A stretch of 64,000 nt of DNA from Vagococcus xieshaowenii (lineage in GTDB: Bacteria > Bacillota > Bacilli > Lactobacillales > Vagococcaceae). How positions within the stretch are numbered: the stretch's first letter is position 1; the number at the start of each line of letters is the position of its first letter. The position numbers and the translations under genes were made by a program. Positions 1 through 64,000 of this stretch are shown in pieces. Location: NCBI RefSeq assembly GCF_004792515.1, contig NZ_CP038865.1:704001-768000 (forward strand), in the 5' to 3' direction. The notes beneath the pieces were generated by a model that was not told where the DNA came from, did no database searches, and worked only from the letters and a program-made list of their open reading frames with translations.

Positions 1-1
1 G

Positions 2-2642
<2,641 letters not shown>

Positions 2643-2651
2643 AATGTAGTA

Positions 2652-2681
2652 AAGCTGGGACAATAAGTCTCAGCTTTTTTT
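2652..2681 (+). terminator. Intrinsic terminator after bglA
   Basis: AAGCTGGGAC pairs with GTCTCAGCTT across a short AATAA-type loop (one G-U pair) and is followed by a run of T. It ends the bgl unit. Confidence 0.85.
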
Positions 2682-2875
2682 AATAATTAAAACAATTTTG
2701 TATGTTATTTTCATCTTTTTATAATTTTTTCTATTAAACGCATACTTATTCAATATTCTAATCTGATTTATGTTGCTTAATATTATAAAATTCATATACT
2801 TGATAAAATAAACATATGAAAAATTATCAAGGGATTTTTTTTATTTGATTATTTAATAATTGAAAGGAATTAAAG

Positions 2876-4318
2876 ATGAAAGATGCCTATTATTGGATTA
2901 CCCAATTAAAAAATAAACAGCTATCTCAGCAAGAGCTAATTTACGATATAGAACAGAAAGTGAAACAGTTGAATCCTCAACTAAATGCATTGATTACTTT
3001 TTCTTCAGATGAGGCCATTAAGTCATATAATCAATGTGATAATATTGAAGAAACGTTATTTTTAGGACTTCCAGTTCCCCTAAAACTATTAGGACAAAAT
3101 AAACAAGGGTGGTTGGATACCTCTGCTTCAAGGTTATTTTCAAATTATTACTCACCGAAAAATAATTATTTCGTAGATAAAGTAGAAAGTGTTGGAATTA
3201 TTCCTTTAGGACAAACCAATTCACCTGAATTTGGCTTCAAAAATATTACCGATTCAATGCTTCATGGGGTAACACATAATCCATGGCAAACGGATTATTC
3301 TCCAGGTGGTTCTAGTGGAGGGGCAGCGGCAGTTGTAGCAGCAGGTATTTTCCCAATGGCTATGGCAAGTGATGGTGGGGGATCGATAAGAATTCCCGCG
3401 TCATTTTGTGGCTTAATTGGTTTTAAGCCTTCTCGTGGGATGATGCCAGTTGGTCCTAATGGTTGGCGTGGCTGGCAAGGAGCCTCTATAAATTTTGGCC
3501 TAACGATTTCAATGAGAGACACACATTTATTATTTCACGCCCTAAAAGGTGTTCATCCAGCTGCCCCTTATCAACCCGTTATTAGCTCTCATGTACCGAA
3601 AAAAAATCTTAAAATTGCGTACTGCCATGCTTCGCCAGTTAACACTCATGTGTCGATGGAAGCTAAAGAAGCACTTGATAAAACAGTTAAGCAACTAGAA
3701 CAACTAGGCCATTCTGTCGTTGAAATTAACTATCCTATAGACGGACAACAACTTATTCGTAGTTATTATGCAATGAATGGTGGAGAAACAGCGGCCATGT
3801 TTGACAATATAGAAAGAAGTATTAATCGAAGTGTCACCATAGATGATATGGAACTGATGTCTTGGGGAATCTATCAATATGGGAAAAAACTTCCTGCTGC
3901 TAGCTATGTTAATGCGTTGCAAACATGGGATGTAGCAACATTTCAAATGGAAAGATTATTTGAAACGTACGATGTCTTTTTATCACCCACAACGGCGACC
4001 ACTGCACCAAGGATTGATGAAGTATTAGTATCGAATGAAATAAAGGATAGATTAAGAAGAAGTGAGGAAATGAACGAGACAACCTGTGCTGAATTAATTG
4101 AAGAAATGTTTTCAAAAAGCTTGGCATTAACACCTTATACACAATTGGCCAATTTAACCGGACAACCAGCAATTAGTTTACCTGTACATGTTAGTCACCA
4201 AGGATTACCAATAGGCGTTCAATTGATGGCTGCTCGAGGAAATGATGAGTTATTATTATCGTTAGGGAAAGAGTTAGAAAGTCAGTGTTTATTTGAATTA
4301 CCTTCTTATTATTCATAA
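2876..4318 (+). CDS. Amidase signature family hydrolase
   Basis: A 480-residue amidase-signature protein that would hydrolyse a carboxamide or related bond. The Ser-cisSer-Lys catalytic set is visible: Lys70 in VPLKLL, the Gly/Ser-rich GGSSGG at 144-149 and the nucleophile Ser170 in [10 protein letters not shown]. There is no signal peptide, so it should be cytoplasmic. The substrate cannot be told: it stands alone between terminators, without gatB or gatC, so it is not the tRNA amidotransferase subunit. A good ribosome site (GAAAGGA) precedes the ATG. Upstream (2682-2875) is AT-rich with no gene. Confidence 0.85.
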
Positions 4319-4348
4319 AAAAAGAGAGGCTCGTGAGCCTCTCTTTTT
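4319..4348. terminator. Bidirectional intrinsic terminator
   Basis: AAAGAGAGGCTC and GAGCCTCTCTTT form a near-perfect hairpin flanked by A and T runs. It sits between the convergent amidase gene and the YxeA-like gene and can serve both. Confidence 0.9.
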
Positions 4349-4355
4349 AAGGTTA

Positions 4356-4736
4356 TTATTGTAATTTATTTTTTATATTATTAGGGACATCATCAATTGA
4401 AATGACAGCTTTTTTGATAATACGTTTTTCACTAGCATTAAATTTTATAATAGTACCGGCTTCATAAGCTGCCCCATCTTTATATTTACCTGTAGTGATG
4501 ACATCAAACTCTAATTGACGAGCTTTTCCGTCTTTATCATAGCTAGTTACTTGATATTTATAGCCATCACCTAGGGGATTTCCGCTAACGTCCTTGATAG
4601 TGGTTAATTCAGGAAGTGGATCACTAATAACTCCATAATAATCTTGTCCAACATAAGTTGATTGGTAATAATCCCAAACTTTATAACCACCAAAAGCTAA
4701 TAATAATACAACAATTAATCCAAATAATTTTTTCAT
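4356..4736 (-). CDS. YxeA-like exported small protein (DUF1093)
   Basis: A 126-residue protein with an N-terminal hydrophobic segment (MKKLFGLIVVLLLAFGGY) that reads as a signal peptide or membrane anchor, followed by a beta-rich domain with the pattern YYQSTYVGQDYYGVI and YKYQV typical of the YxeA/DUF1093 family. Family members are often found in several copies per genome in Lactobacillales; their molecular role is not established. It is a single gene, convergent with the amidase, with an AGAGGA ribosome site. Confidence 0.75.
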   Translation of the reverse strand: MKKLFGLIVVLLLAFGGYKVWDYYQSTYVGQDYYGVISDPLPELTTIKDVSGNPLGDGYKYQVTSYDKDGKARQLEFDVITTGKYKDGAAYEAGTIIKFNASEKRIIKKAVISIDDVPNNIKNKLQ

Positions 4737-4867
4737 ACATATATCCTCTTTTCTATTTATAACTTAATTATAATTTACCATAGGCTATAAGGGAATAAAT
4801 CAGACTTTTGGCGTATTTTTAGTTGGTCTTTTGGAGGAGATAAGTTCACGTATACGATTGGAAGGTG

Positions 4868-4873
4868 TATAAT
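4868..4873 (+). promoter_or_regulatory. Probable promoter of PAP2 gene (-10)
   Basis: TATAAT at 4868-4873, with TTCACG at 4845-4850 as a weak -35 at 17-base spacing, about 30 bases before the PAP2 start. Confidence 0.55.
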
Positions 4874-4904
4874 AAAGGGAGTGAATACTAAGAGGTGAAT
4901 ATGG

Positions 4905-5483
4905 ATGATTCTGTTATTACTAATAAGTTTAGTGATTTTTATAGGAATGATACGAGGTGTTAAACATAATCAAACGACTCAATTAGATGAACAAGTGATG
5001 ACGTTTGCTTTGAGTCACCGTACGTTTTTTTGGACGGTTATGATGAAACTATTTACTGAATTAGGTAAACCAATTCCAATAGCGATTATTTGTTTGTCTA
5101 ATTATTTTTATTTTTCAAAAGATACAATATTTGGTAAGCAATTGATAATAACGGTAATAGTCGGCATGGTCGCTGCTTATTTTGTGAAAATTTCGGTCAA
5201 GAGAACACGCCCTGATGAGCATCGATTAGTACAAGAAAAAGATTATAGTTTTCCTAGTTACCATGCATTGGGAGCAGCGATGGTTTATTTTTCAATTGCA
5301 GCTGAATCAATTAACTATGGATTAAAGCATGCACTAATGGCGAGTATTATCTGTGTTATATGCTTTTTTATGATAGGTTATAGTCGTGTTTATTTAGGTA
5401 TTCATTATATTAGTGATGTGATTGCAGGGTGGAGTTTAGGGGTAATGATAGTCTGCTTAGTTAACTTTTATTATGCAATCTGA
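4905..5483 (+). CDS. PAP2-family membrane phosphatase
   Basis: A 192-residue membrane protein with about five hydrophobic segments. The three PAP2 phosphatase motifs are present: K(x6)RP in KISVKRTRP, the PSxH-type motif as FPSYH, and SR(x5)H(x3)D in SRVYLGIHYISD. The family removes phosphate from lipid phosphates such as undecaprenyl pyrophosphate or phosphatidylglycerophosphate at the outer face of the membrane; the exact lipid cannot be read. An in-frame ATG at 4905 is preferred over the out-of-frame ATG at 4901, with AGAGGTG upstream. Its TGA stop abuts the next promoter. Confidence 0.85.
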   Translation: MILLLLISLVIFIGMIRGVKHNQTTQLDEQVMTFALSHRTFFWTVMMKLFTELGKPIPIAIICLSNYFYFSKDTIFGKQLIITVIVGMVAAYFVKISVKRTRPDEHRLVQEKDYSFPSYHALGAAMVYFSIAAESINYGLKHALMASIICVICFFMIGYSRVYLGIHYISDVIAGWSLGVMIVCLVNFYYAI

Positions 5484-5511
5484 TTGACAAAAAAATAAAA
5501 TAAGGTATGAT
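5484..5511 (+). promoter_or_regulatory. Promoter for the guanidine riboswitch / exporter operon
   Basis: TTGACA at 5484-5489 and TATGAT at 5506-5511 with a 16-base spacer. It begins at the stop codon of the PAP2 gene and drives the riboswitch transcript. Confidence 0.8.
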
Positions 5512-5524
5512 TAATTTATTAAGT

Positions 5525-5615
5525 TTTCTAGGGTTCCGCATCGATGATGGACTGGTCCGAGTGAAAACGCGCAAATAATAATTTGCGTCACACGGAAGGA
5601 CAAAATCCTGGGAGA
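5525..5615 (+). promoter_or_regulatory. Guanidine-I riboswitch (ykkC class)
   Basis: The conserved core of the ykkC/guanidine-I class is readable: CTAGGGTTCCG, ACTGGTCCGAGTGAAAAC, then CACACGG and the AAAATCCTGGGAGA block. Such RNAs bind guanidinium and switch expression on. The 3' part of the aptamer (from 5603) is shared with the 5' arm of the terminator that follows, which is the expected switching arrangement. The two genes downstream are SMR proteins of the guanidinium-exporter type, matching the ligand. Confidence 0.93.
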
Positions 5616-5649
5616 AGATTGTGTAAGCAGTCTTTTCCTAGGATTTTTT
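5603..5649 (+). terminator. Riboswitch-controlled terminator
   Basis: AATCCTGGGAGAAGATTG pairs with CAGTCTTTTCCTAGGATT (several G-U pairs), followed by a T run. Its 5' arm overlaps the conserved 3' end of the aptamer, so ligand binding should prevent its formation. Confidence 0.88.
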
Positions 5650-5674
5650 ATTTTGTTAAGGAGGATGAACGAGT

Positions 5675-6007
5675 GTGAACAAGAATTGGTTAATGATTTT
5701 AGTGGCAGGAATTGTCGAAGTAGGATGGGTGATAGGGTTAAAACATTCTAGTAACTTATTAGAACATTTATTAACAATTATCGCTATTTTTATGAGTTTT
5801 TATTTACTAATTAAGGCTAGCCAACAATTGGCTGTGGGAACTGCGTATGCAGTATTCGTAGGGATTGGGACAACAGGTACTATCTTAATGGATACGTTAT
5901 TATTTGGTAGTTCTTTATCAGTGATTAAAGTATTATTGATTGTCTTGTTATTAGTAGGGGTCATGGGACTTAAAGTATTGAGTGATCATTCGGAAGGAGG
6001 GCATTAA
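5675..6007 (+). CDS. ykkC: SMR-family guanidinium exporter subunit
   Basis: A 110-residue four-helix small multidrug resistance protein. The first helix carries the essential glutamate in GIVEVGWVIGLKHS, the signature of the Gdx/SugE-type guanidinium exporters rather than EmrE. It probably works as a heterodimer with the product of the next gene, which overlaps it translationally, exporting guanidinium in exchange for protons. GTG start with AAGGAGG about ten bases upstream. Control by the guanidine-I riboswitch fits this role. Confidence 0.9.
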   Translation: MNKNWLMILVAGIVEVGWVIGLKHSSNLLEHLLTIIAIFMSFYLLIKASQQLAVGTAYAVFVGIGTTGTILMDTLLFGSSLSVIKVLLIVLLLVGVMGLKVLSDHSEGGH

Positions 6008-6008
6008 G

Positions 6009-6323
6009 ATGGCATGGATGTATTTGATTTTAGCAGGTTTATTTGAAATGGTAGGCGTTTCTTTAATTAATAAATTTAATAATGAAAAATCATGGCAATC
6101 TGTCTTGTATTTATTGATAGGATTTGGTGCAAGTTTTTACTTTTTGAATTTAGCAATGAATGAGATTACTATGGGGACTGCTTATGCTATCTGGACGGGT
6201 ATTGGTGCTGCTGGCGGTGCTGTCATGGGGATGTTATTTTATGGTGAAGCTAAAGATTGGCGAAGAATTATTTGTTTATTCTTAATTATCGGCTCAGCAA
6301 TTGGGTTGAAATTAGTTTCTTAA
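6009..6323 (+). CDS. ykkD: SMR-family guanidinium exporter subunit (partner)
   Basis: A 104-residue four-helix SMR protein with Glu in the first helix (LAGLFEMVGVS). The start is the ATG at 6009, preceded by GGAGG inside the end of the first gene; the longer upstream frame is not used. Paired SMR genes under a guanidine riboswitch normally form a two-component exporter in the cytoplasmic membrane. The stop is followed by the next gene's own promoter. Confidence 0.9.
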   Translation: MAWMYLILAGLFEMVGVSLINKFNNEKSWQSVLYLLIGFGASFYFLNLAMNEITMGTAYAIWTGIGAAGGAVMGMLFYGEAKDWRRIICLFLIIGSAIGLKLVS

Positions 6324-6359
6324 TCCAAGTAACTGTGCAACAAGTGAGGACGTAATAGT

Positions 6360-6388
6360 TTGGGTAACGCCTTGACTAATGGTATGAT
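6360..6388 (+). promoter_or_regulatory. Promoter of the unknown 149-residue gene
   Basis: TTGGGT (6360-6365), 17-base spacer, TATGAT (6383-6388), about 63 bases before the start codon. Confidence 0.6.
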
Positions 6389-6451
6389 AGAGATGAAATC
6401 ATATTGATGTTATTTAAACTGAAAAGATACTGTTTAAAATGGAGGCGTGTT

Positions 6452-6901
6452 ATGGAAAATACATTAAATTTAGAAGGTATTCGTTTTTTTCATTTTTATA
6501 TTGGCGGTCAGTTTATTGGTTATCCTAATGTGAAAATTAAGGAAGACGATGGCCAAGTAGATGTAAGTATGGCATATGGCTATTCTGTAGAAAAAATTGA
6601 ATCTGAAGCACCAATTGCTGAATTAACAGAAGAGAATTTCCGCTTGTTTTTAGCAGAATTATTTATGCTAATTGAAGATTGGGAAACACGTTATGTTAAT
6701 TATGAGATGTTAGATGGCACGCAGTGGGGAATGACGTTGTCTTATAATGATTTGGATGATGAAAAGAATCGAACCGAAGATATGACAGATCTAGAGGATA
6801 CGTTAATTATTTCGGGAAGCAATGCTTTTCCAGATAATTTCGACACATTATATGCCTTAATGGCAAAATATGGTATTAAAAACCCTAAATTTAAGTATTA
6901 G
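6452..6901 (+). CDS. Conserved-looking protein of unknown function
   Basis: I do not recognise a family. The start is the ATG at 6452, because GGAGG at 6441-6445 is optimally spaced; a longer frame from 6404 has no ribosome site. The product is a 149-residue, acidic, soluble protein with no signal peptide or membrane helix, rich in aromatic residues near the N-terminus (RFFHFYIGGQFIGYP). It stands alone with its own promoter and terminator. Codon use looks like that of its neighbours. Confidence 0.7.
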   Translation: MENTLNLEGIRFFHFYIGGQFIGYPNVKIKEDDGQVDVSMAYGYSVEKIESEAPIAELTEENFRLFLAELFMLIEDWETRYVNYEMLDGTQWGMTLSYNDLDDEKNRTEDMTDLEDTLIISGSNAFPDNFDTLYALMAKYGIKNPKFKY

Positions 6902-6916
6902 TTTTAATCTATTTAT

Positions 6917-6954
6917 AAAAAGGAGCTGTGACAATTTTGTCACAGCTCCTTTTT
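6917..6954. terminator. Bidirectional intrinsic terminator
   Basis: AAAAGGAGCTGTGACA pairs with TGTCACAGCTCCTTTT around a four-base AATT-type loop. It lies between the unknown protein gene and the convergent mgtA gene and can end both. Confidence 0.9.
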
Positions 6955-6959
6955 GTCTT

Positions 6960-9593
6960 TTATAAGAGTTCACCGTATTTTTTGATATAGAAATGTTTAA
7001 CAATCGTTACCAATAATAAGTAAGCAATAACGGTTACTACTAACCAAGTCCAATAGTTTCCTGGCAGTGGTGCTAGGTCTAAGTTTGTGCCAAAAGAAGT
7101 AAACGGTAAGATAGTTCCTACCAAGATACCTAGTGTGGTAATTGTCGTCATAATAAATGACGCATTACTTTGTAAGAATGGGATTTTTGGTGTTCTTAAT
7201 GCGTGAAGCACCAGCGTTTGTGTCCACAGAGATTCTACAAACCAACCCGCATGGAATAAAGCAATAAAGCCGACTTTTTGCACGGGATCAAGTGAGGCAT
7301 ATGACCCACCCATAACTTGTGGGCAAATGACGTAAAACATTAGAATAAAGGTAGTAATATCAAAAACCGAACTAGTTGGACCAAACCAAAACATAAATTT
7401 ACCAATACTTGATGCGTCCCATTTTTTAGGTTTTTCTAAATATTCGTTATCCATTTTGTCCCAAGGAATTGAAATGCAAGATAAATCATAAATTAAATTT
7501 AAAAATAAAATTTGAATAGGTAGCATAGGAATGAAAGGTAACATTATACTAGCAGCTAACACAGAAAACATGTTTCCAAAATTTGAGCTGGCAGTTGTCT
7601 TAACGTATTTCATAATATTTCCAAAAATTTCTCGACCAGATAAGATACCTTTTTCTAACACCATTAAATCTTTTTCTAGCAAAATAACATCGGCACTCTC
7701 TTTAGCGATATCGACAGCTGTATCGACAGAAATACCCACATCAGCTTCTTTCATCGCTGCCGCATCGTTAATACCATCTCCCATGAAGCCAACTGTATGG
7801 CCATTCTCACGTAATAGTTTGACTAACTGTGATTTTTGGGTAGGATTTAGTTTGACAAAAATATGATGTGTTTCGATAATTTCTTTCATTTCAGTTTGAG
7901 ATAATCGTGAAAGCTCATCACCTGAAATGATCGTATCTATTTCTAATCCGACTTGTTGGCACACGGTTCTAGTTACTAATTCGTTATCTCCGGTAAAGAC
8001 TTTGACCCCAACACCGTGTTCTTTTAGTGCTTGGAGAGCCGCTTTTGTTGTTTCTTTTGGTGGATCTAAGAAGGCTAAGTAACCGATTAAGACCATCTCA
8101 GATTCGTCTTTTATAGAAAATTCTCCTTCAACACTTGGATTTGTTTTTTGAGAGACGCCTAATACGCGCATACCATCTCGATTTAAATCTTCTACTTTTT
8201 CTAAAATATTACGACGTTCTTCCTCGGTAATCGGTACGATGCTATTGTTATATTCAACATATGAAGAGATGGCTAACATTTCTTCAATAGCTCCTTTAGT
8301 AATCATTTGACGTTTGCCTGATTGATCTTCCATGACGACACTCATACGACGGCGTTCGAAATCAAAAGGAATTTCATCGACTTTTGTATAGTTAAATGAA
8401 GTAAGATCTAATTGCTCCTTAGCGCCTTCAATAATTGCTACATCAAGCAGATTTTTAAGCCCTGTTTGATAGTAACTGTTTAAGTAGGCATGTCGTAAGA
8501 CACGATCGTCTTCTTGCCCATTACAGTCTAAATGATATTCAAGAATAATTTTATCTTGTGTTAATGTTCCTGTTTTATCGGTACAAAGAATATCTATTGC
8601 ACCAAAATTTTGAATGGCATTTAGATTTTTGATGATCGTTCCTTCTTTGGCCATCTTGTTAGACCCTTTAACTAAGTTGGTGGTGACAATCATCGGTAAC
8701 ATTTCAGGTGTTAATCCGACCGCTACAGATAACCCAAATAAAAATGCTTCCATCCAATTATTAATGGTAATCCCGTTAAGGATGACAACTAGAGGTGCCA
8801 TCACTGCCATGAATTTAATCAAGAGCATAGAGGTCTTGTTAATACCAATTTCAAAGCTTGTTTGTACAGGTTTTTCAGCTAGGCTATCTGCTATTGAACC
8901 AAACATTGTGTTATTACCAGTTGCGATCACAATTGCTTCAGCGCTACCACTGATAACGTCACTTCCCATGAAAACTAAATTGTCATAAGAAGTATCACTT
9001 TGAGGCTCATGAATAATAGTATGAGCGTTTTTTTCAACAGGATAGCTTTCACCTGTTAGAGAAGATTGTGAAATGAATAAGTCTTTACTATTAATTAGAC
9101 GTAAATCAGCAGGAATCATATCACCTGCGGCTAACCTAATCACATCACCGCAAACAACTTCTTCAATGGGGATTTCGTTATAAGTCCCGTCTCTTTGAAC
9201 ATTGGTGGTGACTTTTACAAGCGATTTTAATTTCTCCGCAGCTTTGCCTGATTTAACTGATTGAATCAAGGTCATTGTACCACTAACTAATACCATTAAT
9301 GTGATGATAAATACCCCAAATAAATCACGTTCTTCAGGTGCAGCTAAGACAAAATCTGTAATAAATGAAATAATTGCCAATGTAATTAATACAAGGGTAA
9401 ATGGTGTAATATAAGCTTTAACAATTTCTACAATGAAAGGTGTTCTTTTACCATGTGATAGAATATTTTCGCCAAATGTCTCACGATTTAGTTCAACATC
9501 TTTAGTATGTAAACCTTTGGGAGAACTGTTTAAACGCTTGAATAGTTGGGTAATTGTCTCTGTTGCAAATTCTAAATAATTTTTTTTTGTCAT
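6960..9593 (-). CDS. mgtA: Mg2+-importing P-type ATPase (MgtA/MgtB type)
   Basis: An 877-residue P3B-type ATPase. Order of parts: N-terminal cytoplasmic segment, two helices, actuator domain with LTGES, membrane helices with the GLTPEMLP segment characteristic of MgtA, phosphorylation site Asp339 in [10 protein letters not shown], nucleotide domain, hinge with [17 protein letters not shown], and six C-terminal helices. It imports Mg2+ into the cytoplasm at the cost of ATP. The M-box riboswitch, terminator and short leader ORF in its 5' region (9598-10060) indicate induction under Mg2+ limitation. A GAGG site at 9602-9605 lies eight bases before the ATG. Confidence 0.95.
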
Positions 9594-9597
9594 AATG

Positions 9598-9774
9598 ATT
9601 TCCTCTTTTCTATAGGTTCTCTTTAAATGAGAGCATGTTGTATGAGGAAATTATGAAATAGAAAAGGTTATAACAGGCGACAGCTAATGAAATAGTGCGC
9701 CCGTAAACTAGGTGGTTCCTCTTTAAGTGTCATAATTTCCTGCTCAGATTGACTATCGTCCATTAGTGTCGCCT
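9598..9774 (-). promoter_or_regulatory. Alternative RNA pairings in the mgtA leader
   Basis: Four segments of the minus-strand RNA are mutually complementary. In transcript order: B' (9767-9774, beside the leader ORF ribosome site), A' (9730-9741, inside the leader ORF), B (9675-9682, end of the leader ORF) and A (9645-9656). B' with B gives 8 perfect pairs and A' with A gives 12; the two helices interleave. In addition 9644-9651 can pair over 8 bases with 9598-9605, the mgtA ribosome site. So segment A can bind either the leader ORF or the mgtA ribosome site. That these compete in vivo is an inference. Confidence 0.6.
9668..9763 (-). CDS. Leader ORF upstream of mgtA (31 codons)
   Basis: Encodes a 31-residue peptide starting MDDSQSEQE, followed by IMTLKEEPPS and ending in SCRLL. 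The start has the best ribosome site in the region: AAGGAGG at 9772-9778, eight bases from the ATG. It lies after the M-box terminator and 74 bases before mgtA, so it is transcribed only when the riboswitch allows. It is neither hydrophobic nor signal-like. Its acidic start and the EEPP motif resemble nascent sequences known to destabilise the translating ribosome at low Mg2+ (as shown for the MgtL leader in enterobacteria). A regulatory role is inferred, not shown. Confidence 0.7.
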   Translation of the reverse strand: MDDSQSEQEIMTLKEEPPSLRAHYFISCRLL

Positions 9775-9790
9775 CCTTTTTTTTGTATAG

Positions 9791-9822
9791 AAAAAGCCCT
9801 TCGCTAAGGCTCAGCGAAGGGC
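9791..9822 (-). terminator. M-box controlled terminator
   Basis: On the minus strand GCCCTTCGCT pairs with AGCGAAGGGC (10 perfect pairs, seven-base loop), followed by TTTTT. It lies between the M-box aptamer and the leader ORF and is the expected expression platform for Mg2+-induced termination. Confidence 0.9.
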
Positions 9823-9884
9823 AATAGATTTCATGATTGATTGAATATAACTACTTTAAACAGTTATACGCGCACCAAAAAAAC

Positions 9885-10060
9885 ACGGCTATTGATCTAG
9901 TCGTTGAGCTTTAGCACTATACAACGTAAAAAACATTAACGTTTTTAGCTACCTTATGAAAAGCCTTATTTCGACAATTCCTGTTCTACCCATTGGCGTC
10001 TTTCGACATTTTTGGGCAGTAGCCTATGTTTGTATAGGAGCCTCACCTAACAAATATTTT
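9885..10060 (-). promoter_or_regulatory. M-box (ykoK) Mg2+ riboswitch
   Basis: Read on the minus strand, the conserved M-box blocks appear in order: GTTAGGTGAGGCTCCTATAC, then ATAGGCTACTGCCC, GTCGAAAGACGCCAATGGGT, AACAGGAATTGTCGAAATAA, GGCTTTTCATAAGGTAGCT. The class senses Mg2+ and terminates transcription when Mg2+ is sufficient. Gene, terminator and aptamer agree on Mg2+ homeostasis. Limits are approximate. Confidence 0.93.
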
Positions 10061-10077
10061 ACTTTCATCTACAACTT

Positions 10078-10101
10078 AACATCATAGATTGAAAGTGTCA
10101 A
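10078..10101 (-). promoter_or_regulatory. Possible mgtA promoter
   Basis: A TTGACA box (minus strand, 10096-10101) stands upstream of the M-box; the best -10 at 17-base spacing is a weak TAAGTT. The start site is therefore uncertain. Confidence 0.4.
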
Positions 10102-10117
10102 TCAGTTTTTTTATAAA

Positions 10118-10597
10118 TCATACGTTATTTTTTGTTTTGTGATTGGGGAGAGTATAGTCAACAGCTAAGCCAATGGCTAAACCGATAAAGCTATCAATAA
10201 TTCTATTGAATGCATAAATATACGTTTGATGTTCTGGAATCATAAAGAGAATTGTAAATAAAGTGGCACAACTTCCAACCGTCCCTTCAGTTGCTTTTAA
10301 TTTTGTTAGAACGGTGATCATACTAATGATGATTAAGGGAATAACGGTTAATTCTGTGAGTGTTGTTTTGCCAAAAAAGTCAAATATAGTAATAACGATC
10401 AGTGAAGATAGTGCACCTAGCGTGTTTCCAATAACACGATCTTTTCCAAAACGTACACTATTTTCGAAGTCTTTACGAATGGTAAAAATAGCGGTTAAAG
10501 CAGACACAATATAGGTTTCTCTATTAAATACAATACTAAATAAAATACACAAAAAAACAGCAAATCCCGTCTTAAATGTTCTCATTCCAAAAGGCAT
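10118..10597 (-). CDS. Aromatic acid exporter family membrane protein (DUF939/ArAE_1-like)
   Basis: A 159-residue membrane protein with about four to five hydrophobic segments, starting MPFGMRTFKTGFAVFLCILF and containing the RKDFENSVRFGKDRVIGNTLGA stretch that resembles the N-terminal membrane domain of ArAE_1/FUSC-like proteins. Only the membrane part is present; the larger soluble C-terminal domain of many relatives is missing, but short versions are common in Lactobacillales, so I do not call it truncated. Function is unproven. AAGGAGA precedes the start. The gene lies upstream of the mgtA leader on the same strand. Confidence 0.7.
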   Translation of the reverse strand: MPFGMRTFKTGFAVFLCILFSIVFNRETYIVSALTAIFTIRKDFENSVRFGKDRVIGNTLGALSSLIVITIFDFFGKTTLTELTVIPLIIISMITVLTKLKATEGTVGSCATLFTILFMIPEHQTYIYAFNRIIDSFIGLAIGLAVDYTLPNHKTKNNV

Positions 10598-10726
10598 TAA
10601 TTAGTCTCCTTAAACTCTTATATTACTTGCAAATATCTACTATAAAGGATATTAAAAAAAATAACAATGCGTTCCGTCGTAAAACTGTCTTATAAATCAA
10701 TGTAAAAATTAAAGTTTGGTTAGTAA

Positions 10727-10755
10727 TTGATGGTAACTATTGTGGAATATATAAC
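10727..10755 (+). promoter_or_regulatory. Promoter of the amino-acid permease gene
   Basis: TTGATG (10727-10732), 17-base spacer, TATAAC (10750-10755), about 57 bases before the start codon. Confidence 0.6.
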
Positions 10756-10811
10756 TTATTTTTAAACTAGAGTCGTAACAAATATAAAAAGAAAAGGAAG
10801 TGATCTATCGA

Positions 10812-12239
10812 ATGGATCAAAAGCAAATGAGATGGTTTACGGTCGGTTTAATTGCTTTTAATATGGTGTGGGGACTGGGAAATGTTGTTAATAATTATTC
10901 ACAACAGGGCATTTCTGTCGTTACATCATGGATTTTAATTTTAGCCTTATATTTTATACCGTATGCTTTAATTGTGGGTCAGTTGGGTTCAACATTTAAA
11001 GACAGCAATGGTGGGGTAAGTTCATGGATTGAAAATACAATGAACAAACGCTTAGCTTATTACGCTGCATGGACTTATTGGGTCGTACATATTCCGTATT
11101 TAGCACAAAAACCACAAGCGATTTTAATCGCCTTAGGTTGGGCAGTTAAGGGAGATGGTAGTTTTGTTTCAGGTATGTCAGTTCAAATGGTTGCTATTAT
11201 TAGTTTAGTTATTTTCTTATTGTTCTTATACTTGTCAACAAAAGGATTATCTACCTTAAAAGTAATTGGTGGACTTGCGGGTACAGCGATGTTTGTTATG
11301 TCTATTTTATTTATTTTACTTGCAGTAGGGGCACCATTTATGGATCATACAATGGAAATTGCTACGCAAGATATGACCAATATCAAAACCTACATTCCAA
11401 AGTTTGATTTATCTTATTTTGCAACGATTTCGATGTTAGTTTTTGCGGTAGGTGGAGCAGAAAAAATTTCACCTTACGTTAACCAAACGAAAAATCCCGC
11501 AAAAGAGTTTCCTAAAGGGATGATTTTATTAGCCATTATGGTTGGTGTTTCAGCAATTTTAGGTTCAATTGCAATGGGGATGTTATTTGCAAGTGACAAT
11601 ATTCCAGCTGACTTAATGACAAATGGTGCCTATAGTGCTTTCCAAAAATTAGGAGAATATTATGGCGTAGGTAATTTCTTAATGATTGTTTATGCATTAA
11701 CGAATACCGTTGGTCAAATATCAGCTTTAGCGTTCTCAATTGATGCGCCATTACAAGTGTTGTTAGCTGATGCTGACAAGGAATATGTTCCTTCTTGGTT
11801 ACGACAACGTACAGCTAAAGGCACGTTAAAAAATGGTTACTTATTAACAGGTATATTAGTAAGCATTATCATTTTATTACCGATCTTTGGTATTAAAAAC
11901 ATGGACGAGTTAGTTAAATGGTTGACGAACTTGAATTCTGTTGTGATGCCATTACGTTACTTGTGGGTATTCTTAGCTTATATGATGTTAAATAAAGCGT
12001 TCAAAAATTATCAAAATGCTGAATATAAATTCATGAAAAATCCTAAGTGGGGTTATGTTATTGGTTTATGGTGTTTTGCTTTTACAGCTTTTGCATGTAT
12101 TTTAGGAATGATTCCAAAAATTCCATACGGTTCTGAAGGTTGGTGGTTCCAAATGATTTCTAATATCGTGACACCTATCGTATTTGTCGCATTAGGAATG
12201 ATTTTACCAGCGATTGCTAAAAGAGAGAGAAAAAATTAA
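10812..12239 (+). CDS. Amino-acid permease, APC superfamily (YjeM-like)
   Basis: A 475-residue protein with about twelve membrane helices. The N-terminus (FTVGLIAFNMVWGLGNVVNN) and the segment AVGGAEKISPYVNQTKNPAKEFPKG are typical of the glutamate:GABA antiporter / YjeM branch of the APC superfamily. It should move an amino acid across the cytoplasmic membrane; the substrate is not readable. I chose the ATG at 10812; an in-frame GTG at 10800 sits on the AAAGGAAG ribosome site. There is no adjacent decarboxylase, so an acid-resistance antiporter role is not supported by context. Confidence 0.85.
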   Translation: MDQKQMRWFTVGLIAFNMVWGLGNVVNNYSQQGISVVTSWILILALYFIPYALIVGQLGSTFKDSNGGVSSWIENTMNKRLAYYAAWTYWVVHIPYLAQKPQAILIALGWAVKGDGSFVSGMSVQMVAIISLVIFLLFLYLSTKGLSTLKVIGGLAGTAMFVMSILFILLAVGAPFMDHTMEIATQDMTNIKTYIPKFDLSYFATISMLVFAVGGAEKISPYVNQTKNPAKEFPKGMILLAIMVGVSAILGSIAMGMLFASDNIPADLMTNGAYSAFQKLGEYYGVGNFLMIVYALTNTVGQISALAFSIDAPLQVLLADADKEYVPSWLRQRTAKGTLKNGYLLTGILVSIIILLPIFGIKNMDELVKWLTNLNSVVMPLRYLWVFLAYMMLNKAFKNYQNAEYKFMKNPKWGYVIGLWCFAFTAFACILGMIPKIPYGSEGWWFQMISNIVTPIVFVALGMILPAIAKRERKN

Positions 12240-12252
12240 TTCTATTATTATC

Positions 12253-12286
12253 AAAGGGTCGTAGTTATTGCTGCGGCTCTTTTTTT
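12253..12286 (+). terminator. Intrinsic terminator after the permease
   Basis: AAAGGGTCGTAG pairs with CTGCGGCTCTTT (three G-U pairs), followed by TTTTTT. Confidence 0.85.
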
Positions 12287-12294
12287 GTGCACAG

Positions 12295-12324
12295 AAATGA
12301 CCTAGGTCATTTTATGTGACCTAG
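12295..12324 (+). promoter_or_regulatory. Palindromic operator candidate upstream of the PTS operon
   Basis: AAATGACCTAGGTCATTT (12295-12312) is a perfect 18-base palindrome. A second TGACCTAG half-site lies at 12317-12324. The pair lies about 20 bases upstream of a possible -35 (TTGACC, 12344-12349) for the PTS EIICB gene and has no T run, so an operator is more likely than a terminator. The cognate regulator is unknown. Confidence 0.55.
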
Positions 12325-12409
12325 ATGATAGCTACTAATTTACTTGACCTTTGATAAAGCCTTTTTACATGATATTATCGCACTATAAACTAAATAAAGG
12401 AGATACGTC

Positions 12410-13963
12410 ATGAGTAGGAGTAAGAAATTTAGTGAAGGAATTCAACAATTTGGTAGAACGTTATTGCTACCTATTGGAGTGTTAGCACCAATTGGCATGA
12501 TTTTAGGGATTAGTGGAGCATTTGTTCAACCTTATATGATTGAACAGTTTCCGTTTTTGGGAAATGAAGCGGTCAATGCCACACTTATTAGTATAAGAAG
12601 TATTGCAAGCGTTATTTTTGATAATATTCCGTTACTTTTTGCAATGGGTGTAGCTTATGGTATGAGTAAAAAAGACAAAGGAATTGCAGTATTTGCCTCT
12701 GTGGCGGGTTATTTAACTATTATTGCGACAATGAATGTTTGGTTAACGTTAACTGGTAAAATGGCTGATCCAGAGATAATGACACAAGTAGGTCAAATTA
12801 GCGTCTTAGGTATTCAAACCATGAATATTAGTGCAGCAGGTGGTATCGTGACAGGATTAGTCGCTGCATGGGCGACAGATCGTTTTTATAATCTACAATT
12901 ACCAACGGCTTTAGCGTTCTTCTCAGGTAAAAAGTCAGTACCAATTATTACCATCGCTTGTATGGTCGGTTTAGGATTAACAGTGCCATTTATTTGGGAA
13001 GTATTTGTAGGCGTGTTAATGAAATTATCCGTAGTTATTTTAAGTACATTTGGTCCATTTTTTACGGCATTTGGTGAACGTGCCTTTATCCCATTTGGGT
13101 TACATCATGTATGGAATGCGTTGTTCCGATTTACAGAAGCGGGCGGCTCATACGTCATAGACGGGGAAACTTATGTGGGTGTCTTGCCTGCTCTAAATGA
13201 AGTGCTTTTTAATCAAGGACCAAACAGTGAATATTGGACTATGATGCCAGAATTAACCAGGTTTATGGCACAACAACAGATGTTGATTACGCTATTCTTA
13301 TTCCCGGCTATAGCATTTGCTATGTATCGTTCAGCTAGAGTAGAAAATAAACCTGAAGTCAAATCAATGTTGATCACGTTAGTTCTAACAGCCATGCTAG
13401 GGAATGTAACAGAACCATTAGAGTTTACCTTTGTGTTTATTGCACCATTATTATTTATTGTGTATGCCGTGATATGTGGAATAGGCGCCGTATTACTTTC
13501 GCTAGCAGGTGTTGCAATTGGTTATATTCGGGGAACAATTTTTGATTTTGCAATTTTTGGCTTACTCTATAAAGGAACCCATTGGCAATATTTTGTATTA
13601 ATCGGAATTGTAATGGCGATTCTAACCTACTTCGTGTTCTATTGGGCGATTAACAAGTTTGATATTAAGACGCCTGGTAGAGAAGAAAGTAATAATATTG
13701 ATAGCACATTATTAAAAGAAAAACGCTATGATGAAGTCGCTGGTTTAGTCTTACAAGGATTGGGCGGCACGGCTAATATTTCAAGTGTAGAAAACTGTAT
13801 CACACGTTTAAGAATTGATTTAAACGATGTATCAAAAATTGATAAAGACATCTTAGAAAAATCTGGCTGTACAGGCTTTTTCTTCCCATCGGCAAAACAT
13901 ATTCATATTGTTTATGGTCCACAAGTAGAATTTGTCCGAAATGCACTAGATGATATTAGATAG
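12410..13963 (+). CDS. PTS EIICB, glucose/maltose (Glc) family
   Basis: A 517-residue fused permease: EIIC of about ten helices (residues 1-410, with the FGERAFIPFGLHHVWNALFR and GNVTEPLEF motifs of the glucose superfamily) and a C-terminal EIIB domain with the phospho-cysteine Cys463 in ENCITRLRID. There is no EIIA, so it must borrow one. It imports and phosphorylates a sugar, but the sequence does not say which; closest in type to MalX-like proteins. It heads an operon with a lyase and a YdjC deacetylase, pointing to a modified amino sugar or glycated amino compound rather than plain glucose. AAAGGAG precedes the ATG. Confidence 0.88.
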   Translation: MSRSKKFSEGIQQFGRTLLLPIGVLAPIGMILGISGAFVQPYMIEQFPFLGNEAVNATLISIRSIASVIFDNIPLLFAMGVAYGMSKKDKGIAVFASVAGYLTIIATMNVWLTLTGKMADPEIMTQVGQISVLGIQTMNISAAGGIVTGLVAAWATDRFYNLQLPTALAFFSGKKSVPIITIACMVGLGLTVPFIWEVFVGVLMKLSVVILSTFGPFFTAFGERAFIPFGLHHVWNALFRFTEAGGSYVIDGETYVGVLPALNEVLFNQGPNSEYWTMMPELTRFMAQQQMLITLFLFPAIAFAMYRSARVENKPEVKSMLITLVLTAMLGNVTEPLEFTFVFIAPLLFIVYAVICGIGAVLLSLAGVAIGYIRGTIFDFAIFGLLYKGTHWQYFVLIGIVMAILTYFVFYWAINKFDIKTPGREESNNIDSTLLKEKRYDEVAGLVLQGLGGTANISSVENCITRLRIDLNDVSKIDKDILEKSGCTGFFFPSAKHIHIVYGPQVEFVRNALDDIR

Positions 13964-13995
13964 ATAATTTACGATAAAAAAGGGAGTAACTAACA

Positions 13996-15363
13996 ATGAG
14001 AGCATTATACGATTCTAAAAGTAAAACAATTGATGATAGAGGGATAAAAAATATTTTTACCAATGAAACGAAATATAAGACTTGGTTGATGTTTGAATCA
14101 GCTTTAGCTCAAGCTCAAGCAGAAGAAGGCTTTATTCCAGAACAAGCAGCGAAAGACATTAAAGAAGCAGCCAAAATTGAAAATATTGATTTTGAAGAAA
14201 TGGATCGTATTTATCGAGAAATAGGGCATGGATTTGTACCATTCCTAAAAGTGCTAGTGAATGCTTGTCCGGATGATAGCGGAAAATTTGTACATTACGG
14301 AATTACTACACAAAATATCCAACAAAGTTCTCAAATGTATATGATGAAATTGGTTCATGATAAATATATGAAGTTATTAGGCGAAATTTTAGATAATTTA
14401 TCTGATTTAGCCGAGCGTACCAAAGATTATGTGATGCCTGGTCGTACGCATGGACGTCACGCGACACCTATCACTTATGGCTATAAAGTATCCGTTTGGA
14501 TTAGTGATTTTATTGAGTGTTATGAACGCTTGAAAGAATCGGAAAAACGAGTATTCAAATTAATGATGGGTGGAGCTGTAGGGACGTTTAGTGCAATGCC
14601 AGAAGTTGGATTAAATGTCCAAAAACGAGTCGCAGATTTAACAGGAATGTATTATATGGAAGTTCCTTCACGTAATATTAGTACGCATAAGTTAGAATAT
14701 ATGATGAATTTAGCCTTGTTATGTAATGTGTGTCACAAAATTGGGGAAGAAGTATATAGTACAACGTTAGAAGAAATTGCCGAAGTCTCAGAAGGTTTTA
14801 AAAAAGGAACGGTCGGAAGTAGCACGATGCCTCATAAAATCAATCCTAAACTCGCAAAAGGTATTATTGCCAATTCGCAAAAATTATACTCATTACCAGG
14901 TGTTGGTATGTATTCAGCTGTTCGTCCGTATGAAGGCGATAGCAGCTCATATATGTTATTTGATGGGATTGTTGAAGAAGCACTGGAATTAACTACAGAA
15001 GTATTATTACGTACCGAAGAATTAACTAGAACGCTAACGCCTCACAAAGAGAGAATGCTGCATAACGTGATGCGCAATAAAGGTTTAGATAATACAGAAT
15101 TTGTCATGATGAAAATGGCAGAAAAACTAGGTAAAGATGATGCCCATTCATTGCTTTATGATATTGCAATCAAAACAGCTGCTGACGGAGAAGATTTCTT
15201 CACTAACTTAAAAGCAGACCCACTTATTTCGGCAACGTTTACCGAAGAAGAGATTGCCTCATTTATTGACCCTAGAAATTATGTCGGGTTATCTGTTGAA
15301 TTGGCACAAAAGGAAGCAGTCCGTGCTAAACTAGTATCAGAAGCGATTAAGTCACACTATTAA
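13996..15363 (+). CDS. Aspartase/fumarase superfamily lyase (adenylosuccinate-lyase-like)
   Basis: A 455-residue lyase of the fold that releases fumarate from N-succinyl compounds. The superfamily signature GSSTMPHKINP is complete, with the candidate catalytic Ser275/Ser276. The general-acid/base region reads GRTHGRHATP (His152, Arg154, His155), where purine-pathway adenylosuccinate lyases have GRTHGQHATP. The loop HYGITTQN also differs from the usual HYGxTSxD. No purine gene is near; it lies between a PTS permease and a YdjC deacetylase. I infer a catabolic lyase on a PTS-imported phosphorylated substrate, yielding fumarate, rather than PurB. AGGGAG precedes the ATG. Confidence 0.8.
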   Translation: MRALYDSKSKTIDDRGIKNIFTNETKYKTWLMFESALAQAQAEEGFIPEQAAKDIKEAAKIENIDFEEMDRIYREIGHGFVPFLKVLVNACPDDSGKFVHYGITTQNIQQSSQMYMMKLVHDKYMKLLGEILDNLSDLAERTKDYVMPGRTHGRHATPITYGYKVSVWISDFIECYERLKESEKRVFKLMMGGAVGTFSAMPEVGLNVQKRVADLTGMYYMEVPSRNISTHKLEYMMNLALLCNVCHKIGEEVYSTTLEEIAEVSEGFKKGTVGSSTMPHKINPKLAKGIIANSQKLYSLPGVGMYSAVRPYEGDSSSYMLFDGIVEEALELTTEVLLRTEELTRTLTPHKERMLHNVMRNKGLDNTEFVMMKMAEKLGKDDAHSLLYDIAIKTAADGEDFFTNLKADPLISATFTEEEIASFIDPRNYVGLSVELAQKEAVRAKLVSEAIKSHY

Positions 15364-15373
15364 GAGGGAAGAA

Positions 15374-16159
15374 ATGACCAAATTAATAATCAATGCAGAT
15401 GATTTTGGCTATTCTAAAGCGATTAATTACGGAATTATCGAAACACATCAAGAAGGGGTGCTAAGCTCTACTACAATGATGGCGAATATGCCAGGATTAG
15501 CTCATGCAGCTACTTTGGCAAAAGAACATCCTAACTTAGGAATTGGGGCTCATTTAGTTTTAACTTCTGGTCAACCGATGTTAAATTATTCCCATTTAAC
15601 ACAGTCAAATGGTGATTTTATCACACGTAAGCAGTTGAATAAACAGTTAGATAGTCTAGATCTTGAGCTAGTTTATGAAGAATGGGAAGCTCAAATTCAA
15701 CAATTACAAAGAGTAGGGATTAGGTTAACCCATTTGGATACGCATCATTATGTTCACGGATTGGGAGAGTTGTGGCAACCGATGGAACAATTGGCTAAAA
15801 AATATCAATTACCTATTAGAAATTGTCTGAATGTAAAAGAACATTTGACGGATACCAAGATTGCACCAGCAGAAGAACTATGGTTAATGTTTATTCATGA
15901 AAAGATGAAACAAATGACGCAACCTTATTCAGTTGTTAGAGATGAATTATTATCAATAATTGATGAAGAGGCGAAACATTATGCGACCTGTTCTGTAGTA
16001 GAAGCCAATTGTCATCCAGGATTTTTAGATGAGACGATTATGTTCGGTTCAAGTTTTACTCACGCGAGAATGCGTGAGGTTGAATTACTTTGTGATCCGT
16101 TGTTGAAAACGATTTTAGAAAATCATGGATATGAGCTAGTTACCTATAAAGATATCTAG
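15374..16159 (+). CDS. ChbG/YdjC-family carbohydrate deacetylase
   Basis: A 261-residue metal-dependent deacetylase. The family residues are visible: NADDFG at 7-12 with metal ligand Asp10, His60 in GIGAHLVLT, and His124/His125 and His128 in HLDTHHYVHG, plus ANCHPG late in the protein. ChbG removes an acetyl group from phosphorylated chitooligosaccharides; relatives occur beside PTS genes for N-acetylated sugars. It follows the lyase gene by 10 bases, so the two are co-translated. Its presence suggests that the PTS substrate contains an N-acyl amino sugar or a comparable amide. Short spacing from GAGGGAAG to the ATG. Confidence 0.88.
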   Translation: MTKLIINADDFGYSKAINYGIIETHQEGVLSSTTMMANMPGLAHAATLAKEHPNLGIGAHLVLTSGQPMLNYSHLTQSNGDFITRKQLNKQLDSLDLELVYEEWEAQIQQLQRVGIRLTHLDTHHYVHGLGELWQPMEQLAKKYQLPIRNCLNVKEHLTDTKIAPAEELWLMFIHEKMKQMTQPYSVVRDELLSIIDEEAKHYATCSVVEANCHPGFLDETIMFGSSFTHARMREVELLCDPLLKTILENHGYELVTYKDI

Positions 16160-16160
16160 A

Positions 16161-16188
16161 AACAACTGGTGAAAGCCAGTTGTTTTTT
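16161..16188 (+). terminator. Intrinsic terminator after the deacetylase gene
   Basis: AACAACTGG and CCAGTTGTT form a nine-pair stem with loop TGAAAG, followed by TTTT. It separates the PTS-lyase-deacetylase unit from the RpiR unit. Confidence 0.85.
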
Positions 16189-16198
16189 ATTAAAAATT

Positions 16199-16250
16199 TC
16201 TCTATTAATATTATGACATATATTGTTATGTTATAATATTTCCATAGAGA
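16199..16250 (+). promoter_or_regulatory. Long inverted repeat over the rpiR promoter
   Basis: Outer arms TCTCTAT (16199-16205) and ATAGAGA (16244-16250) flank inner arms AATATTATGACATA (16207-16220) and TATGTTATAATATT (16227-16240) with one mismatch. The right inner arm contains TATAAT (16232-16237), a good -10. No T run follows. The position suits an operator bound by the RpiR protein encoded next. Confidence 0.65.
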
Positions 16251-16265
16251 GGTGAAAATAAACGC

Positions 16266-17009
16266 ATGTTTAATTACTTAGAAGTTTATGATGAGTTAAC
16301 TAACAGTGAAAAGAAAGTGTTAACATATATTATGGCGCATTTTGAAGAAATTCCGTTTATGACCATTAATGAACTATCAGCTGAGACATTTGTATCCAAA
16401 ACAGTCATTATCAATCTTTCACAGAAGATGGGACTTGATGGCTTTAAAGAGATGAAATACGCGATTAGTTTAGAAATGAAAAATAAACGAATGATAAAAC
16501 GCACTGAGTCAACCTCACCCAAGAAAAAGTTAGAAAGTACTATTCAAAAAACGTTTTCAATTGTTAATGAAGAAGATATTTTAACAAGTGCCAAGTTGCT
16601 ATTAAAGGCTAAAAATATTTTTATTATGGCACGGGGGACGAGTAAGTCTTGTGGCTATTATCTAGAACACTTACTTTTTTCAATTGGTATTCATTGTTTT
16701 TTTATTAATGATTATAATCATTCAGAATCATTTACTCGTTTAGTAGATGAAGATGACGTTGTGATATTGCTTTCATTGTCAGGATCGACAAAGAAAATAC
16801 TAGAAACAGCAAAATTAGTTCATTTAAAGCATGCGAATATTATTAGTTTAACATCTTTCCAAGCAAACGAATTAAGTGAGTATGCAACGCTTGAATTGTT
16901 CTGTCATGCAGATCAATCAGATACTAAGTTAGATGATGCTAATTCAAGAATTGGTTTTTTTATCTTAATTGATTTATTAATAAATACATTAAACAACATT
17001 AAAAAGTAG
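16266..17009 (+). CDS. RpiR-family transcriptional regulator
   Basis: A 247-residue regulator: N-terminal winged helix-turn-helix of the RpiR type (residues 1-75, SAETFVSKTVIINLSQKMGLDGFKEMK) and a C-terminal SIS sugar-phosphate-binding domain (about 105-240, with LLSLSGSTKKILE). RpiR proteins sense phosphosugars. It leads an operon with malic enzyme (18 bases downstream) and fumarase, and probably controls itself through the inverted repeat on its promoter and perhaps the upstream PTS operon too. The ribosome site GAGGTG is a long 12 bases from the ATG and lies on the edge of the repeat. Confidence 0.88.
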   Translation: MFNYLEVYDELTNSEKKVLTYIMAHFEEIPFMTINELSAETFVSKTVIINLSQKMGLDGFKEMKYAISLEMKNKRMIKRTESTSPKKKLESTIQKTFSIVNEEDILTSAKLLLKAKNIFIMARGTSKSCGYYLEHLLFSIGIHCFFINDYNHSESFTRLVDEDDVVILLSLSGSTKKILETAKLVHLKHANIISLTSFQANELSEYATLELFCHADQSDTKLDDANSRIGFFILIDLLINTLNNIKK

Positions 17010-17027
17010 ATGGAAGGTTGATAAAAA

Positions 17028-18203
17028 ATGGGATTAAGAGAAGATGCATTGAAATTACACGAGGAACACAAAGGAAAAATTAGTGTTGAAAGTAAATTAC
17101 GAGTAACAAATAATGAAGAATTATCACTTGCATACTCACCAGGTGTTGCGGAACCTTGTAAAGAGATTGAAGCTAATCCTGATGATAGCTATCGTTATAC
17201 GTCAAGAGGTAACCTTGTAGCCGTTATTTCTGATGGAACGGCAGTTTTAGGTTTAGGCGATATAGGACCAGCCGCTGCTATGCCTGTCATGGAAGGTAAA
17301 TCAATTTTATTTAAAGAATTTGCAGGGATTGACTCAATTCCTTTAGTGGTAAATGAAACAGATACTGATAAACTGATTGAAATTATTCAATCACTAGAAT
17401 ATAGTTTTGGTGGCATTAATTTAGAAGATATTTCTTCACCTAGATGTTTTGAAATCGAGCGTCGGTTAAAAGACGTGATGTCTATTCCAGTTTTTCATGA
17501 TGATCAACATGGAACGGCAATAGTTGTTGCTTCAGGATTAATCAATAGTTTAAAATTAGTGAACAAAAAAATGGAAGATATTAAAGTGGTGTTAAATGGT
17601 CCAGGTGCTGCTGGAACGGCTATTATCAAGTTATTGCAAGATTTTGGGGTTCGCAATATTGTTGCAGTGGATCGTCAAGGAATTTTAGAGCCAAGTAGAG
17701 AAGGTTTAAATCCTCACAAACAGGAGCTAGCTAATACAACCAATCCAGAAAAATTATCGGGAGATTTAGCTGTCGCAGTTAATGGGGCAGATGTATTTGT
17801 CGGTGTTTCTGTAGCGGGTGCTTTAACACCAGAGATGGTTGAAACCATGGCAGAAGATCCTATAGTTTTTGCTTTAGCTAATCCAGTGCCAGAGATTATG
17901 TACGATATCGCTATTGAGCATGGAGTGAAAGTAATGGGAACAGGCCGTTCAGATTTCCCTAACCAAATCAATAATGTTTTAGCTTTCCCAGGTATTTTTA
18001 AAGGGGCTTTATCGGTTAGAGCGACACAAATCAATGAACAAATGAAGATGGCAGCAGCTAAAGCGATTGCGTCATTAATTAGTGAAGAGGAATTAACTGC
18101 TGAATATGTGATACCAAATCCGTTTGATAAACGAGTGGCAGAGGCAGTAGCTAATGCAGTAGCCAAAACAGCTATTGAAACAGGTGTAGCTAGAATAAAC
18201 TAA
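17028..18203 (+). CDS. NAD(P)-dependent malic enzyme (oxaloacetate-decarboxylating)
   Basis: A 391-residue short-form bacterial malic enzyme. Visible parts: the N-terminal [14 protein letters not shown] segment, the substrate and metal region [14 protein letters not shown] with HDDQHGTA, and the nucleotide-binding NGPGAAGTA around residue 190. It converts malate to pyruvate and CO2 with reduction of NAD(P). With the next gene (fumarase) it completes a fumarate to malate to pyruvate route. In lactic acid bacteria such enzymes often belong to malate utilisation, but there is no malate transporter or MaeKR pair here; the RpiR regulator points instead to a sugar signal. Confidence 0.92.
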
Positions 18204-18222
18204 AGACCGAGGTGCGTAAAAA

Positions 18223-19581
18223 ATGTATCGTATTGAAAAAGATTCACTTGGTGAAGTGAAAGTTGATAGTGAGAAGAAATGGGGCGCTCAAACACAAAGA
18301 AGTTTAGAAAATTTTGTGATTGGTCATAATATTATCCCATTAGAAGTCATTTATGGACTAGTAGAGATTAAACGCTCAGCAGCAATCGTTAATCATAAAT
18401 TGGGTAAATTATCTGATGATAAAAGTAAGGCGATTATCACAGCATGTGATGAGATTTTAAATGGTCGCTACGATGATCAATTCCCTTTAAAAATATTTCA
18501 AACGGGTAGTGGCACACAATCAAATATGAATGTTAATGAAGTGATTGCCCACTTGTGTAATGAGCAAACGCCGGGACTTATTCATCCCAATGATGATGTT
18601 AACATGTCGCAAAGTTCTAATGATACGTTCCCAACGGCTATGCATATTGCAGGCTATCAAGCGATTGTGTCAAAATTATTACCTGAATTAGCAAAATGGG
18701 TAGAAGAATTAGCGATTCTAGAGAAAAATAATCAACACGTGATAAAAATTGGTCGAACTCATTTACAAGACGCCACACCGTTAACGTTTGGTCAAGAAAT
18801 AAGTGGTTGGCGTGTAATGATTGAAAAAGCACAAGAATTTGTTATGTTAGGATTAGAAGCAATTCGTCATCTAACAATCGGGGGTACAGCCGTTGGTACT
18901 GGATTGAATGCGCCTAAAGGGTTTGATCAATTAATGTGTGAAGAAATTAGTACACATACTGAGTTACCTTTTACATCAGAAGAAAATAAATTTTATGGCT
19001 TAACGAGTCATAGTGAATTATCTTTTGTTCACGGTGCGCTACGTGCATTATCAGGAGATTTGATGAAAATCGCTAACGACATTCGTTGGTTAGCAAGTGG
19101 TCCTCGTTCAGGCTTAGGAGAAATTACGATTCCCTCTAATGAACCTGGAAGTTCTATTATGCCTGGAAAAGTCAATCCGACACAAGCAGAAGCCTTAACG
19201 ATGGTTGTCTGTCAAGTAATGGGAAATGATACGACCATTCAATTCGCAAGTAGTCAAGGTAACTTTGAATTAAATGTTTATAAACCTGTTATTATTTCGA
19301 ACTTTCTAGAATCGGTTAATTTATTAAGTGATGCTATGCGTTCGTTTAGATTAAATTGTTTAAACGGTATGGAAGCAAATGAAGCAGCCATGGAGCAAGG
19401 AATGAAAAATTCGTTAATGCTAGTTACCGCTTTAAATCCACATATCGGCTATGAGAAAGCAGCAAAAGTAGCAAAATATGCACATGAAAATCAAACGACA
19501 CTGGAAACAGCGATTATCACGTTAGGATTTGCAACGAAAGAAGAATTTGATGAATGGTTAAAACCAGAAGAAATGATTTAA
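18223..19581 (+). CDS. fumC: Class II fumarate hydratase
   Basis: A 452-residue fumarase. It begins [13 protein letters not shown], has [13 protein letters not shown] and the superfamily signature [11 protein letters not shown] with candidate catalytic Ser310/Ser311. It hydrates fumarate to malate (reversible). It is the last gene of the rpiR-malic enzyme-fumarase operon, 19 bases after the malic enzyme, and closed by a terminator. In a fermentative lactic organism a fumarase next to malic enzyme and a fumarate-releasing lyase most simply serves disposal of fumarate to pyruvate. Confidence 0.93.
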
Positions 19582-19598
19582 ATCTATGAAATTATAGA

Positions 19599-19629
19599 GG
19601 GAAGAACGTCTGTTGTTCTTCCCATTTTG
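19599..19629 (+). terminator. Intrinsic terminator after fumC
   Basis: GGGAAGAAC and GTTCTTCCC pair across GTCTGTT, followed by ATTTTG. Confidence 0.75.
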
Positions 19630-19670
19630 TTATATATTAGATTAATTTAATATAATGGGGCGGGGGTGAC

Positions 19671-20651
19671 GTGCTAAACGTGAGAACAAAAAGAGATAGT
19701 TATTTTGACAATGCCAAGTTTATTTTGATTATATTGGTGGTCTTTACTCATTTTTTTATGGGCATGACAGAAAAAAGAGGAATCTATGAGGATATCTATT
19801 ATTTACTGTTTACCATTCATATGCCCACATTTATTTTGATTTCAGGTTTTTTTTCGAAAAACATATTCAAGGATAAAAAATGCTTGAAGAAAAGTATTCA
19901 TTTTTTATGGTTGTATGTGTTATTTCAAGTATTATATACAATTTTTTATTTTATTACGGGGATAGATCATTCTTTTCATTTATCCTTTTTAGTACCAGAA
20001 TGGAGTTTATGGTTTCTATTGTCTATGAGTTTTTGGTACATAGGTTTATTTGTTCTGAAAAAAGTACCACCGTATCTAGCAATAACTGTTAGTTTATTAT
20101 TAGCCATTTTAGTAGGTTATTTGCCTGAAGTAGGAAGAGAATTATCATTACAGCGTGCATTTGTTTTTTTTCCGTATTTTTTAATAGGGTTTCATTTGCC
20201 TAAACAATTTTTTGAAGTTTTTCAATCGAAAAAGATGAAATATGTTGGAGGAGTGGCCCTTATTATCTTGTTATTTTATGTTGTAGCCATTGATGGTGCG
20301 AATAAATATTGGTTTTTTGGTTCTAAGGCATACGATGATTTTATGGATTTACCAGAATTTGGCGCATTGATTCGTCTACTCTTTTACTGTTTAAGTGTGA
20401 TCGGAGTTTGTGGATTTTTAAGTTTAGTCCCGACAAAGCGTCAGTGGTATACTGATTACGGAAAAAACACGTTAATTGTCTATTTATTTCATGGCTTTAT
20501 TGTGAAACTGCTTAGACAGTACATCCCATTTGAATCGCTAAGTTTCATTCCCTCGATTATTATCTTTTCCTTTTCGGCGTTATTTATTTCAACTTTACTA
20601 GCAACAAATAGTATTAAACGAGCAACTAATTGGATAATTACCTTGTTCTAA
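19671..20651 (+). CDS. Membrane acyltransferase (acyltransferase 3 family)
   Basis: A 326-residue protein with about ten hydrophobic helices. The start YFDNAKFILIILVVFTHFFM and the helix HMPTFILISGFF match the acyltransferase 3 / fucose-4-O-acetylase-like group, which O-acetylates surface sugars at the membrane. The acceptor cannot be read and there are no glycan genes beside it. GTG start preceded by GGGGGTG. Monocistronic. Confidence 0.82.
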   Translation: MLNVRTKRDSYFDNAKFILIILVVFTHFFMGMTEKRGIYEDIYYLLFTIHMPTFILISGFFSKNIFKDKKCLKKSIHFLWLYVLFQVLYTIFYFITGIDHSFHLSFLVPEWSLWFLLSMSFWYIGLFVLKKVPPYLAITVSLLLAILVGYLPEVGRELSLQRAFVFFPYFLIGFHLPKQFFEVFQSKKMKYVGGVALIILLFYVVAIDGANKYWFFGSKAYDDFMDLPEFGALIRLLFYCLSVIGVCGFLSLVPTKRQWYTDYGKNTLIVYLFHGFIVKLLRQYIPFESLSFIPSIIIFSFSALFISTLLATNSIKRATNWIITLF

Positions 20652-20758
20652 TAACCTTTGTTAACTAGTAAACTTTCATATTTCAAGACATTTAATTAGT
20701 TATATTAATAAATGAAGTGATAAAATTATTCTATAAAGTTTAGAAAGGGTGTTATATT

Positions 20759-21013
20759 ATGTCAGGACTTATTTGGAATATTTTATCTACAATTATTGGA
20801 GGAGCTATCGGGGGAGGAACTAAAAAAGTTGCTAAAAATATCCCAGCTTCAGGAACAGCTAATACAGCAGTTGGAGCTATCGGTGGTTTAATCGCTAGTT
20901 TATTACAAAGCGGAAATGTTGATGTAATGAGTTTATTATCAACAGTAATCGGTGGTGCAGGAGCTCCTGCAATTTTAAACATTTTATTAAAAGTTTTAGC
21001 TAGCAAAAAATAA
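20759..21013 (+). CDS. Small glycine-rich hydrophobic protein, unknown
   Basis: An 84-residue protein with repeated Gly motifs (IIGGAIGGGTKK, VGAIGGLIASLL, VIGGAGAPAILN), two hydrophobic stretches and a basic C-terminus (KVLASKK). I do not recognise a family with confidence. The glycine spacing suggests packed or membrane-inserted helices. It has its own ribosome site (GAAAGGGTG) and terminator. The opposite strand is also open over almost the same span but has no ribosome site, so I take the plus strand as real. A bacteriocin-like role is possible but no immunity or transport gene is adjacent. Confidence 0.65.
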   Translation: MSGLIWNILSTIIGGAIGGGTKKVAKNIPASGTANTAVGAIGGLIASLLQSGNVDVMSLLSTVIGGAGAPAILNILLKVLASKK

Positions 21014-21023
21014 TAGCTAAATC

Positions 21024-21060
21024 AAAAAGCCTGTTTCCTAATTAAGGAAGCAGGCTTTTT
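21024..21060. terminator. Bidirectional intrinsic terminator
   Basis: AAAAAGCCTG...CAGGCTTTTT with an inner TTTCCT/AGGAA stem. It sits between the small glycine-rich gene and the convergent aminotransferase gene. Confidence 0.88.
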
Positions 21061-21064
21061 TTGA

Positions 21065-22213
21065 CTAATCATTCATTAATGCTATCTTATCGAAAGCTTT
21101 TTTAAGTACATTTACCGGTTGGGTCGCAGCGATTCTGATATAATTTTCACCTGCTGATCCAAATGCAATACCAGGAATGACTAATACGTGCTGTTCGACT
21201 AATAGTTTTTTTGCAAAGGTTAGGGAATCAAGTCCCGTTTGACTAATATTGATAAATGCGTACATACTTCCTTTAGTAGGGATCATGGATAAGAACGGAA
21301 TACGACTTACTTCTTGATTAATCAATTGAATGCGTTCTTCAAAGACTTTTTTTGTTTCTGCCATTAAGGAAGTCGCATGAGTAAGTGCATAGATACCTGC
21401 TTGTTGTGAAATAGATGGAGCAGAATAAGCCACGTTTTCGTTTAATAAACCAATCGCTTCAATGATATATTCAGGTGCTATGACGTAACCTAAACGCCAT
21501 CCAGTCATGGCAAATGATTTTGAGAAGCTTCCAAATGTTAGTGTATGATCAGGTGCGAATTGAGCCATAGGATAGAATGTCTCCCGATAACAAAAGGCTT
21601 CATAGACTTCATCAGATAGAATATAAACGTTATGCTTTTGGGCTAACGTTGCAATGCCTTTCAACGTTTCTTTGCTAAAAATAGCCCCTGTTGGATTATT
21701 CGGTGTATTAATGATTATCGCTTTGGTTTGAGGTGTAATGGCTTGTTCTAATAACGTCAAATTAAGTTCAAAGCCATCCTCTTCAAACGTCGGAATGATA
21801 ATAGGAATACCACCTGCGGCAATGACTTGTTCTTTGTAAGGAGAGAAGTAGGGGTCGTGTAAAATGACTTCATCACCAGGATTGATGAGGACTTGTAAAG
21901 CCAGGTACATTCCGTGTAAGGCCCCAACGCTAGCAAAGACTTGATTCGCTTCAAAGGATAAGTGATAGTTTCTAACGTAATAATCTTGAATCGCTGTGAT
22001 TAATTCTGGACTACCGTTTGCGGCAGTATAATGTGTATGTCCATTTTTGGCATCTTGAAAGGCTTGTTCAATAATAGCTGAGGGCGTGGTGATATCTGGA
22101 TCTCCTATTGATAAATCAATGATATTAGGGGTTGTAGCTGCTAAGTCAGCAAACTGCATGAATAAATTATCAGGTGTTTCTTGATAATAATGATTTAATA
22201 AAAGTCTGTTCAT
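21065..22213 (-). CDS. PLP-dependent aminotransferase (class I/II)
   Basis: A 382-residue fold-type I aminotransferase. NTPNNPTGA and SFSKSFAMTGWRLGY hold the PLP-binding Asn and the Schiff-base Lys (SFSKS). The sequence resembles the aspartate aminotransferase / PatA group, which includes N-acetyl-diaminopimelate aminotransferase. Without dap genes nearby I cannot choose the substrate. It is downstream of the amino-acid ABC transporter on the same strand, with an imperfect hairpin between. Confidence 0.85.
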   Translation of the reverse strand: MNRLLLNHYYQETPDNLFMQFADLAATTPNIIDLSIGDPDITTPSAIIEQAFQDAKNGHTHYTAANGSPELITAIQDYYVRNYHLSFEANQVFASVGALHGMYLALQVLINPGDEVILHDPYFSPYKEQVIAAGGIPIIIPTFEEDGFELNLTLLEQAITPQTKAIIINTPNNPTGAIFSKETLKGIATLAQKHNVYILSDEVYEAFCYRETFYPMAQFAPDHTLTFGSFSKSFAMTGWRLGYVIAPEYIIEAIGLLNENVAYSAPSISQQAGIYALTHATSLMAETKKVFEERIQLINQEVSRIPFLSMIPTKGSMYAFINISQTGLDSLTFAKKLLVEQHVLVIPGIAFGSAGENYIRIAATQPVNVLKKAFDKIALMND

Positions 22214-22270
22214 CTTGATTCACTCCTTTATAAATAATAGATTGTGACAAAAGCGTTTATTTAGCATTAA

Positions 22271-22298
22271 GAGCTATGACAAACTTTTGTCATAGCTC
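22271..22298. terminator. Hairpin between the ABC transporter and aminotransferase genes
   Basis: GAGCTATGACAAA and TTTGTCATAGCTC form a strong stem. The better T run follows on the plus strand, whereas the gene it should end (glnQ-like) is on the minus strand, where only a short TT tail follows. Termination in the minus direction may be partial. Confidence 0.5.
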
Positions 22299-22309
22299 CT
22301 TTTAATTTT

Positions 22310-23032
22310 TTATAAAACTTTTCCTAAGAAATCTTGCGTACGTTCATTGGTTGGTGCCGTAAAAATTTGTTCAGGTGTTCCTTCTTCTTGAATATAGCCA
22401 TCAGCCATGAAGATTACACGGTCAGCTACTTCACGAGCAAAGCCCATTTCATGTGTCACAATCACCATAGTCATCCCATCTTGTGCTAATGATTGCATAA
22501 CACCCAATACCTCGCCAACCATTTCAGGATCAAGTGCTGAAGTTGGTTCATCAAATAGCATCACATCAGGTTTCATTGCTAATGCACGTGCAATAGCAAC
22601 CCGTTGCTTTTGACCGCCTGATAGGGAAGCTGGGTAAGCATTAGCTTTATCGGCTAGGCCAACTTTTTCTAATAATTCCAAAGCCGTTTGTTTAGCAACA
22701 TCAGGTTTTTCTTTTTTTACTTGAATCGGACTAATCGTAATGTTTTCTAGCACTGTTTTATGAGGGAATAAATTAAAGTTTTGGAAAACCATTCCCATTT
22801 TTTCACGAATTTTATTAATATCAACGTTTTTATCAGTAATATTTTGTCCTTCAAAAGTTATGGTGCCTTGCGTAGGTGTTTCTAGTAAATTTAAACAACG
22901 TAGAAAGGTACTTTTACCACTCCCAGAAGGACCAATTACAACGACGACTTCTCCTTGTTTGATGTTGGCGTCGATGCCTTTTAAGACTTCGTTTTGACCA
23001 AATGATTTATGTAAATTTTTAATATTAAGCAT
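22310..23032 (-). CDS. Amino-acid ABC transporter, ATP-binding protein
   Basis: A 240-residue polar amino-acid ABC ATPase of the GlnQ/ArtP type. Walker [11 protein letters not shown]-loop, LSGGQKQR signature and Walker [15 protein letters not shown] are all present. It energises the fused binding/permease protein encoded just upstream, with which it overlaps by eight bases. ArgR-like boxes on the operon promoter favour a basic amino acid, probably arginine, as substrate. Confidence 0.93.
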
Positions 23033-24470
23033 TATTCATTTTCCTTTCTGCTACACCTAATAATCTAGATAGAGTAAATGTTAAGAAGAAGTAAATTAAC
23101 GAGGCAATCACTATTGGTAAGAATGGTTTAAAACTTGCACCTTGCACAACCCCTGATTGGAACATTAACTCTGACACCCCAATAACTGATACTACTGAAG
23201 ATTCTTTAATAACAGTTACAAACTCATTTCCTAAAGCAGGTAAGATGTTTTTAATCGCTTGAGGTAGAACAATATGTCGTAATGACTGAACTTTATTCAT
23301 TCCTAGAGAACGAGCGGCTTCTGTTTGACCATCATCAACGGCTTTAATCCCAGCACGGAATATCTCTGCTACATAGGCTGCACTATTTAATGATAAGGCG
23401 ATTAAACTTGAAGCAATTGCTGATAAGTCTAAACCAATTACGTTTGAACCGAAAAATACAAGGAAAATTTGGACTAATAGCGGTGTCCCACGAACATATT
23501 CAATATAAACAAACGCTAGTGCTTTTAAAATTTTGTTTTTTGATAATTTCATTAGTGATAAAAATGCACCGATGACAGTTCCACACAATACTCCGACAAA
23601 CGCTAAGAGTAAGGTATAAAGAGTCCCTTTGACATAGTAACTACCATATTTATTCCAGAAAGATTCTTCTCCTACCATGTAAGTCGCCGCTTTTTCTTTA
23701 TATTCATCAATTAAGTTGTTCGCATGCATCTCTTCAATAGAAGCATTGACTTTGTCTAATAAAAGAGGAGCATCTTTTGATAAAGCAATAGAAGATTCTT
23801 TTTCATCTTCTTCAAACTCAACCGGAGAAAAAGCTAAGTCTTTGATTTGTGTTAAGTATGCTTCTGCAACAGGTCCATCGACAACAGCAGCATCAATTTT
23901 GTCATTTTGTAATTGTAAAACAATATCGGTGAATTTTTGTAGAGAAACACCTTTAGCGCCAACTAATTCATTGTTAACTAATTCTTCTTGAACGCTTTGT
24001 TTTTGAGCCCCAACTTTAAGGCCATCAAAATCTTCTAATGATTTAAATTTGTTTTTGTCGGCTTTTCTAACAATGATTCTATTTTTTGATGTATTATACG
24101 CGTTTGAGAAATTCACTTCTTTTTCACGTTCTGGTGTTGGGGTCATTCCTGAAATAATTAAGTCAATTTTATTGGTTTGAAGAGCCCCCAATAGACCATC
24201 GAAGCCCATTTCCGTTATTTTTAATTCTACGCCTAAATCTTCAGCAATTTTTTCAGCAATAGAGACATCCATTCCGACAACGCTGTCTTTGCCATCAACT
24301 GTTGCATGGAATTCATAAGGTGGGTAGTCGGCAGATAATCCGACATTTAGGACACCTTTATCAACGATTTTTTGATAGACGTCGTCTTGTACGTCATCAG
24401 CTAGTCCAATTGTTGGTAAAGTGAATAATAAAATAAATAATAAATAGTTGAAACGCTTGAATAATTTCAT
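23025..24470 (-). CDS. Amino-acid ABC transporter, fused substrate-binding and permease protein
   Basis: A 481-residue GlnP-type fusion: signal peptide (residues 1-24), one periplasmic-binding-protein type domain (about 30-265, [12 protein letters not shown] and [15 protein letters not shown]) and a permease domain with about five helices (about 275-475, the EAA loop reads [22 protein letters not shown]). It has one binding domain, not the two of lactococcal GlnP. It captures an amino acid outside and moves it through the membrane with the ATPase encoded next. Regulation by ArgR is suggested by the upstream boxes. Confidence 0.93.
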
Positions 24471-24503
24471 ATGTCACACTCCTAATTTGTAATAACGAAG
24501 TTA

Positions 24504-24532
24504 AGTATAGTACGATAAGAATAAAAATGCAA
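24504..24532 (-). promoter_or_regulatory. Promoter of the amino-acid ABC transporter operon
   Basis: On the minus strand TTGCAT (24527-24532) and TATACT (24504-24509) are separated by 17 bases. The ArgR-like box at 24516-24533 covers the -35 and spacer. Confidence 0.75.
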
Positions 24533-24596
24533 GTATTATGTATATTTTTTATCTAAAAGGCGAATAAAATACGTTGTTCATGCATAAAAATATGAA
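24516..24596 (-). promoter_or_regulatory. Two ArgR/AhrC-like operator boxes
   Basis: TAAGAATAAAAATGCAAG (24516-24533, plus-strand reading) matches 16 of 18 positions of the Bacillus ARG box CATGAATAAAAATKCAAK. CATGCATAAAAATATGAA (24579-24596) is a weaker second copy. The first lies on the promoter, the second about 50 bases upstream, a spacing usual for ArgR-type repression by looping or cooperative binding. Confidence 0.7.
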
Positions 24597-24608
24597 TTAT
24601 GCATAAAT

Positions 24609-24640
24609 AAAAGACGAAATGATCGATCATTTCGTCTTTT
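24609..24640 (-). terminator. Intrinsic terminator after proC
   Basis: AAAAGACGAAATGATC is followed at once by its own reverse complement (a 32-base perfect palindrome) with T-rich flanks. It ends the yfhO-proC unit on the minus strand. Confidence 0.85.
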
Positions 24641-24644
24641 ATTA

Positions 24645-25448
24645 TTAGTTGTTTAATTCATGATCACGGCTGATAGTGGCATTAACTGCATTGAAGAGTG
24701 CTGTTGTTAGTTGATCTTTTTCCAATGAAGCAACCCCCTGAATGGTTGTGCCTCCTGGGGAACAGACTTGGTTGATTAAGTCCCAAGGAGCGAGTTCATT
24801 TTCTTTTAAGTTTAATAACGTGCCGATCATGGCATCAATGACAATTTCTCTAGACATTTGTAAAGGTAATCCTTGTGCCACAGCAGAACGACTCAATCCA
24901 TCCACATACAATGAAGTAAAGGCAGGTGAGCAACCAGCAATAGCAGTAAACGTAACGAAGTCTTTTTCTTCAATTGTATAAGTTGTCCCAATCGAATTGA
25001 ACAATCTCACTACGCGTTCACGTTCATCATGTGTTACGTTATCAGAAAAAGCAATGCCTGATACACTTTTTTGGAGGCTAATATTCATATTAGGCATTAC
25101 TCGGATAATTTTTGCTTGTGGTTGTGTATATGCTTGTAGTTGTTTAATGGATATTCCCGCAGCAATAGAGATAATTAATTTATCTGTCCATAAGAAGGCA
25201 TCAAGTTCTGGTAATAAACTAGCGAGAACTTGAGGTTTAGCACCTAATATAATGGTATCAGTTTGCTTAATTAAGTCTTCATTTGATTCAGCGTATTGAA
25301 CAGCAAGTTCGTCTGCTTTAATTTTAGAACGTTCAAATGACGAAGCTGTTACATATACGTCTTCATTTGTTGCTAGTCCGCTCGACAACAAGCCTTTGAT
25401 AATCCCACTATTCATATTTCCAGCACCTAAAAAGCCAATTTTACTCAT
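24645..25448 (-). CDS. proC: Pyrroline-5-carboxylate reductase
   Basis: A 267-residue enzyme that reduces pyrroline-5-carboxylate to proline with NAD(P)H. The Rossmann start IGFLGAGNMNSGIIKGL and the C-terminal signature around LINQVCSPGGTTIQGVASLE are typical. Its start overlaps the end of the yfhO-like gene by eight bases, so the two are translationally coupled. Other proline genes are not in the window. Confidence 0.93.
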   Translation of the reverse strand: MSKIGFLGAGNMNSGIIKGLLSSGLATNEDVYVTASSFERSKIKADELAVQYAESNEDLIKQTDTIILGAKPQVLASLLPELDAFLWTDKLIISIAAGISIKQLQAYTQPQAKIIRVMPNMNISLQKSVSGIAFSDNVTHDERERVVRLFNSIGTTYTIEEKDFVTFTAIAGCSPAFTSLYVDGLSRSAVAQGLPLQMSREIVIDAMIGTLLNLKENELAPWDLINQVCSPGGTTIQGVASLEKDQLTTALFNAVNATISRDHELNN

Positions 25449-28080
25449 ACGTCTGCTCCTTTTTCTTTAAATAATAAACATAGCCCGCAAAGAGAATAGA
25501 ACAGCTAATAAATAAGCCAACGCCTATTAAGAATCCTTGTGGTAAATAAGTCATTTCTATAGTATTTTCACCCATAGCTAGTGGTAGTGTAATAAAGCCA
25601 TCCTCGAAGTCTTTTATTTCAACTGTTTTTCCGTTTACTTTAGCTTGCCATCCTTTATCAAAAGGAATTGTCGTGAATAAAATATTTTTATTTTCATCGA
25701 CAACATTTGCAGTAGCTATAACGTGACGCCCATTGACATCCATGTTGACTGATTGATCGTTTACTTGCGTCATGGCTAGTTGATAGGCTGGAATATCAAG
25801 TAAAATAACCGGTGGATTCATAATCGTTAACTCACGTGTTCCGTAAAATTCAACACTAAATTCAAGGGTTGTGTCTGCATTATAGTAACCAAGGTCATAG
25901 TATTGCCCATTAACACTTAGCTGTGTTTTAGTTTTTCTACCATTAATAGTCAACTCAGCTGTGGAACTGCTTAACTCGCCAAAGTTAGTCGGAAAGATAC
26001 TCATATAAGCTTGTTTGCCTGCAGGAATAGCGACTTTCCAAGTGATTTTTTTACCAATATTCCCTTGTTGTTCTGTAAGTGTCATGTGATTAGACTCATT
26101 GTAATGAATCGTCGTATTGGTGCTTGTTACTATTTCTGGTTTGGTTGAAGTAAAGAACCTTTCATTTGTTCCAGCAAGCTGATTTAATAAGTTGGTTTGT
26201 GCAGTTAGATTGTCATTTTCAGGAATAGTAATATCATAGAGTGCCTTATTCGTTAGTATGCCTAATCCAGCTGCGTAATCATTTTGGTACAATTGATATT
26301 CTTTGTTATTGAAAACTTCATTAAAACCAAATTTTGTTAATTCATTAGCAGTTTGGTTATATTTAATACCTAATAGGCTATCCATAATCAAGGTATTATT
26401 AGCATAACGAATATTTAAGTTTGTGCCACGAGAGCGAAAACCTAATTTATGTAACAGACTGCTAGAATGACGATTACGAATTGAGTTAAACATGCTAACG
26501 CCATTATAATTGAATTTAAAACTATCATTTGAAGAGATAGGACTAATAGCTTCCATTCTGAAAAATTCGTCGTTAGAACGTTTTTTAGCTTGATCGACCA
26601 CATCTTGGAATTCATCATATGTTTTATTTAACAGACTTCTTGAAGGGTAATTCCAGTCATTTCGAATACTAGTAATTAATAACGTCGTATTGGTAGTGAC
26701 TTCCAAAGCTAAAAAGGCACAAAGTAATAATGTTAATGTTTTTTGATAATTGAAACGTAACCAATTAAAAGAATTGGCTTTTGAATAAACAATTAACAAT
26801 ATTAAATAAACGCTGATCATAATCAAAGTTAACAAGAAATTCCAATTGGTTAGAAAGTCGTATTTAAATTTATCGGGTAAACAATAGGTAATGCCAAAGA
26901 TTAATAACCAGCCCATTAAGATCATTTGTAAAGTAAATAAATCATCTTTGGTTAGTTTTTCAAGGGCATAACCAGCTAAAACAATGACCAACACTGAAAA
27001 TAAGAAACTGTATCTAAATAAAAACATGTTTGGTGCATGGAAACCATGCCAAAACAAATTTAACGGTTCAATATAAAAACTTGCAATAATTACGGTGAAT
27101 AGGCCAGCAAATAGTATTTTATGTTTAGCTGAGAATTTTTTTGATACAAAATAAAAGGTACACAAGAATAGTGGAATTAGCCCAATATAAATGAATGGAA
27201 TAGAGCCATATTTGGTTGTATCAAATGAACCAATCATATTCTTTGCTGGAATATCAAGCCACGAGGTAGCTGCCGTTTTTAGATGTTTGATTTCAGTTAA
27301 AGCTTCGCCATTTTCTCTTAAATCAAAAATAGTTGGCAATATAATGATCATCGAACTTAGTCCAGCTAAAATTGACGTGATGAAATAAGGTAGAATGGCT
27401 TGTTTATTGTGACGCCAATCGATGGAAACACGAATAAAAAAGTATAAAAATGAAAAAACACCGACCATAAAGCCAAAATAAAAATTACTCATGAATAAAA
27501 GTAAATAAGAAACAAATAATAAAATAGGTTTCTTTTGCTCAATGACGCGATGAATACCTAATAAAATCAAGGGAATCCAGACAAAAGTATCTAACCACAT
27601 AATTAATTCAGAATGTGCAACAGCAAAGCCCATTAAGGCATAACTAATAGCTAACAGGACATGATAGAGTGGTTTAATACGGTACGTTTGACGTGCAAAA
27701 ATCCAAAAACTCAGACCAGCACATCCAAACTTCAATAAGGTCAGCACATACATCGCGTCAGGAATCATTTTAAGTGGAAATAATAATACAAGTGGTGTGA
27801 AAATTCCTCCTAAATAATAAGAGATAAGAGATAAATAATTAAGTCCCAGTGACGCATTCCAAGAATAGAAGATGCTTTGCTTGCCTAATAGCATGTTTCT
27901 GAAATTAGCATGGAAATTTGAAAACTGTGAAAAAGCATCACTCGCTAATAAGGTTAATTTACTTCCTGGATAAATGGGAACCGTTAAATAGGCAAGAGCT
28001 AAAATAATCATGGGGATTAAAAAGGCACTTAGCCAATATTTTTTTTCTGTTTTAATGATGGTTTTAAACGTTGAGGCCAT
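25441..28080 (-). CDS. YfhO-family large membrane protein
   Basis: An 879-residue protein with about twelve N-terminal membrane helices (up to about residue 470), a large extracellular beta-rich part and a last helix at the C-terminus followed by a basic tail. The opening segment, with GSKLTLLASDAFSQF and SWNASLGLNY, matches the YfhO family, whose members are implicated in glycosylation of lipoteichoic acid or other surface polymers. It precedes proC, an unrelated function, with translational overlap. AAGGAG precedes the start. Confidence 0.85.
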   Translation of the reverse strand: MASTFKTIIKTEKKYWLSAFLIPMIILALAYLTVPIYPGSKLTLLASDAFSQFSNFHANFRNMLLGKQSIFYSWNASLGLNYLSLISYYLGGIFTPLVLLFPLKMIPDAMYVLTLLKFGCAGLSFWIFARQTYRIKPLYHVLLAISYALMGFAVAHSELIMWLDTFVWIPLILLGIHRVIEQKKPILLFVSYLLLFMSNFYFGFMVGVFSFLYFFIRVSIDWRHNKQAILPYFITSILAGLSSMIIILPTIFDLRENGEALTEIKHLKTAATSWLDIPAKNMIGSFDTTKYGSIPFIYIGLIPLFLCTFYFVSKKFSAKHKILFAGLFTVIIASFYIEPLNLFWHGFHAPNMFLFRYSFLFSVLVIVLAGYALEKLTKDDLFTLQMILMGWLLIFGITYCLPDKFKYDFLTNWNFLLTLIMISVYLILLIVYSKANSFNWLRFNYQKTLTLLLCAFLALEVTTNTTLLITSIRNDWNYPSRSLLNKTYDEFQDVVDQAKKRSNDEFFRMEAISPISSNDSFKFNYNGVSMFNSIRNRHSSSLLHKLGFRSRGTNLNIRYANNTLIMDSLLGIKYNQTANELTKFGFNEVFNNKEYQLYQNDYAAGLGILTNKALYDITIPENDNLTAQTNLLNQLAGTNERFFTSTKPEIVTSTNTTIHYNESNHMTLTEQQGNIGKKITWKVAIPAGKQAYMSIFPTNFGELSSSTAELTINGRKTKTQLSVNGQYYDLGYYNADTTLEFSVEFYGTRELTIMNPPVILLDIPAYQLAMTQVNDQSVNMDVNGRHVIATANVVDENKNILFTTIPFDKGWQAKVNGKTVEIKDFEDGFITLPLAMGENTIEMTYLPQGFLIGVGLFISCSILFAGYVYYLKKKEQTYE

Positions 28081-28229
28081 AACAAACTCCTTTACTTTTT
28101 TCTATGTCATGATTTTACCATAAACTTAGTTTAATAACTGTTTTCATGACGTGAATAGTGGTGAAAATGATGTAAATATAAGAATGAAACGTGTGATAAT
28201 CAGGAGGAGCCAAATATTATTTTTTCATT

Positions 28230-28258
28230 AAAAAACCAACCACACATAGGTAGTTGGT
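28230..28258 (-). terminator. Intrinsic terminator after the serine hydrolase gene
   Basis: On the minus strand ACCAAC and GTTGGT pair across about 12 bases and are followed by TTTTTT. Confidence 0.65.
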
Positions 28259-28268
28259 ATATATTTCA

Positions 28269-29291
28269 CTAATGCGAAGCAACTTCTTCTAAATATATTG
28301 TGACTAATTCATCACGATGCGTCATATATGTTTCACGATGGTCCTGTGGATGGACACGGTTAGATAGAAACACAAAGCTACGTTTTTCATTTAAATCAAT
28401 TAAAATAAAGGTTCCTGTATAACCTGTATGAAAGAGTATAGGATGCTGCTTATTTGGATGCCACTTTAAATCCCAACCAAGAGAACGGTGTTTATCGGCG
28501 TTAGGAGACCACGTTTGATTTAATGATTGGATGGTTTCCTTGGTTAAAAATTTTGTTTCACCTATTTGACCATCATTCATCATCATATAGCAAAAACGAT
28601 TTAAATCGTTAATGTCACTAAATAACCCTGCACTTCCACAATGCTCTTTTAAGACGGCAGCTTTTGTATCATGAACAATGCCATACAATGGTTGCTCACT
28701 TTGAATAAGATTATTTGTAGGTGCACATTCATCTTTTGGTGGAAAAAAGGTACTGCGAGAAAGTTCTAGAGGTTCAATTATTTGTTTTTGAATGATTACT
28801 TGAATAGGTTCTTGAAGTAATTGTTCTATTGCAAAGCCTAATAAAATAGTGCCAGTATCAGTGTAAACTACGTTTTTTCCTTTAGACGCATGATCGACGT
28901 TTAAATGGTTGAACGCTTCAATTAATTCAGTTTGGGACAATTGATCACGATTGGGAATAAAACCGTTTATAGCAGAAGTATGCGTTAGAAGTTCTAAAAT
29001 CGTCACCGAATCATCTTCAAAAGTTGGTAAATAATGTTTAATCGACTGATCAAGCTTCATTTTTTTTTCTTCTAAAAGTTTTAATACAACACTGTTAGTC
29101 CCAACAACTTTAGTTAATGATGCAACGTCAAATAGTGTTTGTTCAGTCATCGGTTCAATGGATGGTAGGATTTGCTTATTGCCTTTTGTAAAAGTTGCTT
29201 CACTATTTAGTGACTTAAAACTATACACCGCACCAGGAATAATCTGTTGTTCAATCATTTGGTTGATTTTCTTTTGTGTTTTAGGAAACAT
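28269..29291 (-). CDS. Serine hydrolase of the beta-lactamase/PBP-like (class C) family
   Basis: A 340-residue protein with the SxxK active site in ASLTK, a YxN-like YTD in VVYTDTG and an HTG triad in place of KTG (FHTGYTGT), the usual pattern of esterase/D-aminopeptidase-like members rather than true beta-lactamases. No signal peptide is evident, so it may act in the cytoplasm or be exported in another way. Substrate unknown. It is monocistronic and divergent from the YitT gene. Confidence 0.82.
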   Translation of the reverse strand: MFPKTQKKINQMIEQQIIPGAVYSFKSLNSEATFTKGNKQILPSIEPMTEQTLFDVASLTKVVGTNSVVLKLLEEKKMKLDQSIKHYLPTFEDDSVTILELLTHTSAINGFIPNRDQLSQTELIEAFNHLNVDHASKGKNVVYTDTGTILLGFAIEQLLQEPIQVIIQKQIIEPLELSRSTFFPPKDECAPTNNLIQSEQPLYGIVHDTKAAVLKEHCGSAGLFSDINDLNRFCYMMMNDGQIGETKFLTKETIQSLNQTWSPNADKHRSLGWDLKWHPNKQHPILFHTGYTGTFILIDLNEKRSFVFLSNRVHPQDHRETYMTHRDELVTIYLEEVASH

Positions 29292-29428
29292 GACGTTCTT
29301 CCTTTCTATCTGAAAAATAAGTGATTATAGTAAGTATAGCATGAATAAGGTGATAGATAATGATTGCATATCTGCTTATCTTCTAGTAAATTGGTACTGT
29401 TAGTGATAAAGATGGGAGATGTATAGTA

Positions 29429-30283
29429 ATGTCGTTAAATATTAAAACAATAGTCAAAAATTTGCTGTTAATCACATTAGGAACGTTGATTTTTTCAATA
29501 GCTGTAAACTCAGTTGCCATCCCGAATGAGTTGGGTGAAGGTGGTGTGACGGGAATCACGTTGATTCTTTATTATTTAAAGCAAATTCCAACGGCTTTTA
29601 CCAATATCTTTTTTAATACTATTTTATTAGTTGCAGGATGGAAGTTGTTAGACCGTAGCACGATTTATTATACTATCTATGCTGTATTTTTGATGTCGGT
29701 TTTTTTAAAGTTAACAGAAGGCTTTCAGTATTACGCCTCTGAAGGAGCAACCGCTGCTATTTTAGCAGGTATCTTGATGGGTGTGGGGATTGGACTTGTC
29801 ATGAAAGGTGAAGGAACAACAGCAGGAAGTGTCATCTTAGCTAAAATGATTCATAAGTATACCGGTTGGAGAGTAAGTTATGTCTTACTTCTATTAGATA
29901 TGGTGGTTGTATTTGCCTCTTATAAAGTAATTGGTCTAGAAAAAATCATTTTAACCTTGTTGTCGCTATATATTTCCACCAAAGTGTTAGATTTCATGTT
30001 AGAAGGAACCAATGCTAAAAAGACTGTCATGGTTATTTCAGACCACTATGATGAGATTGCTAAGGCAATTAGTACAGAAATCAATCGAGGCGTAACTATG
30101 ATGGATGGTGTAGGTTATTATAAACAAACGCCTAAAAAAATTCTTTATGTGGTTATTTCTCGTGATCAGTTAGTTCCTATTCAAAAATTAATTGCAACGA
30201 TTGACCCATTAGCATTCGTTACGATTAATGATGTTCAAAATGTTATTGGAGAAGGGTTTTCTCGTGAGTCGTTACCAGAATAA
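29429..30283 (+). CDS. YitT-family membrane protein (DUF161/DUF2179)
   Basis: A 284-residue protein with five to six membrane helices (ANELGEGG-like motif AIPNELGEGGVTGITLILYY, and KGEGTTAGSVILAKMI) and a cytoplasmic C-terminal DUF2179 domain (from about residue 195, VMVISDHYDEIAKAI). The family is widespread in Firmicutes and its transport role is unproven. GATGGGAGATG-type ribosome region before the ATG. Closed by a strong terminator. Confidence 0.85.
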   Translation: MSLNIKTIVKNLLLITLGTLIFSIAVNSVAIPNELGEGGVTGITLILYYLKQIPTAFTNIFFNTILLVAGWKLLDRSTIYYTIYAVFLMSVFLKLTEGFQYYASEGATAAILAGILMGVGIGLVMKGEGTTAGSVILAKMIHKYTGWRVSYVLLLLDMVVVFASYKVIGLEKIILTLLSLYISTKVLDFMLEGTNAKKTVMVISDHYDEIAKAISTEINRGVTMMDGVGYYKQTPKKILYVVISRDQLVPIQKLIATIDPLAFVTINDVQNVIGEGFSRESLPE

Positions 30284-30305
30284 GCATCGTTCATAAATAC
30301 GTACT

Positions 30306-30356
30306 AAAACTATGAAGTTATCGAACCTTTTACAGGTTGCTAGCTTCATAGTTTTT
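30306..30356 (+). terminator. Intrinsic terminator after the YitT gene
   Basis: AAAACTATGAAG pairs with CTTCATAGTTTT, with an inner GAACC/GGTT helix, followed by T. Confidence 0.88.
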
Positions 30357-30469
30357 GCTTTTTTTGCTATTTATCTCTTAAGGTGACTATTTTTGAATGT
30401 AATTAGTGATTTTTCATTGATTTTCCGTTATACTGTTTTAGGAAGAATGTGAAAGTGAAGGATGATAAG

Positions 30470-31039
30470 ATGGCACAATTATTTTTTAAATATGGCGCAA
30501 TGAATAGCGGTAAAACAATCGAAATTCTTAAAGTAGCGCATAATTATGAGGAACAGAATAAACCTGTAGTACTGATGACTAGTGGAATTGACACGCGCGA
30601 TGGTGTGGGAGTTGTTTCAAGTCGAATAGGGTTGTCACGTCCTGCTATCCCAATTTTTTCAGAGACAAATGTATTTGAAGAAATTAATAAATTACCTCAT
30701 AAACCTTATTGTGTCTTAATTGACGAATCACAATTTTTGGAAAAGCATCATGTGGAAGGATTCACTCGTGTAGTAGATGAATTAGATATCCCAGTCATGG
30801 CGTTTGGCTTAAAAAATGATTTTAGAAACGAATTATTTGAAGGCTCTAAATATTTATTGATTTATGCTGATAAATTAGAAGAATTAAAAACCATTTGTTG
30901 GTTTTGTCATAAGAAAGCGATTATGAATTTGCGTGTTTCAGATGGCCAACCAGTCTATGATGGTGAACAAATTCAAATAGGTGGTAATGAATCGTATTAT
31001 CCTGTGTGTCGCAAACATTATCACAACCCCAAACTATAA
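30470..31039 (+). CDS. tdk: Thymidine kinase
   Basis: A 189-residue type II thymidine kinase that phosphorylates thymidine with ATP in the salvage pathway. P-loop GAMNSGK at residues 9-15, the Walker B-like VLIDESQFL, the lasso-region and zinc-site cysteines CWFC and CRKHY. I chose the ATG at 30470 (GAAGG upstream) over a GTG at 30449. It begins the conserved tdk-prfA-prmC-sua5-glyA-upp block. Confidence 0.95.
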
Positions 31040-31077
31040 AAGTAAAATGAACGATATTAAGTAAGGAGATTATCACT

Positions 31078-32154
31078 ATGTTTGATCAATTACAAGCGGT
31101 AGAAGACCGTTACGAAGAACTTGGAGAATTATTGAGTGACCCAACTGTTATTTCTGATAACAAGCGCTTCATGGAGTTATCTAAAGAAGAAGCAAATACG
31201 CGTGAAACAGTGGATGTTTACCGTCGATACAAAGAAGTTATCCAAGGAATTAAGGATGCTGAGGAATTATTATCAGAAAATCTTGATGCTGAAATGGCTG
31301 AGATGGCAAAAGAAGAATTATACGAATTAAAAGATGAAAAAATTGCTTTAGAAGAAAACTTAAAAATCTTATTATTACCTAAAGACCCTAATGATGATAA
31401 AAATATTATCATGGAAATTCGTGGTGCAGCGGGTGGAGATGAAGCCCAACTATTTGCTGGTGACTTATTTGAAATGTATCAAAGTTTTGCTCAAAAACAG
31501 GGTTGGCGTTTTGAAGTCATGGAAGCTAACATTACAGGTATTGGTGGCTATAAGGAAGTTATTGCGATGATTTCTGGTAATAATGTGTATTCTAAATTAA
31601 AATATGAAAACGGTGCGCATCGTGTGCAACGTATTCCGGCAACAGAATCTCAAGGTCGTGTTCATACATCAACTGCTACAGTTGTAGTATTACCTGAAGC
31701 AGAAGAAGTTGAATTAGACTTGGATGAAAAAGACATCCGTGTCGATATCTATCATGCATCTGGAGCAGGTGGACAGCACGTTAATAAAACGGCTTCAGCA
31801 GTACGATTAACTCATTTACCTACAGGAATCGCTGTAGCGATGCAAGATCAACGTTCACAGTTACAAAACCGTGAAAAAGCGATGCAAGTTTTACGTGCGC
31901 GTGTTTATGATAAGATGCAACAAGAAGCACAAAGCGAATATGATGCAACACGTAAGTCAGCAATCGGAACGGGTGATCGTTCTGAACGTATTCGTACATA
32001 TAACTTCCCACAAAATCGCGTAACGGATCACCGTATAGGCTTGACTATTCAGCAATTGGATCGTATTTTATCTGGTGATATGGATGATATCATTGATGCG
32101 TTAATGATTTATGATCAAACGCAAAAACTGGAGCAAATGCAGAATGACCACTAA
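31078..32154 (+). CDS. prfA: Peptide chain release factor 1
   Basis: A 358-residue class I release factor for UAA and UAG codons. The GGQ motif is at 231-233 in [10 protein letters not shown], and the stop-codon-reading PAT-type tripeptide occurs in IPATESQGR. Gln233 would be methylated by PrmC, encoded by the overlapping next gene. AAGGAG ribosome site upstream. Confidence 0.97.
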
Positions 32155-32989
32155 AACATACGGAGAAGTCCTTTTTTGGGCTTCTTCTTTTTTAAATGAA
32201 AAGAAGAAAGAACGTGAGGCTGCGGAATATCTTTTGGGAAGAAGATTAGGTTGGAATAAGACAGAAGTATTAATGCATCTACGCAAGCCTATGCCGATGG
32301 AGCAAGAAGCTCAATTTATTGAGGATATTAAAGCCTTTGAAGCGGGTTATCCTGCTCAATATATTATAGGCTCTGAAGAATTTTATGGCCGTGAATTTAA
32401 CGTCACACCTGCTACACTTATTCCAAGACCTGAAACGGAAGAATTAATTGAGTTATGTTTAAAAAACAACCAGGAGAAAGAGTTTATCACGGTTGTAGAT
32501 GTTGGGACCGGAACGGGCATCATTGCGATTACTTTAAAGAAATTAAAGCCAACATGGCGTGTTATTGCGATTGATATTTCAGAAGAAGCCTTAGAGGTAG
32601 CTCGTCAAAACGCTCAGAAGCATCAAGTATCGATTGAATTCATGCAGGGCGACCTATTAGGTTCGCTTGTTGAAGCGGATGAAACCGTTGATATTGTTAT
32701 TTCCAATCCTCCTTATATTAGTGAAGATGAATGGGAAGACATGGATGAAAGTGTACGAGAGTATGAACCAAAACAAGCCCTTTTTGCTGATAACAATGGC
32801 TTATTATGTTACGAGCAAATGATACCTCAAATTAAAGACGTGCTAGCTATCGAAGGACGTGTTTATTTTGAATTTGGTTTTAAGCAAGGACGTGCGATTC
32901 AACAATTGTATCAAGAAGCATTTACGACAAAGAAAGTAATGATTTATCAAGATTTAAATGGGCAAGACAGAATGTTAGAAATGAAATAG
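32144..32989 (+). CDS. prmC: Release factor glutamine methyltransferase
   Basis: A 281-residue SAM-dependent methyltransferase that methylates the GGQ glutamine of release factors. SAM motif [11 protein letters not shown] and the substrate-glutamine motif NPPY at 188-191. I chose the ATG at 32144, which overlaps the prfA stop by 11 bases; the longer frame from 32111 lacks a ribosome site. Confidence 0.95.
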
Positions 32990-33001
32990 AGGCGAAATAA
33001 A

Positions 33002-34027
33002 ATGGATAAAGGAAATAAATGGACAGCAGATGATGTATCACTTGCAGCAAAAGCGATTCAAGAAGGTGAATTGGTGGCCTTTCCAACAGAAACAGTTTAT
33101 GGATTAGGCGCTGATGCTACCAATGAAACAGCAGTTAAACAAGTTTATGCTGCTAAAGGTCGTCCTTCAGACAACCCTTTGATTGTTCACATTGCCACTC
33201 AACAAGACTTGACACCGTTTGTAAAAGAAATTTCAAATGAAGCAAAACAACTAATGAAGACATTTTGGCCAGGTCCGTTAACGTTGATTTTTGAAATTAA
33301 GGAAAATAGTTTACCAATGGCAACAACAGGGGGGCTAACAACGTGTGCTTTTAGAATGCCTGCTAATGATGCAACGCTGATGCTAATTCGTGAAAGTGGT
33401 AAAGTATTAGTTGGACCTAGTGCGAACACCTCAGGTAAACCAAGTCCCACAACGGCAGATCATGTCTTACATGATTTAAAAGAGCACATTGCTGGGGTAA
33501 TTGATGATGGTCAAACGCGTGTAGGTTTAGAATCAACCGTTTTAGATATGACCGTTACGCCTCCAATGATTTTGCGACCTGGAGCCATTACACCAGATGA
33601 CTTGAAGAAAGTAATCGATGATGTTTCAGTGGATCAGCATTTGTTAAGTGAAACTAGTAAACCCAAAGCACCAGGGATGAAATATCGCCATTATGCACCA
33701 GAAGTACCAGTGTATATGATTGATTATAGGCAACAAAATTGGCAAGAAGCAATTACTTGGGCGAAGTCAGACAATAAAAAAATTGGTTTACTGTGTTCAA
33801 AAGAATTAGCGCATCCATTTGTGGAAGAAGTAGAGCACATCTTTTATTTATCACAAAATAGTGACGTCAAAGAGAGCATGCATCAATTATTCAACGGGTT
33901 ACGTTATTTTGATGATAAAGAAGGTATGATTGATATTGTATTTGTTGAAACATTTGCTGATGAAGGAATTGGAATGGCTTATATGAATCGTGTGAGAAAA
34001 TCTGCGAGTCAAAGATATTATCGATGA
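33002..34027 (+). CDS. L-threonylcarbamoyladenylate synthase (Sua5/YwlC)
   Basis: A 341-residue enzyme of the YrdC/Sua5 family, which makes threonylcarbamoyl-AMP for the t6A37 modification of tRNAs. The YrdC domain (about 15-205) has GELVAFPTETVYGLGADA and KGRPSDNPLIVH; the C-terminal Sua5 domain (PGMKYRHYAP linker, then about 235-341) makes it the long form. It follows prmC by 12 bases in the same operon. Confidence 0.95.
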   Translation: MDKGNKWTADDVSLAAKAIQEGELVAFPTETVYGLGADATNETAVKQVYAAKGRPSDNPLIVHIATQQDLTPFVKEISNEAKQLMKTFWPGPLTLIFEIKENSLPMATTGGLTTCAFRMPANDATLMLIRESGKVLVGPSANTSGKPSPTTADHVLHDLKEHIAGVIDDGQTRVGLESTVLDMTVTPPMILRPGAITPDDLKKVIDDVSVDQHLLSETSKPKAPGMKYRHYAPEVPVYMIDYRQQNWQEAITWAKSDNKKIGLLCSKELAHPFVEEVEHIFYLSQNSDVKESMHQLFNGLRYFDDKEGMIDIVFVETFADEGIGMAYMNRVRKSASQRYYR

Positions 34028-34082
34028 GTAGCTATCTGTGTTAAGATAAAGATACTAAACATGCAGGGGAGTTGGATAGTTT

Positions 34083-35321
34083 ATGGATTTTAAACAACAA
34101 GATAAGGTGTTATGGGATGCTATTGCAAATGAACAAGAAAGACAAGAGCGTAACATTGAACTAATTGCATCTGAAAATTTTGTGTCAGAAGCGGTAATGG
34201 CTGCACAAGGTAGTGTGTTAACGAACAAATATGCAGAAGGTTATCCTAACAGAAGATATTATGGTGGGTGTGAGTACGTAGATGTGGTTGAAAATTTAGC
34301 TATTGAACGCGCTAAGCAATTATTTAATGCTAAATTTGCTAATGTACAACCACATTCGGGTTCACAAGCCAATACTGCGGCTTATTTAAGTTTAGTGGAA
34401 CCAGGAGATACCATTTTAGGAATGGATTTAACCCATGGTGGGCATTTAACTCACGGCTCTCCAGTTAATTTTAGTGGGAAAACATACAATTTTGTGGCAT
34501 ATGGCGTGGATCCATTTACTGAAGTTATTGATTATGATGTGGTATTAATTAAAGCACGTCAAACAAAACCTAAATTGATTGTTGCTGGTGCAAGTGCTTA
34601 TGGACGCAGCATTGATTTTAAAAAATTCCGTGAAATTGCCGATGAAGTAGGTGCAAAATTAATGGTGGATATGGCGCATATTGCTGGATTAGTTGCTGCA
34701 GGTCTACATCAAAACCCAATGGACTATGCCGATGTTGTAACGACTACCACCCATAAAACTTTAAGAGGTCCACGTGGTGGCATGATTTTAACAAATGATG
34801 AAGAATTAGCTAAGAAAATCAACAGTGCCATTTTCCCAGGTATTCAGGGAGGTCCACTAGAACATGTGATTGCAGCAAAAGCAGTTGCTTTTCAAGAAGC
34901 TTTGCAACCTGAATTTAAAGAGTATCAAGCACAAGTCATTAAAAATGCGCAAGCTATGGCGAATGTTTTCAATAAATCTATTTATGCACGTTTAATCAGT
35001 GGTGGTGTAGATAATCATTTACTATTAATTGATGTGAGCAAATACAAATTAACAGGTAAAGAAGCAGAAGCATTACTAGATGAAGTTAATATTACCGTCA
35101 ATAAAAATACGGTACCATTTGAAACGTTAAGTCCTTTCCAAACAAGTGGTATTCGCATTGGAACACCAGCGATTACCTCACGAGGATTTAATGAAGAAGA
35201 TGCAGAAAAAGTTGCAGATTTAATCAATGAAATGTTGATGAATCCAACCAATCAATCAATGAAAGAAGCTGTTAGACGAGAAGTAAGTGAATTAACAGCT
35301 AAATATCCTCTTTATAAATAA
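34083..35321 (+). CDS. glyA: Serine hydroxymethyltransferase
   Basis: A 412-residue PLP enzyme interconverting serine and glycine with tetrahydrofolate. [12 protein letters not shown] near the N-terminus and the PLP lysine Lys225 in [14 protein letters not shown] are typical. It sits in its usual place between sua5 and upp, and supplies one-carbon units. Followed by a terminator. Confidence 0.97.
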
Positions 35322-35331
35322 TGTGTCTTTT

Positions 35332-35367
35332 AAAGAAGCGTAATACCAAGTATTAGGCTTCTTTTTT
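35332..35367 (+). terminator. Intrinsic terminator after glyA
   Basis: AAAGAAGCGTAATAC pairs with GTATTAGGCTTCTTT across CAA (one mismatch), followed by TTT. The remaining gap to upp (35368-35532) is AT-rich and shows no clear regulatory RNA. Confidence 0.88.
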
Positions 35368-35532
35368 AGAGGGTGCTAATTTGTTCAATAAAAAATTTAA
35401 TTAGTATATGAAATGTACAAGAAATGTTTGATAGGTAAAACGTTTAATCAAAAAAAGACCTAATTAAATCTAGTTTTTTAATGGTATTTGCTTTACAATA
35501 GATAAGAATAAAATTATAGAGGAGAATCGAAT

Positions 35533-36162
35533 ATGGGAAAATTTCAAGTTATGGATCATCCATTAATTCAACACAAACTAACAATCATCCGCGATAAAAA
35601 CTGTGGGACAAAAGTTTTCCGTGAGGTTGTCGACGAAATCGCAATGCTGATGGCATATGAAGTATCACGCGATTTGCCATTAGAACCGATTGAAATCGAA
35701 ACACCAATGGGTAAGACGGTTCAACAAACAATTGCTGGTAAAAAAGTGGCGATTATTCCGATTCTTCGTGCTGGTATCGGCATGGTGGATGGTATTTTAG
35801 AATTAATTCCTGCTGCAAAAGTTGGTCATATCGGTATGTATCGTGATCATGATTCATTGGAACCAGTAGAGTATTTTGTAAAGTTACCATCTGATATTGA
35901 TACACGTCAATTATTAGTAGTAGACCCAATGTTAGCAACAGGTGGTTCAGCTATCTTGGCTGTTGATGCACTGAAACGTCGCGGTGGAACAAACATTAAA
36001 TTTGTTTGTTTAGTAGCAGCTCCAGAAGGCGTTAAAGCATTACAAGAAGCTCATCCAGATGTTGATATTATTACAGCAGCATTAGATGAAAAATTAGACG
36101 AGAATGGTTACATTTTCCCAGGTTTAGGGGATGCAGGTGACCGTTTATTCGGAACTAAATAA
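35533..36162 (+). CDS. upp: Uracil phosphoribosyltransferase
   Basis: A 209-residue salvage enzyme making UMP from uracil and PRPP. The PRPP-binding motif [12 protein letters not shown] and the uracil-binding C-terminal [15 protein letters not shown] are both present. It has GAGGAG upstream and its own terminator. Confidence 0.97.
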
Positions 36163-36171
36163 GAACTGATG

Positions 36172-36209
36172 AAAACACGTAATGATGTCTGATTATTACG
36201 TGTTTTTTT
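36172..36209 (+). terminator. Intrinsic terminator after upp
   Basis: AAAACACGTAAT pairs with ATTACGTGTTTT, followed by a T run. Confidence 0.9.
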
Positions 36210-36313
36210 ATGAATTATTAATGATTAAAAAAAAATGTAAAGAACACTAGGTATAACTTAAGACATCTTGTATAATAGAAAAAGGAAATAAATGAAGAAG
36301 AGAGTCGTCGAAT

Positions 36314-37483
36314 ATGAATGATAATAAATTTAGTTTGGATAATCGAATTGATTATGGCATTATTTTACCCGTATTTGTCTTATGTATTATCGGATTGATT
36401 TCGCAATACGTTGCGTTGTCACTCGTTGATGGAGAAAATATTTTATACCAAATGTTGAAACAGGCATTATGGCTATCTATTGGACTTTTTGCCGTTATTG
36501 TACTAATGCAATTCAACATTAAAGTCTGGTGGAAAATCACCCCAGCTCTGTATGCATTAGGTCTGGTACTCATGATTCTGCCACTAAGGTTTTATGATCC
36601 CAATGTTGCGGCTTTAACAGGTGCAAAAAACTGGGTCCATTTCGCAGGCTTATCATTCCAGCCCTCAGAGTTAATGAAGATTTCATATCTATTGCTACTT
36701 GCTTATATTACCACAAGGCATAATAGAGAAAATAAGCACGAAATAAAAAGCGACTTTCTATTAATAGCGAAGTTATTGCTTGCAACATTACCTGTTGTTA
36801 TTTTATTAAAACTTCAAAATGACTTTGGGACATTATTAGTGTTTATTGCGATATTTTGTGGGGTCGTATTGATTTCTGGTATTTCATGGAAAATACTATT
36901 ACCAAGTATCATTACGGCAATCGTCTTAATTGCTGGCATTTTATCATTAGTTGCAACTGATGTAGGCCGAGAGCTGTTGTTTAAATTTGGAGTAAAAGAA
37001 TATCAATTATCTCGTATTGATTCTTGGTTAAATCCATTTCATGACACAACAGGTGTAAGTTATCAACAAGCTCAGTCGCTAACTGCTATCGGTTCAGGAG
37101 GGTTAACGGGGAAAGGGTTTAACGTTTCTCAAGTAGACGTTCCAGTACGCGAATCAGATATGATTTTCACTGTTATTGCGGAGAATTTTGGTTTTGTTGG
37201 TGGAGCGTTGGTGATCTTTATGTATTTATTGTTAATTTATCGCTTAATTCGTGTGTGTTTATATACTAACAATGTTTTTTCAACTTATATTTCAACAGGG
37301 ATTATTATGATGATTTTGTTTCATGTATTTGAGAATATTGGCGCAAGTATTGGCTTATTACCTTTAACAGGTATTCCCTTGCCGTTTATAAGCCAAGGTG
37401 GTTCATCACTACTTGGCAATATGATAGGTATTGGTATTATGTTATCAATGAAATTTAATAACGATGTTGAATTTGATCATTAA
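36314..37483 (+). CDS. RodA/FtsW-type peptidoglycan polymerase (SEDS)
   Basis: A 389-residue polytopic protein of the SEDS family, with ten or so helices. WLNPFHDTTGVSYQQAQSLTAIGSGGLTGKG and the C-terminal GIPLPFISQGGSSLLGNMIGIG are the family signatures. SEDS proteins polymerise lipid II glycan strands with a partner PBP. The sequence resembles RodA more than FtsW, but without a partner gene I leave the symbol blank. The preceding terminator shows that it is separate from upp. Confidence 0.9.
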   Translation: MNDNKFSLDNRIDYGIILPVFVLCIIGLISQYVALSLVDGENILYQMLKQALWLSIGLFAVIVLMQFNIKVWWKITPALYALGLVLMILPLRFYDPNVAALTGAKNWVHFAGLSFQPSELMKISYLLLLAYITTRHNRENKHEIKSDFLLIAKLLLATLPVVILLKLQNDFGTLLVFIAIFCGVVLISGISWKILLPSIITAIVLIAGILSLVATDVGRELLFKFGVKEYQLSRIDSWLNPFHDTTGVSYQQAQSLTAIGSGGLTGKGFNVSQVDVPVRESDMIFTVIAENFGFVGGALVIFMYLLLIYRLIRVCLYTNNVFSTYISTGIIMMILFHVFENIGASIGLLPLTGIPLPFISQGGSSLLGNMIGIGIMLSMKFNNDVEFDH

Positions 37484-37490
37484 TTGTTTG

Positions 37491-37532
37491 AAAAACTCTT
37501 TTCAAAACTAACTCTTTTGAAAAGAGTTTTTT
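37491..37532 (+). terminator. Intrinsic terminator after the RodA-like gene
   Basis: AAAAACTCTTTTCAAAA pairs perfectly with TTTTGAAAAGAGTTTTT, followed by further T. Confidence 0.9.
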
Positions 37533-37613
37533 TAAAATGTTAGTTCAAATAACACGTATATAAAACCGAGTTAAGTGATACGTTATAAATCAAAAAATAT
37601 TTAGGAGAATAAA

Positions 37614-39089
37614 ATGAAGTTAACACAATTGATTGAATATTTAGTTATTCACGAAACATCATTAACAGAAAAACAAATGACAGAAGATATTTCTTTTATC
37701 ACACAAGATACTAGAAAAGTTTTGAAAAATTCTTTATTTATTGCGATTAAAGGTGCAACATTTGATGGTCATTCAATGATTGAACAGGCAGTAGAAAAAG
37801 GAGCAAAGGCTGTTATTGTTGAACAAGTTCCTACGAATGTAAATTTACCGTATATTTTAGTAGCAGACACCAAAAAAGCAATGGCGCAACTTGCGAATGC
37901 ATATTATGGTAATCCGAGTGAGACTATCAAAGTAGTAGGTGTAACTGGAACAAATGGTAAAACAACGATTACGCATCTTATCGATCAATTGGCAAGTAGT
38001 ATCGATAAGAGGACAGGTGTTATTGGTACTATGTATAATAAAGTGGTAAATAAAATTATTCCAACGGCGAACACAACACCCGATAGTATTACTTTGCAAC
38101 AACTTTTTAATGAAATGAACGAAGAAAATGTAGATGTATGTGCAATGGAAGTGTCTTCTCATGGTTTAATTCACGGACGAACTTGGGGAGTGGATTTTGA
38201 TATAGCTGTATTTACTAATTTTACACAAGACCATTTAGATTTTCATGAAACGATGGAAAAGTATTTTTACGCAAAATCTCTACTGTTTTCTCAATTAGGT
38301 AATGGTTATGATGCAAAACGTAAATTAGCAGTTATTAATATTGATAGCCCTCATGGTAGAGAATTAATGACTTGTACGGCTCAAAATATTTTGACATACG
38401 GATGTAGCGATAATGCTAATTTACAAGCACAACATATTACCGTCACTTCTAAAGGGACACGTTTTGATCTTGTTTATAACGGTACGTGTTATCCAGTAAC
38501 AACGTCATTAATTGGTGATTTTAATGTATACAATATTTTAGCAGCTGTGGGAGCATGTATTGGATTAGAGTATCCACTTGAAGAGGTTATTATGGCAATT
38601 ACAACTCTTAAACCAGTTAAAGGTCGATTTGAATTAGTAGATAATTGTAAGGAAGCTGTTGCGATAGTTGATTATGCTCATACACCAGATGGATTAGAAA
38701 ATATTCTACAGACTGCCCAAAAAATTGCAACGAAAAAGATTTATTGTGTGATAGGTTGTGGAGGGGATCGGGATAAAGTGAAGCGACCACTGATGGCTAA
38801 TATTTCTTTAAAATATGCTGATATGTCAATCTTTACATCTGACAATCCTAGAACTGAAGACCCAATAGACATTTTGAATGACATGTGTGGTCATTTAACG
38901 TCTGATAAATTTATTCAATTAGTTGATCGTCAAGAGGCAATTGAATATGCATTAGCTCAAGCAGAGCCCGGTGATCTTGTTATTGTTGCAGGTAAAGGAC
39001 ATGAAAATTATCAAATAATGGGTAAAGAAAAAGTCTATTTTGATGACTGTGAAATGATTAAAGGGTTTGTTAATAAGGAGTCGTTATGA
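37614..39089 (+). CDS. MurE-type UDP-MurNAc tripeptide synthetase
   Basis: A 491-residue Mur ligase that adds the third residue (diaminopimelate or lysine) to UDP-MurNAc-Ala-Glu. The P-loop GVTGTNGKTT is at 109-118, the Mur ligase segment VDYAHTPDGLENIL near 350, and the specificity motif reads DNPR (410-413). In E. coli MurE this Arg binds meso-diaminopimelate; lysine-adding enzymes such as that of S. aureus have DNPA-like motifs. The gene overlaps the following symporter gene by four bases and is followed by an AsnB-like amidotransferase. It could be the only murE or a second copy; the window cannot tell. Confidence 0.88.
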   Translation: MKLTQLIEYLVIHETSLTEKQMTEDISFITQDTRKVLKNSLFIAIKGATFDGHSMIEQAVEKGAKAVIVEQVPTNVNLPYILVADTKKAMAQLANAYYGNPSETIKVVGVTGTNGKTTITHLIDQLASSIDKRTGVIGTMYNKVVNKIIPTANTTPDSITLQQLFNEMNEENVDVCAMEVSSHGLIHGRTWGVDFDIAVFTNFTQDHLDFHETMEKYFYAKSLLFSQLGNGYDAKRKLAVINIDSPHGRELMTCTAQNILTYGCSDNANLQAQHITVTSKGTRFDLVYNGTCYPVTTSLIGDFNVYNILAAVGACIGLEYPLEEVIMAITTLKPVKGRFELVDNCKEAVAIVDYAHTPDGLENILQTAQKIATKKIYCVIGCGGDRDKVKRPLMANISLKYADMSIFTSDNPRTEDPIDILNDMCGHLTSDKFIQLVDRQEAIEYALAQAEPGDLVIVAGKGHENYQIMGKEKVYFDDCEMIKGFVNKESL

Positions 39090-40321
39090 GGTATATAAAG
39101 GAAAATTTAGCGTCAATCAAGTTGTTAACTGGCATAATCATCGGTGGGCTATTAGGTGTTTTTTTTGGCGAAAAGATGATGGTTGTAGAGCCGATTGGCC
39201 AACTCTTTTTGAACTTTTTATTTATGATTCTTGTGCCATTAGTGTTTTTTAGTGTATCAAGTTCGATTGCTAATATGGAAGGTGGTAAGCGTTTAGGCAA
39301 AATCATGCTGTATACTATGCTAGTTTTTATTATGACAGCGATGATTTCAGCAATTATTGCTTACTTAGGCGTTAGAATATATCCTTTAATTGATAGTAAT
39401 CACTTTAATGTTGAATCGGTGATTGAGCAGTTAGGAGAGGTCACTATACAAAAGGATCTTTCAATGGCTGATCGTATCGTCGGTATGCTGTCAGTAGAAG
39501 ATTTTCAAGGCTTATTTTCTAAGAATAACATGTTAGCTGTTATTATATTTTCTATCATAGTAGGTTTGGCAACGTTAAACACAAGTGTTGATAATACAAC
39601 ATTTAAAGACTTTTTAAATGCAGGTAATACTATGATTATGAAAGTAGTTGATTATATCATGTATTTAGCTCCTATTGGTTTAGGGTGTTACTTTGCTTCA
39701 AGTATTGGTCAGTTAGGTAGTCAACTAATTAACGGTTATGCTAGAACGATGTTACTTTATTGTCTAATAAGTATTATTTACTTTTTTGGTGTGATGACAT
39801 TTTATGCTTTTATTGCAAATGGTAAAACAGGTATTAAGGATTTTTGGGCTAATATTACGACACCAGCACTAACGGCGATTGCTACGTGTTCATCCGCGGC
39901 ATCTATTCCGGTTAATATCGAATTTACTAAAAAAATGAATGTTGCAGATGATATTGCGGAGACGGTGATCCCTTTGGGTGCAAACACACATAAAGATGGA
40001 TCAGTCATTGGTGGGGTGTTCAAAATAGCCTTTTTATTTGTTTTATTTGGTCGTGATATTACGACGATTGAAAATATAATAGCCATTATTTTTGGTGGTT
40101 TCTTTGTTGGCTTAGTGATGGGGTCAATACCAGGTGGTGGCGCGATTGCAGAAACGATGATTGCGGTGTTTTTTGGCTTTCCAACGGAGACAGTGCCCTT
40201 AATTATGATCATCAGTACTATTATTGATATTCCAGCAACCTTATTAAATTCAGCTGGTAATACAGTATCTGCTATGATGGTACAAAGTTTAATAGAACGA
40301 AGTGAAAGAAAAAAAAAATAA
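39086..40321 (+). CDS. Dicarboxylate/amino acid:cation symporter (DAACS)
   Basis: A 411-residue membrane transporter of the GltP/GltT type. The serine-rich re-entrant loop ATCSSAASIPVN and the C-terminal STIIDIPATLLNSAGNTVSA loop correspond to the two hairpins of the family. Members take up glutamate, aspartate, serine or C4-dicarboxylates with H+ or Na+. The start (ATGA) overlaps the stop of the MurE-like gene, so the two are translationally coupled, which suggests a link with cell wall amino acids. Confidence 0.9.
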   Translation: MRYIKENLASIKLLTGIIIGGLLGVFFGEKMMVVEPIGQLFLNFLFMILVPLVFFSVSSSIANMEGGKRLGKIMLYTMLVFIMTAMISAIIAYLGVRIYPLIDSNHFNVESVIEQLGEVTIQKDLSMADRIVGMLSVEDFQGLFSKNNMLAVIIFSIIVGLATLNTSVDNTTFKDFLNAGNTMIMKVVDYIMYLAPIGLGCYFASSIGQLGSQLINGYARTMLLYCLISIIYFFGVMTFYAFIANGKTGIKDFWANITTPALTAIATCSSAASIPVNIEFTKKMNVADDIAETVIPLGANTHKDGSVIGGVFKIAFLFVLFGRDITTIENIIAIIFGGFFVGLVMGSIPGGGAIAETMIAVFFGFPTETVPLIMIISTIIDIPATLLNSAGNTVSAMMVQSLIERSERKKK

Positions 40322-40339
40322 GAGTGGGGTAATGAAGTT

Positions 40340-42184
40340 ATGTGTGGTTTTACAAGTATTATTCATTTTAATTCGACAAGATTACATGATTATGAGACAG
40401 AAATTAAATTAATGAATGAAACGATTGTACATCGTGGACCGAATAGTGAAGGTTATTTTTCTAATCAAGCGGTTCACTTTGGTTTCCGCCGATTAAGTAT
40501 TTTAGATATAAATGGTGGCTCTCAGCCAATGAGTTTTGATAATGGAAAATATACTATTATTTTTAATGGGGAAATATATAATGAAGATAAGTATCGTGAA
40601 CAGCTAGAAGCTGAAGGCGTGCTATTTAATACGACAACGGATACTGAGGTAATTTTGGCATTGTATAAAAAATATAAATATCAAACGGCAGAGAAGTTGC
40701 GTGGTATGTTTGCCTTTATGATTTGGGACAATGAAGAAGGAAGTGTTTATGGAGCACGTGATCACTTTGGGATTAAGCCAATGTATTATCGTGAAGCTAA
40801 AGGAACATTTTATTTTGCTTCGGAAAATAAAGCGTTAGAAGCAGTAATGAGTAAACGAGAATTATGTCATGAAAGTTTACAGCATTATCTAACTTTTCAA
40901 TATGTATTAGGTGAAAATTGTTTAACTAAAGGGATTCATTCAGTTAATCCCGGAACACAATTTACAATTACAGCTGATAAGGGCTTAGTTTTTGAAAGAT
41001 ATTATAATCCAACCTTTAAACCTGTAAATATCGAGGAACAAGTTTTAGCTAACCAAATTACAGATGCATTATATGAGAGTGTTCAGAGTCATATGAGAGC
41101 CGATGTGACAGTCGGTTCATTCCTTTCAGGTGGTGTGGATTCTTCAATTATTGTATCGTTAGCTAACCAAATGACAGATGATTTAGAAACATTCTCGGTA
41201 GGATTTGAACGAGAAGGCTATAGTGAAATTGAGGTAGCTAAAGAAACAGCGGACAAGCTAGGTGTTAAAAATTTTAGTCGTATTATTACACCACAAGATT
41301 TTATGAATGAATTTGATGATTATGTATGGTATATGGATGATCCATTGGCTGATCCAGCAGCGGTTGCTCAATACTTCTTAGCCCAAGAAGCTGCAAAACG
41401 TTGTACTGTATCATTATCAGGAGAAGGAGCTGATGAATTATTTGGTGGTTATCTAATTTATCATGAGCCAATTTCGTTAGCTGGATTTGATAAATTTTCT
41501 CCAGGGATGAAAAAAGTTATTCGATCAGTTGCTAAAAAAATGCCTAAAAACATGAAGGGACGTGGCTTCTTATTAAGAGGATCTACACCGTTAGAGGAAC
41601 GCTTTGTTGGTAATGCTAATATTTATAAAGAAGAAGAAAAACGTGAATTTTTGAAAACATTTAAAGAAGGACAAAGTTATATGGATTTAACAGGTCCGTT
41701 ATATGCAGAAACAACTAATTTAGACGCAACAACGCGTATGCAAGATATTGATATGCACACTTGGTTAGTCGATGATTTATTACACAATGCCGATCGTACA
41801 ACAATGGCTTCAAGCTTGGAATTACGTACACCATTTGTTGACAAAGAGGTCTTTAAAGTAGCGGCTCAAATTCCTACTGAATTAAAATTTAAAAATGGTA
41901 CAAGTAAGTACTTATTGCGTAAAGCAGCTGAATCTTTTGTACCTGAACATGTTTTGTATCGTGAAAAATTAGGTTTCCCAGTACCTATTAGATTCTGGTT
42001 GAAAGACGAGTTGTATCAATGGGCACACCAAATTTTTTCAGATTCTAAAGCAACACATATTATTGATAAAGATTACACCTTGAATATGTTAGAAGCACAT
42101 CGTAAAGGACAAGACGACTATTCTCGTAAAATTTGGACGTTGTTAACCTTTATACGTTGGTATGAATTGCATTTGTTAAATTAG
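40340..42184 (+). CDS. Glutamine-dependent asparagine synthetase-like amidotransferase
   Basis: A 614-residue class II amidotransferase. The nucleophile Cys2 (MCGFTSII), the glutaminase domain with FNGEIYN, then the synthetase domain with the PP-loop FLSGGVDSSI and SGEGADELFGGY. It makes an amide using glutamine and ATP. By sequence type it could make asparagine, but relatives encoded with cell wall genes amidate diaminopimelate (AsnB of Lactobacillus plantarum and Bacillus) or D-Asp cross-bridges (AsnH of lactococci). Placement after MurE and a symporter favours such a wall role; this is inference. Confidence 0.88.
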   Translation: MCGFTSIIHFNSTRLHDYETEIKLMNETIVHRGPNSEGYFSNQAVHFGFRRLSILDINGGSQPMSFDNGKYTIIFNGEIYNEDKYREQLEAEGVLFNTTTDTEVILALYKKYKYQTAEKLRGMFAFMIWDNEEGSVYGARDHFGIKPMYYREAKGTFYFASENKALEAVMSKRELCHESLQHYLTFQYVLGENCLTKGIHSVNPGTQFTITADKGLVFERYYNPTFKPVNIEEQVLANQITDALYESVQSHMRADVTVGSFLSGGVDSSIIVSLANQMTDDLETFSVGFEREGYSEIEVAKETADKLGVKNFSRIITPQDFMNEFDDYVWYMDDPLADPAAVAQYFLAQEAAKRCTVSLSGEGADELFGGYLIYHEPISLAGFDKFSPGMKKVIRSVAKKMPKNMKGRGFLLRGSTPLEERFVGNANIYKEEEKREFLKTFKEGQSYMDLTGPLYAETTNLDATTRMQDIDMHTWLVDDLLHNADRTTMASSLELRTPFVDKEVFKVAAQIPTELKFKNGTSKYLLRKAAESFVPEHVLYREKLGFPVPIRFWLKDELYQWAHQIFSDSKATHIIDKDYTLNMLEAHRKGQDDYSRKIWTLLTFIRWYELHLLN

Positions 42185-42262
42185 TTAGATGAGGAGTTAT
42201 TACGAATGGTATCATCAAACATCAATTTTTATAGGATAGTGTAATTAAATAAGCGTTTTATG

Positions 42263-42309
42263 AAAGCATCAATGGTTTAAATGATAAATTAAACCATTGA
42301 TGCTTTTTT
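42263..42309 (+). terminator. Intrinsic terminator after the AsnB-like gene
   Basis: AAAGCATCAATGGTTTAA pairs perfectly with TTAAACCATTGATGCTTT across eight bases, followed by TTTT. Strong 18-pair stem. Confidence 0.92.
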
Positions 42310-42344
42310 ATATATTTTATAGATGATAGATTCTGTTGAAATGG

Positions 42345-42358
42345 TGAAAATATTTTCA
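42345..42358 (+). promoter_or_regulatory. Palindromic operator candidate of the mannoside operon
   Basis: TGAAAATATTTTCA is a perfect 14-base palindrome about 48 bases upstream of the -35. It resembles both an RpiR-type site (TGAAA..TTTCA) and a catabolite-responsive element, but lacks the central CG of the latter. Confidence 0.5.
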
Positions 42359-42405
42359 TTTACATGATTGTTTTTTGGTAAAGTTTGATGTTTGTTGTCG
42401 TAGGG

Positions 42406-42434
42406 TTTACTTGTCTTGGTTAGTGTTGTATAGT
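42406..42434 (+). promoter_or_regulatory. Promoter of the mannoside operon
   Basis: TTTACT (42406-42411), 17-base spacer, TATAGT (42429-42434), 30 bases before the GH38 start. Confidence 0.65.
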
Positions 42435-42463
42435 TTTTTTAGTTAAGAATAAGGAGAAAAACG

Positions 42464-45103
42464 ATGAAAAAAATACATATTGTAGCACATACCCACTGGG
42501 ATAGAGAGTGGTATTTTAGCGATAATGAAGCGTTCGTTCAATTTTCGTACCATATGGATGAAGTGATTTATGCGTTAGATAATAATGAATTAGATTATTA
42601 TTATCTTGATGGTCAATTGAGTATTGTTGAAGATTATTTGAAAATATTTCCTAATAAAAAAGAAAAAATAAAAGAATTAGTTGAAGCAAAAAAATTATTT
42701 ATCGGTCCATGGTATACCCAAATGGATGAATTTGTTGTTGCGGGTGAGTCTGTAGTTAAGAATTTACAGATTGGAATGTTGTTATCTGAAGAATTAGGTG
42801 GTTATACGTCTTTAGGTTATTTACCAGATTCGTTTGGTCAAGGCAAGGATATGCCTAAAATTTATCAAGGATTTGATATTGATCATGCAGTTTTTTGGAG
42901 AGGAATGCCTAGTGAAATTACTAATAATCGCGAATTTTTCTGGGAAGCAGAGGATGGGTCGAAAGTATTAACTATTAATATTCGTAATGGTTACTACGCG
43001 GGAGTAGCATTAGTAGAAGGAGACCGATTCTTACAAAAAAGCACTCTAGATTTAGTTTCAGAAGATACTATTTCTGAAATAGTAACACTACCTGTTGGCG
43101 GTGATCAGCGAGCAGTTGATCGCCAATTAAAAGAAATCATTCATCAAGCAAATCAAGAATTAGGTGAAGAATATGAACTAGTTGAAAGTAATTATCCTCA
43201 TATTTTTAAGTTATTGGAAAAATCTAAAGAGAAGCTTCCTACCGTATCAGGTGAGTTTATAAGTGGTAGTGTCTCAAAAATCCATCGTTCAATATACTCT
43301 TCACGTTATGATTTGAAAAAGATAAATGATACGATTGAAAATCGTTTAATTTTTGAATTGCAACCTTTAGCGGCAATGGCTGATGAAATGGGAATACCAT
43401 ATAAGACAGAGTTGATTGACTATATTTGGAAGTTATTACTGAAAAATCATGCCCACGATAGTATTGGTGGTTGTAATACAGATAAGACAAATCAAATGAT
43501 AATGGCTCGTTATCAAGAAGCAGATCAATTATCTTATTCGAACGTTGATTATTTAGTACGCAAGATTTCTGAATCGTTAACTAGTACTAGAGAAAATGAT
43601 ATTGTACTGTTTAATACTATGCCGTATCAGCGAACTGAACCATTTACCTTCAAAATAAGTAGCAAATCTAAAGCTATCTCATTGGTGGATAATGAGGATA
43701 ATATTGTCCCATTTGAGGTATTAAATGTTGAAAAAGTCTATGCTGGAGAGATTAGACGTTCAGAAAAAGACTATCAAGAGGATCTTTATTACTATATTTA
43801 TACTGTAGCTATTGATTATTCGTTGGCAGCATTTAATTATCAAATTTTACACGTCAATGAACAAGAAAATGTGTTGGAACCGTCAGTTATCGGTAATAAT
43901 GAGTCTATCATGATTGAAAACGATTATTACAAAGTTTCGTTTGTAGAGGGTGCGTTTGATATAACCTCTAAATATAATCAAAAAGTATATAAAAATTGTT
44001 TGTATGTAGAAGAATCTGGTGATGAGGGAGATACGTATGATTATTCTCCTGCTTATCATGATATGATTTTGAATTTAAGTTTTAGTGACGCAAAAGCCAC
44101 AGTACAAGAAGGGGTTATTCATTCAACTATTTGGATAGAAGGAACTTGGCAAGTACCTCAAAGTTTAAGCTCTCGAAAAAATGGTTTAATAGACCAATCA
44201 ATAAATTATAAACTAGAAGTGAGCGTAAAAAAAGCAACTAATCGTATCGAATTGAAGTTAGTGATAAATAATCAAGCAGATGATCATCGTATGCGCTTGG
44301 TTTTTGCTTCAGATATTGCTTCAGAGTTTAGTTATGCCGATACACTATTTGGAACAATTGAGAGACTAAACGTTGATCCACATATTAATGATTGGCAAGA
44401 GCTAGGTTGGAAGGAAGAACCAACTGAAATTTATCCAATGATTCACTTTGCTAATATTCATGATGAAATGGCTAGTGTGTCAATGTTAAGTAAAGGTATT
44501 AAAGAATATCAAGTATGTGATAATAAATTGTTTATGACATTGTTCAGAGGCGTTGGATACTTAGGTAGACCAGAATTATTAAGAAGACCTGGTGATGCTT
44601 CGGGTAATCAATTCCGCTACATTCCTACACCGGATAGCCAATTACATGGTGAATTAGTAATGGAGGTAGCTTTAGTGATTGAAGAAAATTATCAACCAGC
44701 ATCTATTCAAAAAAACTATCAAATGTATTCAGTAGAAACACCTTATTATCAATTACAAGAAATCAATCGTTTTACAAATCCGATTAAGTACTTCCAATCA
44801 AATAAAGTAGATCATCTAGAAGCTTTAACTAATTACCTTGATCTTGCAACTTCAAGTTTAGTGTTTAGTTCATTAGAATTATCTAGAGATGGTGAATGGT
44901 TAGAGATTCGTTTAAATAATCCATCATTGACTGATTCAATAATCGAAACTATTCAATTATCAGATCAATTCGAAGTCAAATGGATTAACTTATACGGAAA
45001 ATCTATCAAACAATTGGGTGTTATAAAGTCTATTGAAGTTCAGATGAAACCAGGAGAAATTAAAACCTTTGCGATTAAGAGAAAGAAAAGAGGAATCAAG
45101 TAA
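42464..45103 (+). CDS. Alpha-mannosidase (glycoside hydrolase family 38)
   Basis: An 879-residue GH38 enzyme. The zinc-binding HTHWDREWY is at the N-terminus (His9, His11, Asp13) and the nucleophile Asp122 lies in YLPDSFGQG; the helical middle domain contains KNHAHDSIGGCNTD. There is no signal peptide, so it acts in the cytoplasm on imported mannosides. Streptococcal relatives cleave alpha-1,3-mannose. It is the first gene of an operon with a PTS EIIC, RpiR and GH125, a set suited to mannose-rich glycans. AAGGAG upstream. Confidence 0.93.
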   Translation: MKKIHIVAHTHWDREWYFSDNEAFVQFSYHMDEVIYALDNNELDYYYLDGQLSIVEDYLKIFPNKKEKIKELVEAKKLFIGPWYTQMDEFVVAGESVVKNLQIGMLLSEELGGYTSLGYLPDSFGQGKDMPKIYQGFDIDHAVFWRGMPSEITNNREFFWEAEDGSKVLTINIRNGYYAGVALVEGDRFLQKSTLDLVSEDTISEIVTLPVGGDQRAVDRQLKEIIHQANQELGEEYELVESNYPHIFKLLEKSKEKLPTVSGEFISGSVSKIHRSIYSSRYDLKKINDTIENRLIFELQPLAAMADEMGIPYKTELIDYIWKLLLKNHAHDSIGGCNTDKTNQMIMARYQEADQLSYSNVDYLVRKISESLTSTRENDIVLFNTMPYQRTEPFTFKISSKSKAISLVDNEDNIVPFEVLNVEKVYAGEIRRSEKDYQEDLYYYIYTVAIDYSLAAFNYQILHVNEQENVLEPSVIGNNESIMIENDYYKVSFVEGAFDITSKYNQKVYKNCLYVEESGDEGDTYDYSPAYHDMILNLSFSDAKATVQEGVIHSTIWIEGTWQVPQSLSSRKNGLIDQSINYKLEVSVKKATNRIELKLVINNQADDHRMRLVFASDIASEFSYADTLFGTIERLNVDPHINDWQELGWKEEPTEIYPMIHFANIHDEMASVSMLSKGIKEYQVCDNKLFMTLFRGVGYLGRPELLRRPGDASGNQFRYIPTPDSQLHGELVMEVALVIEENYQPASIQKNYQMYSVETPYYQLQEINRFTNPIKYFQSNKVDHLEALTNYLDLATSSLVFSSLELSRDGEWLEIRLNNPSLTDSIIETIQLSDQFEVKWINLYGKSIKQLGVIKSIEVQMKPGEIKTFAIKRKKRGIK

Positions 45104-45104
45104 G

Positions 45105-46418
45105 ATGAAAATCAATGCCGAAAAATTTCAAGAACCGTTATTAAAAATTGCTCAAAAAGTTGATAATAATAATGTGTTACAAGCTATTAAAAATGCTTTT
45201 GTAAGCAGTATTCCGTTTACTGTAGTAGGGTCTTTTTCAAATTTAATCCGTATGCAGATTGATGCATTTTTTGGTGATACAGGATGGGGCCAAGTAGTAT
45301 CTAAATTATTCAGTAATATTAATCAAGCGACATTAGGAATGGTAGCGTTATTGATTGTATATTCTACAGCATATAATTACGCTAAAGTAATTCAACAAAA
45401 AGAACCAGAAGCAAATATTAATCCATTGTTAGCAACATTATTAGCTTTTGCCGCGTACTTTGTAATGGTTCCTAATAACGTGAATTTTAGTGATAGTTCT
45501 GCGGATGTTATTCAAGGCTTTGCCAATAATTTCTTTGGATATGAAGGCATGTTTACTGGTTTAATTGTTGGTTTAATTGCAGTTTATTTGTATTCAATTT
45601 TAGCAAAGAAAAAAATTGCTATCCGTTTGCCTGGTAATGTACCGCCAAATGTTTTTGATTCATTTTTCTCATTAATTCCAGTATCAATTGTTTTAATGGT
45701 CTTTTCAATTATTCGTGTAATCATTGAAGCATTTGATTTTAATTCATTAATGTCACTTATTAGTCAGTTCTTTGTTCAACCATTAACCAGTGTTGGTACA
45801 GGCTTGCCAGCAATTATTGTTGTTATTCTGTTGCAACAAGTTTTATGGTTCTTAGGATTACATGGATTTAATATTGTATGGGGTGTGGTATCTGCCCTTT
45901 GGTTACCAATTTTCTTAGAAAATGTTGCAAAGTTTGCCGAGACACAAAGCTTTGTAGATATTTCTATTGCCCCTAATACAATGACGAATGTTTATGCGAT
46001 GATTGGGGGATCTGGATCAACATTTGGTTTAATTTTAGCGATATTATTATTTACACCTAAGCATTACACAGGTAAGGAAGTCGCGAAGTTATCATTTATT
46101 CCAGGCTTATTCGGAATTAATGAACCAATTATTTTTGGTTTTCCAATCGTACTAAACCCAATTATGTTTATTCCGTTTGTTTTTGTTCCAGTTATTAATG
46201 CTGTGATTGCTTATGTTGTTACGAAAATTGGCTGGGTAGTTCCACTAGTAGTTCTTAACTCAGGTAATGAGCCAATATTCATTAGTACATGGATTTTAGG
46301 TGCCTTTAAACTTAGTCCAGTCGTTTTAACCGCTGTATTGGTAGTTTTAGATACGTTATTATATGCGCCGTTTGTTCGAATGAATATGAAGGCACAAGAA
46401 GAGTCTCTAATCTCATAA
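45105..46418 (+). CDS. PTS EIIC, lactose/cellobiose family (stand-alone)
   Basis: A 437-residue membrane EIIC with about ten helices; GLHGFNIVWG and GINEPIIFGFPIVLNP are the family motifs. The start is ATG 45105, directly after the GH38 stop, with AGGAAT as a weak site; the longer frame from 45069 overlaps GH38 and is unlikely. No EIIA or EIIB gene is in the operon, so it must use subunits made elsewhere. In this context the substrate is probably a mannose disaccharide or short manno-oligosaccharide released from glycans. Confidence 0.9.
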   Translation: MKINAEKFQEPLLKIAQKVDNNNVLQAIKNAFVSSIPFTVVGSFSNLIRMQIDAFFGDTGWGQVVSKLFSNINQATLGMVALLIVYSTAYNYAKVIQQKEPEANINPLLATLLAFAAYFVMVPNNVNFSDSSADVIQGFANNFFGYEGMFTGLIVGLIAVYLYSILAKKKIAIRLPGNVPPNVFDSFFSLIPVSIVLMVFSIIRVIIEAFDFNSLMSLISQFFVQPLTSVGTGLPAIIVVILLQQVLWFLGLHGFNIVWGVVSALWLPIFLENVAKFAETQSFVDISIAPNTMTNVYAMIGGSGSTFGLILAILLFTPKHYTGKEVAKLSFIPGLFGINEPIIFGFPIVLNPIMFIPFVFVPVINAVIAYVVTKIGWVVPLVVLNSGNEPIFISTWILGAFKLSPVVLTAVLVVLDTLLYAPFVRMNMKAQEESLIS

Positions 46419-46433
46419 AAGGAGTGAAATCTT

Positions 46434-47255
46434 TTGAACGACTATATTGATTTAATCATTGGGGCTAATTTTGAGAAGTTAACGGAAGTAGAAAAAATAA
46501 TTGCTCAATATTTTTTAGACCAAAAGCCTGCTTTGGGAATCCAAGAACTTTCAAAAAAATTAAATGTTTCTAATTCATCGATCACTCGCTTTTGTAAAAA
46601 AATTGGGCTGTCAAATTATAAAGAACTAGTTTATCTATATAAGAATTCTGTTTCCTCAGTTGATAAAGAATTAGTTGAGTCAAGTTTGGGATACATTAAT
46701 TTAAATTACGGTTTAATTATTAAAGCTGCTTGTGAACGACTATCAATTTCTGAAATAAAAAAAGCTGCCATGTTAATTCAAGGGTCAAGAATTATTCATT
46801 TTTGGGGATTAGGTTATAATGCGTTTGCTGGAGAAGATTTTAAATTTAAATTTTCACGATTAGGTAAAGTTGTTAATATTATTAAAGATAAACAATCCAT
46901 CAATATGGCGGCACATTCTGTTCAGAGTGGTGACTTAGTTGTTATTTCAACACTATCAGGCAATAGTCAGTCAATGATTGAAGCGGTGAATGTGTTGAAA
47001 ACTAAGAAGGTCAATGTTGTGTTAATAACAGCAAATAACGCAACAGAGTTAAAAGATTTTGCAACGGTAGTTTGCGTAACAAGTGCCATGGACAAACGAG
47101 ATACAGGGATAATATCACCTCAAATTCCTGTATTATTAACCATCGATGCTATATATTCAGAAATACTAACGATGTACCATGAAGATATTTTGAAATCTTG
47201 GGTAAAGTCTGAACAGATATTAAAAGAAGAGAAATGGATGAAAGATTATGAATAA
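46434..47255 (+). CDS. RpiR-family transcriptional regulator
   Basis: A 273-residue regulator with an N-terminal RpiR helix-turn-helix (IQELSKKLNVSNSSITRFCKKIGLSNYKEL) and a C-terminal SIS domain (about 115-250, STLSGNSQSMIEAVN) that binds sugar phosphates. TTG start with GGAGTG seven bases upstream. It lies inside the mannoside operon and overlaps the GH125 gene by eight bases; the palindrome at 42345 is a candidate site. It is only distantly like the RpiR at 16266. Confidence 0.9.
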   Translation: MNDYIDLIIGANFEKLTEVEKIIAQYFLDQKPALGIQELSKKLNVSNSSITRFCKKIGLSNYKELVYLYKNSVSSVDKELVESSLGYINLNYGLIIKAACERLSISEIKKAAMLIQGSRIIHFWGLGYNAFAGEDFKFKFSRLGKVVNIIKDKQSINMAAHSVQSGDLVVISTLSGNSQSMIEAVNVLKTKKVNVVLITANNATELKDFATVVCVTSAMDKRDTGIISPQIPVLLTIDAIYSEILTMYHEDILKSWVKSEQILKEEKWMKDYE

Positions 47256-48522
47256 AGAATTAGAGATAACTCTGGGTAAACTAAAACAAAAAGTTAAAAC
47301 TATTGTAAAAGATGATAAGCTAAGTCAAGTCTTTAATCAATGTATTGATAATACATTAGAAACAACTGTAAAAATTACAGATGAAGGGGATACCTTTGTT
47401 ATTACAGGGGATATTCCAGCTATGTGGTTACGAGATTCTTCTGCACAATTAAAACCATATTTATTTTTAGCTAAAGAAAGTTCAGAAATTAGACAGATAA
47501 TAACAGGTCTAATTAAGCGTCAAATGAAGTGTATATTGATTGATCCTTACGCAAATGCTTTTAATGAAGAAGATAATGGACATTGCTATCATCAAGATGA
47601 AACGGAAATGACGGGGTGGATTTGGGAACGTAAGTATGAAGTTGACTCATTGTGCTACCCCATTGAATTAGCATACTTGCTATGGAAAGAAACAGGACAA
47701 ACATCCCATTTTGATCAAGCCTTTTTTAATGCATCAAAATTAATAATAGAAACATTTAAAGTTGAACAACACCATGAACATTCGCCATATCATTTTGAAA
47801 GATTTGGTGAGCGTCCAGAAGATACGTTGACTAATAACGGGCTAGGAGAACCGGTTGGTTACACAGGTATGACATGGTCTGGTTTTAGACCGAGTGATGA
47901 TAGTTGTCGATATAATTATTTGATACCTGCTAATATGTTTGCTGTAGTTGTTTTGAAATATTTAAACGAAATAATGTTAACTATTTATCAAGATGCTATC
48001 ACAGCAGAAGAAGCGGCATGTCTTGCCAATGAAATAGACTTAGGTATTCAAACATATGGCATTGTAACACACGAAGGAAAACGTGTGTATGCATATGAAG
48101 TAGACGGCTTAGGAAACTATGTGTTGATGGATGATGCTAATGTCCCAAGTTTATTAGCGGCACCTTATTTAGGTTACTGTGACATAGACGACGAATGTTA
48201 TTTAGCAACACGTGATTTAATTTTATCAACAGATAACCCTTATTTTTATCAAGGTGAGTTTTTGGAAGGAGTAGGGAGTTTCCATACACCGCCTAATTAT
48301 GTGTGGCCGATTGCACTGTCAATTCAAGGATTAACAAGTACTAATTATGATGAAAAAATAAGATTATTAGACATGATGGCTAATAATGATGGTGGTACCA
48401 ATTATATGCATGAAGGTGTATATGTAGATGATCCATCTCAATATACAAGAGAATGGTTCTCATGGGCAAATATGATGTACTGTGCACTGCTTTTAGATAC
48501 TTTTCCTGAAGTGGTAAGTTAA
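47248..48522 (+). CDS. Exo-alpha-1,6-mannosidase (glycoside hydrolase family 125)
   Basis: A 424-residue GH125 enzyme. The family segment DIPAMWLRDSSAQLKPY and the later EVDSLCYPIELAYLLWK and FRPSDDSCRYNYLIPANMF are clear. It removes terminal non-reducing alpha-1,6-linked mannose, inside the cell since no signal peptide is present. With GH38 (alpha-1,3 type) it would strip both arms of N-glycan-like mannosides imported through the PTS EIIC. Confidence 0.93.
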   Translation: MNKELEITLGKLKQKVKTIVKDDKLSQVFNQCIDNTLETTVKITDEGDTFVITGDIPAMWLRDSSAQLKPYLFLAKESSEIRQIITGLIKRQMKCILIDPYANAFNEEDNGHCYHQDETEMTGWIWERKYEVDSLCYPIELAYLLWKETGQTSHFDQAFFNASKLIIETFKVEQHHEHSPYHFERFGERPEDTLTNNGLGEPVGYTGMTWSGFRPSDDSCRYNYLIPANMFAVVVLKYLNEIMLTIYQDAITAEEAACLANEIDLGIQTYGIVTHEGKRVYAYEVDGLGNYVLMDDANVPSLLAAPYLGYCDIDDECYLATRDLILSTDNPYFYQGEFLEGVGSFHTPPNYVWPIALSIQGLTSTNYDEKIRLLDMMANNDGGTNYMHEGVYVDDPSQYTREWFSWANMMYCALLLDTFPEVVS

Positions 48523-48547
48523 TTGAGACACTAAACTATAGCTAATA

Positions 48548-48586
48548 AAAAAGAAAGTGTGACATTTAACGTCACACTTTCTTTTT
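48548..48586. terminator. Bidirectional intrinsic terminator
   Basis: AAAAAGAAAGTGTGAC pairs perfectly with GTCACACTTTCTTTTT. It closes the mannoside operon and overlaps the 3' end of the convergent ndk gene by two bases. Confidence 0.92.
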
Positions 48587-48998
48587 AGTTAAAAAACCGT
48601 TTAATTTCTTCCTGTGCCGATGTCACTGAATCAGAGGCATGTATAACATTTTCATGATAAACAGCAGCATTGCCAAAGTCACCGCGTACGGTACCAGGTG
48701 CAGCGTCGACAATATTAGTAACGCCAATCATGGTACGGATAATTTCTACCACGTTATCACCTTCAACGATCATAAAAACTGAAGGGCCAGATGTCATGAA
48801 ATCACTGATTTCATGGAAAAAAGTTTTTTCTACCAAATGGGGGTAATGTTCAGCGACTAATTCAGGTGTTAATGTCGCCATTTTTATGTTACTGATGGTT
48901 AGTCCTTTATTTTCAAAGCGCTGAATGATTTGTCCGATAAGTAGACGTTTTACTGCATCGGGTTTGATCATTACAAGTGATTGTTCTTTCGTTGTCAT
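48585..48998 (-). CDS. ndk: Nucleoside diphosphate kinase
   Basis: A 137-residue enzyme transferring phosphate between nucleoside tri- and diphosphates via a phosphohistidine. It starts EQSLVMIKPDAVKR, and the active site reads NVIHASDSV (a permitted variant of NxxHGSD). Length is normal for the family. Own ribosome site (TAGGAGG). It stands between convergent GH125 and the fbp gene. Confidence 0.93.
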   Translation of the reverse strand: MTTKEQSLVMIKPDAVKRLLIGQIIQRFENKGLTISNIKMATLTPELVAEHYPHLVEKTFFHEISDFMTSGPSVFMIVEGDNVVEIIRTMIGVTNIVDAAPGTVRGDFGNAAVYHENVIHASDSVTSAQEEIKRFFN

Positions 48999-49089
48999 GT
49001 AGGTTCCTCCTAAAATATATGGTTAAGCTAATTGTATCTTATTCTCTGTTTTATGCCTATTGCATTTCTTATATAAGTGATTTTTTTAT

Positions 49090-51006
49090 TTATAATTCTT
49101 CAAAATGGTTAAAGATATACATCAAATCATTGATTTCTTCTTGTATTTTTTTTCCTATAGTAGTTGATTTAACCGTTTTTCTTTGATCAACGGTTTCAAC
49201 AAGTCGCCTGATAGATAAGTAGCATTCTTGATGTGTCAGCGCATCGTCAATACTTGAAAAAGGATGATGTGTGGCAATTTGAATGCCGTAGCTGTTTGAA
49301 AGAAGGGTATATCCAGCGACACCGGTTGTTTTTTGATACCCTTTAGCATAACCGCCATCAATTACTAACATTTTGCCATTGGCTTTAATTGGACTTTCTC
49401 CCGTTTTTTCTTTAACCGGTGTGTGCCCATTAATGATATGTCCCTCGGTAGATAAGTTGAATTCTTTCAATATACGTTGGCATATCTCTTCACGTTCTCT
49501 TAACTCATAGTACGGATTTTTTTCTTCTTTATGTGTTTGTTTATCTGTCAAATAATAGCGTTCGAAAGTCGTCATAGCTTTTTTTCCAAATAAAGATGAA
49601 CATTCGCCTGTCCAAAGATACCATAATAAGTCGGTTGACAAGTCATCTGAACAATCGGGATGTTGGTAAGAAAAACGCACATGTTTTTCGTAGTAGTCTA
49701 ATAACGCTTTCCCAAAATAATTTTTTTCTTCTATATGCAAGGATTTAAAGTCTCCGTTTGAATGAAGTGGAATACAACCATGATAAAGTAAATTATCGTT
49801 ATAACATAAATACATCGAACCTTTTTCTATTAAAAAATTCATATGTTTTCTTAATCTATCAGAATGTTGAAAATTTTTTAGTAATATCCGAGTAAGTTGG
49901 TCTTCTTGCTGAGTCAATTGTGTAGGGAGATTTTTATCGATAGTAATCGGATTAAAATGTTCTAACGGATAAGTTTGATTATTTATACGAATAGTTTTCT
50001 GAGTGAAATCAATGTTGGATAACATTTGACGTTCGTTCATTAAAAATTCTGGTCGGCGCTGGATTAATTGTTCTTCTAACTTAAACTGGATAATTGCACA
50101 GGCTTGCTGAACAGAGTTGGCTTGTTCTTTAGCCAGTTCAGGCAATGTTTTATCATCTAGGTGAGGAGCAAAATTGCGTGTAGGTGGATAATGAGCTGTT
50201 GCAAAATCAATAAGTGGTCGAATGTTGATACCATAGCTGTCTTCAATAATCGATAGATTACCGTAACGTGCGCAAATACGAATAACGTTTATCATCGCTT
50301 GTGGCGACCCTGCAAGAGTTGCAAGCCAAATTATGTCATGATTTCCCCACTGGATATCGACCGAATGATGAGCCATCAGTGTGTCCATAATATCATCTGG
50401 TTTGGGACCTCGATCATAAATATCTCCTACTACATGAAGGTGATCTACGCTTAGACGTTGGATGGTATAACAGAGTGAAATCATTAAGTCATCCATTTGT
50501 TCTAGCTCGATTAACTTCATAATAATCGCATCAAAGTAAGCTTGTTTTGCTTCCAAATTGTCAATTTCATTTAATAACTCTTCAATGATATAACTAAATT
50601 GAGGGGATAAGGCTTTTCTTACTTTGGAGCGAGTATATTTTTGCCCAGTTTTTTTGACGATAGGTAATAATGTCAATAGATTTGATATATACCAATTGTT
50701 TATTTCTTGAGTGTTACGCTTACTTATTTGTTTAACGATTGTTCGTTCGGGATAGTAGATTAATTCACACAATTCATCGATTTGGTTAAGAGGATGATCG
50801 AGAAAAACTTCTTTTACCTTCTCTCGGATACTTCCTGAACCGGTTCGCATTACATGATCAAATGATCCGTACTCACCATGGATGTCACTAACAAAGTGTT
50901 CGGTTCCTTTAGGGAGGTTTGAAATTGCTTCTAGATTAATAATTTCTGTTAAAACGCTTTCTTTTTCTTTGAAATTTTTTTTGAGTAGTTGGTAATATTT
51001 TTTCAA
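49090..51006 (-). CDS. fbp: Fructose-1,6-bisphosphatase, class III
   Basis: A 638-residue class III (Firmicute type) fructose-bisphosphatase with a metallophosphatase core: FVSDIHGEYGSF, VVGDIYDRGPKPD, WGNHDIIW and the late INGHTPVKEKTGESP. It hydrolyses fructose 1,6-bisphosphate to fructose 6-phosphate in gluconeogenesis. Length matches the family. No terminator is evident before ndk, 91 bases downstream. Confidence 0.95.
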   Translation of the reverse strand: MKKYYQLLKKNFKEKESVLTEIINLEAISNLPKGTEHFVSDIHGEYGSFDHVMRTGSGSIREKVKEVFLDHPLNQIDELCELIYYPERTIVKQISKRNTQEINNWYISNLLTLLPIVKKTGQKYTRSKVRKALSPQFSYIIEELLNEIDNLEAKQAYFDAIIMKLIELEQMDDLMISLCYTIQRLSVDHLHVVGDIYDRGPKPDDIMDTLMAHHSVDIQWGNHDIIWLATLAGSPQAMINVIRICARYGNLSIIEDSYGINIRPLIDFATAHYPPTRNFAPHLDDKTLPELAKEQANSVQQACAIIQFKLEEQLIQRRPEFLMNERQMLSNIDFTQKTIRINNQTYPLEHFNPITIDKNLPTQLTQQEDQLTRILLKNFQHSDRLRKHMNFLIEKGSMYLCYNDNLLYHGCIPLHSNGDFKSLHIEEKNYFGKALLDYYEKHVRFSYQHPDCSDDLSTDLLWYLWTGECSSLFGKKAMTTFERYYLTDKQTHKEEKNPYYELREREEICQRILKEFNLSTEGHIINGHTPVKEKTGESPIKANGKMLVIDGGYAKGYQKTTGVAGYTLLSNSYGIQIATHHPFSSIDDALTHQECYLSIRRLVETVDQRKTVKSTTIGKKIQEEINDLMYIFNHFEEL

Positions 51007-51044
51007 TTAGTCTCGCCACCTTTCTTATAATATACCACATTAAT

Positions 51045-51073
51045 AAAAAAAGTATAGCTAAAAATAGCTATAC
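51045..51073 (-). terminator. Intrinsic terminator after the nuclease-like gene
   Basis: On the minus strand GTATAGCTA and TAGCTATAC pair across four bases and are followed by TTTTTTT. Confidence 0.85.
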
Positions 51074-51077
51074 CATT

Positions 51078-52115
51078 TTATCTGTTAGTTGAATAAGTGT
51101 TCCGTTTTTGTTTGTTTTGTTGCAACCAGTTGTCAAACGTTTCGTAACGAGCCCCTTCTTGTGGCATAGTATAAGAGTTATCAGACTCATAATCAGTGGG
51201 ATAATCTGACTCATGCTTCTTACCATGTGACTCAGATTCTATTCTACTTTCTTGATTATACCAAGGAGAACTTTGTTCATTGTCGTTTTCCCAAATGCCA
51301 ATCTCATGATTTATAGCGTAGTTTTCAGCTGACTTCATGTCTTCTAAATAAAGTAAATCGTCACTATCGATATAGCTAACTTCTGCTAAACCTTCTTTAA
51401 GCAAGGTTGTTTGAACTAACTCACCATCTGCCCAAAGATAAACTAACTCACGATTAAAGTCGTCTGTAGAATGAGTTGATGGGTCATAGGACACTTCAAT
51501 AGTGGTTGCGTTAGTTAAAATATCTCGTAGACGTTGGTCGGCTTGTTGCGAAAGTGTATAATGATCAGTTGTATCAGGTGAATCGATGACGAGCAAGCGA
51601 TACTTAGCTTGTTGTCCGTTTACCATTAGATAGACCGTATTAGCATTTACGACTTGAATGAGTGTTGCAGTTTGTTTTGTCATCAACTCATCATTATCTG
51701 ATGATTCGTCAAATTCTTCAATGTAGCTACTTGAAGATAAAGATGCTGTTTCAGATTCTGATAAGTGGATTTCTTCGGATGATTCTTTGACAAACGTTTC
51801 ACTTGTACTAGTTTGTTGTGCGGCATCACTTGCCAGCTTAGCTGCTAAACTAGGTGCTACACGTTCATAAAACATGATACTTTGTGACATGATGACAATG
51901 AACAGTGATAATTTAAGAGGTATATGCCATACTATTTTTGATCGTTTAGTTGTTTTGTTTGGTAATAACCATTGATAAACAACAAGTGAAAGAAAAGTAA
52001 CTAATGCTATAATTCGAGTGATATCAGGAAATAGTAGAGTAAAAAAAATCCCAAGTAACAGCGTAATAAAAATAGAAAGAGTGGTTAATATGTTCGTATT
52101 TAATTTTTTTTTCAT
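51078..52115 (-). CDS. Membrane-anchored staphylococcal-nuclease-like protein
   Basis: A 345-residue protein: two to three membrane helices at the N-terminus (residues about 8-100), a Ser/Glu-rich linker (about 105-150), an SNase-like domain (about 150-265) and a polar, charged tail. Of the three catalytic residues of staphylococcal nuclease, the two arginines are present (YRLLVIDSP and FNRELVYLWADG), but the acidic residue of the TPET motif is Asp in SPDT rather than Glu. The domain would lie outside the cell. Nuclease activity is therefore plausible but uncertain. Confidence 0.78.
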   Translation of the reverse strand: MKKKLNTNILTTLSIFITLLLGIFFTLLFPDITRIIALVTFLSLVVYQWLLPNKTTKRSKIVWHIPLKLSLFIVIMSQSIMFYERVAPSLAAKLASDAAQQTSTSETFVKESSEEIHLSESETASLSSSSYIEEFDESSDNDELMTKQTATLIQVVNANTVYLMVNGQQAKYRLLVIDSPDTTDHYTLSQQADQRLRDILTNATTIEVSYDPSTHSTDDFNRELVYLWADGELVQTTLLKEGLAEVSYIDSDDLLYLEDMKSAENYAINHEIGIWENDNEQSSPWYNQESRIESESHGKKHESDYPTDYESDNSYTMPQEGARYETFDNWLQQNKQKRNTYSTNR

Positions 52116-52191
52116 AGTTCCTCCGTGTAGATTATTACTGGATGAGACCAGCCTTATAATATAACACGTTTTTTTTATATATGCAATATTT

Positions 52192-53067
52192 CTATAGATT
52201 TTCTACATAATAACGCATCGTTTCAGGAAGCCAACTATCCTGAGAGCTAGGAGTGAAACCAGATGCAATGAGTGTGTCGACATTTAAAATGGTATCGTAA
52301 TGACTAAATGGTGAAGGAGATTGATGTTCATCAATCATGTAATCAATGGATTGCTTTGTAGCTTTGGATAAAACCTCAATAAATTGTGGGAAGTCATAAG
52401 GTTCTGTTGAAGCAATATTAATAGGACCTGTTAATTGTTTAGTTATTACATGTTCAATTGCAAGTGGAATTTCACTAGCATGAACAAAACCGTATAAACC
52501 TTCTTCTCGTTTGAATATAATAGTGTCATGAGCTAGCGCATGATCAATATAAAATTTTAAACGTTCCGTGTAATCATCGGTATCTAAGACAATTGGAAAG
52601 CGTAAAAAAGTGACAGGAAATGTCGCATGGTGAGTTAAATAAGTTTCGCCTTGTCTTTTACCTTCTCCATAAGAAACATCAACGTCCTCTGAATTGTACG
52701 TATAGTTCGTCGGATCAAAATCACTTTCTTTAAACCCTTTTAAACCATTATCTCCTTCATAAACAGCCATGCTTGAGGTAAATAGATAATGACTAGCATG
52801 TTTGATTTTATCAAGACTCAATGCAAGTGACTGCCAATCATAAGCAATATTATCGAAAACAATATCCCAATGTGTATTAGAGACTAGTTCCCAACCTGGG
52901 TGATTGCCGTTTGTACGATCAACAATTATTCGTTTAACGGTATTTCCTAAATCATCGCTACTTTGACCTCTTGTGGCAATGGTTACTTCATAGCCTAAAT
53001 TTACAAAATGTTGGGCTGTTTTTTTTCCAAAAAAACGAGTCCCACCAAAAATTAACATTTTTTTCAT
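52192..53067 (-). CDS. NAD-dependent epimerase/dehydratase family protein (extended SDR)
   Basis: A 291-residue Rossmann protein. The N-terminal MLIFGGTRFFGKKTAQHF is a GxxxFxG-type dinucleotide site; the catalytic Ser and Tyr are in TSSMAVYEG and the YGEGKRQGE segment (Tyr-x3-Lys). It acts on a nucleotide sugar or similar carbonyl substrate which I cannot name. Monocistronic and divergent from the acetyltransferase gene. Confidence 0.82.
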   Translation of the reverse strand: MKKMLIFGGTRFFGKKTAQHFVNLGYEVTIATRGQSSDDLGNTVKRIIVDRTNGNHPGWELVSNTHWDIVFDNIAYDWQSLALSLDKIKHASHYLFTSSMAVYEGDNGLKGFKESDFDPTNYTYNSEDVDVSYGEGKRQGETYLTHHATFPVTFLRFPIVLDTDDYTERLKFYIDHALAHDTIIFKREEGLYGFVHASEIPLAIEHVITKQLTGPINIASTEPYDFPQFIEVLSKATKQSIDYMIDEHQSPSPFSHYDTILNVDTLIASGFTPSSQDSWLPETMRYYVENL

Positions 53068-53226
53068 GAATGATCACTCCCTAAGTTTTATTCTATTATT
53101 ATTTTATCATTAGTTTGTCTTATTTATGACATAATAAGCGTGTTATGTTGTTTTTTTGAGCCGTTTGATATGTCAGAATAAACAAAAACATGATAAACTG
53201 ATAAAAAATATGAAAGAAGTGTTTGT

Positions 53227-53724
53227 ATGGATGTTATTATTCGTCCGGTGACTGTTTCAGATAGTGAATCATTGACGACCATTTATAATTATTATATTAA
53301 AGAAACCACAAGCTCTTTTGAATCAGAAAGTATTACCGTAGATATGATGAAAGAGCGTATAGAAGAAATTACTAAGAGCTACCCATATTTCGTAGCAGAA
53401 ACTTCAGAGAAAGAGATTATAGGCTATTGCCATGCCAAGCCATTCGGTAAAACAATTGGCTATCAGTATTCAGTTGAAGTAACGGTTTATTTGAAACCAA
53501 ATGCTAAACAACAAGGGGTTGGTACGAGATTATATGAAGCCTTAGAGCGACAATTGAAGTCTCAAGGGATCAAAACAATGATTGCATCAGTCACTGCTGA
53601 AAATAAGGAAAGTGTCTTATTCCATCAAAAGAAAGGCTATGAACAGGCTGCCTATCTAAAAAATATAGGATTTAAGTTTGATCGTTGGTTAGATGTTATT
53701 TGGCTTCAAAAAATATTCTCTTAA
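53227..53724 (+). CDS. GNAT-family N-acetyltransferase (phosphinothricin acetyltransferase-like)
   Basis: A 165-residue acetyltransferase. The start DVIIRPVTVSDSESLTTIYNYYI and the segment VEVTVYLKPNAKQQGVGTRLYEAL (acetyl-CoA loop QQGVGT) match the Pat/Bar/YwnH group, which N-acetylates phosphinothricin-like or methionine sulfoximine substrates. True substrate unknown. It is followed by the small exported protein gene. Confidence 0.87.
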   Translation: MDVIIRPVTVSDSESLTTIYNYYIKETTSSFESESITVDMMKERIEEITKSYPYFVAETSEKEIIGYCHAKPFGKTIGYQYSVEVTVYLKPNAKQQGVGTRLYEALERQLKSQGIKTMIASVTAENKESVLFHQKKGYEQAAYLKNIGFKFDRWLDVIWLQKIFS

Positions 53725-53807
53725 TTTTGACAAATAACAAAGCAAAGGCCTATAATTTTGATAGGAATAACTTTGTTATTTAATAAGATATGTAAGGGGA
53801 TATCAAG

Positions 53808-54140
53808 ATGAAAAAAATTATGTGGTTATTATTAGCGTTACTAATTCTTGCAGGAGGATTCATCATGACGAGAAAAGCAGCAGATAAAGAAGTTGTTTTA
53901 AAAGAAAATCAAGCATTAGTTGAGGTCATTAGTGTAGGGGATAGCCGTTTTACAGGGAAAATTATAGAAGGTGGCGACGAAATAGCTTATAAAGATGAAA
54001 TCGTGTTTACTTTTGACAGTAACGATAAAGTGAGTCAACTAAAAGAGGACGAACAAGTCGTGTTAGAATTACCAGAATTACCTATTATGACGAATAGCTT
54101 ACCGCCACAAATGCCACGCACTACTATTATCAACAACTAA
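53808..54140 (+). CDS. Small exported protein, unknown
   Basis: A 110-residue protein with a signal peptide or membrane anchor (MKKIMWLLLALLILAGGFIM), then a short beta-rich domain with EVISVGDSRFTGKIIEGGD and a proline-rich end (LPPQMPRTT). I do not recognise a family; it has the look of a small extracellular OB-like domain but no motif proves that. AAGGGGATATCAAG ribosome region before the ATG, and a terminator directly downstream. Confidence 0.7.
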   Translation: MKKIMWLLLALLILAGGFIMTRKAADKEVVLKENQALVEVISVGDSRFTGKIIEGGDEIAYKDEIVFTFDSNDKVSQLKEDEQVVLELPELPIMTNSLPPQMPRTTIINN

Positions 54141-54151
54141 TAACATGAGAA

Positions 54152-54184
54152 AAAGAGTTGGGACGTTTGTTCCAACTCTTTTTT
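54152..54184. terminator. Bidirectional intrinsic terminator
   Basis: AAAGAGTTGGGAC pairs with GTTCCAACTCTTT, followed by T. It separates the convergent small exported protein and CAP-domain protein genes. Confidence 0.88.
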
Positions 54185-54187
54185 TAT

Positions 54188-55600
54188 TTAATAATTAGTG
54201 CCAAAATAGCCATTAAAAACAAATTGATAAACAGGTGTGCCGTTAATCGTTGTTTTCATTACGTAGACAGCACCACCAAAGCTCGCTGTATATTGACGGT
54301 TAGCATCTAGCAAATTTTTATTATGTTGTGGACTATTTTTAAAGTTAGATAGACATTTTTCAACTGCTTTTTTTTCATTAGTTGCACCGATAATGGTAAA
54401 GGTGGTTGAAATGCCATCTCGACCATGATTGGCTGTCCATTTTAAGTAATTGGTGTTGGTGTTTTTGCTAGCTTCTTTTTTTGCAGTCGTTTGTAAAGAA
54501 CTTTTGATGGGTAAAACATAACGTTTTTTTGATTGACGATAGTTATTAACGGCTTGCTCGAATTTTTTGCTCATCGAAGCTGAGTAAGTAGGTGTTTTTT
54601 CTTTTAATTTCGCAAAATTTGTTTCTTTAATAGGTGCTGCTTTTGGTGGAGTAGGTTTGGTTGCCGAAGCCTTAATATATCCCATCCAGGTTCCTTTATT
54701 GTTGTAAAGAGAATAATAAGTAGAGCCGTTAGCGTGATTATAATAACCTTTAGCCAGGTAAGAATTATTAGCGACTTTAGTGTTATTAAATTTTTTAACC
54801 CAATTAAAGTTTTGCCAAGTATTGTTTTTTCCTTTTAATACGGTCACGTATTTGTTATAAGCAAAATATTTTCCTTGAGCGCCGCTGGCTTGTTGAATAG
54901 CACCAGCACTGATATATCCCATCCAAGTTCCTTTATTGTTGTAAAGAGAATAATAAGTAGTACCGTTTTGATGTTTATAATAGCCTTTTGCGAGGTAGGT
55001 TTTATTGGCGATTTTAGCATTATCATATTTTTTAACCCAATTAAAATTTTGCCAAGTATTGGTCTTACCTTTTAATACAGTGACGTAGCGATTAAATGCA
55101 TAGTACTTTCCTTGTGGTGGTGTGTTTGTTTTTTTGACAACTTTTTTTGTATTAGGTGTTGTTGAGGTTGAATTAGCCATTTTTTTTATGGTGGTTGTCG
55201 TTACGTTTGTTTTAGTTGTTCCTGTTTTATTGGATGACTGAGTTTCTTGTTTAGGTACAATAGTTGCGGAGTGTTTTGCTTTTTTAGTAACAGTTATTGC
55301 TGGTTTAGTAGTGGGTGGTATTGGTTGTTCAATAGTTTCATTAGTTGTTTCCATTATTAATGATTGACTGTTGGAAGTATCGGTTTCAGCGTTTTGTTGG
55401 CTATCATAAGAATATTCTTTAATAATTTCAGTTGTTAATGTGCTAGTTGAGACGGTTTCTGTGGTGGTGTCATTAAAAATGTTACTCCCCGATGTGACGA
55501 CTGTTTGACTAGTGGATTCTTCTGTTGTTTTATTGAGTGAAGCGCTCACCAATGAAGGTGAAATAAGTAATAGCAAAGAACTAATAATTATTTTGTTCAT
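54188..55600 (-). CDS. Exported cell-surface protein with two tandem repeats and a CAP/SCP domain
   Basis: A 470-residue secreted protein: signal peptide (residues 1-21), a Thr/Ser/Lys-rich linker (about 22-160), two 79-residue repeats (each with YVTVLKGK, TWQNFNWVKK, YLAKGYY and YYSLYNNKGTWMGYI), then a C-terminal CAP (SCP/PR1-like) domain with ANHGRDG and SPQHNKNLLD. The repeats may bind the cell wall; no LPxTG anchor is present. I chose ATG 55600 because AAGGAGG lies just upstream; the longer frame from 55636 would disrupt the signal peptide. Function of bacterial CAP domains is not settled. Confidence 0.82.
   Translation of the reverse strand: MNKIIISSLLLLISPSLVSASLNKTTEESTSQTVVTSGSNIFNDTTTETVSTSTLTTEIIKEYSYDSQQNAETDTSNSQSLIMETTNETIEQPIPPTTKPAITVTKKAKHSATIVPKQETQSSNKTGTTKTNVTTTTIKKMANSTSTTPNTKKVVKKTNTPPQGKYYAFNRYVTVLKGKTNTWQNFNWVKKYDNAKIANKTYLAKGYYKHQNGTTYYSLYNNKGTWMGYISAGAIQQASGAQGKYFAYNKYVTVLKGKNNTWQNFNWVKKFNNTKVANNSYLAKGYYNHANGSTYYSLYNNKGTWMGYIKASATKPTPPKAAPIKETNFAKLKEKTPTYSASMSKKFEQAVNNYRQSKKRYVLPIKSSLQTTAKKEASKNTNTNYLKWTANHGRDGISTTFTIIGATNEKKAVEKCLSNFKNSPQHNKNLLDANRQYTASFGGAVYVMKTTINGTPVYQFVFNGYFGTNY
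54675..55120 (-). repeat. Two tandem 237-base coding repeats
   Basis: Two near-identical segments within the CAP-domain protein gene, offset by 237 bases (79 codons); the motif at 54675 recurs at 54912. The high DNA identity suggests recent duplication. Confidence 0.85.
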
Positions 55601-55670
55601 TATGATTGGCCTCCTTATATAATTGAAATAATACAAAAACTAATAAAATTTAATATGTTAATATAGAAAC

Positions 55671-55708
55671 CCCCTCGGATCAGAAGCGTGAGCTTCTAAT
55701 CCGAGGGG
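55671..55708 (-). terminator. Intrinsic terminator after ldh
   Basis: CCCCTCGGAT.AGAAGC pairs with GCTTCT.ATCCGAGGGG across GTGA, one mismatch. A very GC-rich stem for this genome; a short T run follows on the minus strand. Confidence 0.85.
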
Positions 55709-55729
55709 ATTTACTATGTTAACGATTTA

Positions 55730-56701
<972 letters not shown>

Positions 56702-56770
56702 CTACCTTTCCATAAAAAAGTTGATTAATCTATTTATAGTGTAACATAAATTTTAGTTTCTTCTTGTTAT

Positions 56771-57853
56771 TTAGACTATTTTGCCTAATAACCATTCGAC
56801 TAGTTCTGCTCCGACAGTTGCTACAAAAATAAGTAAGATAATGATAATATGTTTCTTCTTAGTTAAGACTAGATAGCCGATATACTCTCTAATAAAAGCG
56901 GTAGGTAAATAGAATAATCGCGTTTTTGCTCCGACACCTTGCACGTTTAACCCTTGTAGTTTTGCAAGCTTGCCAGCACGTAGTAAATGATAATTATTAG
57001 TTGCTAAAACTAAGCGACATTTGTTAAATGGTCGTGTTTCTCCATTTTTTTTTGCGACTTGTTCTGAGAAACGTAAATTTTCTTCGGTATTGGTAGATTG
57101 GTCTTCTAATAAGAGATTAGTAATATCGGGATATTTTTCTTTCATATATTCCGACATTGCAAAAGCTTCCGATACTGCTTCGTCATGACCTTGACCACCT
57201 GAAAGAATAATCGTCGGTTTGTGTTGATGTTTTTTGTATTGTGCATAATAAAGCTTCACACCAGCATCAATTCGTGATGCTAATAGCGGAGTCACTTTAT
57301 CTTTATTAAGTCCTGCACCTAAAATGATAATATAATCGACTTTTCCTCTAATGGGTAAGATGTTATAAAGGAAAGCTGTAATACCAAAAAAGAAAAATAC
57401 AGCGATAAAATAAGACGCAATGGTTAAAACAAAAGAAAACGGTGTCGCAATCCATGCGATGTCATTGAAATAATAATTTTGTATAATTTCAGTGATGGAT
57501 AATATTAACAATCCTGTCGCTAGAATTAATGGCAGATAATTAGCAAATGATTTTTTTTCGTATTTGAGCAAGACACGCTCGTTCCAAAATAACGCAATAA
57601 TCATTGCATAGACGCCAAAAATAGCTAGTAAGACCAATAAAATAGCTAGTGGCACTGCAATGATATAGGCGAGTGTTGAAGAAATTTTTTCTAATTGGAT
57701 AATACCAACAAAAGCTAATACACCTAAAATATAGCAAAATAAAGCACCTGTGAATAAGCTTGTTGGTCGTTTAATCACTGACCACATAAAGAGTAATAGT
57801 GGGATGATTAATAAAAACACATTCAAAAATAAATAACTAGACATAATACTCAA
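56771..57853 (-). CDS. YdcF/SanA-like membrane protein (DUF218)
   Basis: A 360-residue protein with about five N-terminal membrane helices (residues 1-165), then a DUF218 domain (about 172-330: DYIIILGAGLNKDKVTPLLASRID, SGGQGHDEAVSEA, EDQSTNTEENLRFS) and a last helix. DUF218 proteins are linked to envelope integrity and may act on envelope precursors; the reaction is unknown. A TTG start (57853) fits the AAGGGGG site best; an ATG three codons in is the alternative. Confidence 0.8.
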   Translation of the reverse strand: MSIMSSYLFLNVFLLIIPLLLFMWSVIKRPTSLFTGALFCYILGVLAFVGIIQLEKISSTLAYIIAVPLAILLVLLAIFGVYAMIIALFWNERVLLKYEKKSFANYLPLILATGLLILSITEIIQNYYFNDIAWIATPFSFVLTIASYFIAVFFFFGITAFLYNILPIRGKVDYIIILGAGLNKDKVTPLLASRIDAGVKLYYAQYKKHQHKPTIILSGGQGHDEAVSEAFAMSEYMKEKYPDITNLLLEDQSTNTEENLRFSEQVAKKNGETRPFNKCRLVLATNNYHLLRAGKLAKLQGLNVQGVGAKTRLFYLPTAFIREYIGYLVLTKKKHIIIILLIFVATVGAELVEWLLGKIV

Positions 57854-58040
57854 TAATACCCCCTTAACAATAAAAAATTTTATAGTTTTTATTATAGCAT
57901 GTTGTCTTTAATTATTATGAAATAATTATCGTTATAAAATTTAAAATAGTATGTAGCGATGGTCGATGTTAATTTTTTAAGGTATTTTTAGGTTTTATTT
58001 GATAGACTATTAATGAATATGTACAGAAAGAGGTGGTAGC

Positions 58041-58724
58041 ATGATTAAATTGTTGTTAATTGAAGACGATAAATTACTATCAGATAGTGTGGCTGAAATT
58101 CTTTCAGAAGTTGGTGAGGTCACGCCTGTTTATAATGGTGATGAAGGTTACTATGAAGTAATGGAAAATGACTATGATGCATTAATTTTAGATGTGATGT
58201 TACCTGGTCTAAACGGTTATCAAATTTTGGAAAAGATTAGAGAACAAGGCAAGACCATGCCTGTCCTAATGTTGACAGCAAAGGATAGTTTAGAAGATAA
58301 AATCAAAGGGTTTCAAGAAGGAGCAGATGATTATTTAACCAAACCGTTCCATCGTGAGGAATTATTGTTACGTGTTATGGCGATGCTTAAACGTAGTTTG
58401 AATTTGGTTGGAGATAATCAATTGCTTCTTGGTAATACCACGGTGGCGCTTAATGCTCATCAAGTTGAAGTAGAAGGGCAGTCAATCGAATTGAATGGTA
58501 AAGAATTTGATTTGCTGGTCTATTTGATGCAACAAAAAAATCGTATTTTAACTAAAGAACAGATTTTCCAACGTATATGGGGCTTTGATTCAGAAACGTC
58601 TTATTCTGTTGTTGAAGTATATATGAGCCACCTTCGAAAAAAACTATCTAAAGCAAATAGTAATTTATTAATTAATACGATTCGAAACGTCGGATATATT
58701 TTAGCGGTGAAGGATCATGACTAG
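58041..58724 (+). CDS. OmpR-family response regulator
   Basis: A 227-residue two-component response regulator: receiver domain (1-115) with phospho-acceptor Asp51 in LILDVMLPG and Lys in LTKPF, then a winged-helix DNA-binding domain (about 130-225, VEVYMSHLRKKL, RNVGYIL). It pairs with the kinase encoded next (eight-base overlap). Targets are unknown. AGAGGTGG ribosome site. Confidence 0.93.
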   Translation: MIKLLLIEDDKLLSDSVAEILSEVGEVTPVYNGDEGYYEVMENDYDALILDVMLPGLNGYQILEKIREQGKTMPVLMLTAKDSLEDKIKGFQEGADDYLTKPFHREELLLRVMAMLKRSLNLVGDNQLLLGNTTVALNAHQVEVEGQSIELNGKEFDLLVYLMQQKNRILTKEQIFQRIWGFDSETSYSVVEVYMSHLRKKLSKANSNLLINTIRNVGYILAVKDHD

Positions 58725-60024
58725 TGAGACACATCATTTAAAATCACTTTTTTTTAGAAATGCTTTATCGTTTGCGTTGATTTTCTTGTTTTTAGGTTTC
58801 ATTGTGAATGGTTTAATTACTAGTTCGCTATATCGAAATATTGATGAAGAACTTGTGCGAACCTCTCAAGACAAGTACTTAATTGCTAGAGAATTAATGA
58901 AGTCATTAAATTCAAGTGATGAGAGTCTGTCTTATGACTTAGAAACCGGTCAAAAGATTAACAGTATTAATTTATTTCAAACAGAAGTTGTATTGTGGGA
59001 TAAAGATAAAATAATTGCTAATAGTCTTGCACTAGGTAATCGTATGGAGATTTTTTCGAATCTAAAATTAACCCCATCAAAAGCAAGTAAAATTGAGACA
59101 ATTACATTAGATACCGAGCAGTTTAAAGGATTACGTTTTCGTTCATTATTAGTGGAGACAGGTAATCAAATTATTCCTTATGCTCAGTTGTTATCTAATA
59201 CTAATTCATTAGAAGAGTCGCTTCGATCATTCCAAAAAATATTAATTGCGTGTATGTTATTCTTCTGGTTGATTTCGTTAGGGGTTAGTTATTATCTTGC
59301 TAAATTGAATATTCAACCGATTATTAAATCATGGAAAAAACAGCAAGAATTTGTAGAAAATGCCTCTCATGAATTGAGAACGCCTTTAACTATTATTCAG
59401 GCGAAATTGGAAAAACTATTTATTCATCCAGAACATACAGTAATGGATGAGTCAGAAACGATTGCCATTGCGTTAAATGAAGCCAAACGTTTAGGTCAAT
59501 TGACGAATAGCTTATTAATGCTTGCTCGCTCTGATGGCAATCAATTGGTCGTAAATAAAGAGTTGCAAGACACACAAACATTTATTGAAAGTGTCATGAA
59601 TCCTTTTGTTGAAATTGCTGATCTGGATGACAAAAAAATGGAGATTGATAAGAACGAAGCGTTTGATTTTATGTTTGATCATAATTTGATGAAGCAATTA
59701 TTAGTGATTATAATTGATAACGCGTTGAAATATACCGAGATGGGTGACAAAATTACTATTACAAGTAGGCAGACGTCTCAAAATTGGGAAATCGTGATTG
59801 CAGATACAGGTATCGGGATTAAAGAAGAAGATCTCTCGCAAATTTTTGAACGATTTTATCGTGAAGATTCTGCTAGGCAACGTGATACAGGCGGACATGG
59901 ATTAGGCTTATCTATAGCTAAGTGGATCACAGAGAGTCATGGGGGTAAAATTTATGCAGAACATAATCAACCTAAAGGGAGTCGTTTTGTGATTTCATTA
60001 CCTAATAAAATACCAAATAAATAA
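58717..60024 (+). CDS. Sensor histidine kinase
   Basis: A 435-residue membrane kinase with two membrane helices (about 15-35 and 175-195) enclosing an extracellular sensor part of about 140 residues, then HisKA with His218 in NASHELRTP and a HATPase domain with N-box IIDNALKY and DTGIGI, HGLGLSIAKW. It phosphorylates the preceding regulator. The signal is not readable; the sensor part lacks a known motif. Confidence 0.92.
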   Translation: MTSETHHLKSLFFRNALSFALIFLFLGFIVNGLITSSLYRNIDEELVRTSQDKYLIARELMKSLNSSDESLSYDLETGQKINSINLFQTEVVLWDKDKIIANSLALGNRMEIFSNLKLTPSKASKIETITLDTEQFKGLRFRSLLVETGNQIIPYAQLLSNTNSLEESLRSFQKILIACMLFFWLISLGVSYYLAKLNIQPIIKSWKKQQEFVENASHELRTPLTIIQAKLEKLFIHPEHTVMDESETIAIALNEAKRLGQLTNSLLMLARSDGNQLVVNKELQDTQTFIESVMNPFVEIADLDDKKMEIDKNEAFDFMFDHNLMKQLLVIIIDNALKYTEMGDKITITSRQTSQNWEIVIADTGIGIKEEDLSQIFERFYREDSARQRDTGGHGLGLSIAKWITESHGGKIYAEHNQPKGSRFVISLPNKIPNK

Positions 60025-60057
60025 GTGTAAGTCATTGTGACACAGCCGTTCGCATGA

Positions 60058-60086
60058 TTGACTTTTCCTCAAGAAACGCCTATAAT
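60058..60086 (+). promoter_or_regulatory. Promoter of the aro leader and operon
   Basis: TTGACT (60058-60063), 17-base spacer, TATAAT (60081-60086). Very close to consensus; transcription should start near 60093, just before the leader ORF. Confidence 0.85.
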
Positions 60087-60103
60087 TTACAGGAGAGTTA
60101 TTG

Positions 60104-60205
60104 ATGGATTTATGTAACAATCAGCGTCGAAAAAAAGATGAACATCACAAATACTTAGTAAGAATTATAACAAGACGTTTAATCCGTATTTATTTTTTGG
60201 ATTAA
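60104..60205 (+). CDS. Leader ORF upstream of aroE (33 codons)
   Basis: A 33-residue basic peptide beginning MDLCNNQRRKKDEHHKY and ending IYFLD. AGGAG lies at the right distance from the ATG, and the promoter starts transcription about 11 bases earlier. The last codons and the stop lie within the terminator hairpin (60173-60216) that precedes aroE. This is the geometry of a leader peptide whose translation could affect termination. There is no run of one amino acid codon; Tyr17, Tyr30 and Phe31 are the aromatic ones. It might instead be a small independent protein. Confidence 0.6.
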   Translation: MDLCNNQRRKKDEHHKYLVRIITRRLIRIYFLD

Positions 60206-60216
60206 CGTCTTTTTTT
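60173..60216 (+). terminator. Intrinsic terminator / possible attenuator before aroE
   Basis: AGACGTTTAATCC pairs with GGATTAACGTCT (one bulged base), followed by TTTTTT. It lies between the aro promoter and aroE and overlaps the end of the leader ORF, so it must be read through for aro expression from this promoter. Confidence 0.8.
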
Positions 60217-60230
60217 ATAGAGGTGAGAAA

Positions 60231-61100
60231 ATGATATCTGGAAAAACAAGGCTCGCTGCGGTAATTGCCAATCCTATTAAACATAGTTTGTCACCTTTTA
60301 TTCATAATTTAGCATTTGAGCAAACAGGTGAGGATGGCGTTTATTTAGCATTTGAGATTAATGAAACGTCCTTTGAAGGAAGTCTACAAACTATTCGTCA
60401 ATGGTATATGTATGGTGCTAATTTATCAATGCCATACAAACAGTTGGCGTTACCTTATATGGATCAACTTTCTGAAGAAGTTGAATTTTTAGGCGCTCTT
60501 AACACAATAGTAAATCGTAATGGCCAATTAACTGGTTACAATACAGATGGTATAGGTTTTATCGAAAGCTTAAAGTACAAACAAATTAAACTAAGAAATC
60601 AACGTGTGTTTATTTTAGGAGCAGGTGGTGCAGCGATGGCAATCATTTATGCCTTGGCTAAAGAAGGAGTTGCTACATTAACTGTTGCTAAGCGTCAAAA
60701 TGAGACGTTTGAGTTCGTAAAGAATAAATTACATGAGATATCCCACAAGACGGGGATGACTATCGAATTAGTTACCTTTGATGAAAAAGCGTTAATCAGT
60801 CGTTGCGAAACGGCAACAATGATTGTGAACACAACAAATGTCGGAATGATACAATCAGAGAGTTTACTAAGAAAAGAGTGGCTATCTGACAATCAGCTTG
60901 TTGTAGATATTATTTATCAACCATTAGAAACACAATTGTTGATAGAAGCAAAAGAAAAAGGATGCCAAACCATGAACGGTATTGGCATGTTACTATTCCA
61001 AGCGCTAGCTTCGTTTGAATTATGGACGGGAAAAAGAGTAACACCAGAACCGATTTTTCAACAACTAATGGATTTAATTGAGGAGAAAAATAACCAATGA
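60231..61100 (+). CDS. aroE: Shikimate dehydrogenase
   Basis: A 289-residue NADPH-dependent enzyme reducing 3-dehydroshikimate to shikimate. Substrate site NPIKHSLSPFIHN and the catalytic Lys/Asp region NLSMPYKQ, NTDGIGF, then NADP site ILGAGGAAMAI. First gene of the shikimate operon; it overlaps aroF by four bases. GAGGTGAG ribosome site. Confidence 0.95.
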   Translation: MISGKTRLAAVIANPIKHSLSPFIHNLAFEQTGEDGVYLAFEINETSFEGSLQTIRQWYMYGANLSMPYKQLALPYMDQLSEEVEFLGALNTIVNRNGQLTGYNTDGIGFIESLKYKQIKLRNQRVFILGAGGAAMAIIYALAKEGVATLTVAKRQNETFEFVKNKLHEISHKTGMTIELVTFDEKALISRCETATMIVNTTNVGMIQSESLLRKEWLSDNQLVVDIIYQPLETQLLIEAKEKGCQTMNGIGMLLFQALASFELWTGKRVTPEPIFQQLMDLIEEKNNQ

Positions 61101-62125
61101 TTATTATAATGAAACCAGAAGCAACACAAGCACAAATTGATACCGTGATAGCACGTATTGAATCAGAAGGCATGACTGCCTATTTGAGTCAAGCTGATAA
61201 TCAAGTGACTATTGGCATAGCAGGAGATATTCAAAAACTGAGTACAGGTGGTTTTAATATCTATGAGGGTGTAGAACGTACTGTTCAAATTTCAAGTAGT
61301 TATAAATTAACAAGCCGAGAATTCCATCCAAGTGACACAATTGTGGAAGTGGGCGATTTGAAGATTGGTGAAGGTCACTTCGTCATGATGGCAGGTCCTT
61401 GTTCGATAGAAGATTTGGACCAAATCATGGAGTGTGCTCGCATTGCTAAAGAAGGTGGTGCCACGGTTTTACGAGGTGGTGCCTTCAAACCAAGAACCTC
61501 TCCATACGCATTTCAAGGGCTAGAAGAAGAAGGTTTGAAATATATTCGCCAAGCAGCTGATCATTATGATATGAAAGTTATTACAGAAGTAATGGATGAA
61601 GCTAACTTGCCATTAGTTTGTCAATATGCTGATATCCTACAAATTGGTGCCCGAAATATGCAAAACTTTAAATTACTACAAGCAGTTGGGAAAACAGGGA
61701 TGCCTGTTGCGTTAAAACGTGGGATTTCAGGGACAATTGATGAATGGTTAAATGCAGCTGAATATATTGCAAATCAAGGGAATATGAAGATTATTTTTGT
61801 TGAACGAGGTATCCGTACCTATGAAACAGCTACGCGAAACACGTTTGATTTAAGCGCTATTCCGGTTATCAAAAAATTAAGTCATTTTCCAATTATTGCT
61901 GATCCAAGTCATGGGGTAGGTGTTTGGGATTACGTACCGTCGATGGCGATTGCAGGAGTTGCAGCAGGAGCAGACGGTTTAATCGTTGAAATACATCCTA
62001 ACCCAGCAGAAGCATGGTCTGATGGGCAACAATCATTAAACGAAAAAAATTATTTAAATATGATGGAACAAGTGAATATCATGAATGATGCTATGGAAAA
62101 AATTCGTGCCATTAAACTTGTTTAA
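61097..62125 (+). CDS. aroF: 3-deoxy-7-phosphoheptulonate synthase (DAHP synthase)
   Basis: A 342-residue type I-beta DAHP synthase joining phosphoenolpyruvate and erythrose 4-phosphate, the first step of aromatic synthesis. An N-terminal ferredoxin-like regulatory domain (residues 1-70, MIIIMKPEATQAQID) precedes the barrel with MAGPCSIE, GGAFKPRTSPYAFQG and ADPSHGVG. The N-terminal domain in relatives mediates feedback inhibition. Start overlaps the aroE stop. Confidence 0.95.
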   Translation: MIIIMKPEATQAQIDTVIARIESEGMTAYLSQADNQVTIGIAGDIQKLSTGGFNIYEGVERTVQISSSYKLTSREFHPSDTIVEVGDLKIGEGHFVMMAGPCSIEDLDQIMECARIAKEGGATVLRGGAFKPRTSPYAFQGLEEEGLKYIRQAADHYDMKVITEVMDEANLPLVCQYADILQIGARNMQNFKLLQAVGKTGMPVALKRGISGTIDEWLNAAEYIANQGNMKIIFVERGIRTYETATRNTFDLSAIPVIKKLSHFPIIADPSHGVGVWDYVPSMAIAGVAAGADGLIVEIHPNPAEAWSDGQQSLNEKNYLNMMEQVNIMNDAMEKIRAIKLV

Positions 62126-62148
62126 TATTAAACGCGAGGTGAAGTAGA

Positions 62149-63219
62149 GTGGAACTTCCAGTTAATTTAGAACATCATAGCTATAAGATATCAATAAAAA
62201 CTAATAGCCTTTCCCAGATTGGTAACTGGTTGGCTAATCTGTGGCATAAACGAAAACTAGCGATTATTACGGATGATACGGTGAATGCTCTATACGGATC
62301 CATCGTAAAGACCTCGTTAATTGAGGCGGGTTTTGAAACAGAACTATTTAGTGTGACTCCAGGAGAAGCAAGTAAATCTCTTACAACCGCAAGTCTTTTA
62401 TATGAGCAATTAGCTGAATTCGGTATGACTCGCTCGGATGGCGTGGTTATATTGGGTGGAGGGGTTGTAGGAGACTTAGGTGGATTTGTTGCTTCTACCT
62501 ACATGAGAGGTCTATCGTTTGTTCAAGTACCTACCACTTTATTGGCGCAAGTTGATAGTAGTGTTGGGGGGAAAACAGCCGTTAACACTGAGGTAGCAAA
62601 GAATTTGGTAGGTACATTTGCTCAACCAGATGGCGTATTAATTGATCCTCAAACATTGCAAACGCTAAATAGCCGCCAAATTAGTGAAGGAATAGCTGAA
62701 ATCGTAAAATCAGCAGCTATAGCAGACATGAGTCTATGGTCTAAACTAGAACAACTCGATAATAAAGAAGCTTTAGTCTCAGAAGCCGAAGTAATCGTTC
62801 ATGCTTGCTGTCAAATTAAAGCACGAGTGGTTGAAGAGGATGAATTTGATAACGGCAATCGTTTAATCTTAAATTTTGGACATACGATTGGTCACGCCAT
62901 TGAAAATCAAGCAGGATATGGGGAAATAACACATGGAGAAGCTGTCTCAATAGGTATGGTGCAGCTGTCAAAAGTTGCTGAAAAAAAAGGCTTGATTGCA
63001 TCAGGTGTCACAGCTTCCTTACGAGAAATGTTAACTAAATTTGATCTACCCATTGAATGGCCAGATTTAAATAGAGAACAATTATATGGTGCCTTAACAC
63101 ATGATAAAAAAACACGAGGAAGTCAATTGAAATTAATTCTTGTGCCAACAATTGGTCAAGCCGTTATCCATCAGTTGCCGATAACCGAGATGAAAGAATT
63201 TTTAGAAATAACAAAATAG
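62149..63219 (+). CDS. aroB: 3-dehydroquinate synthase
   Basis: A 356-residue enzyme converting DAHP to 3-dehydroquinate with NAD+ and a metal. [31 protein letters not shown] and [10 protein letters not shown] carry the NAD and metal residues. GTG start with GAGGTG eight bases upstream. Third gene of the operon. Confidence 0.95.
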
Positions 63220-63230
63220 AAGGTGAAAAA

Positions 63231-64000
63231 ATGCGATTTTTAACAGCAGGTGAATCACATGGACCAGAATTAACAACGATTATTGAAGGTGTCCCAGCGG
63301 GTTTAGCATTAATAGAAGAAGACATAAATGAAGGTTTATCTCGTCGACAAAAAGGCTATGGACGAGGTGGTCGTATGTTGATTGAAAAAGATCGCGTACG
63401 TATTACCTCAGGCATTCGCCATGGTAAAACACTGGGCTCTCCAATCACACTAGTCGTTGAAAATAAGGACTGGAAAAATTGGCAATCAGTAATGTCTAGT
63501 GAGTCAGTAACAGATAAAGAAAAATTAAAACGTCGTGTGGCTAAACCACGTCCTGGACATGCCGATTTAGTCGGTGGTCAAAAATATGCCTTTGATGATT
63601 TAAGAAATGTATTAGAACGCTCATCAGCTCGTGAAACAACAATGCGCGTGGCAGTAGGAGCTATTGCCAAAAAACTGCTAAAGGAATTAGAGATTGAGGT
63701 GGCTAGCCATGTGGTAACGATAGGCGGAGTACATGCTGATTTGTTACCGCATTATACAGTAAATGATATCCAACGCTTAGCTGAAGCATCTGAAGTACGT
63801 TGTTTAGATCAACAAGTTGAACAACAAATGAAAGACGTTATCGATCAAGCTAAAAAAGATGGTGACACGGTTGGTGGTGTAGTTGAAGTTGTTGTAGGTG
63901 GTGTGCCAGTTGGTTTAGGAAGTTATACGCATTGGGATAATAAATTTGATGGAAAGATTGCCCAAGCGATGATGAGTATTAATGCTTTCAAGGGTGTAGA
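63231..64000 (+). CDS. aroC: Chorismate synthase (partial, runs off the window)
   Basis: The first 256 codons are visible, from ATG 63231 with AAGGTG upstream. [20 protein letters not shown], the [11 protein letters not shown] stretch and [15 protein letters not shown] are chorismate synthase signatures. The enzyme makes chorismate from EPSP with reduced FMN. The frame is open to the right edge, so the C-terminal part is outside the window. Confidence 0.95.

Follow-up and report, generated by a model that had tools for sequence, protein, structure and literature searches.

Background

Destabilisation of the ribosome by an acidic nascent chain has been documented as a Mg2+ sensor in Escherichia coli (PMC11282234) and Salmonella (PMC8092293). 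The Salmonella mgtQ leader carries two ribosome-destabilising residues, Asp2 and Glu5, and exposes the ribosome site of mgtB by means of alternative stem-loops (PMC8092293). In the E. coli mgtL leader, ribosomes that drop off at the sequence EPDP prevent Rho-dependent termination and so raise mgtA, as summarised in PMC11282234 and in Chadani 2017 as cited there. High Mg2+ suppresses drop-off on acidic N-termini (PMC9718836). In E. coli, two acidic residues at the start do not by themselves destabilise the ribosome in every case (PMC11282234). The principles of the M-box riboswitch and of the ribosome-destabilising leader are each known separately. In the open-access literature searched, neither such a leader before a Gram-positive mgtA nor an M-box stacked on one is described.

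We analysed the region upstream of mgtA in a 64,000-nucleotide stretch of Vagococcus xieshaowenii DNA (hereafter the window). A first-pass annotation of this DNA had proposed two stacked layers of control, the second one depending on early exit of the ribosome from a short leader ORF. It identified neither the acidic N-terminus of the leader as the presumed cause of this early exit nor the Gram-negative precedents mgtL and mgtQ.

Results and Discussion

An M-box and a leader ORF precede mgtA

The M-box, the terminator and the 31-codon ORF with its AAGGAGG site, as read in the first-pass annotation, are all present in the window and in that order (Table 1). The upstream element matches the M-box covariance model with 157.7 bits against a gathering score of 44, and the terminator lies downstream of it. 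The identity of MgtA is supported by scores over the cut-off for both TIGR01524 (1122 bits) and NF011702 (1134 bits). The leader peptide begins MDDS. In common with the leaders of the mgtQ/mgtL type, the ORF is short, has a good Shine-Dalgarno sequence, lies directly upstream of a Mg2+ transporter, and carries acidic residues (which in this type come with or without proline) at its very start. A Guanidine-I riboswitch (81.4 bits, positions 5517-5616 of the window, plus strand) and, behind it, two adjacent small ORFs of SMR-type membrane transporters adjoin mgtA; the riboswitch also occurs in the related locus L002.

Table 1. Features of the mgtA upstream region, in window coordinates
Feature	Position	Strand	Evidence or remark
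M-box (ykoK) Mg2+ riboswitch aptamer, layer 1	10061-9889	-	RF00380, 157.7 bits, E 3.4e-36
Intrinsic terminator of the M-box expression platform	9822-9787	-	stem 9822-9796, 12 pairs, T-tail
Leader Shine-Dalgarno AAGGAGG	9778-9772	-	sequence; spacing to leader ATG 8 nt
Leader ORF, ATG start, 31 aa, MDDSQSEQEIMTLKEEPPSLRAHYFISCRLL	9763-9668	-	counterparts by position upstream of mgtA elsewhere
Acidic codons 2-3 (Asp-Asp), predicted ribosome-destabilising motif	9760-9755	-	position of acidity kept, codons vary (GAT/GAC/GAA)
H1 5' strand: end of leader Shine-Dalgarno, start codon, codons 2-4	9774-9752	-	
H1 3' strand, distal leader	9696-9675	-	counterpart in relatives read in all three frames
H2 5' strand (anti-anti-SD), leader codons 8-12	9741-9730	-	12/12 complementary to segment A; co-evolution
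Segment A (anti-SD)	9656-9644	-	partner either 9741-9730 (H2) or mgtA start region (H3)
mgtA translation start region, Shine-Dalgarno and ATG, sequestered in predicted H3	9607-9590	-	
mgtA, Mg2+-translocating P-type ATPase, 877 aa	9593-6960	-	TIGR01524, NF011702

Three mutually interfering helices

We designate as H1 the pairing of the leader start with the leader end, as H2 that of leader codons 8-12 with segment A, and as H3 that of segment A with the mgtA ribosome site. The three complementarities on which the first-pass annotation built its switch are exact: 12 of 12 bases between segment A (9656-9645, TCATAATTTCCT) and the leader (9741-9730, AGGAAATTATGA), 8 of 8 between segment A (9651-9644, ATTTCCTC) and the mgtA ribosome site (9605-9598, GAGGAAAT), and 8 of 8 between the leader ribosome site (9774-9767, AGGCGACA) and the leader end (9682-9675, TGTCGCCT). 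The mutual interference of the helices before mgtA holds as well. Two of them are longer than first noted: H1 joins 9774-9752 with 9696-9675, and H3 joins 9656-9644 with 9605-9590, extending over both the Shine-Dalgarno sequence and the ATG of mgtA. By folding, the RNA from the leader to mgtA reaches -45.8 kcal/mol (z = -3.59 against dinucleotide shuffles). Its predicted ground state contains H1 and H3 together; when H1 is blocked, H2 is predicted to form in place of H3. In the window, H1 and H2 are each better than chance (p about 0.01).

Occurrence of the leader among relatives

The region upstream of mgtA was surveyed in 87 loci of Lactobacillales, and an MgtA scan of named genomes yielded five loci. 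A short leader ORF with a Shine-Dalgarno sequence was found upstream of mgtA in 71 of the 87 loci; here, as in all cross-locus counts below, related loci are not independent. The leader ORF was picked by the strength of its ribosome site, with seven loci corrected by hand on the grounds of a higher-ranked downstream membrane ORF, a nearby in-frame start or a weak site. Conservation of the ORF in close relatives is borne out by its presence in the closest relative (G003) and in the sister genus. It also occurs in Enterococcus (e.g. E. villorum, L126), in Aerococcaceae (Fundicoccus ignavus, L123) and in Lapidilactobacillus bayanensis (L127), and is absent from G002, a member of the window's own genus, and from several other loci of the mgtA survey. 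Two M-boxes in tandem take its place in G002; at locus L003, from a species of this genus without the acidic leader, such a pair lies before mgtA at 835-1007 and 1170-1348.

The two layers also occur apart from each other. Several enterococcal loci keep the leader and its helices with no M-box within the 0.7-1.5 kb scanned, and other loci (e.g. L169, L178) have an M-box without the leader. A second construction is found in seven loci (L105-L110, L115), in which an acidic leader, beginning MPEDSS, MPDDSS, MSEDSS or MEDEP, extends 32 nt beyond the mgtA start codon. In this overlapping arrangement, a ribosome reading to the end of the leader would cross the mgtA start, and one that drops off early would not. 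These seven loci would thus follow the same logic without the helices, and the two layers and two constructions look like exchangeable modules.

Some loci contain further small ORFs. In L031-L033, L036-L041, L073, L075, L078, L092, L123 and L045, the leader and mgtA are separated by a small membrane ORF with a single helix (e.g. MSEVMIFLLFMSVGLSLWVIFYGKKVK, MQFIFEFTLFLGIAWFLLNYFWRKKGE), which overlaps or runs into the mgtA start. Two examples gave no NCBIfam match. Where this ORF intervenes, the target of the switch is its ribosome site, and the encoded peptide may be a partner of MgtA. Another mini-leader, M[VI]KRC..., basic and not acidic, with a strong Shine-Dalgarno sequence, is located between M-box and mgtA in some Lactobacillales (L091, L093, L094, L099, L101, L103, L104) and has its own conserved downstream element.

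Conservation and co-evolution of the helices

Tested against shuffled partners, H1 is significant (p<=0.05) in 56 and H2 in 38 of the 71 loci. Intercistronic regions are too divergent for a usable whole-set DNA alignment of H2, and partner-swap energies were therefore used. The summed energy of the loci's own pairings is -1519 kcal/mol for H1, against -1413 +/- 21 for partners swapped within clades, and -1241 against -1068 +/- 23 kcal/mol for H2; for neither helix was any of 5000 swaps as good. In the main group, 94% of the H1 cells are paired, against 42-58% with the register slid, and both sides have changed in 22 cells. An example of such matched changes is GGCGACA/TGTCGCC in the window and GGCGAAG/CTTCGCC in the sister species. 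H1 is also present in Lactobacillaceae, where both strands are of different sequence. By these measures H1 and H2 co-evolve; together with the presence of the ORF in close relatives, this speaks against the first refuting case named in the first-pass annotation, a lack of such conservation. H3 is the weakest helix: tested alone, it is significant against shuffles (p<=0.05) in 19 of 60 loci. Its strand overlaps that of H2 in 80% of loci.

An acidic N-terminus and a distal half conserved as RNA

At least two Asp or Glu residues occupy residues 2-4 in 90% of the 71 leaders, compared with 2.4% of 249 ordinary genes taken from 20 stretches of the same genome set. The proportion is 87% when 46 distinct 8-residue starts are considered. 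Many leaders have two acidic residues only. Codons 2 and 3 are mostly GAT, GAC or GAA, the acidity being constant. In column 20 of the H1 alignment A1, which holds the first base of codon 3, 27 of 27 sequences keep a G-U wobble; an A-U pair would be stronger there but would change Asp to Asn.

The remainder of the peptide is not conserved at its C-terminus, and leader lengths vary from 14 to 38 residues. In the main group, the distal element is almost invariant and close to TATTATTGTCTATTTGTTT, yet it is read in frames 0, 1 and 2 in 13, 14 and 17 loci, respectively. We conclude that it is kept as RNA, namely as the 3' strand of H1, and not as peptide. In both MgtA families (DDSS, EPGSS; e.g. 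L031, L053), the acidic stretch is followed by recurrent AGT-AGT serine codons. H1 accounts for this recurrence in the first family, and not clearly in the second.

Ribosome position and the mgtA start site

The RNA downstream of the ribosome was folded with the ribosome placed at successive leader codons, and the openness of the Shine-Dalgarno sequence of mgtA, or of the next ORF, was read out. In this model, which leaves out pseudoknots, co-transcriptional folding and the M-box, the openness in the window is 0.001 on RNA free of ribosomes, rises to 0.30-0.37 for a ribosome placed on codons 2-4, and does not exceed 0.004 once it stands at codon 5 or beyond. Across loci, mean openness is 0.48 with the ribosome at codons 2-6 and 0.25 at codons 16-24, the early position being more open in 55 of 60 loci. 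Shuffling the mid-leader lowers the early openness from 0.51 to 0.27 (56 of 62 loci), the late level being 0.24. The computation thus yields alternative folds of the RNA that change with the position of the ribosome. The rule set out in the first-pass annotation, that early exit frees mgtA and read-through covers it, emerges from ribosome-placed folding in the window as in those 55 loci, and this regulatory logic is supported at the level of modelled folds. No position-dependent opening appeared in about 10 loci by the same procedure, nor was there a position effect in a further locus, L172 (MEPESSNGSNPDE).

The codons that permit opening fall where the acidic residues are. The last permissive codon, a measure defined after the first set had been seen, tracks the motif with a Spearman coefficient of 0.71 over 22 classes. 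For the Streptococcus-type leader MIQIDDHPEPH, opening is confined to ribosome positions at codons 4-9. A second set, computed after the first, consisted of families unused before: leaders of the second MgtA family (..SEPGSSR, ..ASDPGS, REDADDAD, ..KENPDE), one from another class of the phylum (MDYDDRKRD) and one from a plasmid of Cetobacterium (Fusobacteriota; MEGDVQSS). Here the motif was considered to end with the last acidic residue among the first 13, and the last permissive codon lay within two codons of that residue in 10 of 11 cases. Pooling gives a coefficient of 0.81 between last permissive codon and motif position for 33 N-terminal classes, which are not fully independent. The parts, their conservation, the co-evolution of the helices and the match of permissive position to acidic motif are results of computation.

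Proposed mechanism

We consider it likely, on the strength of these models, that two Mg2+ sensors in series control mgtA: the M-box and, after it, an acidic-leader ribosome switch operating through H1, H2 and H3. At high Mg2+, the M-box would fold and the terminator would end transcription ahead of the leader. On transcripts that are read through, a ribosome would initiate the leader ORF. With enough Mg2+ it would clear the Asp-Asp codons and cover codons 8-12, so that the anti-anti-SD could not pair; segment A would then cover the mgtA ribosome site (H3), the off state. At low Mg2+, the acidic nascent chain would make the ribosome unstable while it is on codons 2-4. With initiation aborted again and again, H1 would stay open and codons 8-12 would be unoccupied, segment A would be captured in H2, and the mgtA site would be free, the on state. 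In an untranslated leader, H1 and H3 would form together, which is again off. We infer that ribosomes translate the leader, that they fall off or pause on reaching the motif, and that the Mg2+ level determines how frequently this happens. The acidic first residues thus probably make ribosomes falter at low Mg2+ and thereby unmask mgtA.

Alternative explanations

The RNA switch could be the same if the ribosome paused or stalled at the acidic (or Asp/Glu-Pro) motif rather than falling off, in which case the cell may be sensing either Mg2+ or how much of a rescue factor (an ABC-F protein or EF-P) is available. A ribosome parked at the motif yields the same open site, and the present folds do not distinguish it from drop-off. 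Asp-Pro motifs do stall ribosomes of Bacillus subtilis, where YfmR relieves them (PMC11381351), and EttA of E. coli has MgtL and early acidic residues among its targets (PMC11282234). However, most leaders of the main group read Asp-Asp-Ser, without proline, and a classical arrest peptide would have to be longer than nascent chains of three to five residues. The target being a Mg2+ importer is also in keeping with Mg2+-dependent drop-off. We therefore regard pausing as unlikely, while the strongest of the alternatives. That the leader is a passive ORF, merely coupling or dampening mgtA translation under the M-box as sole regulator, is improbable. The M-box and terminator alone do seem enough in leaderless loci such as L169 and L178, but a passive ORF would not predict co-evolving alternative helices, an acidic N-terminus, or the match of the latter to the permissive position, and the leader persists in loci without an M-box.

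Two further readings concern the peptide itself. Codon 4 is AGT in 47 of the 71 leaders, and codon 5 often is too, as would suit an attenuator in which these serine codons, following the acidic pair, sense charged tRNA-Ser. Elsewhere, however, the position of this serine holds Gly, His, Asp, Gln, Asn or Glu with the acidity kept, and the target is a Mg2+ transporter; the AGT codons are conserved because they lie in H1. Serine attenuation, which we think very improbable, was rejected, since serine varies and acidity is constant. The strong ribosome site and the wide conservation of the ORF would equally suit a functional small protein, but conservation is limited to the first residues of peptides that differ more than twofold in length. 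With the distal leader read in three frames and no NCBIfam match, this candidate was likewise rejected and is scarcely credible. Drop-off at the acidic motif, behind the M-box, remains our preferred reading.

Comparison with known systems

What is, by these models, the same design recurs with quite different sequences in many Gram-positive bacteria. On balance, we lean towards the wider view that acidic-leader ribosome drop-off is a widespread Gram-positive Mg2+ sensor (in Lactobacillales and other Bacillota, and also on a Fusobacteriota plasmid), usually behind an M-box, so that two independent readouts of Mg2+, by RNA and by ribosome, gate one transporter, evolution having set the RNA switch point to match the codon at which the acidic motif lies. 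If true, Gram-positive bacteria would have used the same physical principle repeatedly, with unrelated leader sequences and in two constructions, and would have placed ribosome-based sensing on top of a riboswitch that responds to the same ion. Many natural leaders would then share one prediction, that acidic codons and RNA switch point shift together, and the sensing role of the ribosome would become testable in common laboratory strains. Such a sensor may help to explain how enterococci and streptococci regulate Mg2+ uptake.

Like mgtQ, the leader is a short ORF with early acidic residues before a Mg2+ P-type ATPase, and alternative stem-loops (1:2 and 3:4 versus 2:3 in mgtQ, predicted ones here) hide or free the ribosome site of the transporter (PMC8092293). 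In mgtQ, the untranslated or fully translated leader is off and the ribosome held early is on (PMC8092293); here this pattern is that of the computed folds. In contrast, mgtQ has 8 residues and is intergenic in the PhoP-driven mgtCBRU operon, with no riboswitch (PMC8092293), and its first helix overlaps the anti-anti-SD, whereas H1 encloses it. With mgtL the leader shares an acidic start (acidic/proline, EPDP, in mgtL). At the mgtL motif the ribosome falls off at low Mg2+ and MgtA rises (PMC11282234), as would happen here. However, mgtL acts through Rho-dependent termination of transcription, whereas the target here would be initiation of mgtA translation, behind an M-box. By eye, MgtL and MgtQ have nothing in common with the window leader beyond acidity, the peptides being too short for a formal comparison; we therefore say that it works like them and do not call it a homologue.

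The upstream layer is an ordinary M-box (RF00380) with an intrinsic terminator, to which a second, translation-based layer appears to be added. The nearest stacked case is the pe20 M-box of Mycobacterium tuberculosis, which is likewise followed by conserved uORFs (uORF2) with an SD/anti-SD/anti-anti-SD arrangement (PMC12810186). It works differently: the M-box there governs translation of a conserved small protein, Rv1805A (PMC12810186), whereas here the N-terminus of the ORF is the putative sensor and mgtA the target.

Follow-up and report, generated by a model that had tools for sequence, protein, structure and literature searches.

A candidate ribosome-position attenuator behind the M-box riboswitch of mgtA in Vagococcus xieshaowenii and other Bacilli

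Sequence analysis and RNA-folding computations established a short leader open reading frame (ORF) upstream of the magnesium-transporter gene mgtA in Vagococcus xieshaowenii. The ORF is constrained at the protein level, has an acidic N-terminus that recurs in many genera, and overlaps three alternative RNA helices, with a predicted dependence of mgtA accessibility on the position of the ribosome. On balance, we favor the interpretation of this leader as a ribosome-position attenuator that adds a second layer of control behind the M-box riboswitch. Rather than a free-standing peptide sensor, the leader is part of an RNA helix switch placed behind the M-box, which is itself a Mg2+ sensor. In Gram-positive bacteria, Mg2+ control of these transporters has so far been attributed to the M-box. 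If the proposed second layer is real, the Mg2+ pump would be made only after serial checks on free Mg2+ and on ribosome state, and the strategy known from MgtL and mgtQ would have arisen in another phylum. An earlier note on this DNA, which had proposed Mg2+ sensing by the ribosome itself from the composition of the leader peptide, did not mention the upstream M-box or RNA pairing through the leader ORF; its observation was confirmed and its interpretation was partly supported.

Locus organization and coding constraint on the leader ORF

The analyzed window comprised 64,000 nt of the V. xieshaowenii genome and carries, in this order on the minus strand, an M-box, its terminator, a leader Shine-Dalgarno (SD) sequence, the leader ORF, and mgtA. 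The M-box (ykoK) Mg2+ riboswitch aptamer (9889..10061, minus strand) matched Rfam model RF00380 with 157.7 bits (E 3.4e-36), above the gathering score. Between the aptamer and the leader ORF lies the M-box intrinsic terminator (9786..9822, minus strand), with a stem of 12 pairs (9822-9796) followed by the U tail TTTTTCTATA. The strong SD sequence of the leader (AAGGAGG; 9772..9778, minus strand), identified from the sequence and retained in sister species G003, precedes an ORF of 31 codons (MDDSQSEQEIMTLKEEPPSLRAHYFISCRLL; 9668..9763, minus strand). The start of mgtA (6960..9593, minus strand) follows the end of the leader stop codon by 74 nt. A transcription terminator between leader and mgtA was considered and rejected for the window species, since none was found on the minus strand. 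The M-box and the leader are carried by one transcript, on which the upstream M-box senses Mg2+ by transcription termination, whereas the leader, located after the M-box terminator, is a separate element that requires translation and is not part of the M-box. Because of the way in which M-box terminators work, the leader ORF is expected to be transcribed only if the M-box lets RNA polymerase through.

Two further riboswitch loci were observed. A guanidine-I riboswitch (RF00442, 81.4 bits; 5517-5616, plus strand) precedes two overlapping ORFs (5675-6007 and 5982-6323, plus strand) that presumably encode small multidrug-resistance-type proteins, forming a guanidinium exporter pair. A second M-box of the same genome, located outside the window (L002; 680987-681159, minus strand), is followed by a leader-like ORF beginning MDQSHSNDTSGPAITTKES and then by a gene whose product is, by appearance, a GNAT acetyltransferase and no transporter. 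This second M-box and its leader-like ORF may be the remnant of a locus whose transporter gene has been lost.

Translation of 9668-9763 yielded the peptide described in the earlier note, with an acidic start and EEPP at residues 15-18 (9710..9721, minus strand); its acidic residues occupy positions 2, 3, 7, 9, 15, and 16, of which the conserved pair D2-D3 is encoded at 9755..9760 (minus strand). The product of mgtA, a magnesium-translocating P-type ATPase, matched NCBIfam TIGR01524 with 1122 bits (cut-off 610.75), consistent with the claim that this transporter is of the same type as enterobacterial MgtA. Protein-level constraint on the leader was examined by comparison with the sister species, which belongs to the same genus (MgtA 85% identical) and retains the ORF as MDDSQSEQEIMTQKEKPPS... 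In a gapless alignment of codons 1-19, differences affected 6.5 of 9 synonymous and 2.5 of 48 non-synonymous sites (pS 0.72, pN 0.05; Fisher p 2.5e-5), while the two shifted frames of the same alignment showed no synonymous excess. This excess, confined to the coding frame, indicates that codons 1-19 are under protein-level selection. Beyond codon 19, the peptide diverges freely between the two species.

Alternative helices and computed effect of ribosome position

The leader region folds 3.6 standard deviations below shuffled sequences, and pairing computations on the minus strand delimited five segments. Segment 1 (9752..9774) extends from the leader SD through the start into the first codons and forms a helix, 1:3 (E -27.3, z -4.1), with segment 3 at the leader end (ACTATTTCATTAGCTGTCGCCT; 9675..9696). 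Segment 2 (AGGAAATTATGA; 9730..9741), spanning codons 8-12, is complementary at 12 of 12 positions (p 0.007) to nucleotides 9656-9645 of segment 4 (TCATAATTTCCTCAT; 9642..9656), which lies past the leader stop. As an anti-SD element, segment 4 can instead pair with segment 5 (GAGGAAATCATTATGA; 9590..9605), the SD and start region of mgtA (helix 4:5; E -13.4, p 0.02). Helix 2:4 interleaves with 1:3 and is in competition with 4:5, since both need segment 4. The folding model was pseudoknot-free and ignored co-transcriptional timing, and simultaneous formation of 1:3 and 2:4 would create a pseudoknot beyond its scoring. The sister species retains helix 1:3 through changed arms, GGCGACA/TGTCGCC being replaced by GGCGAAG/CTTCGCC. 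Among 34 clade representatives, pairing was stronger than in shuffles (p<0.05) in 26 for 1:3, 13 for 2:4, and 7 for 4:5, the last being significant in few clades beyond the window genus. Combined p-values of 6e-30, 1e-9, and 2e-5, respectively, are overstated, as the representatives are not fully independent.

The following mechanism is proposed. At low Mg2+, the M-box would let RNA polymerase past the terminator and the leader would be transcribed. Without a ribosome, segment 1 would pair with 3 and segment 4 with 5, and mgtA would be closed. A ribosome held on, or restarting repeatedly at, D2-D3 would cover segment 1 and leave segment 2 free, and formation of 2:4 would then release segment 5 and open mgtA. 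Smooth elongation past codon 5 would cover segment 2, so that 4:5 would re-form and mgtA would be closed again. The acidic start would act as a destabilizing or pausing element on which ribosomes linger or abort at low Mg2+ and from which they run on when Mg2+ is adequate.

For the predicted effect of ribosome position, each codon in turn was taken as the P site, a footprint from -14 to +15 around it was blocked, and the cost of freeing the SD and start of mgtA was computed. In the window species, this opening cost was 8.3 kcal/mol without a ribosome, 2.9-3.6 kcal/mol with a ribosome at codons 1-3 (3.0 on D2-D3), 11.4 kcal/mol at codons 8-20, and approximately 2.8 kcal/mol at codons 26-30 near the leader end. 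Corresponding values for the sister species were 6.9 without a ribosome, 2.2-2.5 early, 9.7 mid-leader, and approximately 2.0 at the leader end. The difference between mid-leader and D3 positions in the window species was 8.4 kcal/mol, against -0.4 ± 1.1 in shuffles, and was reached in 0 of 40 of these. Across the 34 representatives, the difference between mid-leader and 'on' positions (codons 1-3 in the window species) was significant (p<0.05) in 23, and that between the ribosome-free and 'on' states in 16. In locus L126, where the acidic motif occurs later (codons 5-9), the computed open zone is also shifted, to codons 4-8. In the model, this locus links the switch to where the acidic codons lie; no other single result is as informative. 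Loci of this kind, which differ in the codons occupied by the acidic motif and by the switch zone, provide a natural test set for the effect of early acidic residues on Gram-positive ribosomes. The EEPP motif, to which the earlier note had drawn attention, reads EKPP in the sister species and is not kept outside the genus, whereas the early acidic residues persist. A ribosome positioned on this motif was computed to keep mgtA closed, and EEPP was rejected as the functional core.

The open state computed for a ribosome at codons 26-30 implies that slow termination at the leader end is a further way in which mgtA could be opened. Segments 3-5 allow a terminating ribosome to open the gene directly at this cost of approximately 2.8 kcal/mol, and this would suffice for a leader that is translated but has no sensing role and merely couples or insulates by keeping the transcript beyond the M-box occupied by ribosomes. 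We regard such a function as very improbable in view of the specific computed zones, closed at codons 6-22 and open at codons 1-3, both missing from shuffles, and of the exchange of the last helix for an intrinsic terminator in other families, which fits an attenuator. This exchange was seen in loci from Bacillaceae and Paenibacillaceae, where a second intrinsic terminator lies between leader and mgtA in place of the final SD-masking helix. In most such loci that were read, the 5' arm of this terminator is complementary to leader codons around 17-21 (CAGAGGGAGA and variants), and in some genomes the two sides have changed in pairs (UGAGGGAG/CUCCCUCA versus CCAGAGAG/CUCUCUGG). The effect of ribosome position was significant in 3 of the 9 loci tested from these families, and the same switch with a transcriptional output is likely there, if less firmly supported than the translational version.

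Leader ORFs upstream of mgtA in other Bacilli

Orthologs of mgtA were found in 218 of 395 Lactobacillales genomes and in several other genomes of Bacilli that are Bacillaceae- and Paenibacillaceae-like (family names are our reading); named records among these relatives include Enterococcus villorum, Fundicoccus ignavus, and Lapidilactobacillus bayanensis. An M-box was detected at the Rfam gathering score in 19 of 20 loci tested, streptococcal ones included. DNA homology searches with the leader were reliable only as far as the sister species, and two candidate homologs, L040 and L041, were rejected as chance matches to a ribosome-binding-site-like stretch. Leader starts upstream of Lactobacillales mgtA include MDDS, MDES, MEDS, MDDG, MDDH, MGDDP, MSGDDP, MEEE, and MEDEP, and loci taken as streptococcal have M(I)QIDDHPEPH. 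Bacillaceae- and Paenibacillaceae-like leaders start with MDDSSSS, MEDGHS, MEGSPS, MDSSPS, or MDGSPS (type M[DE]xS) and are often acidic at residue 2 alone (MDGSP, MEGSP). The expectation that acidic positions are kept while other residues vary was thus borne out across Lactobacillales and in part in Bacillaceae and Paenibacillaceae, where often a single acidic residue is left. As many leader ORFs had been picked by eye, the choice was repeated by SD strength alone, blind to composition. The ORF with the best SD then had at least two acidic residues in codons 2-6 at 74 of 136 loci, compared with 0 of the 36 larger genes of the window that served as background. What is conserved in the leader is its start, M-[DE]-[DE]-S or, in streptococci and paralogs, of the [D/E]xP type. 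An acidic start is not obligatory, because leaders without acidic residues (MVKRCILL) occur in two lineages and some loci lack a clear leader. The former are very short ORFs, MVKRCILL or a close variant, found with a strong SD at the leader position of L090, L093, L094, L101, L103, and L104; a similar mini-ORF, MVKSWI, precedes the acidic leader of Fundicoccus locus L033.

Other variations in locus structure were also observed. Between leader and mgtA, loci L065, L070, L078, L089, L033, L091, and L092 encode a small single-span membrane protein (approximately 28-42 amino acids, e.g., MSELTIFLLFLGVGCFLWGIFYGKKVKKNDRKK), which may serve MgtA as a small partner subunit in the manner of MgtS or KdpF; this conserved gene is missing from the window. 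Several genomes have a second copy of mgtA (L105-L110), and there the leader ORF (V/M-P-E/D-D-S-S...) runs into the start of the transporter gene, an arrangement that suggests translational coupling in place of the three-helix switch.

Conservation of the leader start (ATGGAYGAYAGT) might reflect RNA alone, with this stretch serving as an arm of helix 1:3 and the acidic residues as a by-product. The Ser4 codon is AGT in 56 of 62 leaders and codons 1-4 lie within helix 1:3 in most clades, which indicates that N-terminal conservation acts partly at the RNA level, mainly through this helix. In L057, L074, L036, and relatives, the late leader motif TTATCTATTTGTTT is preserved as nucleotides while the frame in which it is read differs (LLSICF, YYCLFVS, IIYLFSAP), a pattern that favors a function of this motif as RNA. 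However, the acidic pair at codons 2-3 is encoded by nine different codon pairs, with D and E codons free at the third position and D interchanging with E, and the streptococcal DDHPEPH shows only synonymous variation in 13 genomes although HPEPH lies outside the main 1:3 stem. These patterns argue that the peptide is constrained as well, so that both levels are under constraint at the leader start. The strong synonymous excess over codons 1-19 of the window pair, which extends well past segment 1, likewise speaks against a purely RNA-based origin, which we consider improbable. A local start-codon hairpin (GGAY-GNNA-GUCC) was rejected as the sole cause of MDDS, as it occurs in some leaders but is missing from others that retain the acidic residues.

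Mg2+ as the sensed variable and comparison with known systems

We infer that the leader is translated in vivo, that ribosomes pause or drop off at D2-D3, and that Mg2+ is the variable sensed; in Bacilli, Mg2+ would then be what moves the ribosome. The broader reading that ribosome-sensed Mg2+ is widespread in Bacilli is put forward tentatively, at somewhat less than an even chance. According to this reading, an N-terminal acidic leader motif arrests or delays the ribosome when Mg2+ is low, in series with the M-box of the same transcript; it evolved independently of MgtL and mgtQ and has a translational output in Lactobacillales and a transcriptional one in Bacillaceae and Paenibacillaceae. The same tentative reading includes a two-sensor gate, in which free Mg2+ is read by RNA and ribosome-bound Mg2+ by the ribosome. 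Alternatively, the attenuator may be real but report a state other than Mg2+, such as initiation or elongation capacity, EF-P, charged-tRNA supply, or ribosome-targeting stress, leaving the M-box as the only Mg2+ sensor. The computed switch reads ribosome position whatever holds the ribosome, and early prolines (MDDSP, MEGSP, DDHPEP), together with the PP at residues 17-18, could report on proline or EF-P. In the same operon family of Salmonella, a passage of PMC8092293 that cites other work links the ORFs mgtM and mgtP to ATP and to tRNA-Pro charging. Yet many leader starts are free of proline (MDDSSSRQ, MEDSEQKK, MDDSQSEQ), acidity is the commonest shared feature, and a location behind an M-box and before mgtA points to Mg2+; reporting of a different state is therefore judged rather unlikely.

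The literature searched, which comprised few subscription papers, contained no account of an mgtA leader peptide from Bacilli, although this does not prove absence. Within that literature, a second layer of Mg2+ control of this kind has so far been described only in enterobacteria. In translational attenuators of the ermC type, stalling of a leader ribosome by an antibiotic shifts the helices so that the main gene's SD is exposed. The proposed switch shares the logic of a held leader ribosome that rearranges helices and frees an SD; in ermC-type systems, however, the trigger is the antibiotic-stalled ribosome, and target and peptide are unrelated.

The E. coli and Salmonella mgtA leader MgtL acts via a Rho-dependent terminator, and ribosome drop-off alone induces (PMC11282234). 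Acidic residues within roughly the first 30 positions pause or destabilize E. coli ribosomes (PMC11282234). The window locus likewise has a leader ORF with an early acidic and proline-containing composition upstream of mgtA, and ribosome behavior at low Mg2+ is likewise proposed to raise mgtA expression. Unlike in MgtL, its ribosome-free default state would be off, and the predicted pairing points to SD masking (an intrinsic terminator in Bacillaceae and Paenibacillaceae) as the output, rather than Rho-dependent termination. The leader peptide gave no family match in NCBIfam and is too short for a homology test against MgtL; nothing obvious is shared beyond composition, in agreement with the earlier note, and its proposal of convergent evolution is likely to be correct.

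Salmonella mgtQ is an 8-codon ORF between mgtC and mgtB in which D2 and E5 matter; a ribosome on its region 1 leads to an anti-anti-SD helix that frees the SD of a Mg2+ P-type ATPase gene, thereby acting on translation (PMC8092293). Similarly, the window leader is short, with a strong SD and early acidic codons, and its acidic ORF is overlapped by helices that exclude one another; one of these masks the transporter gene's SD, which the switch would free. It differs from mgtQ in its 31 codons and in the inclusion of the leader's own SD in helix 1, and no sequence relation was seen. Because it is a 5' leader behind an M-box and does not lie between mgtC and mgtB, it is not classified as mgtQ itself. 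In the model, mgtA is opened by a ribosome that stays on the early codons and not by complete loss of the ribosome, which places the predicted switch logic closer to Salmonella mgtQ than to E. coli MgtL with Rho.
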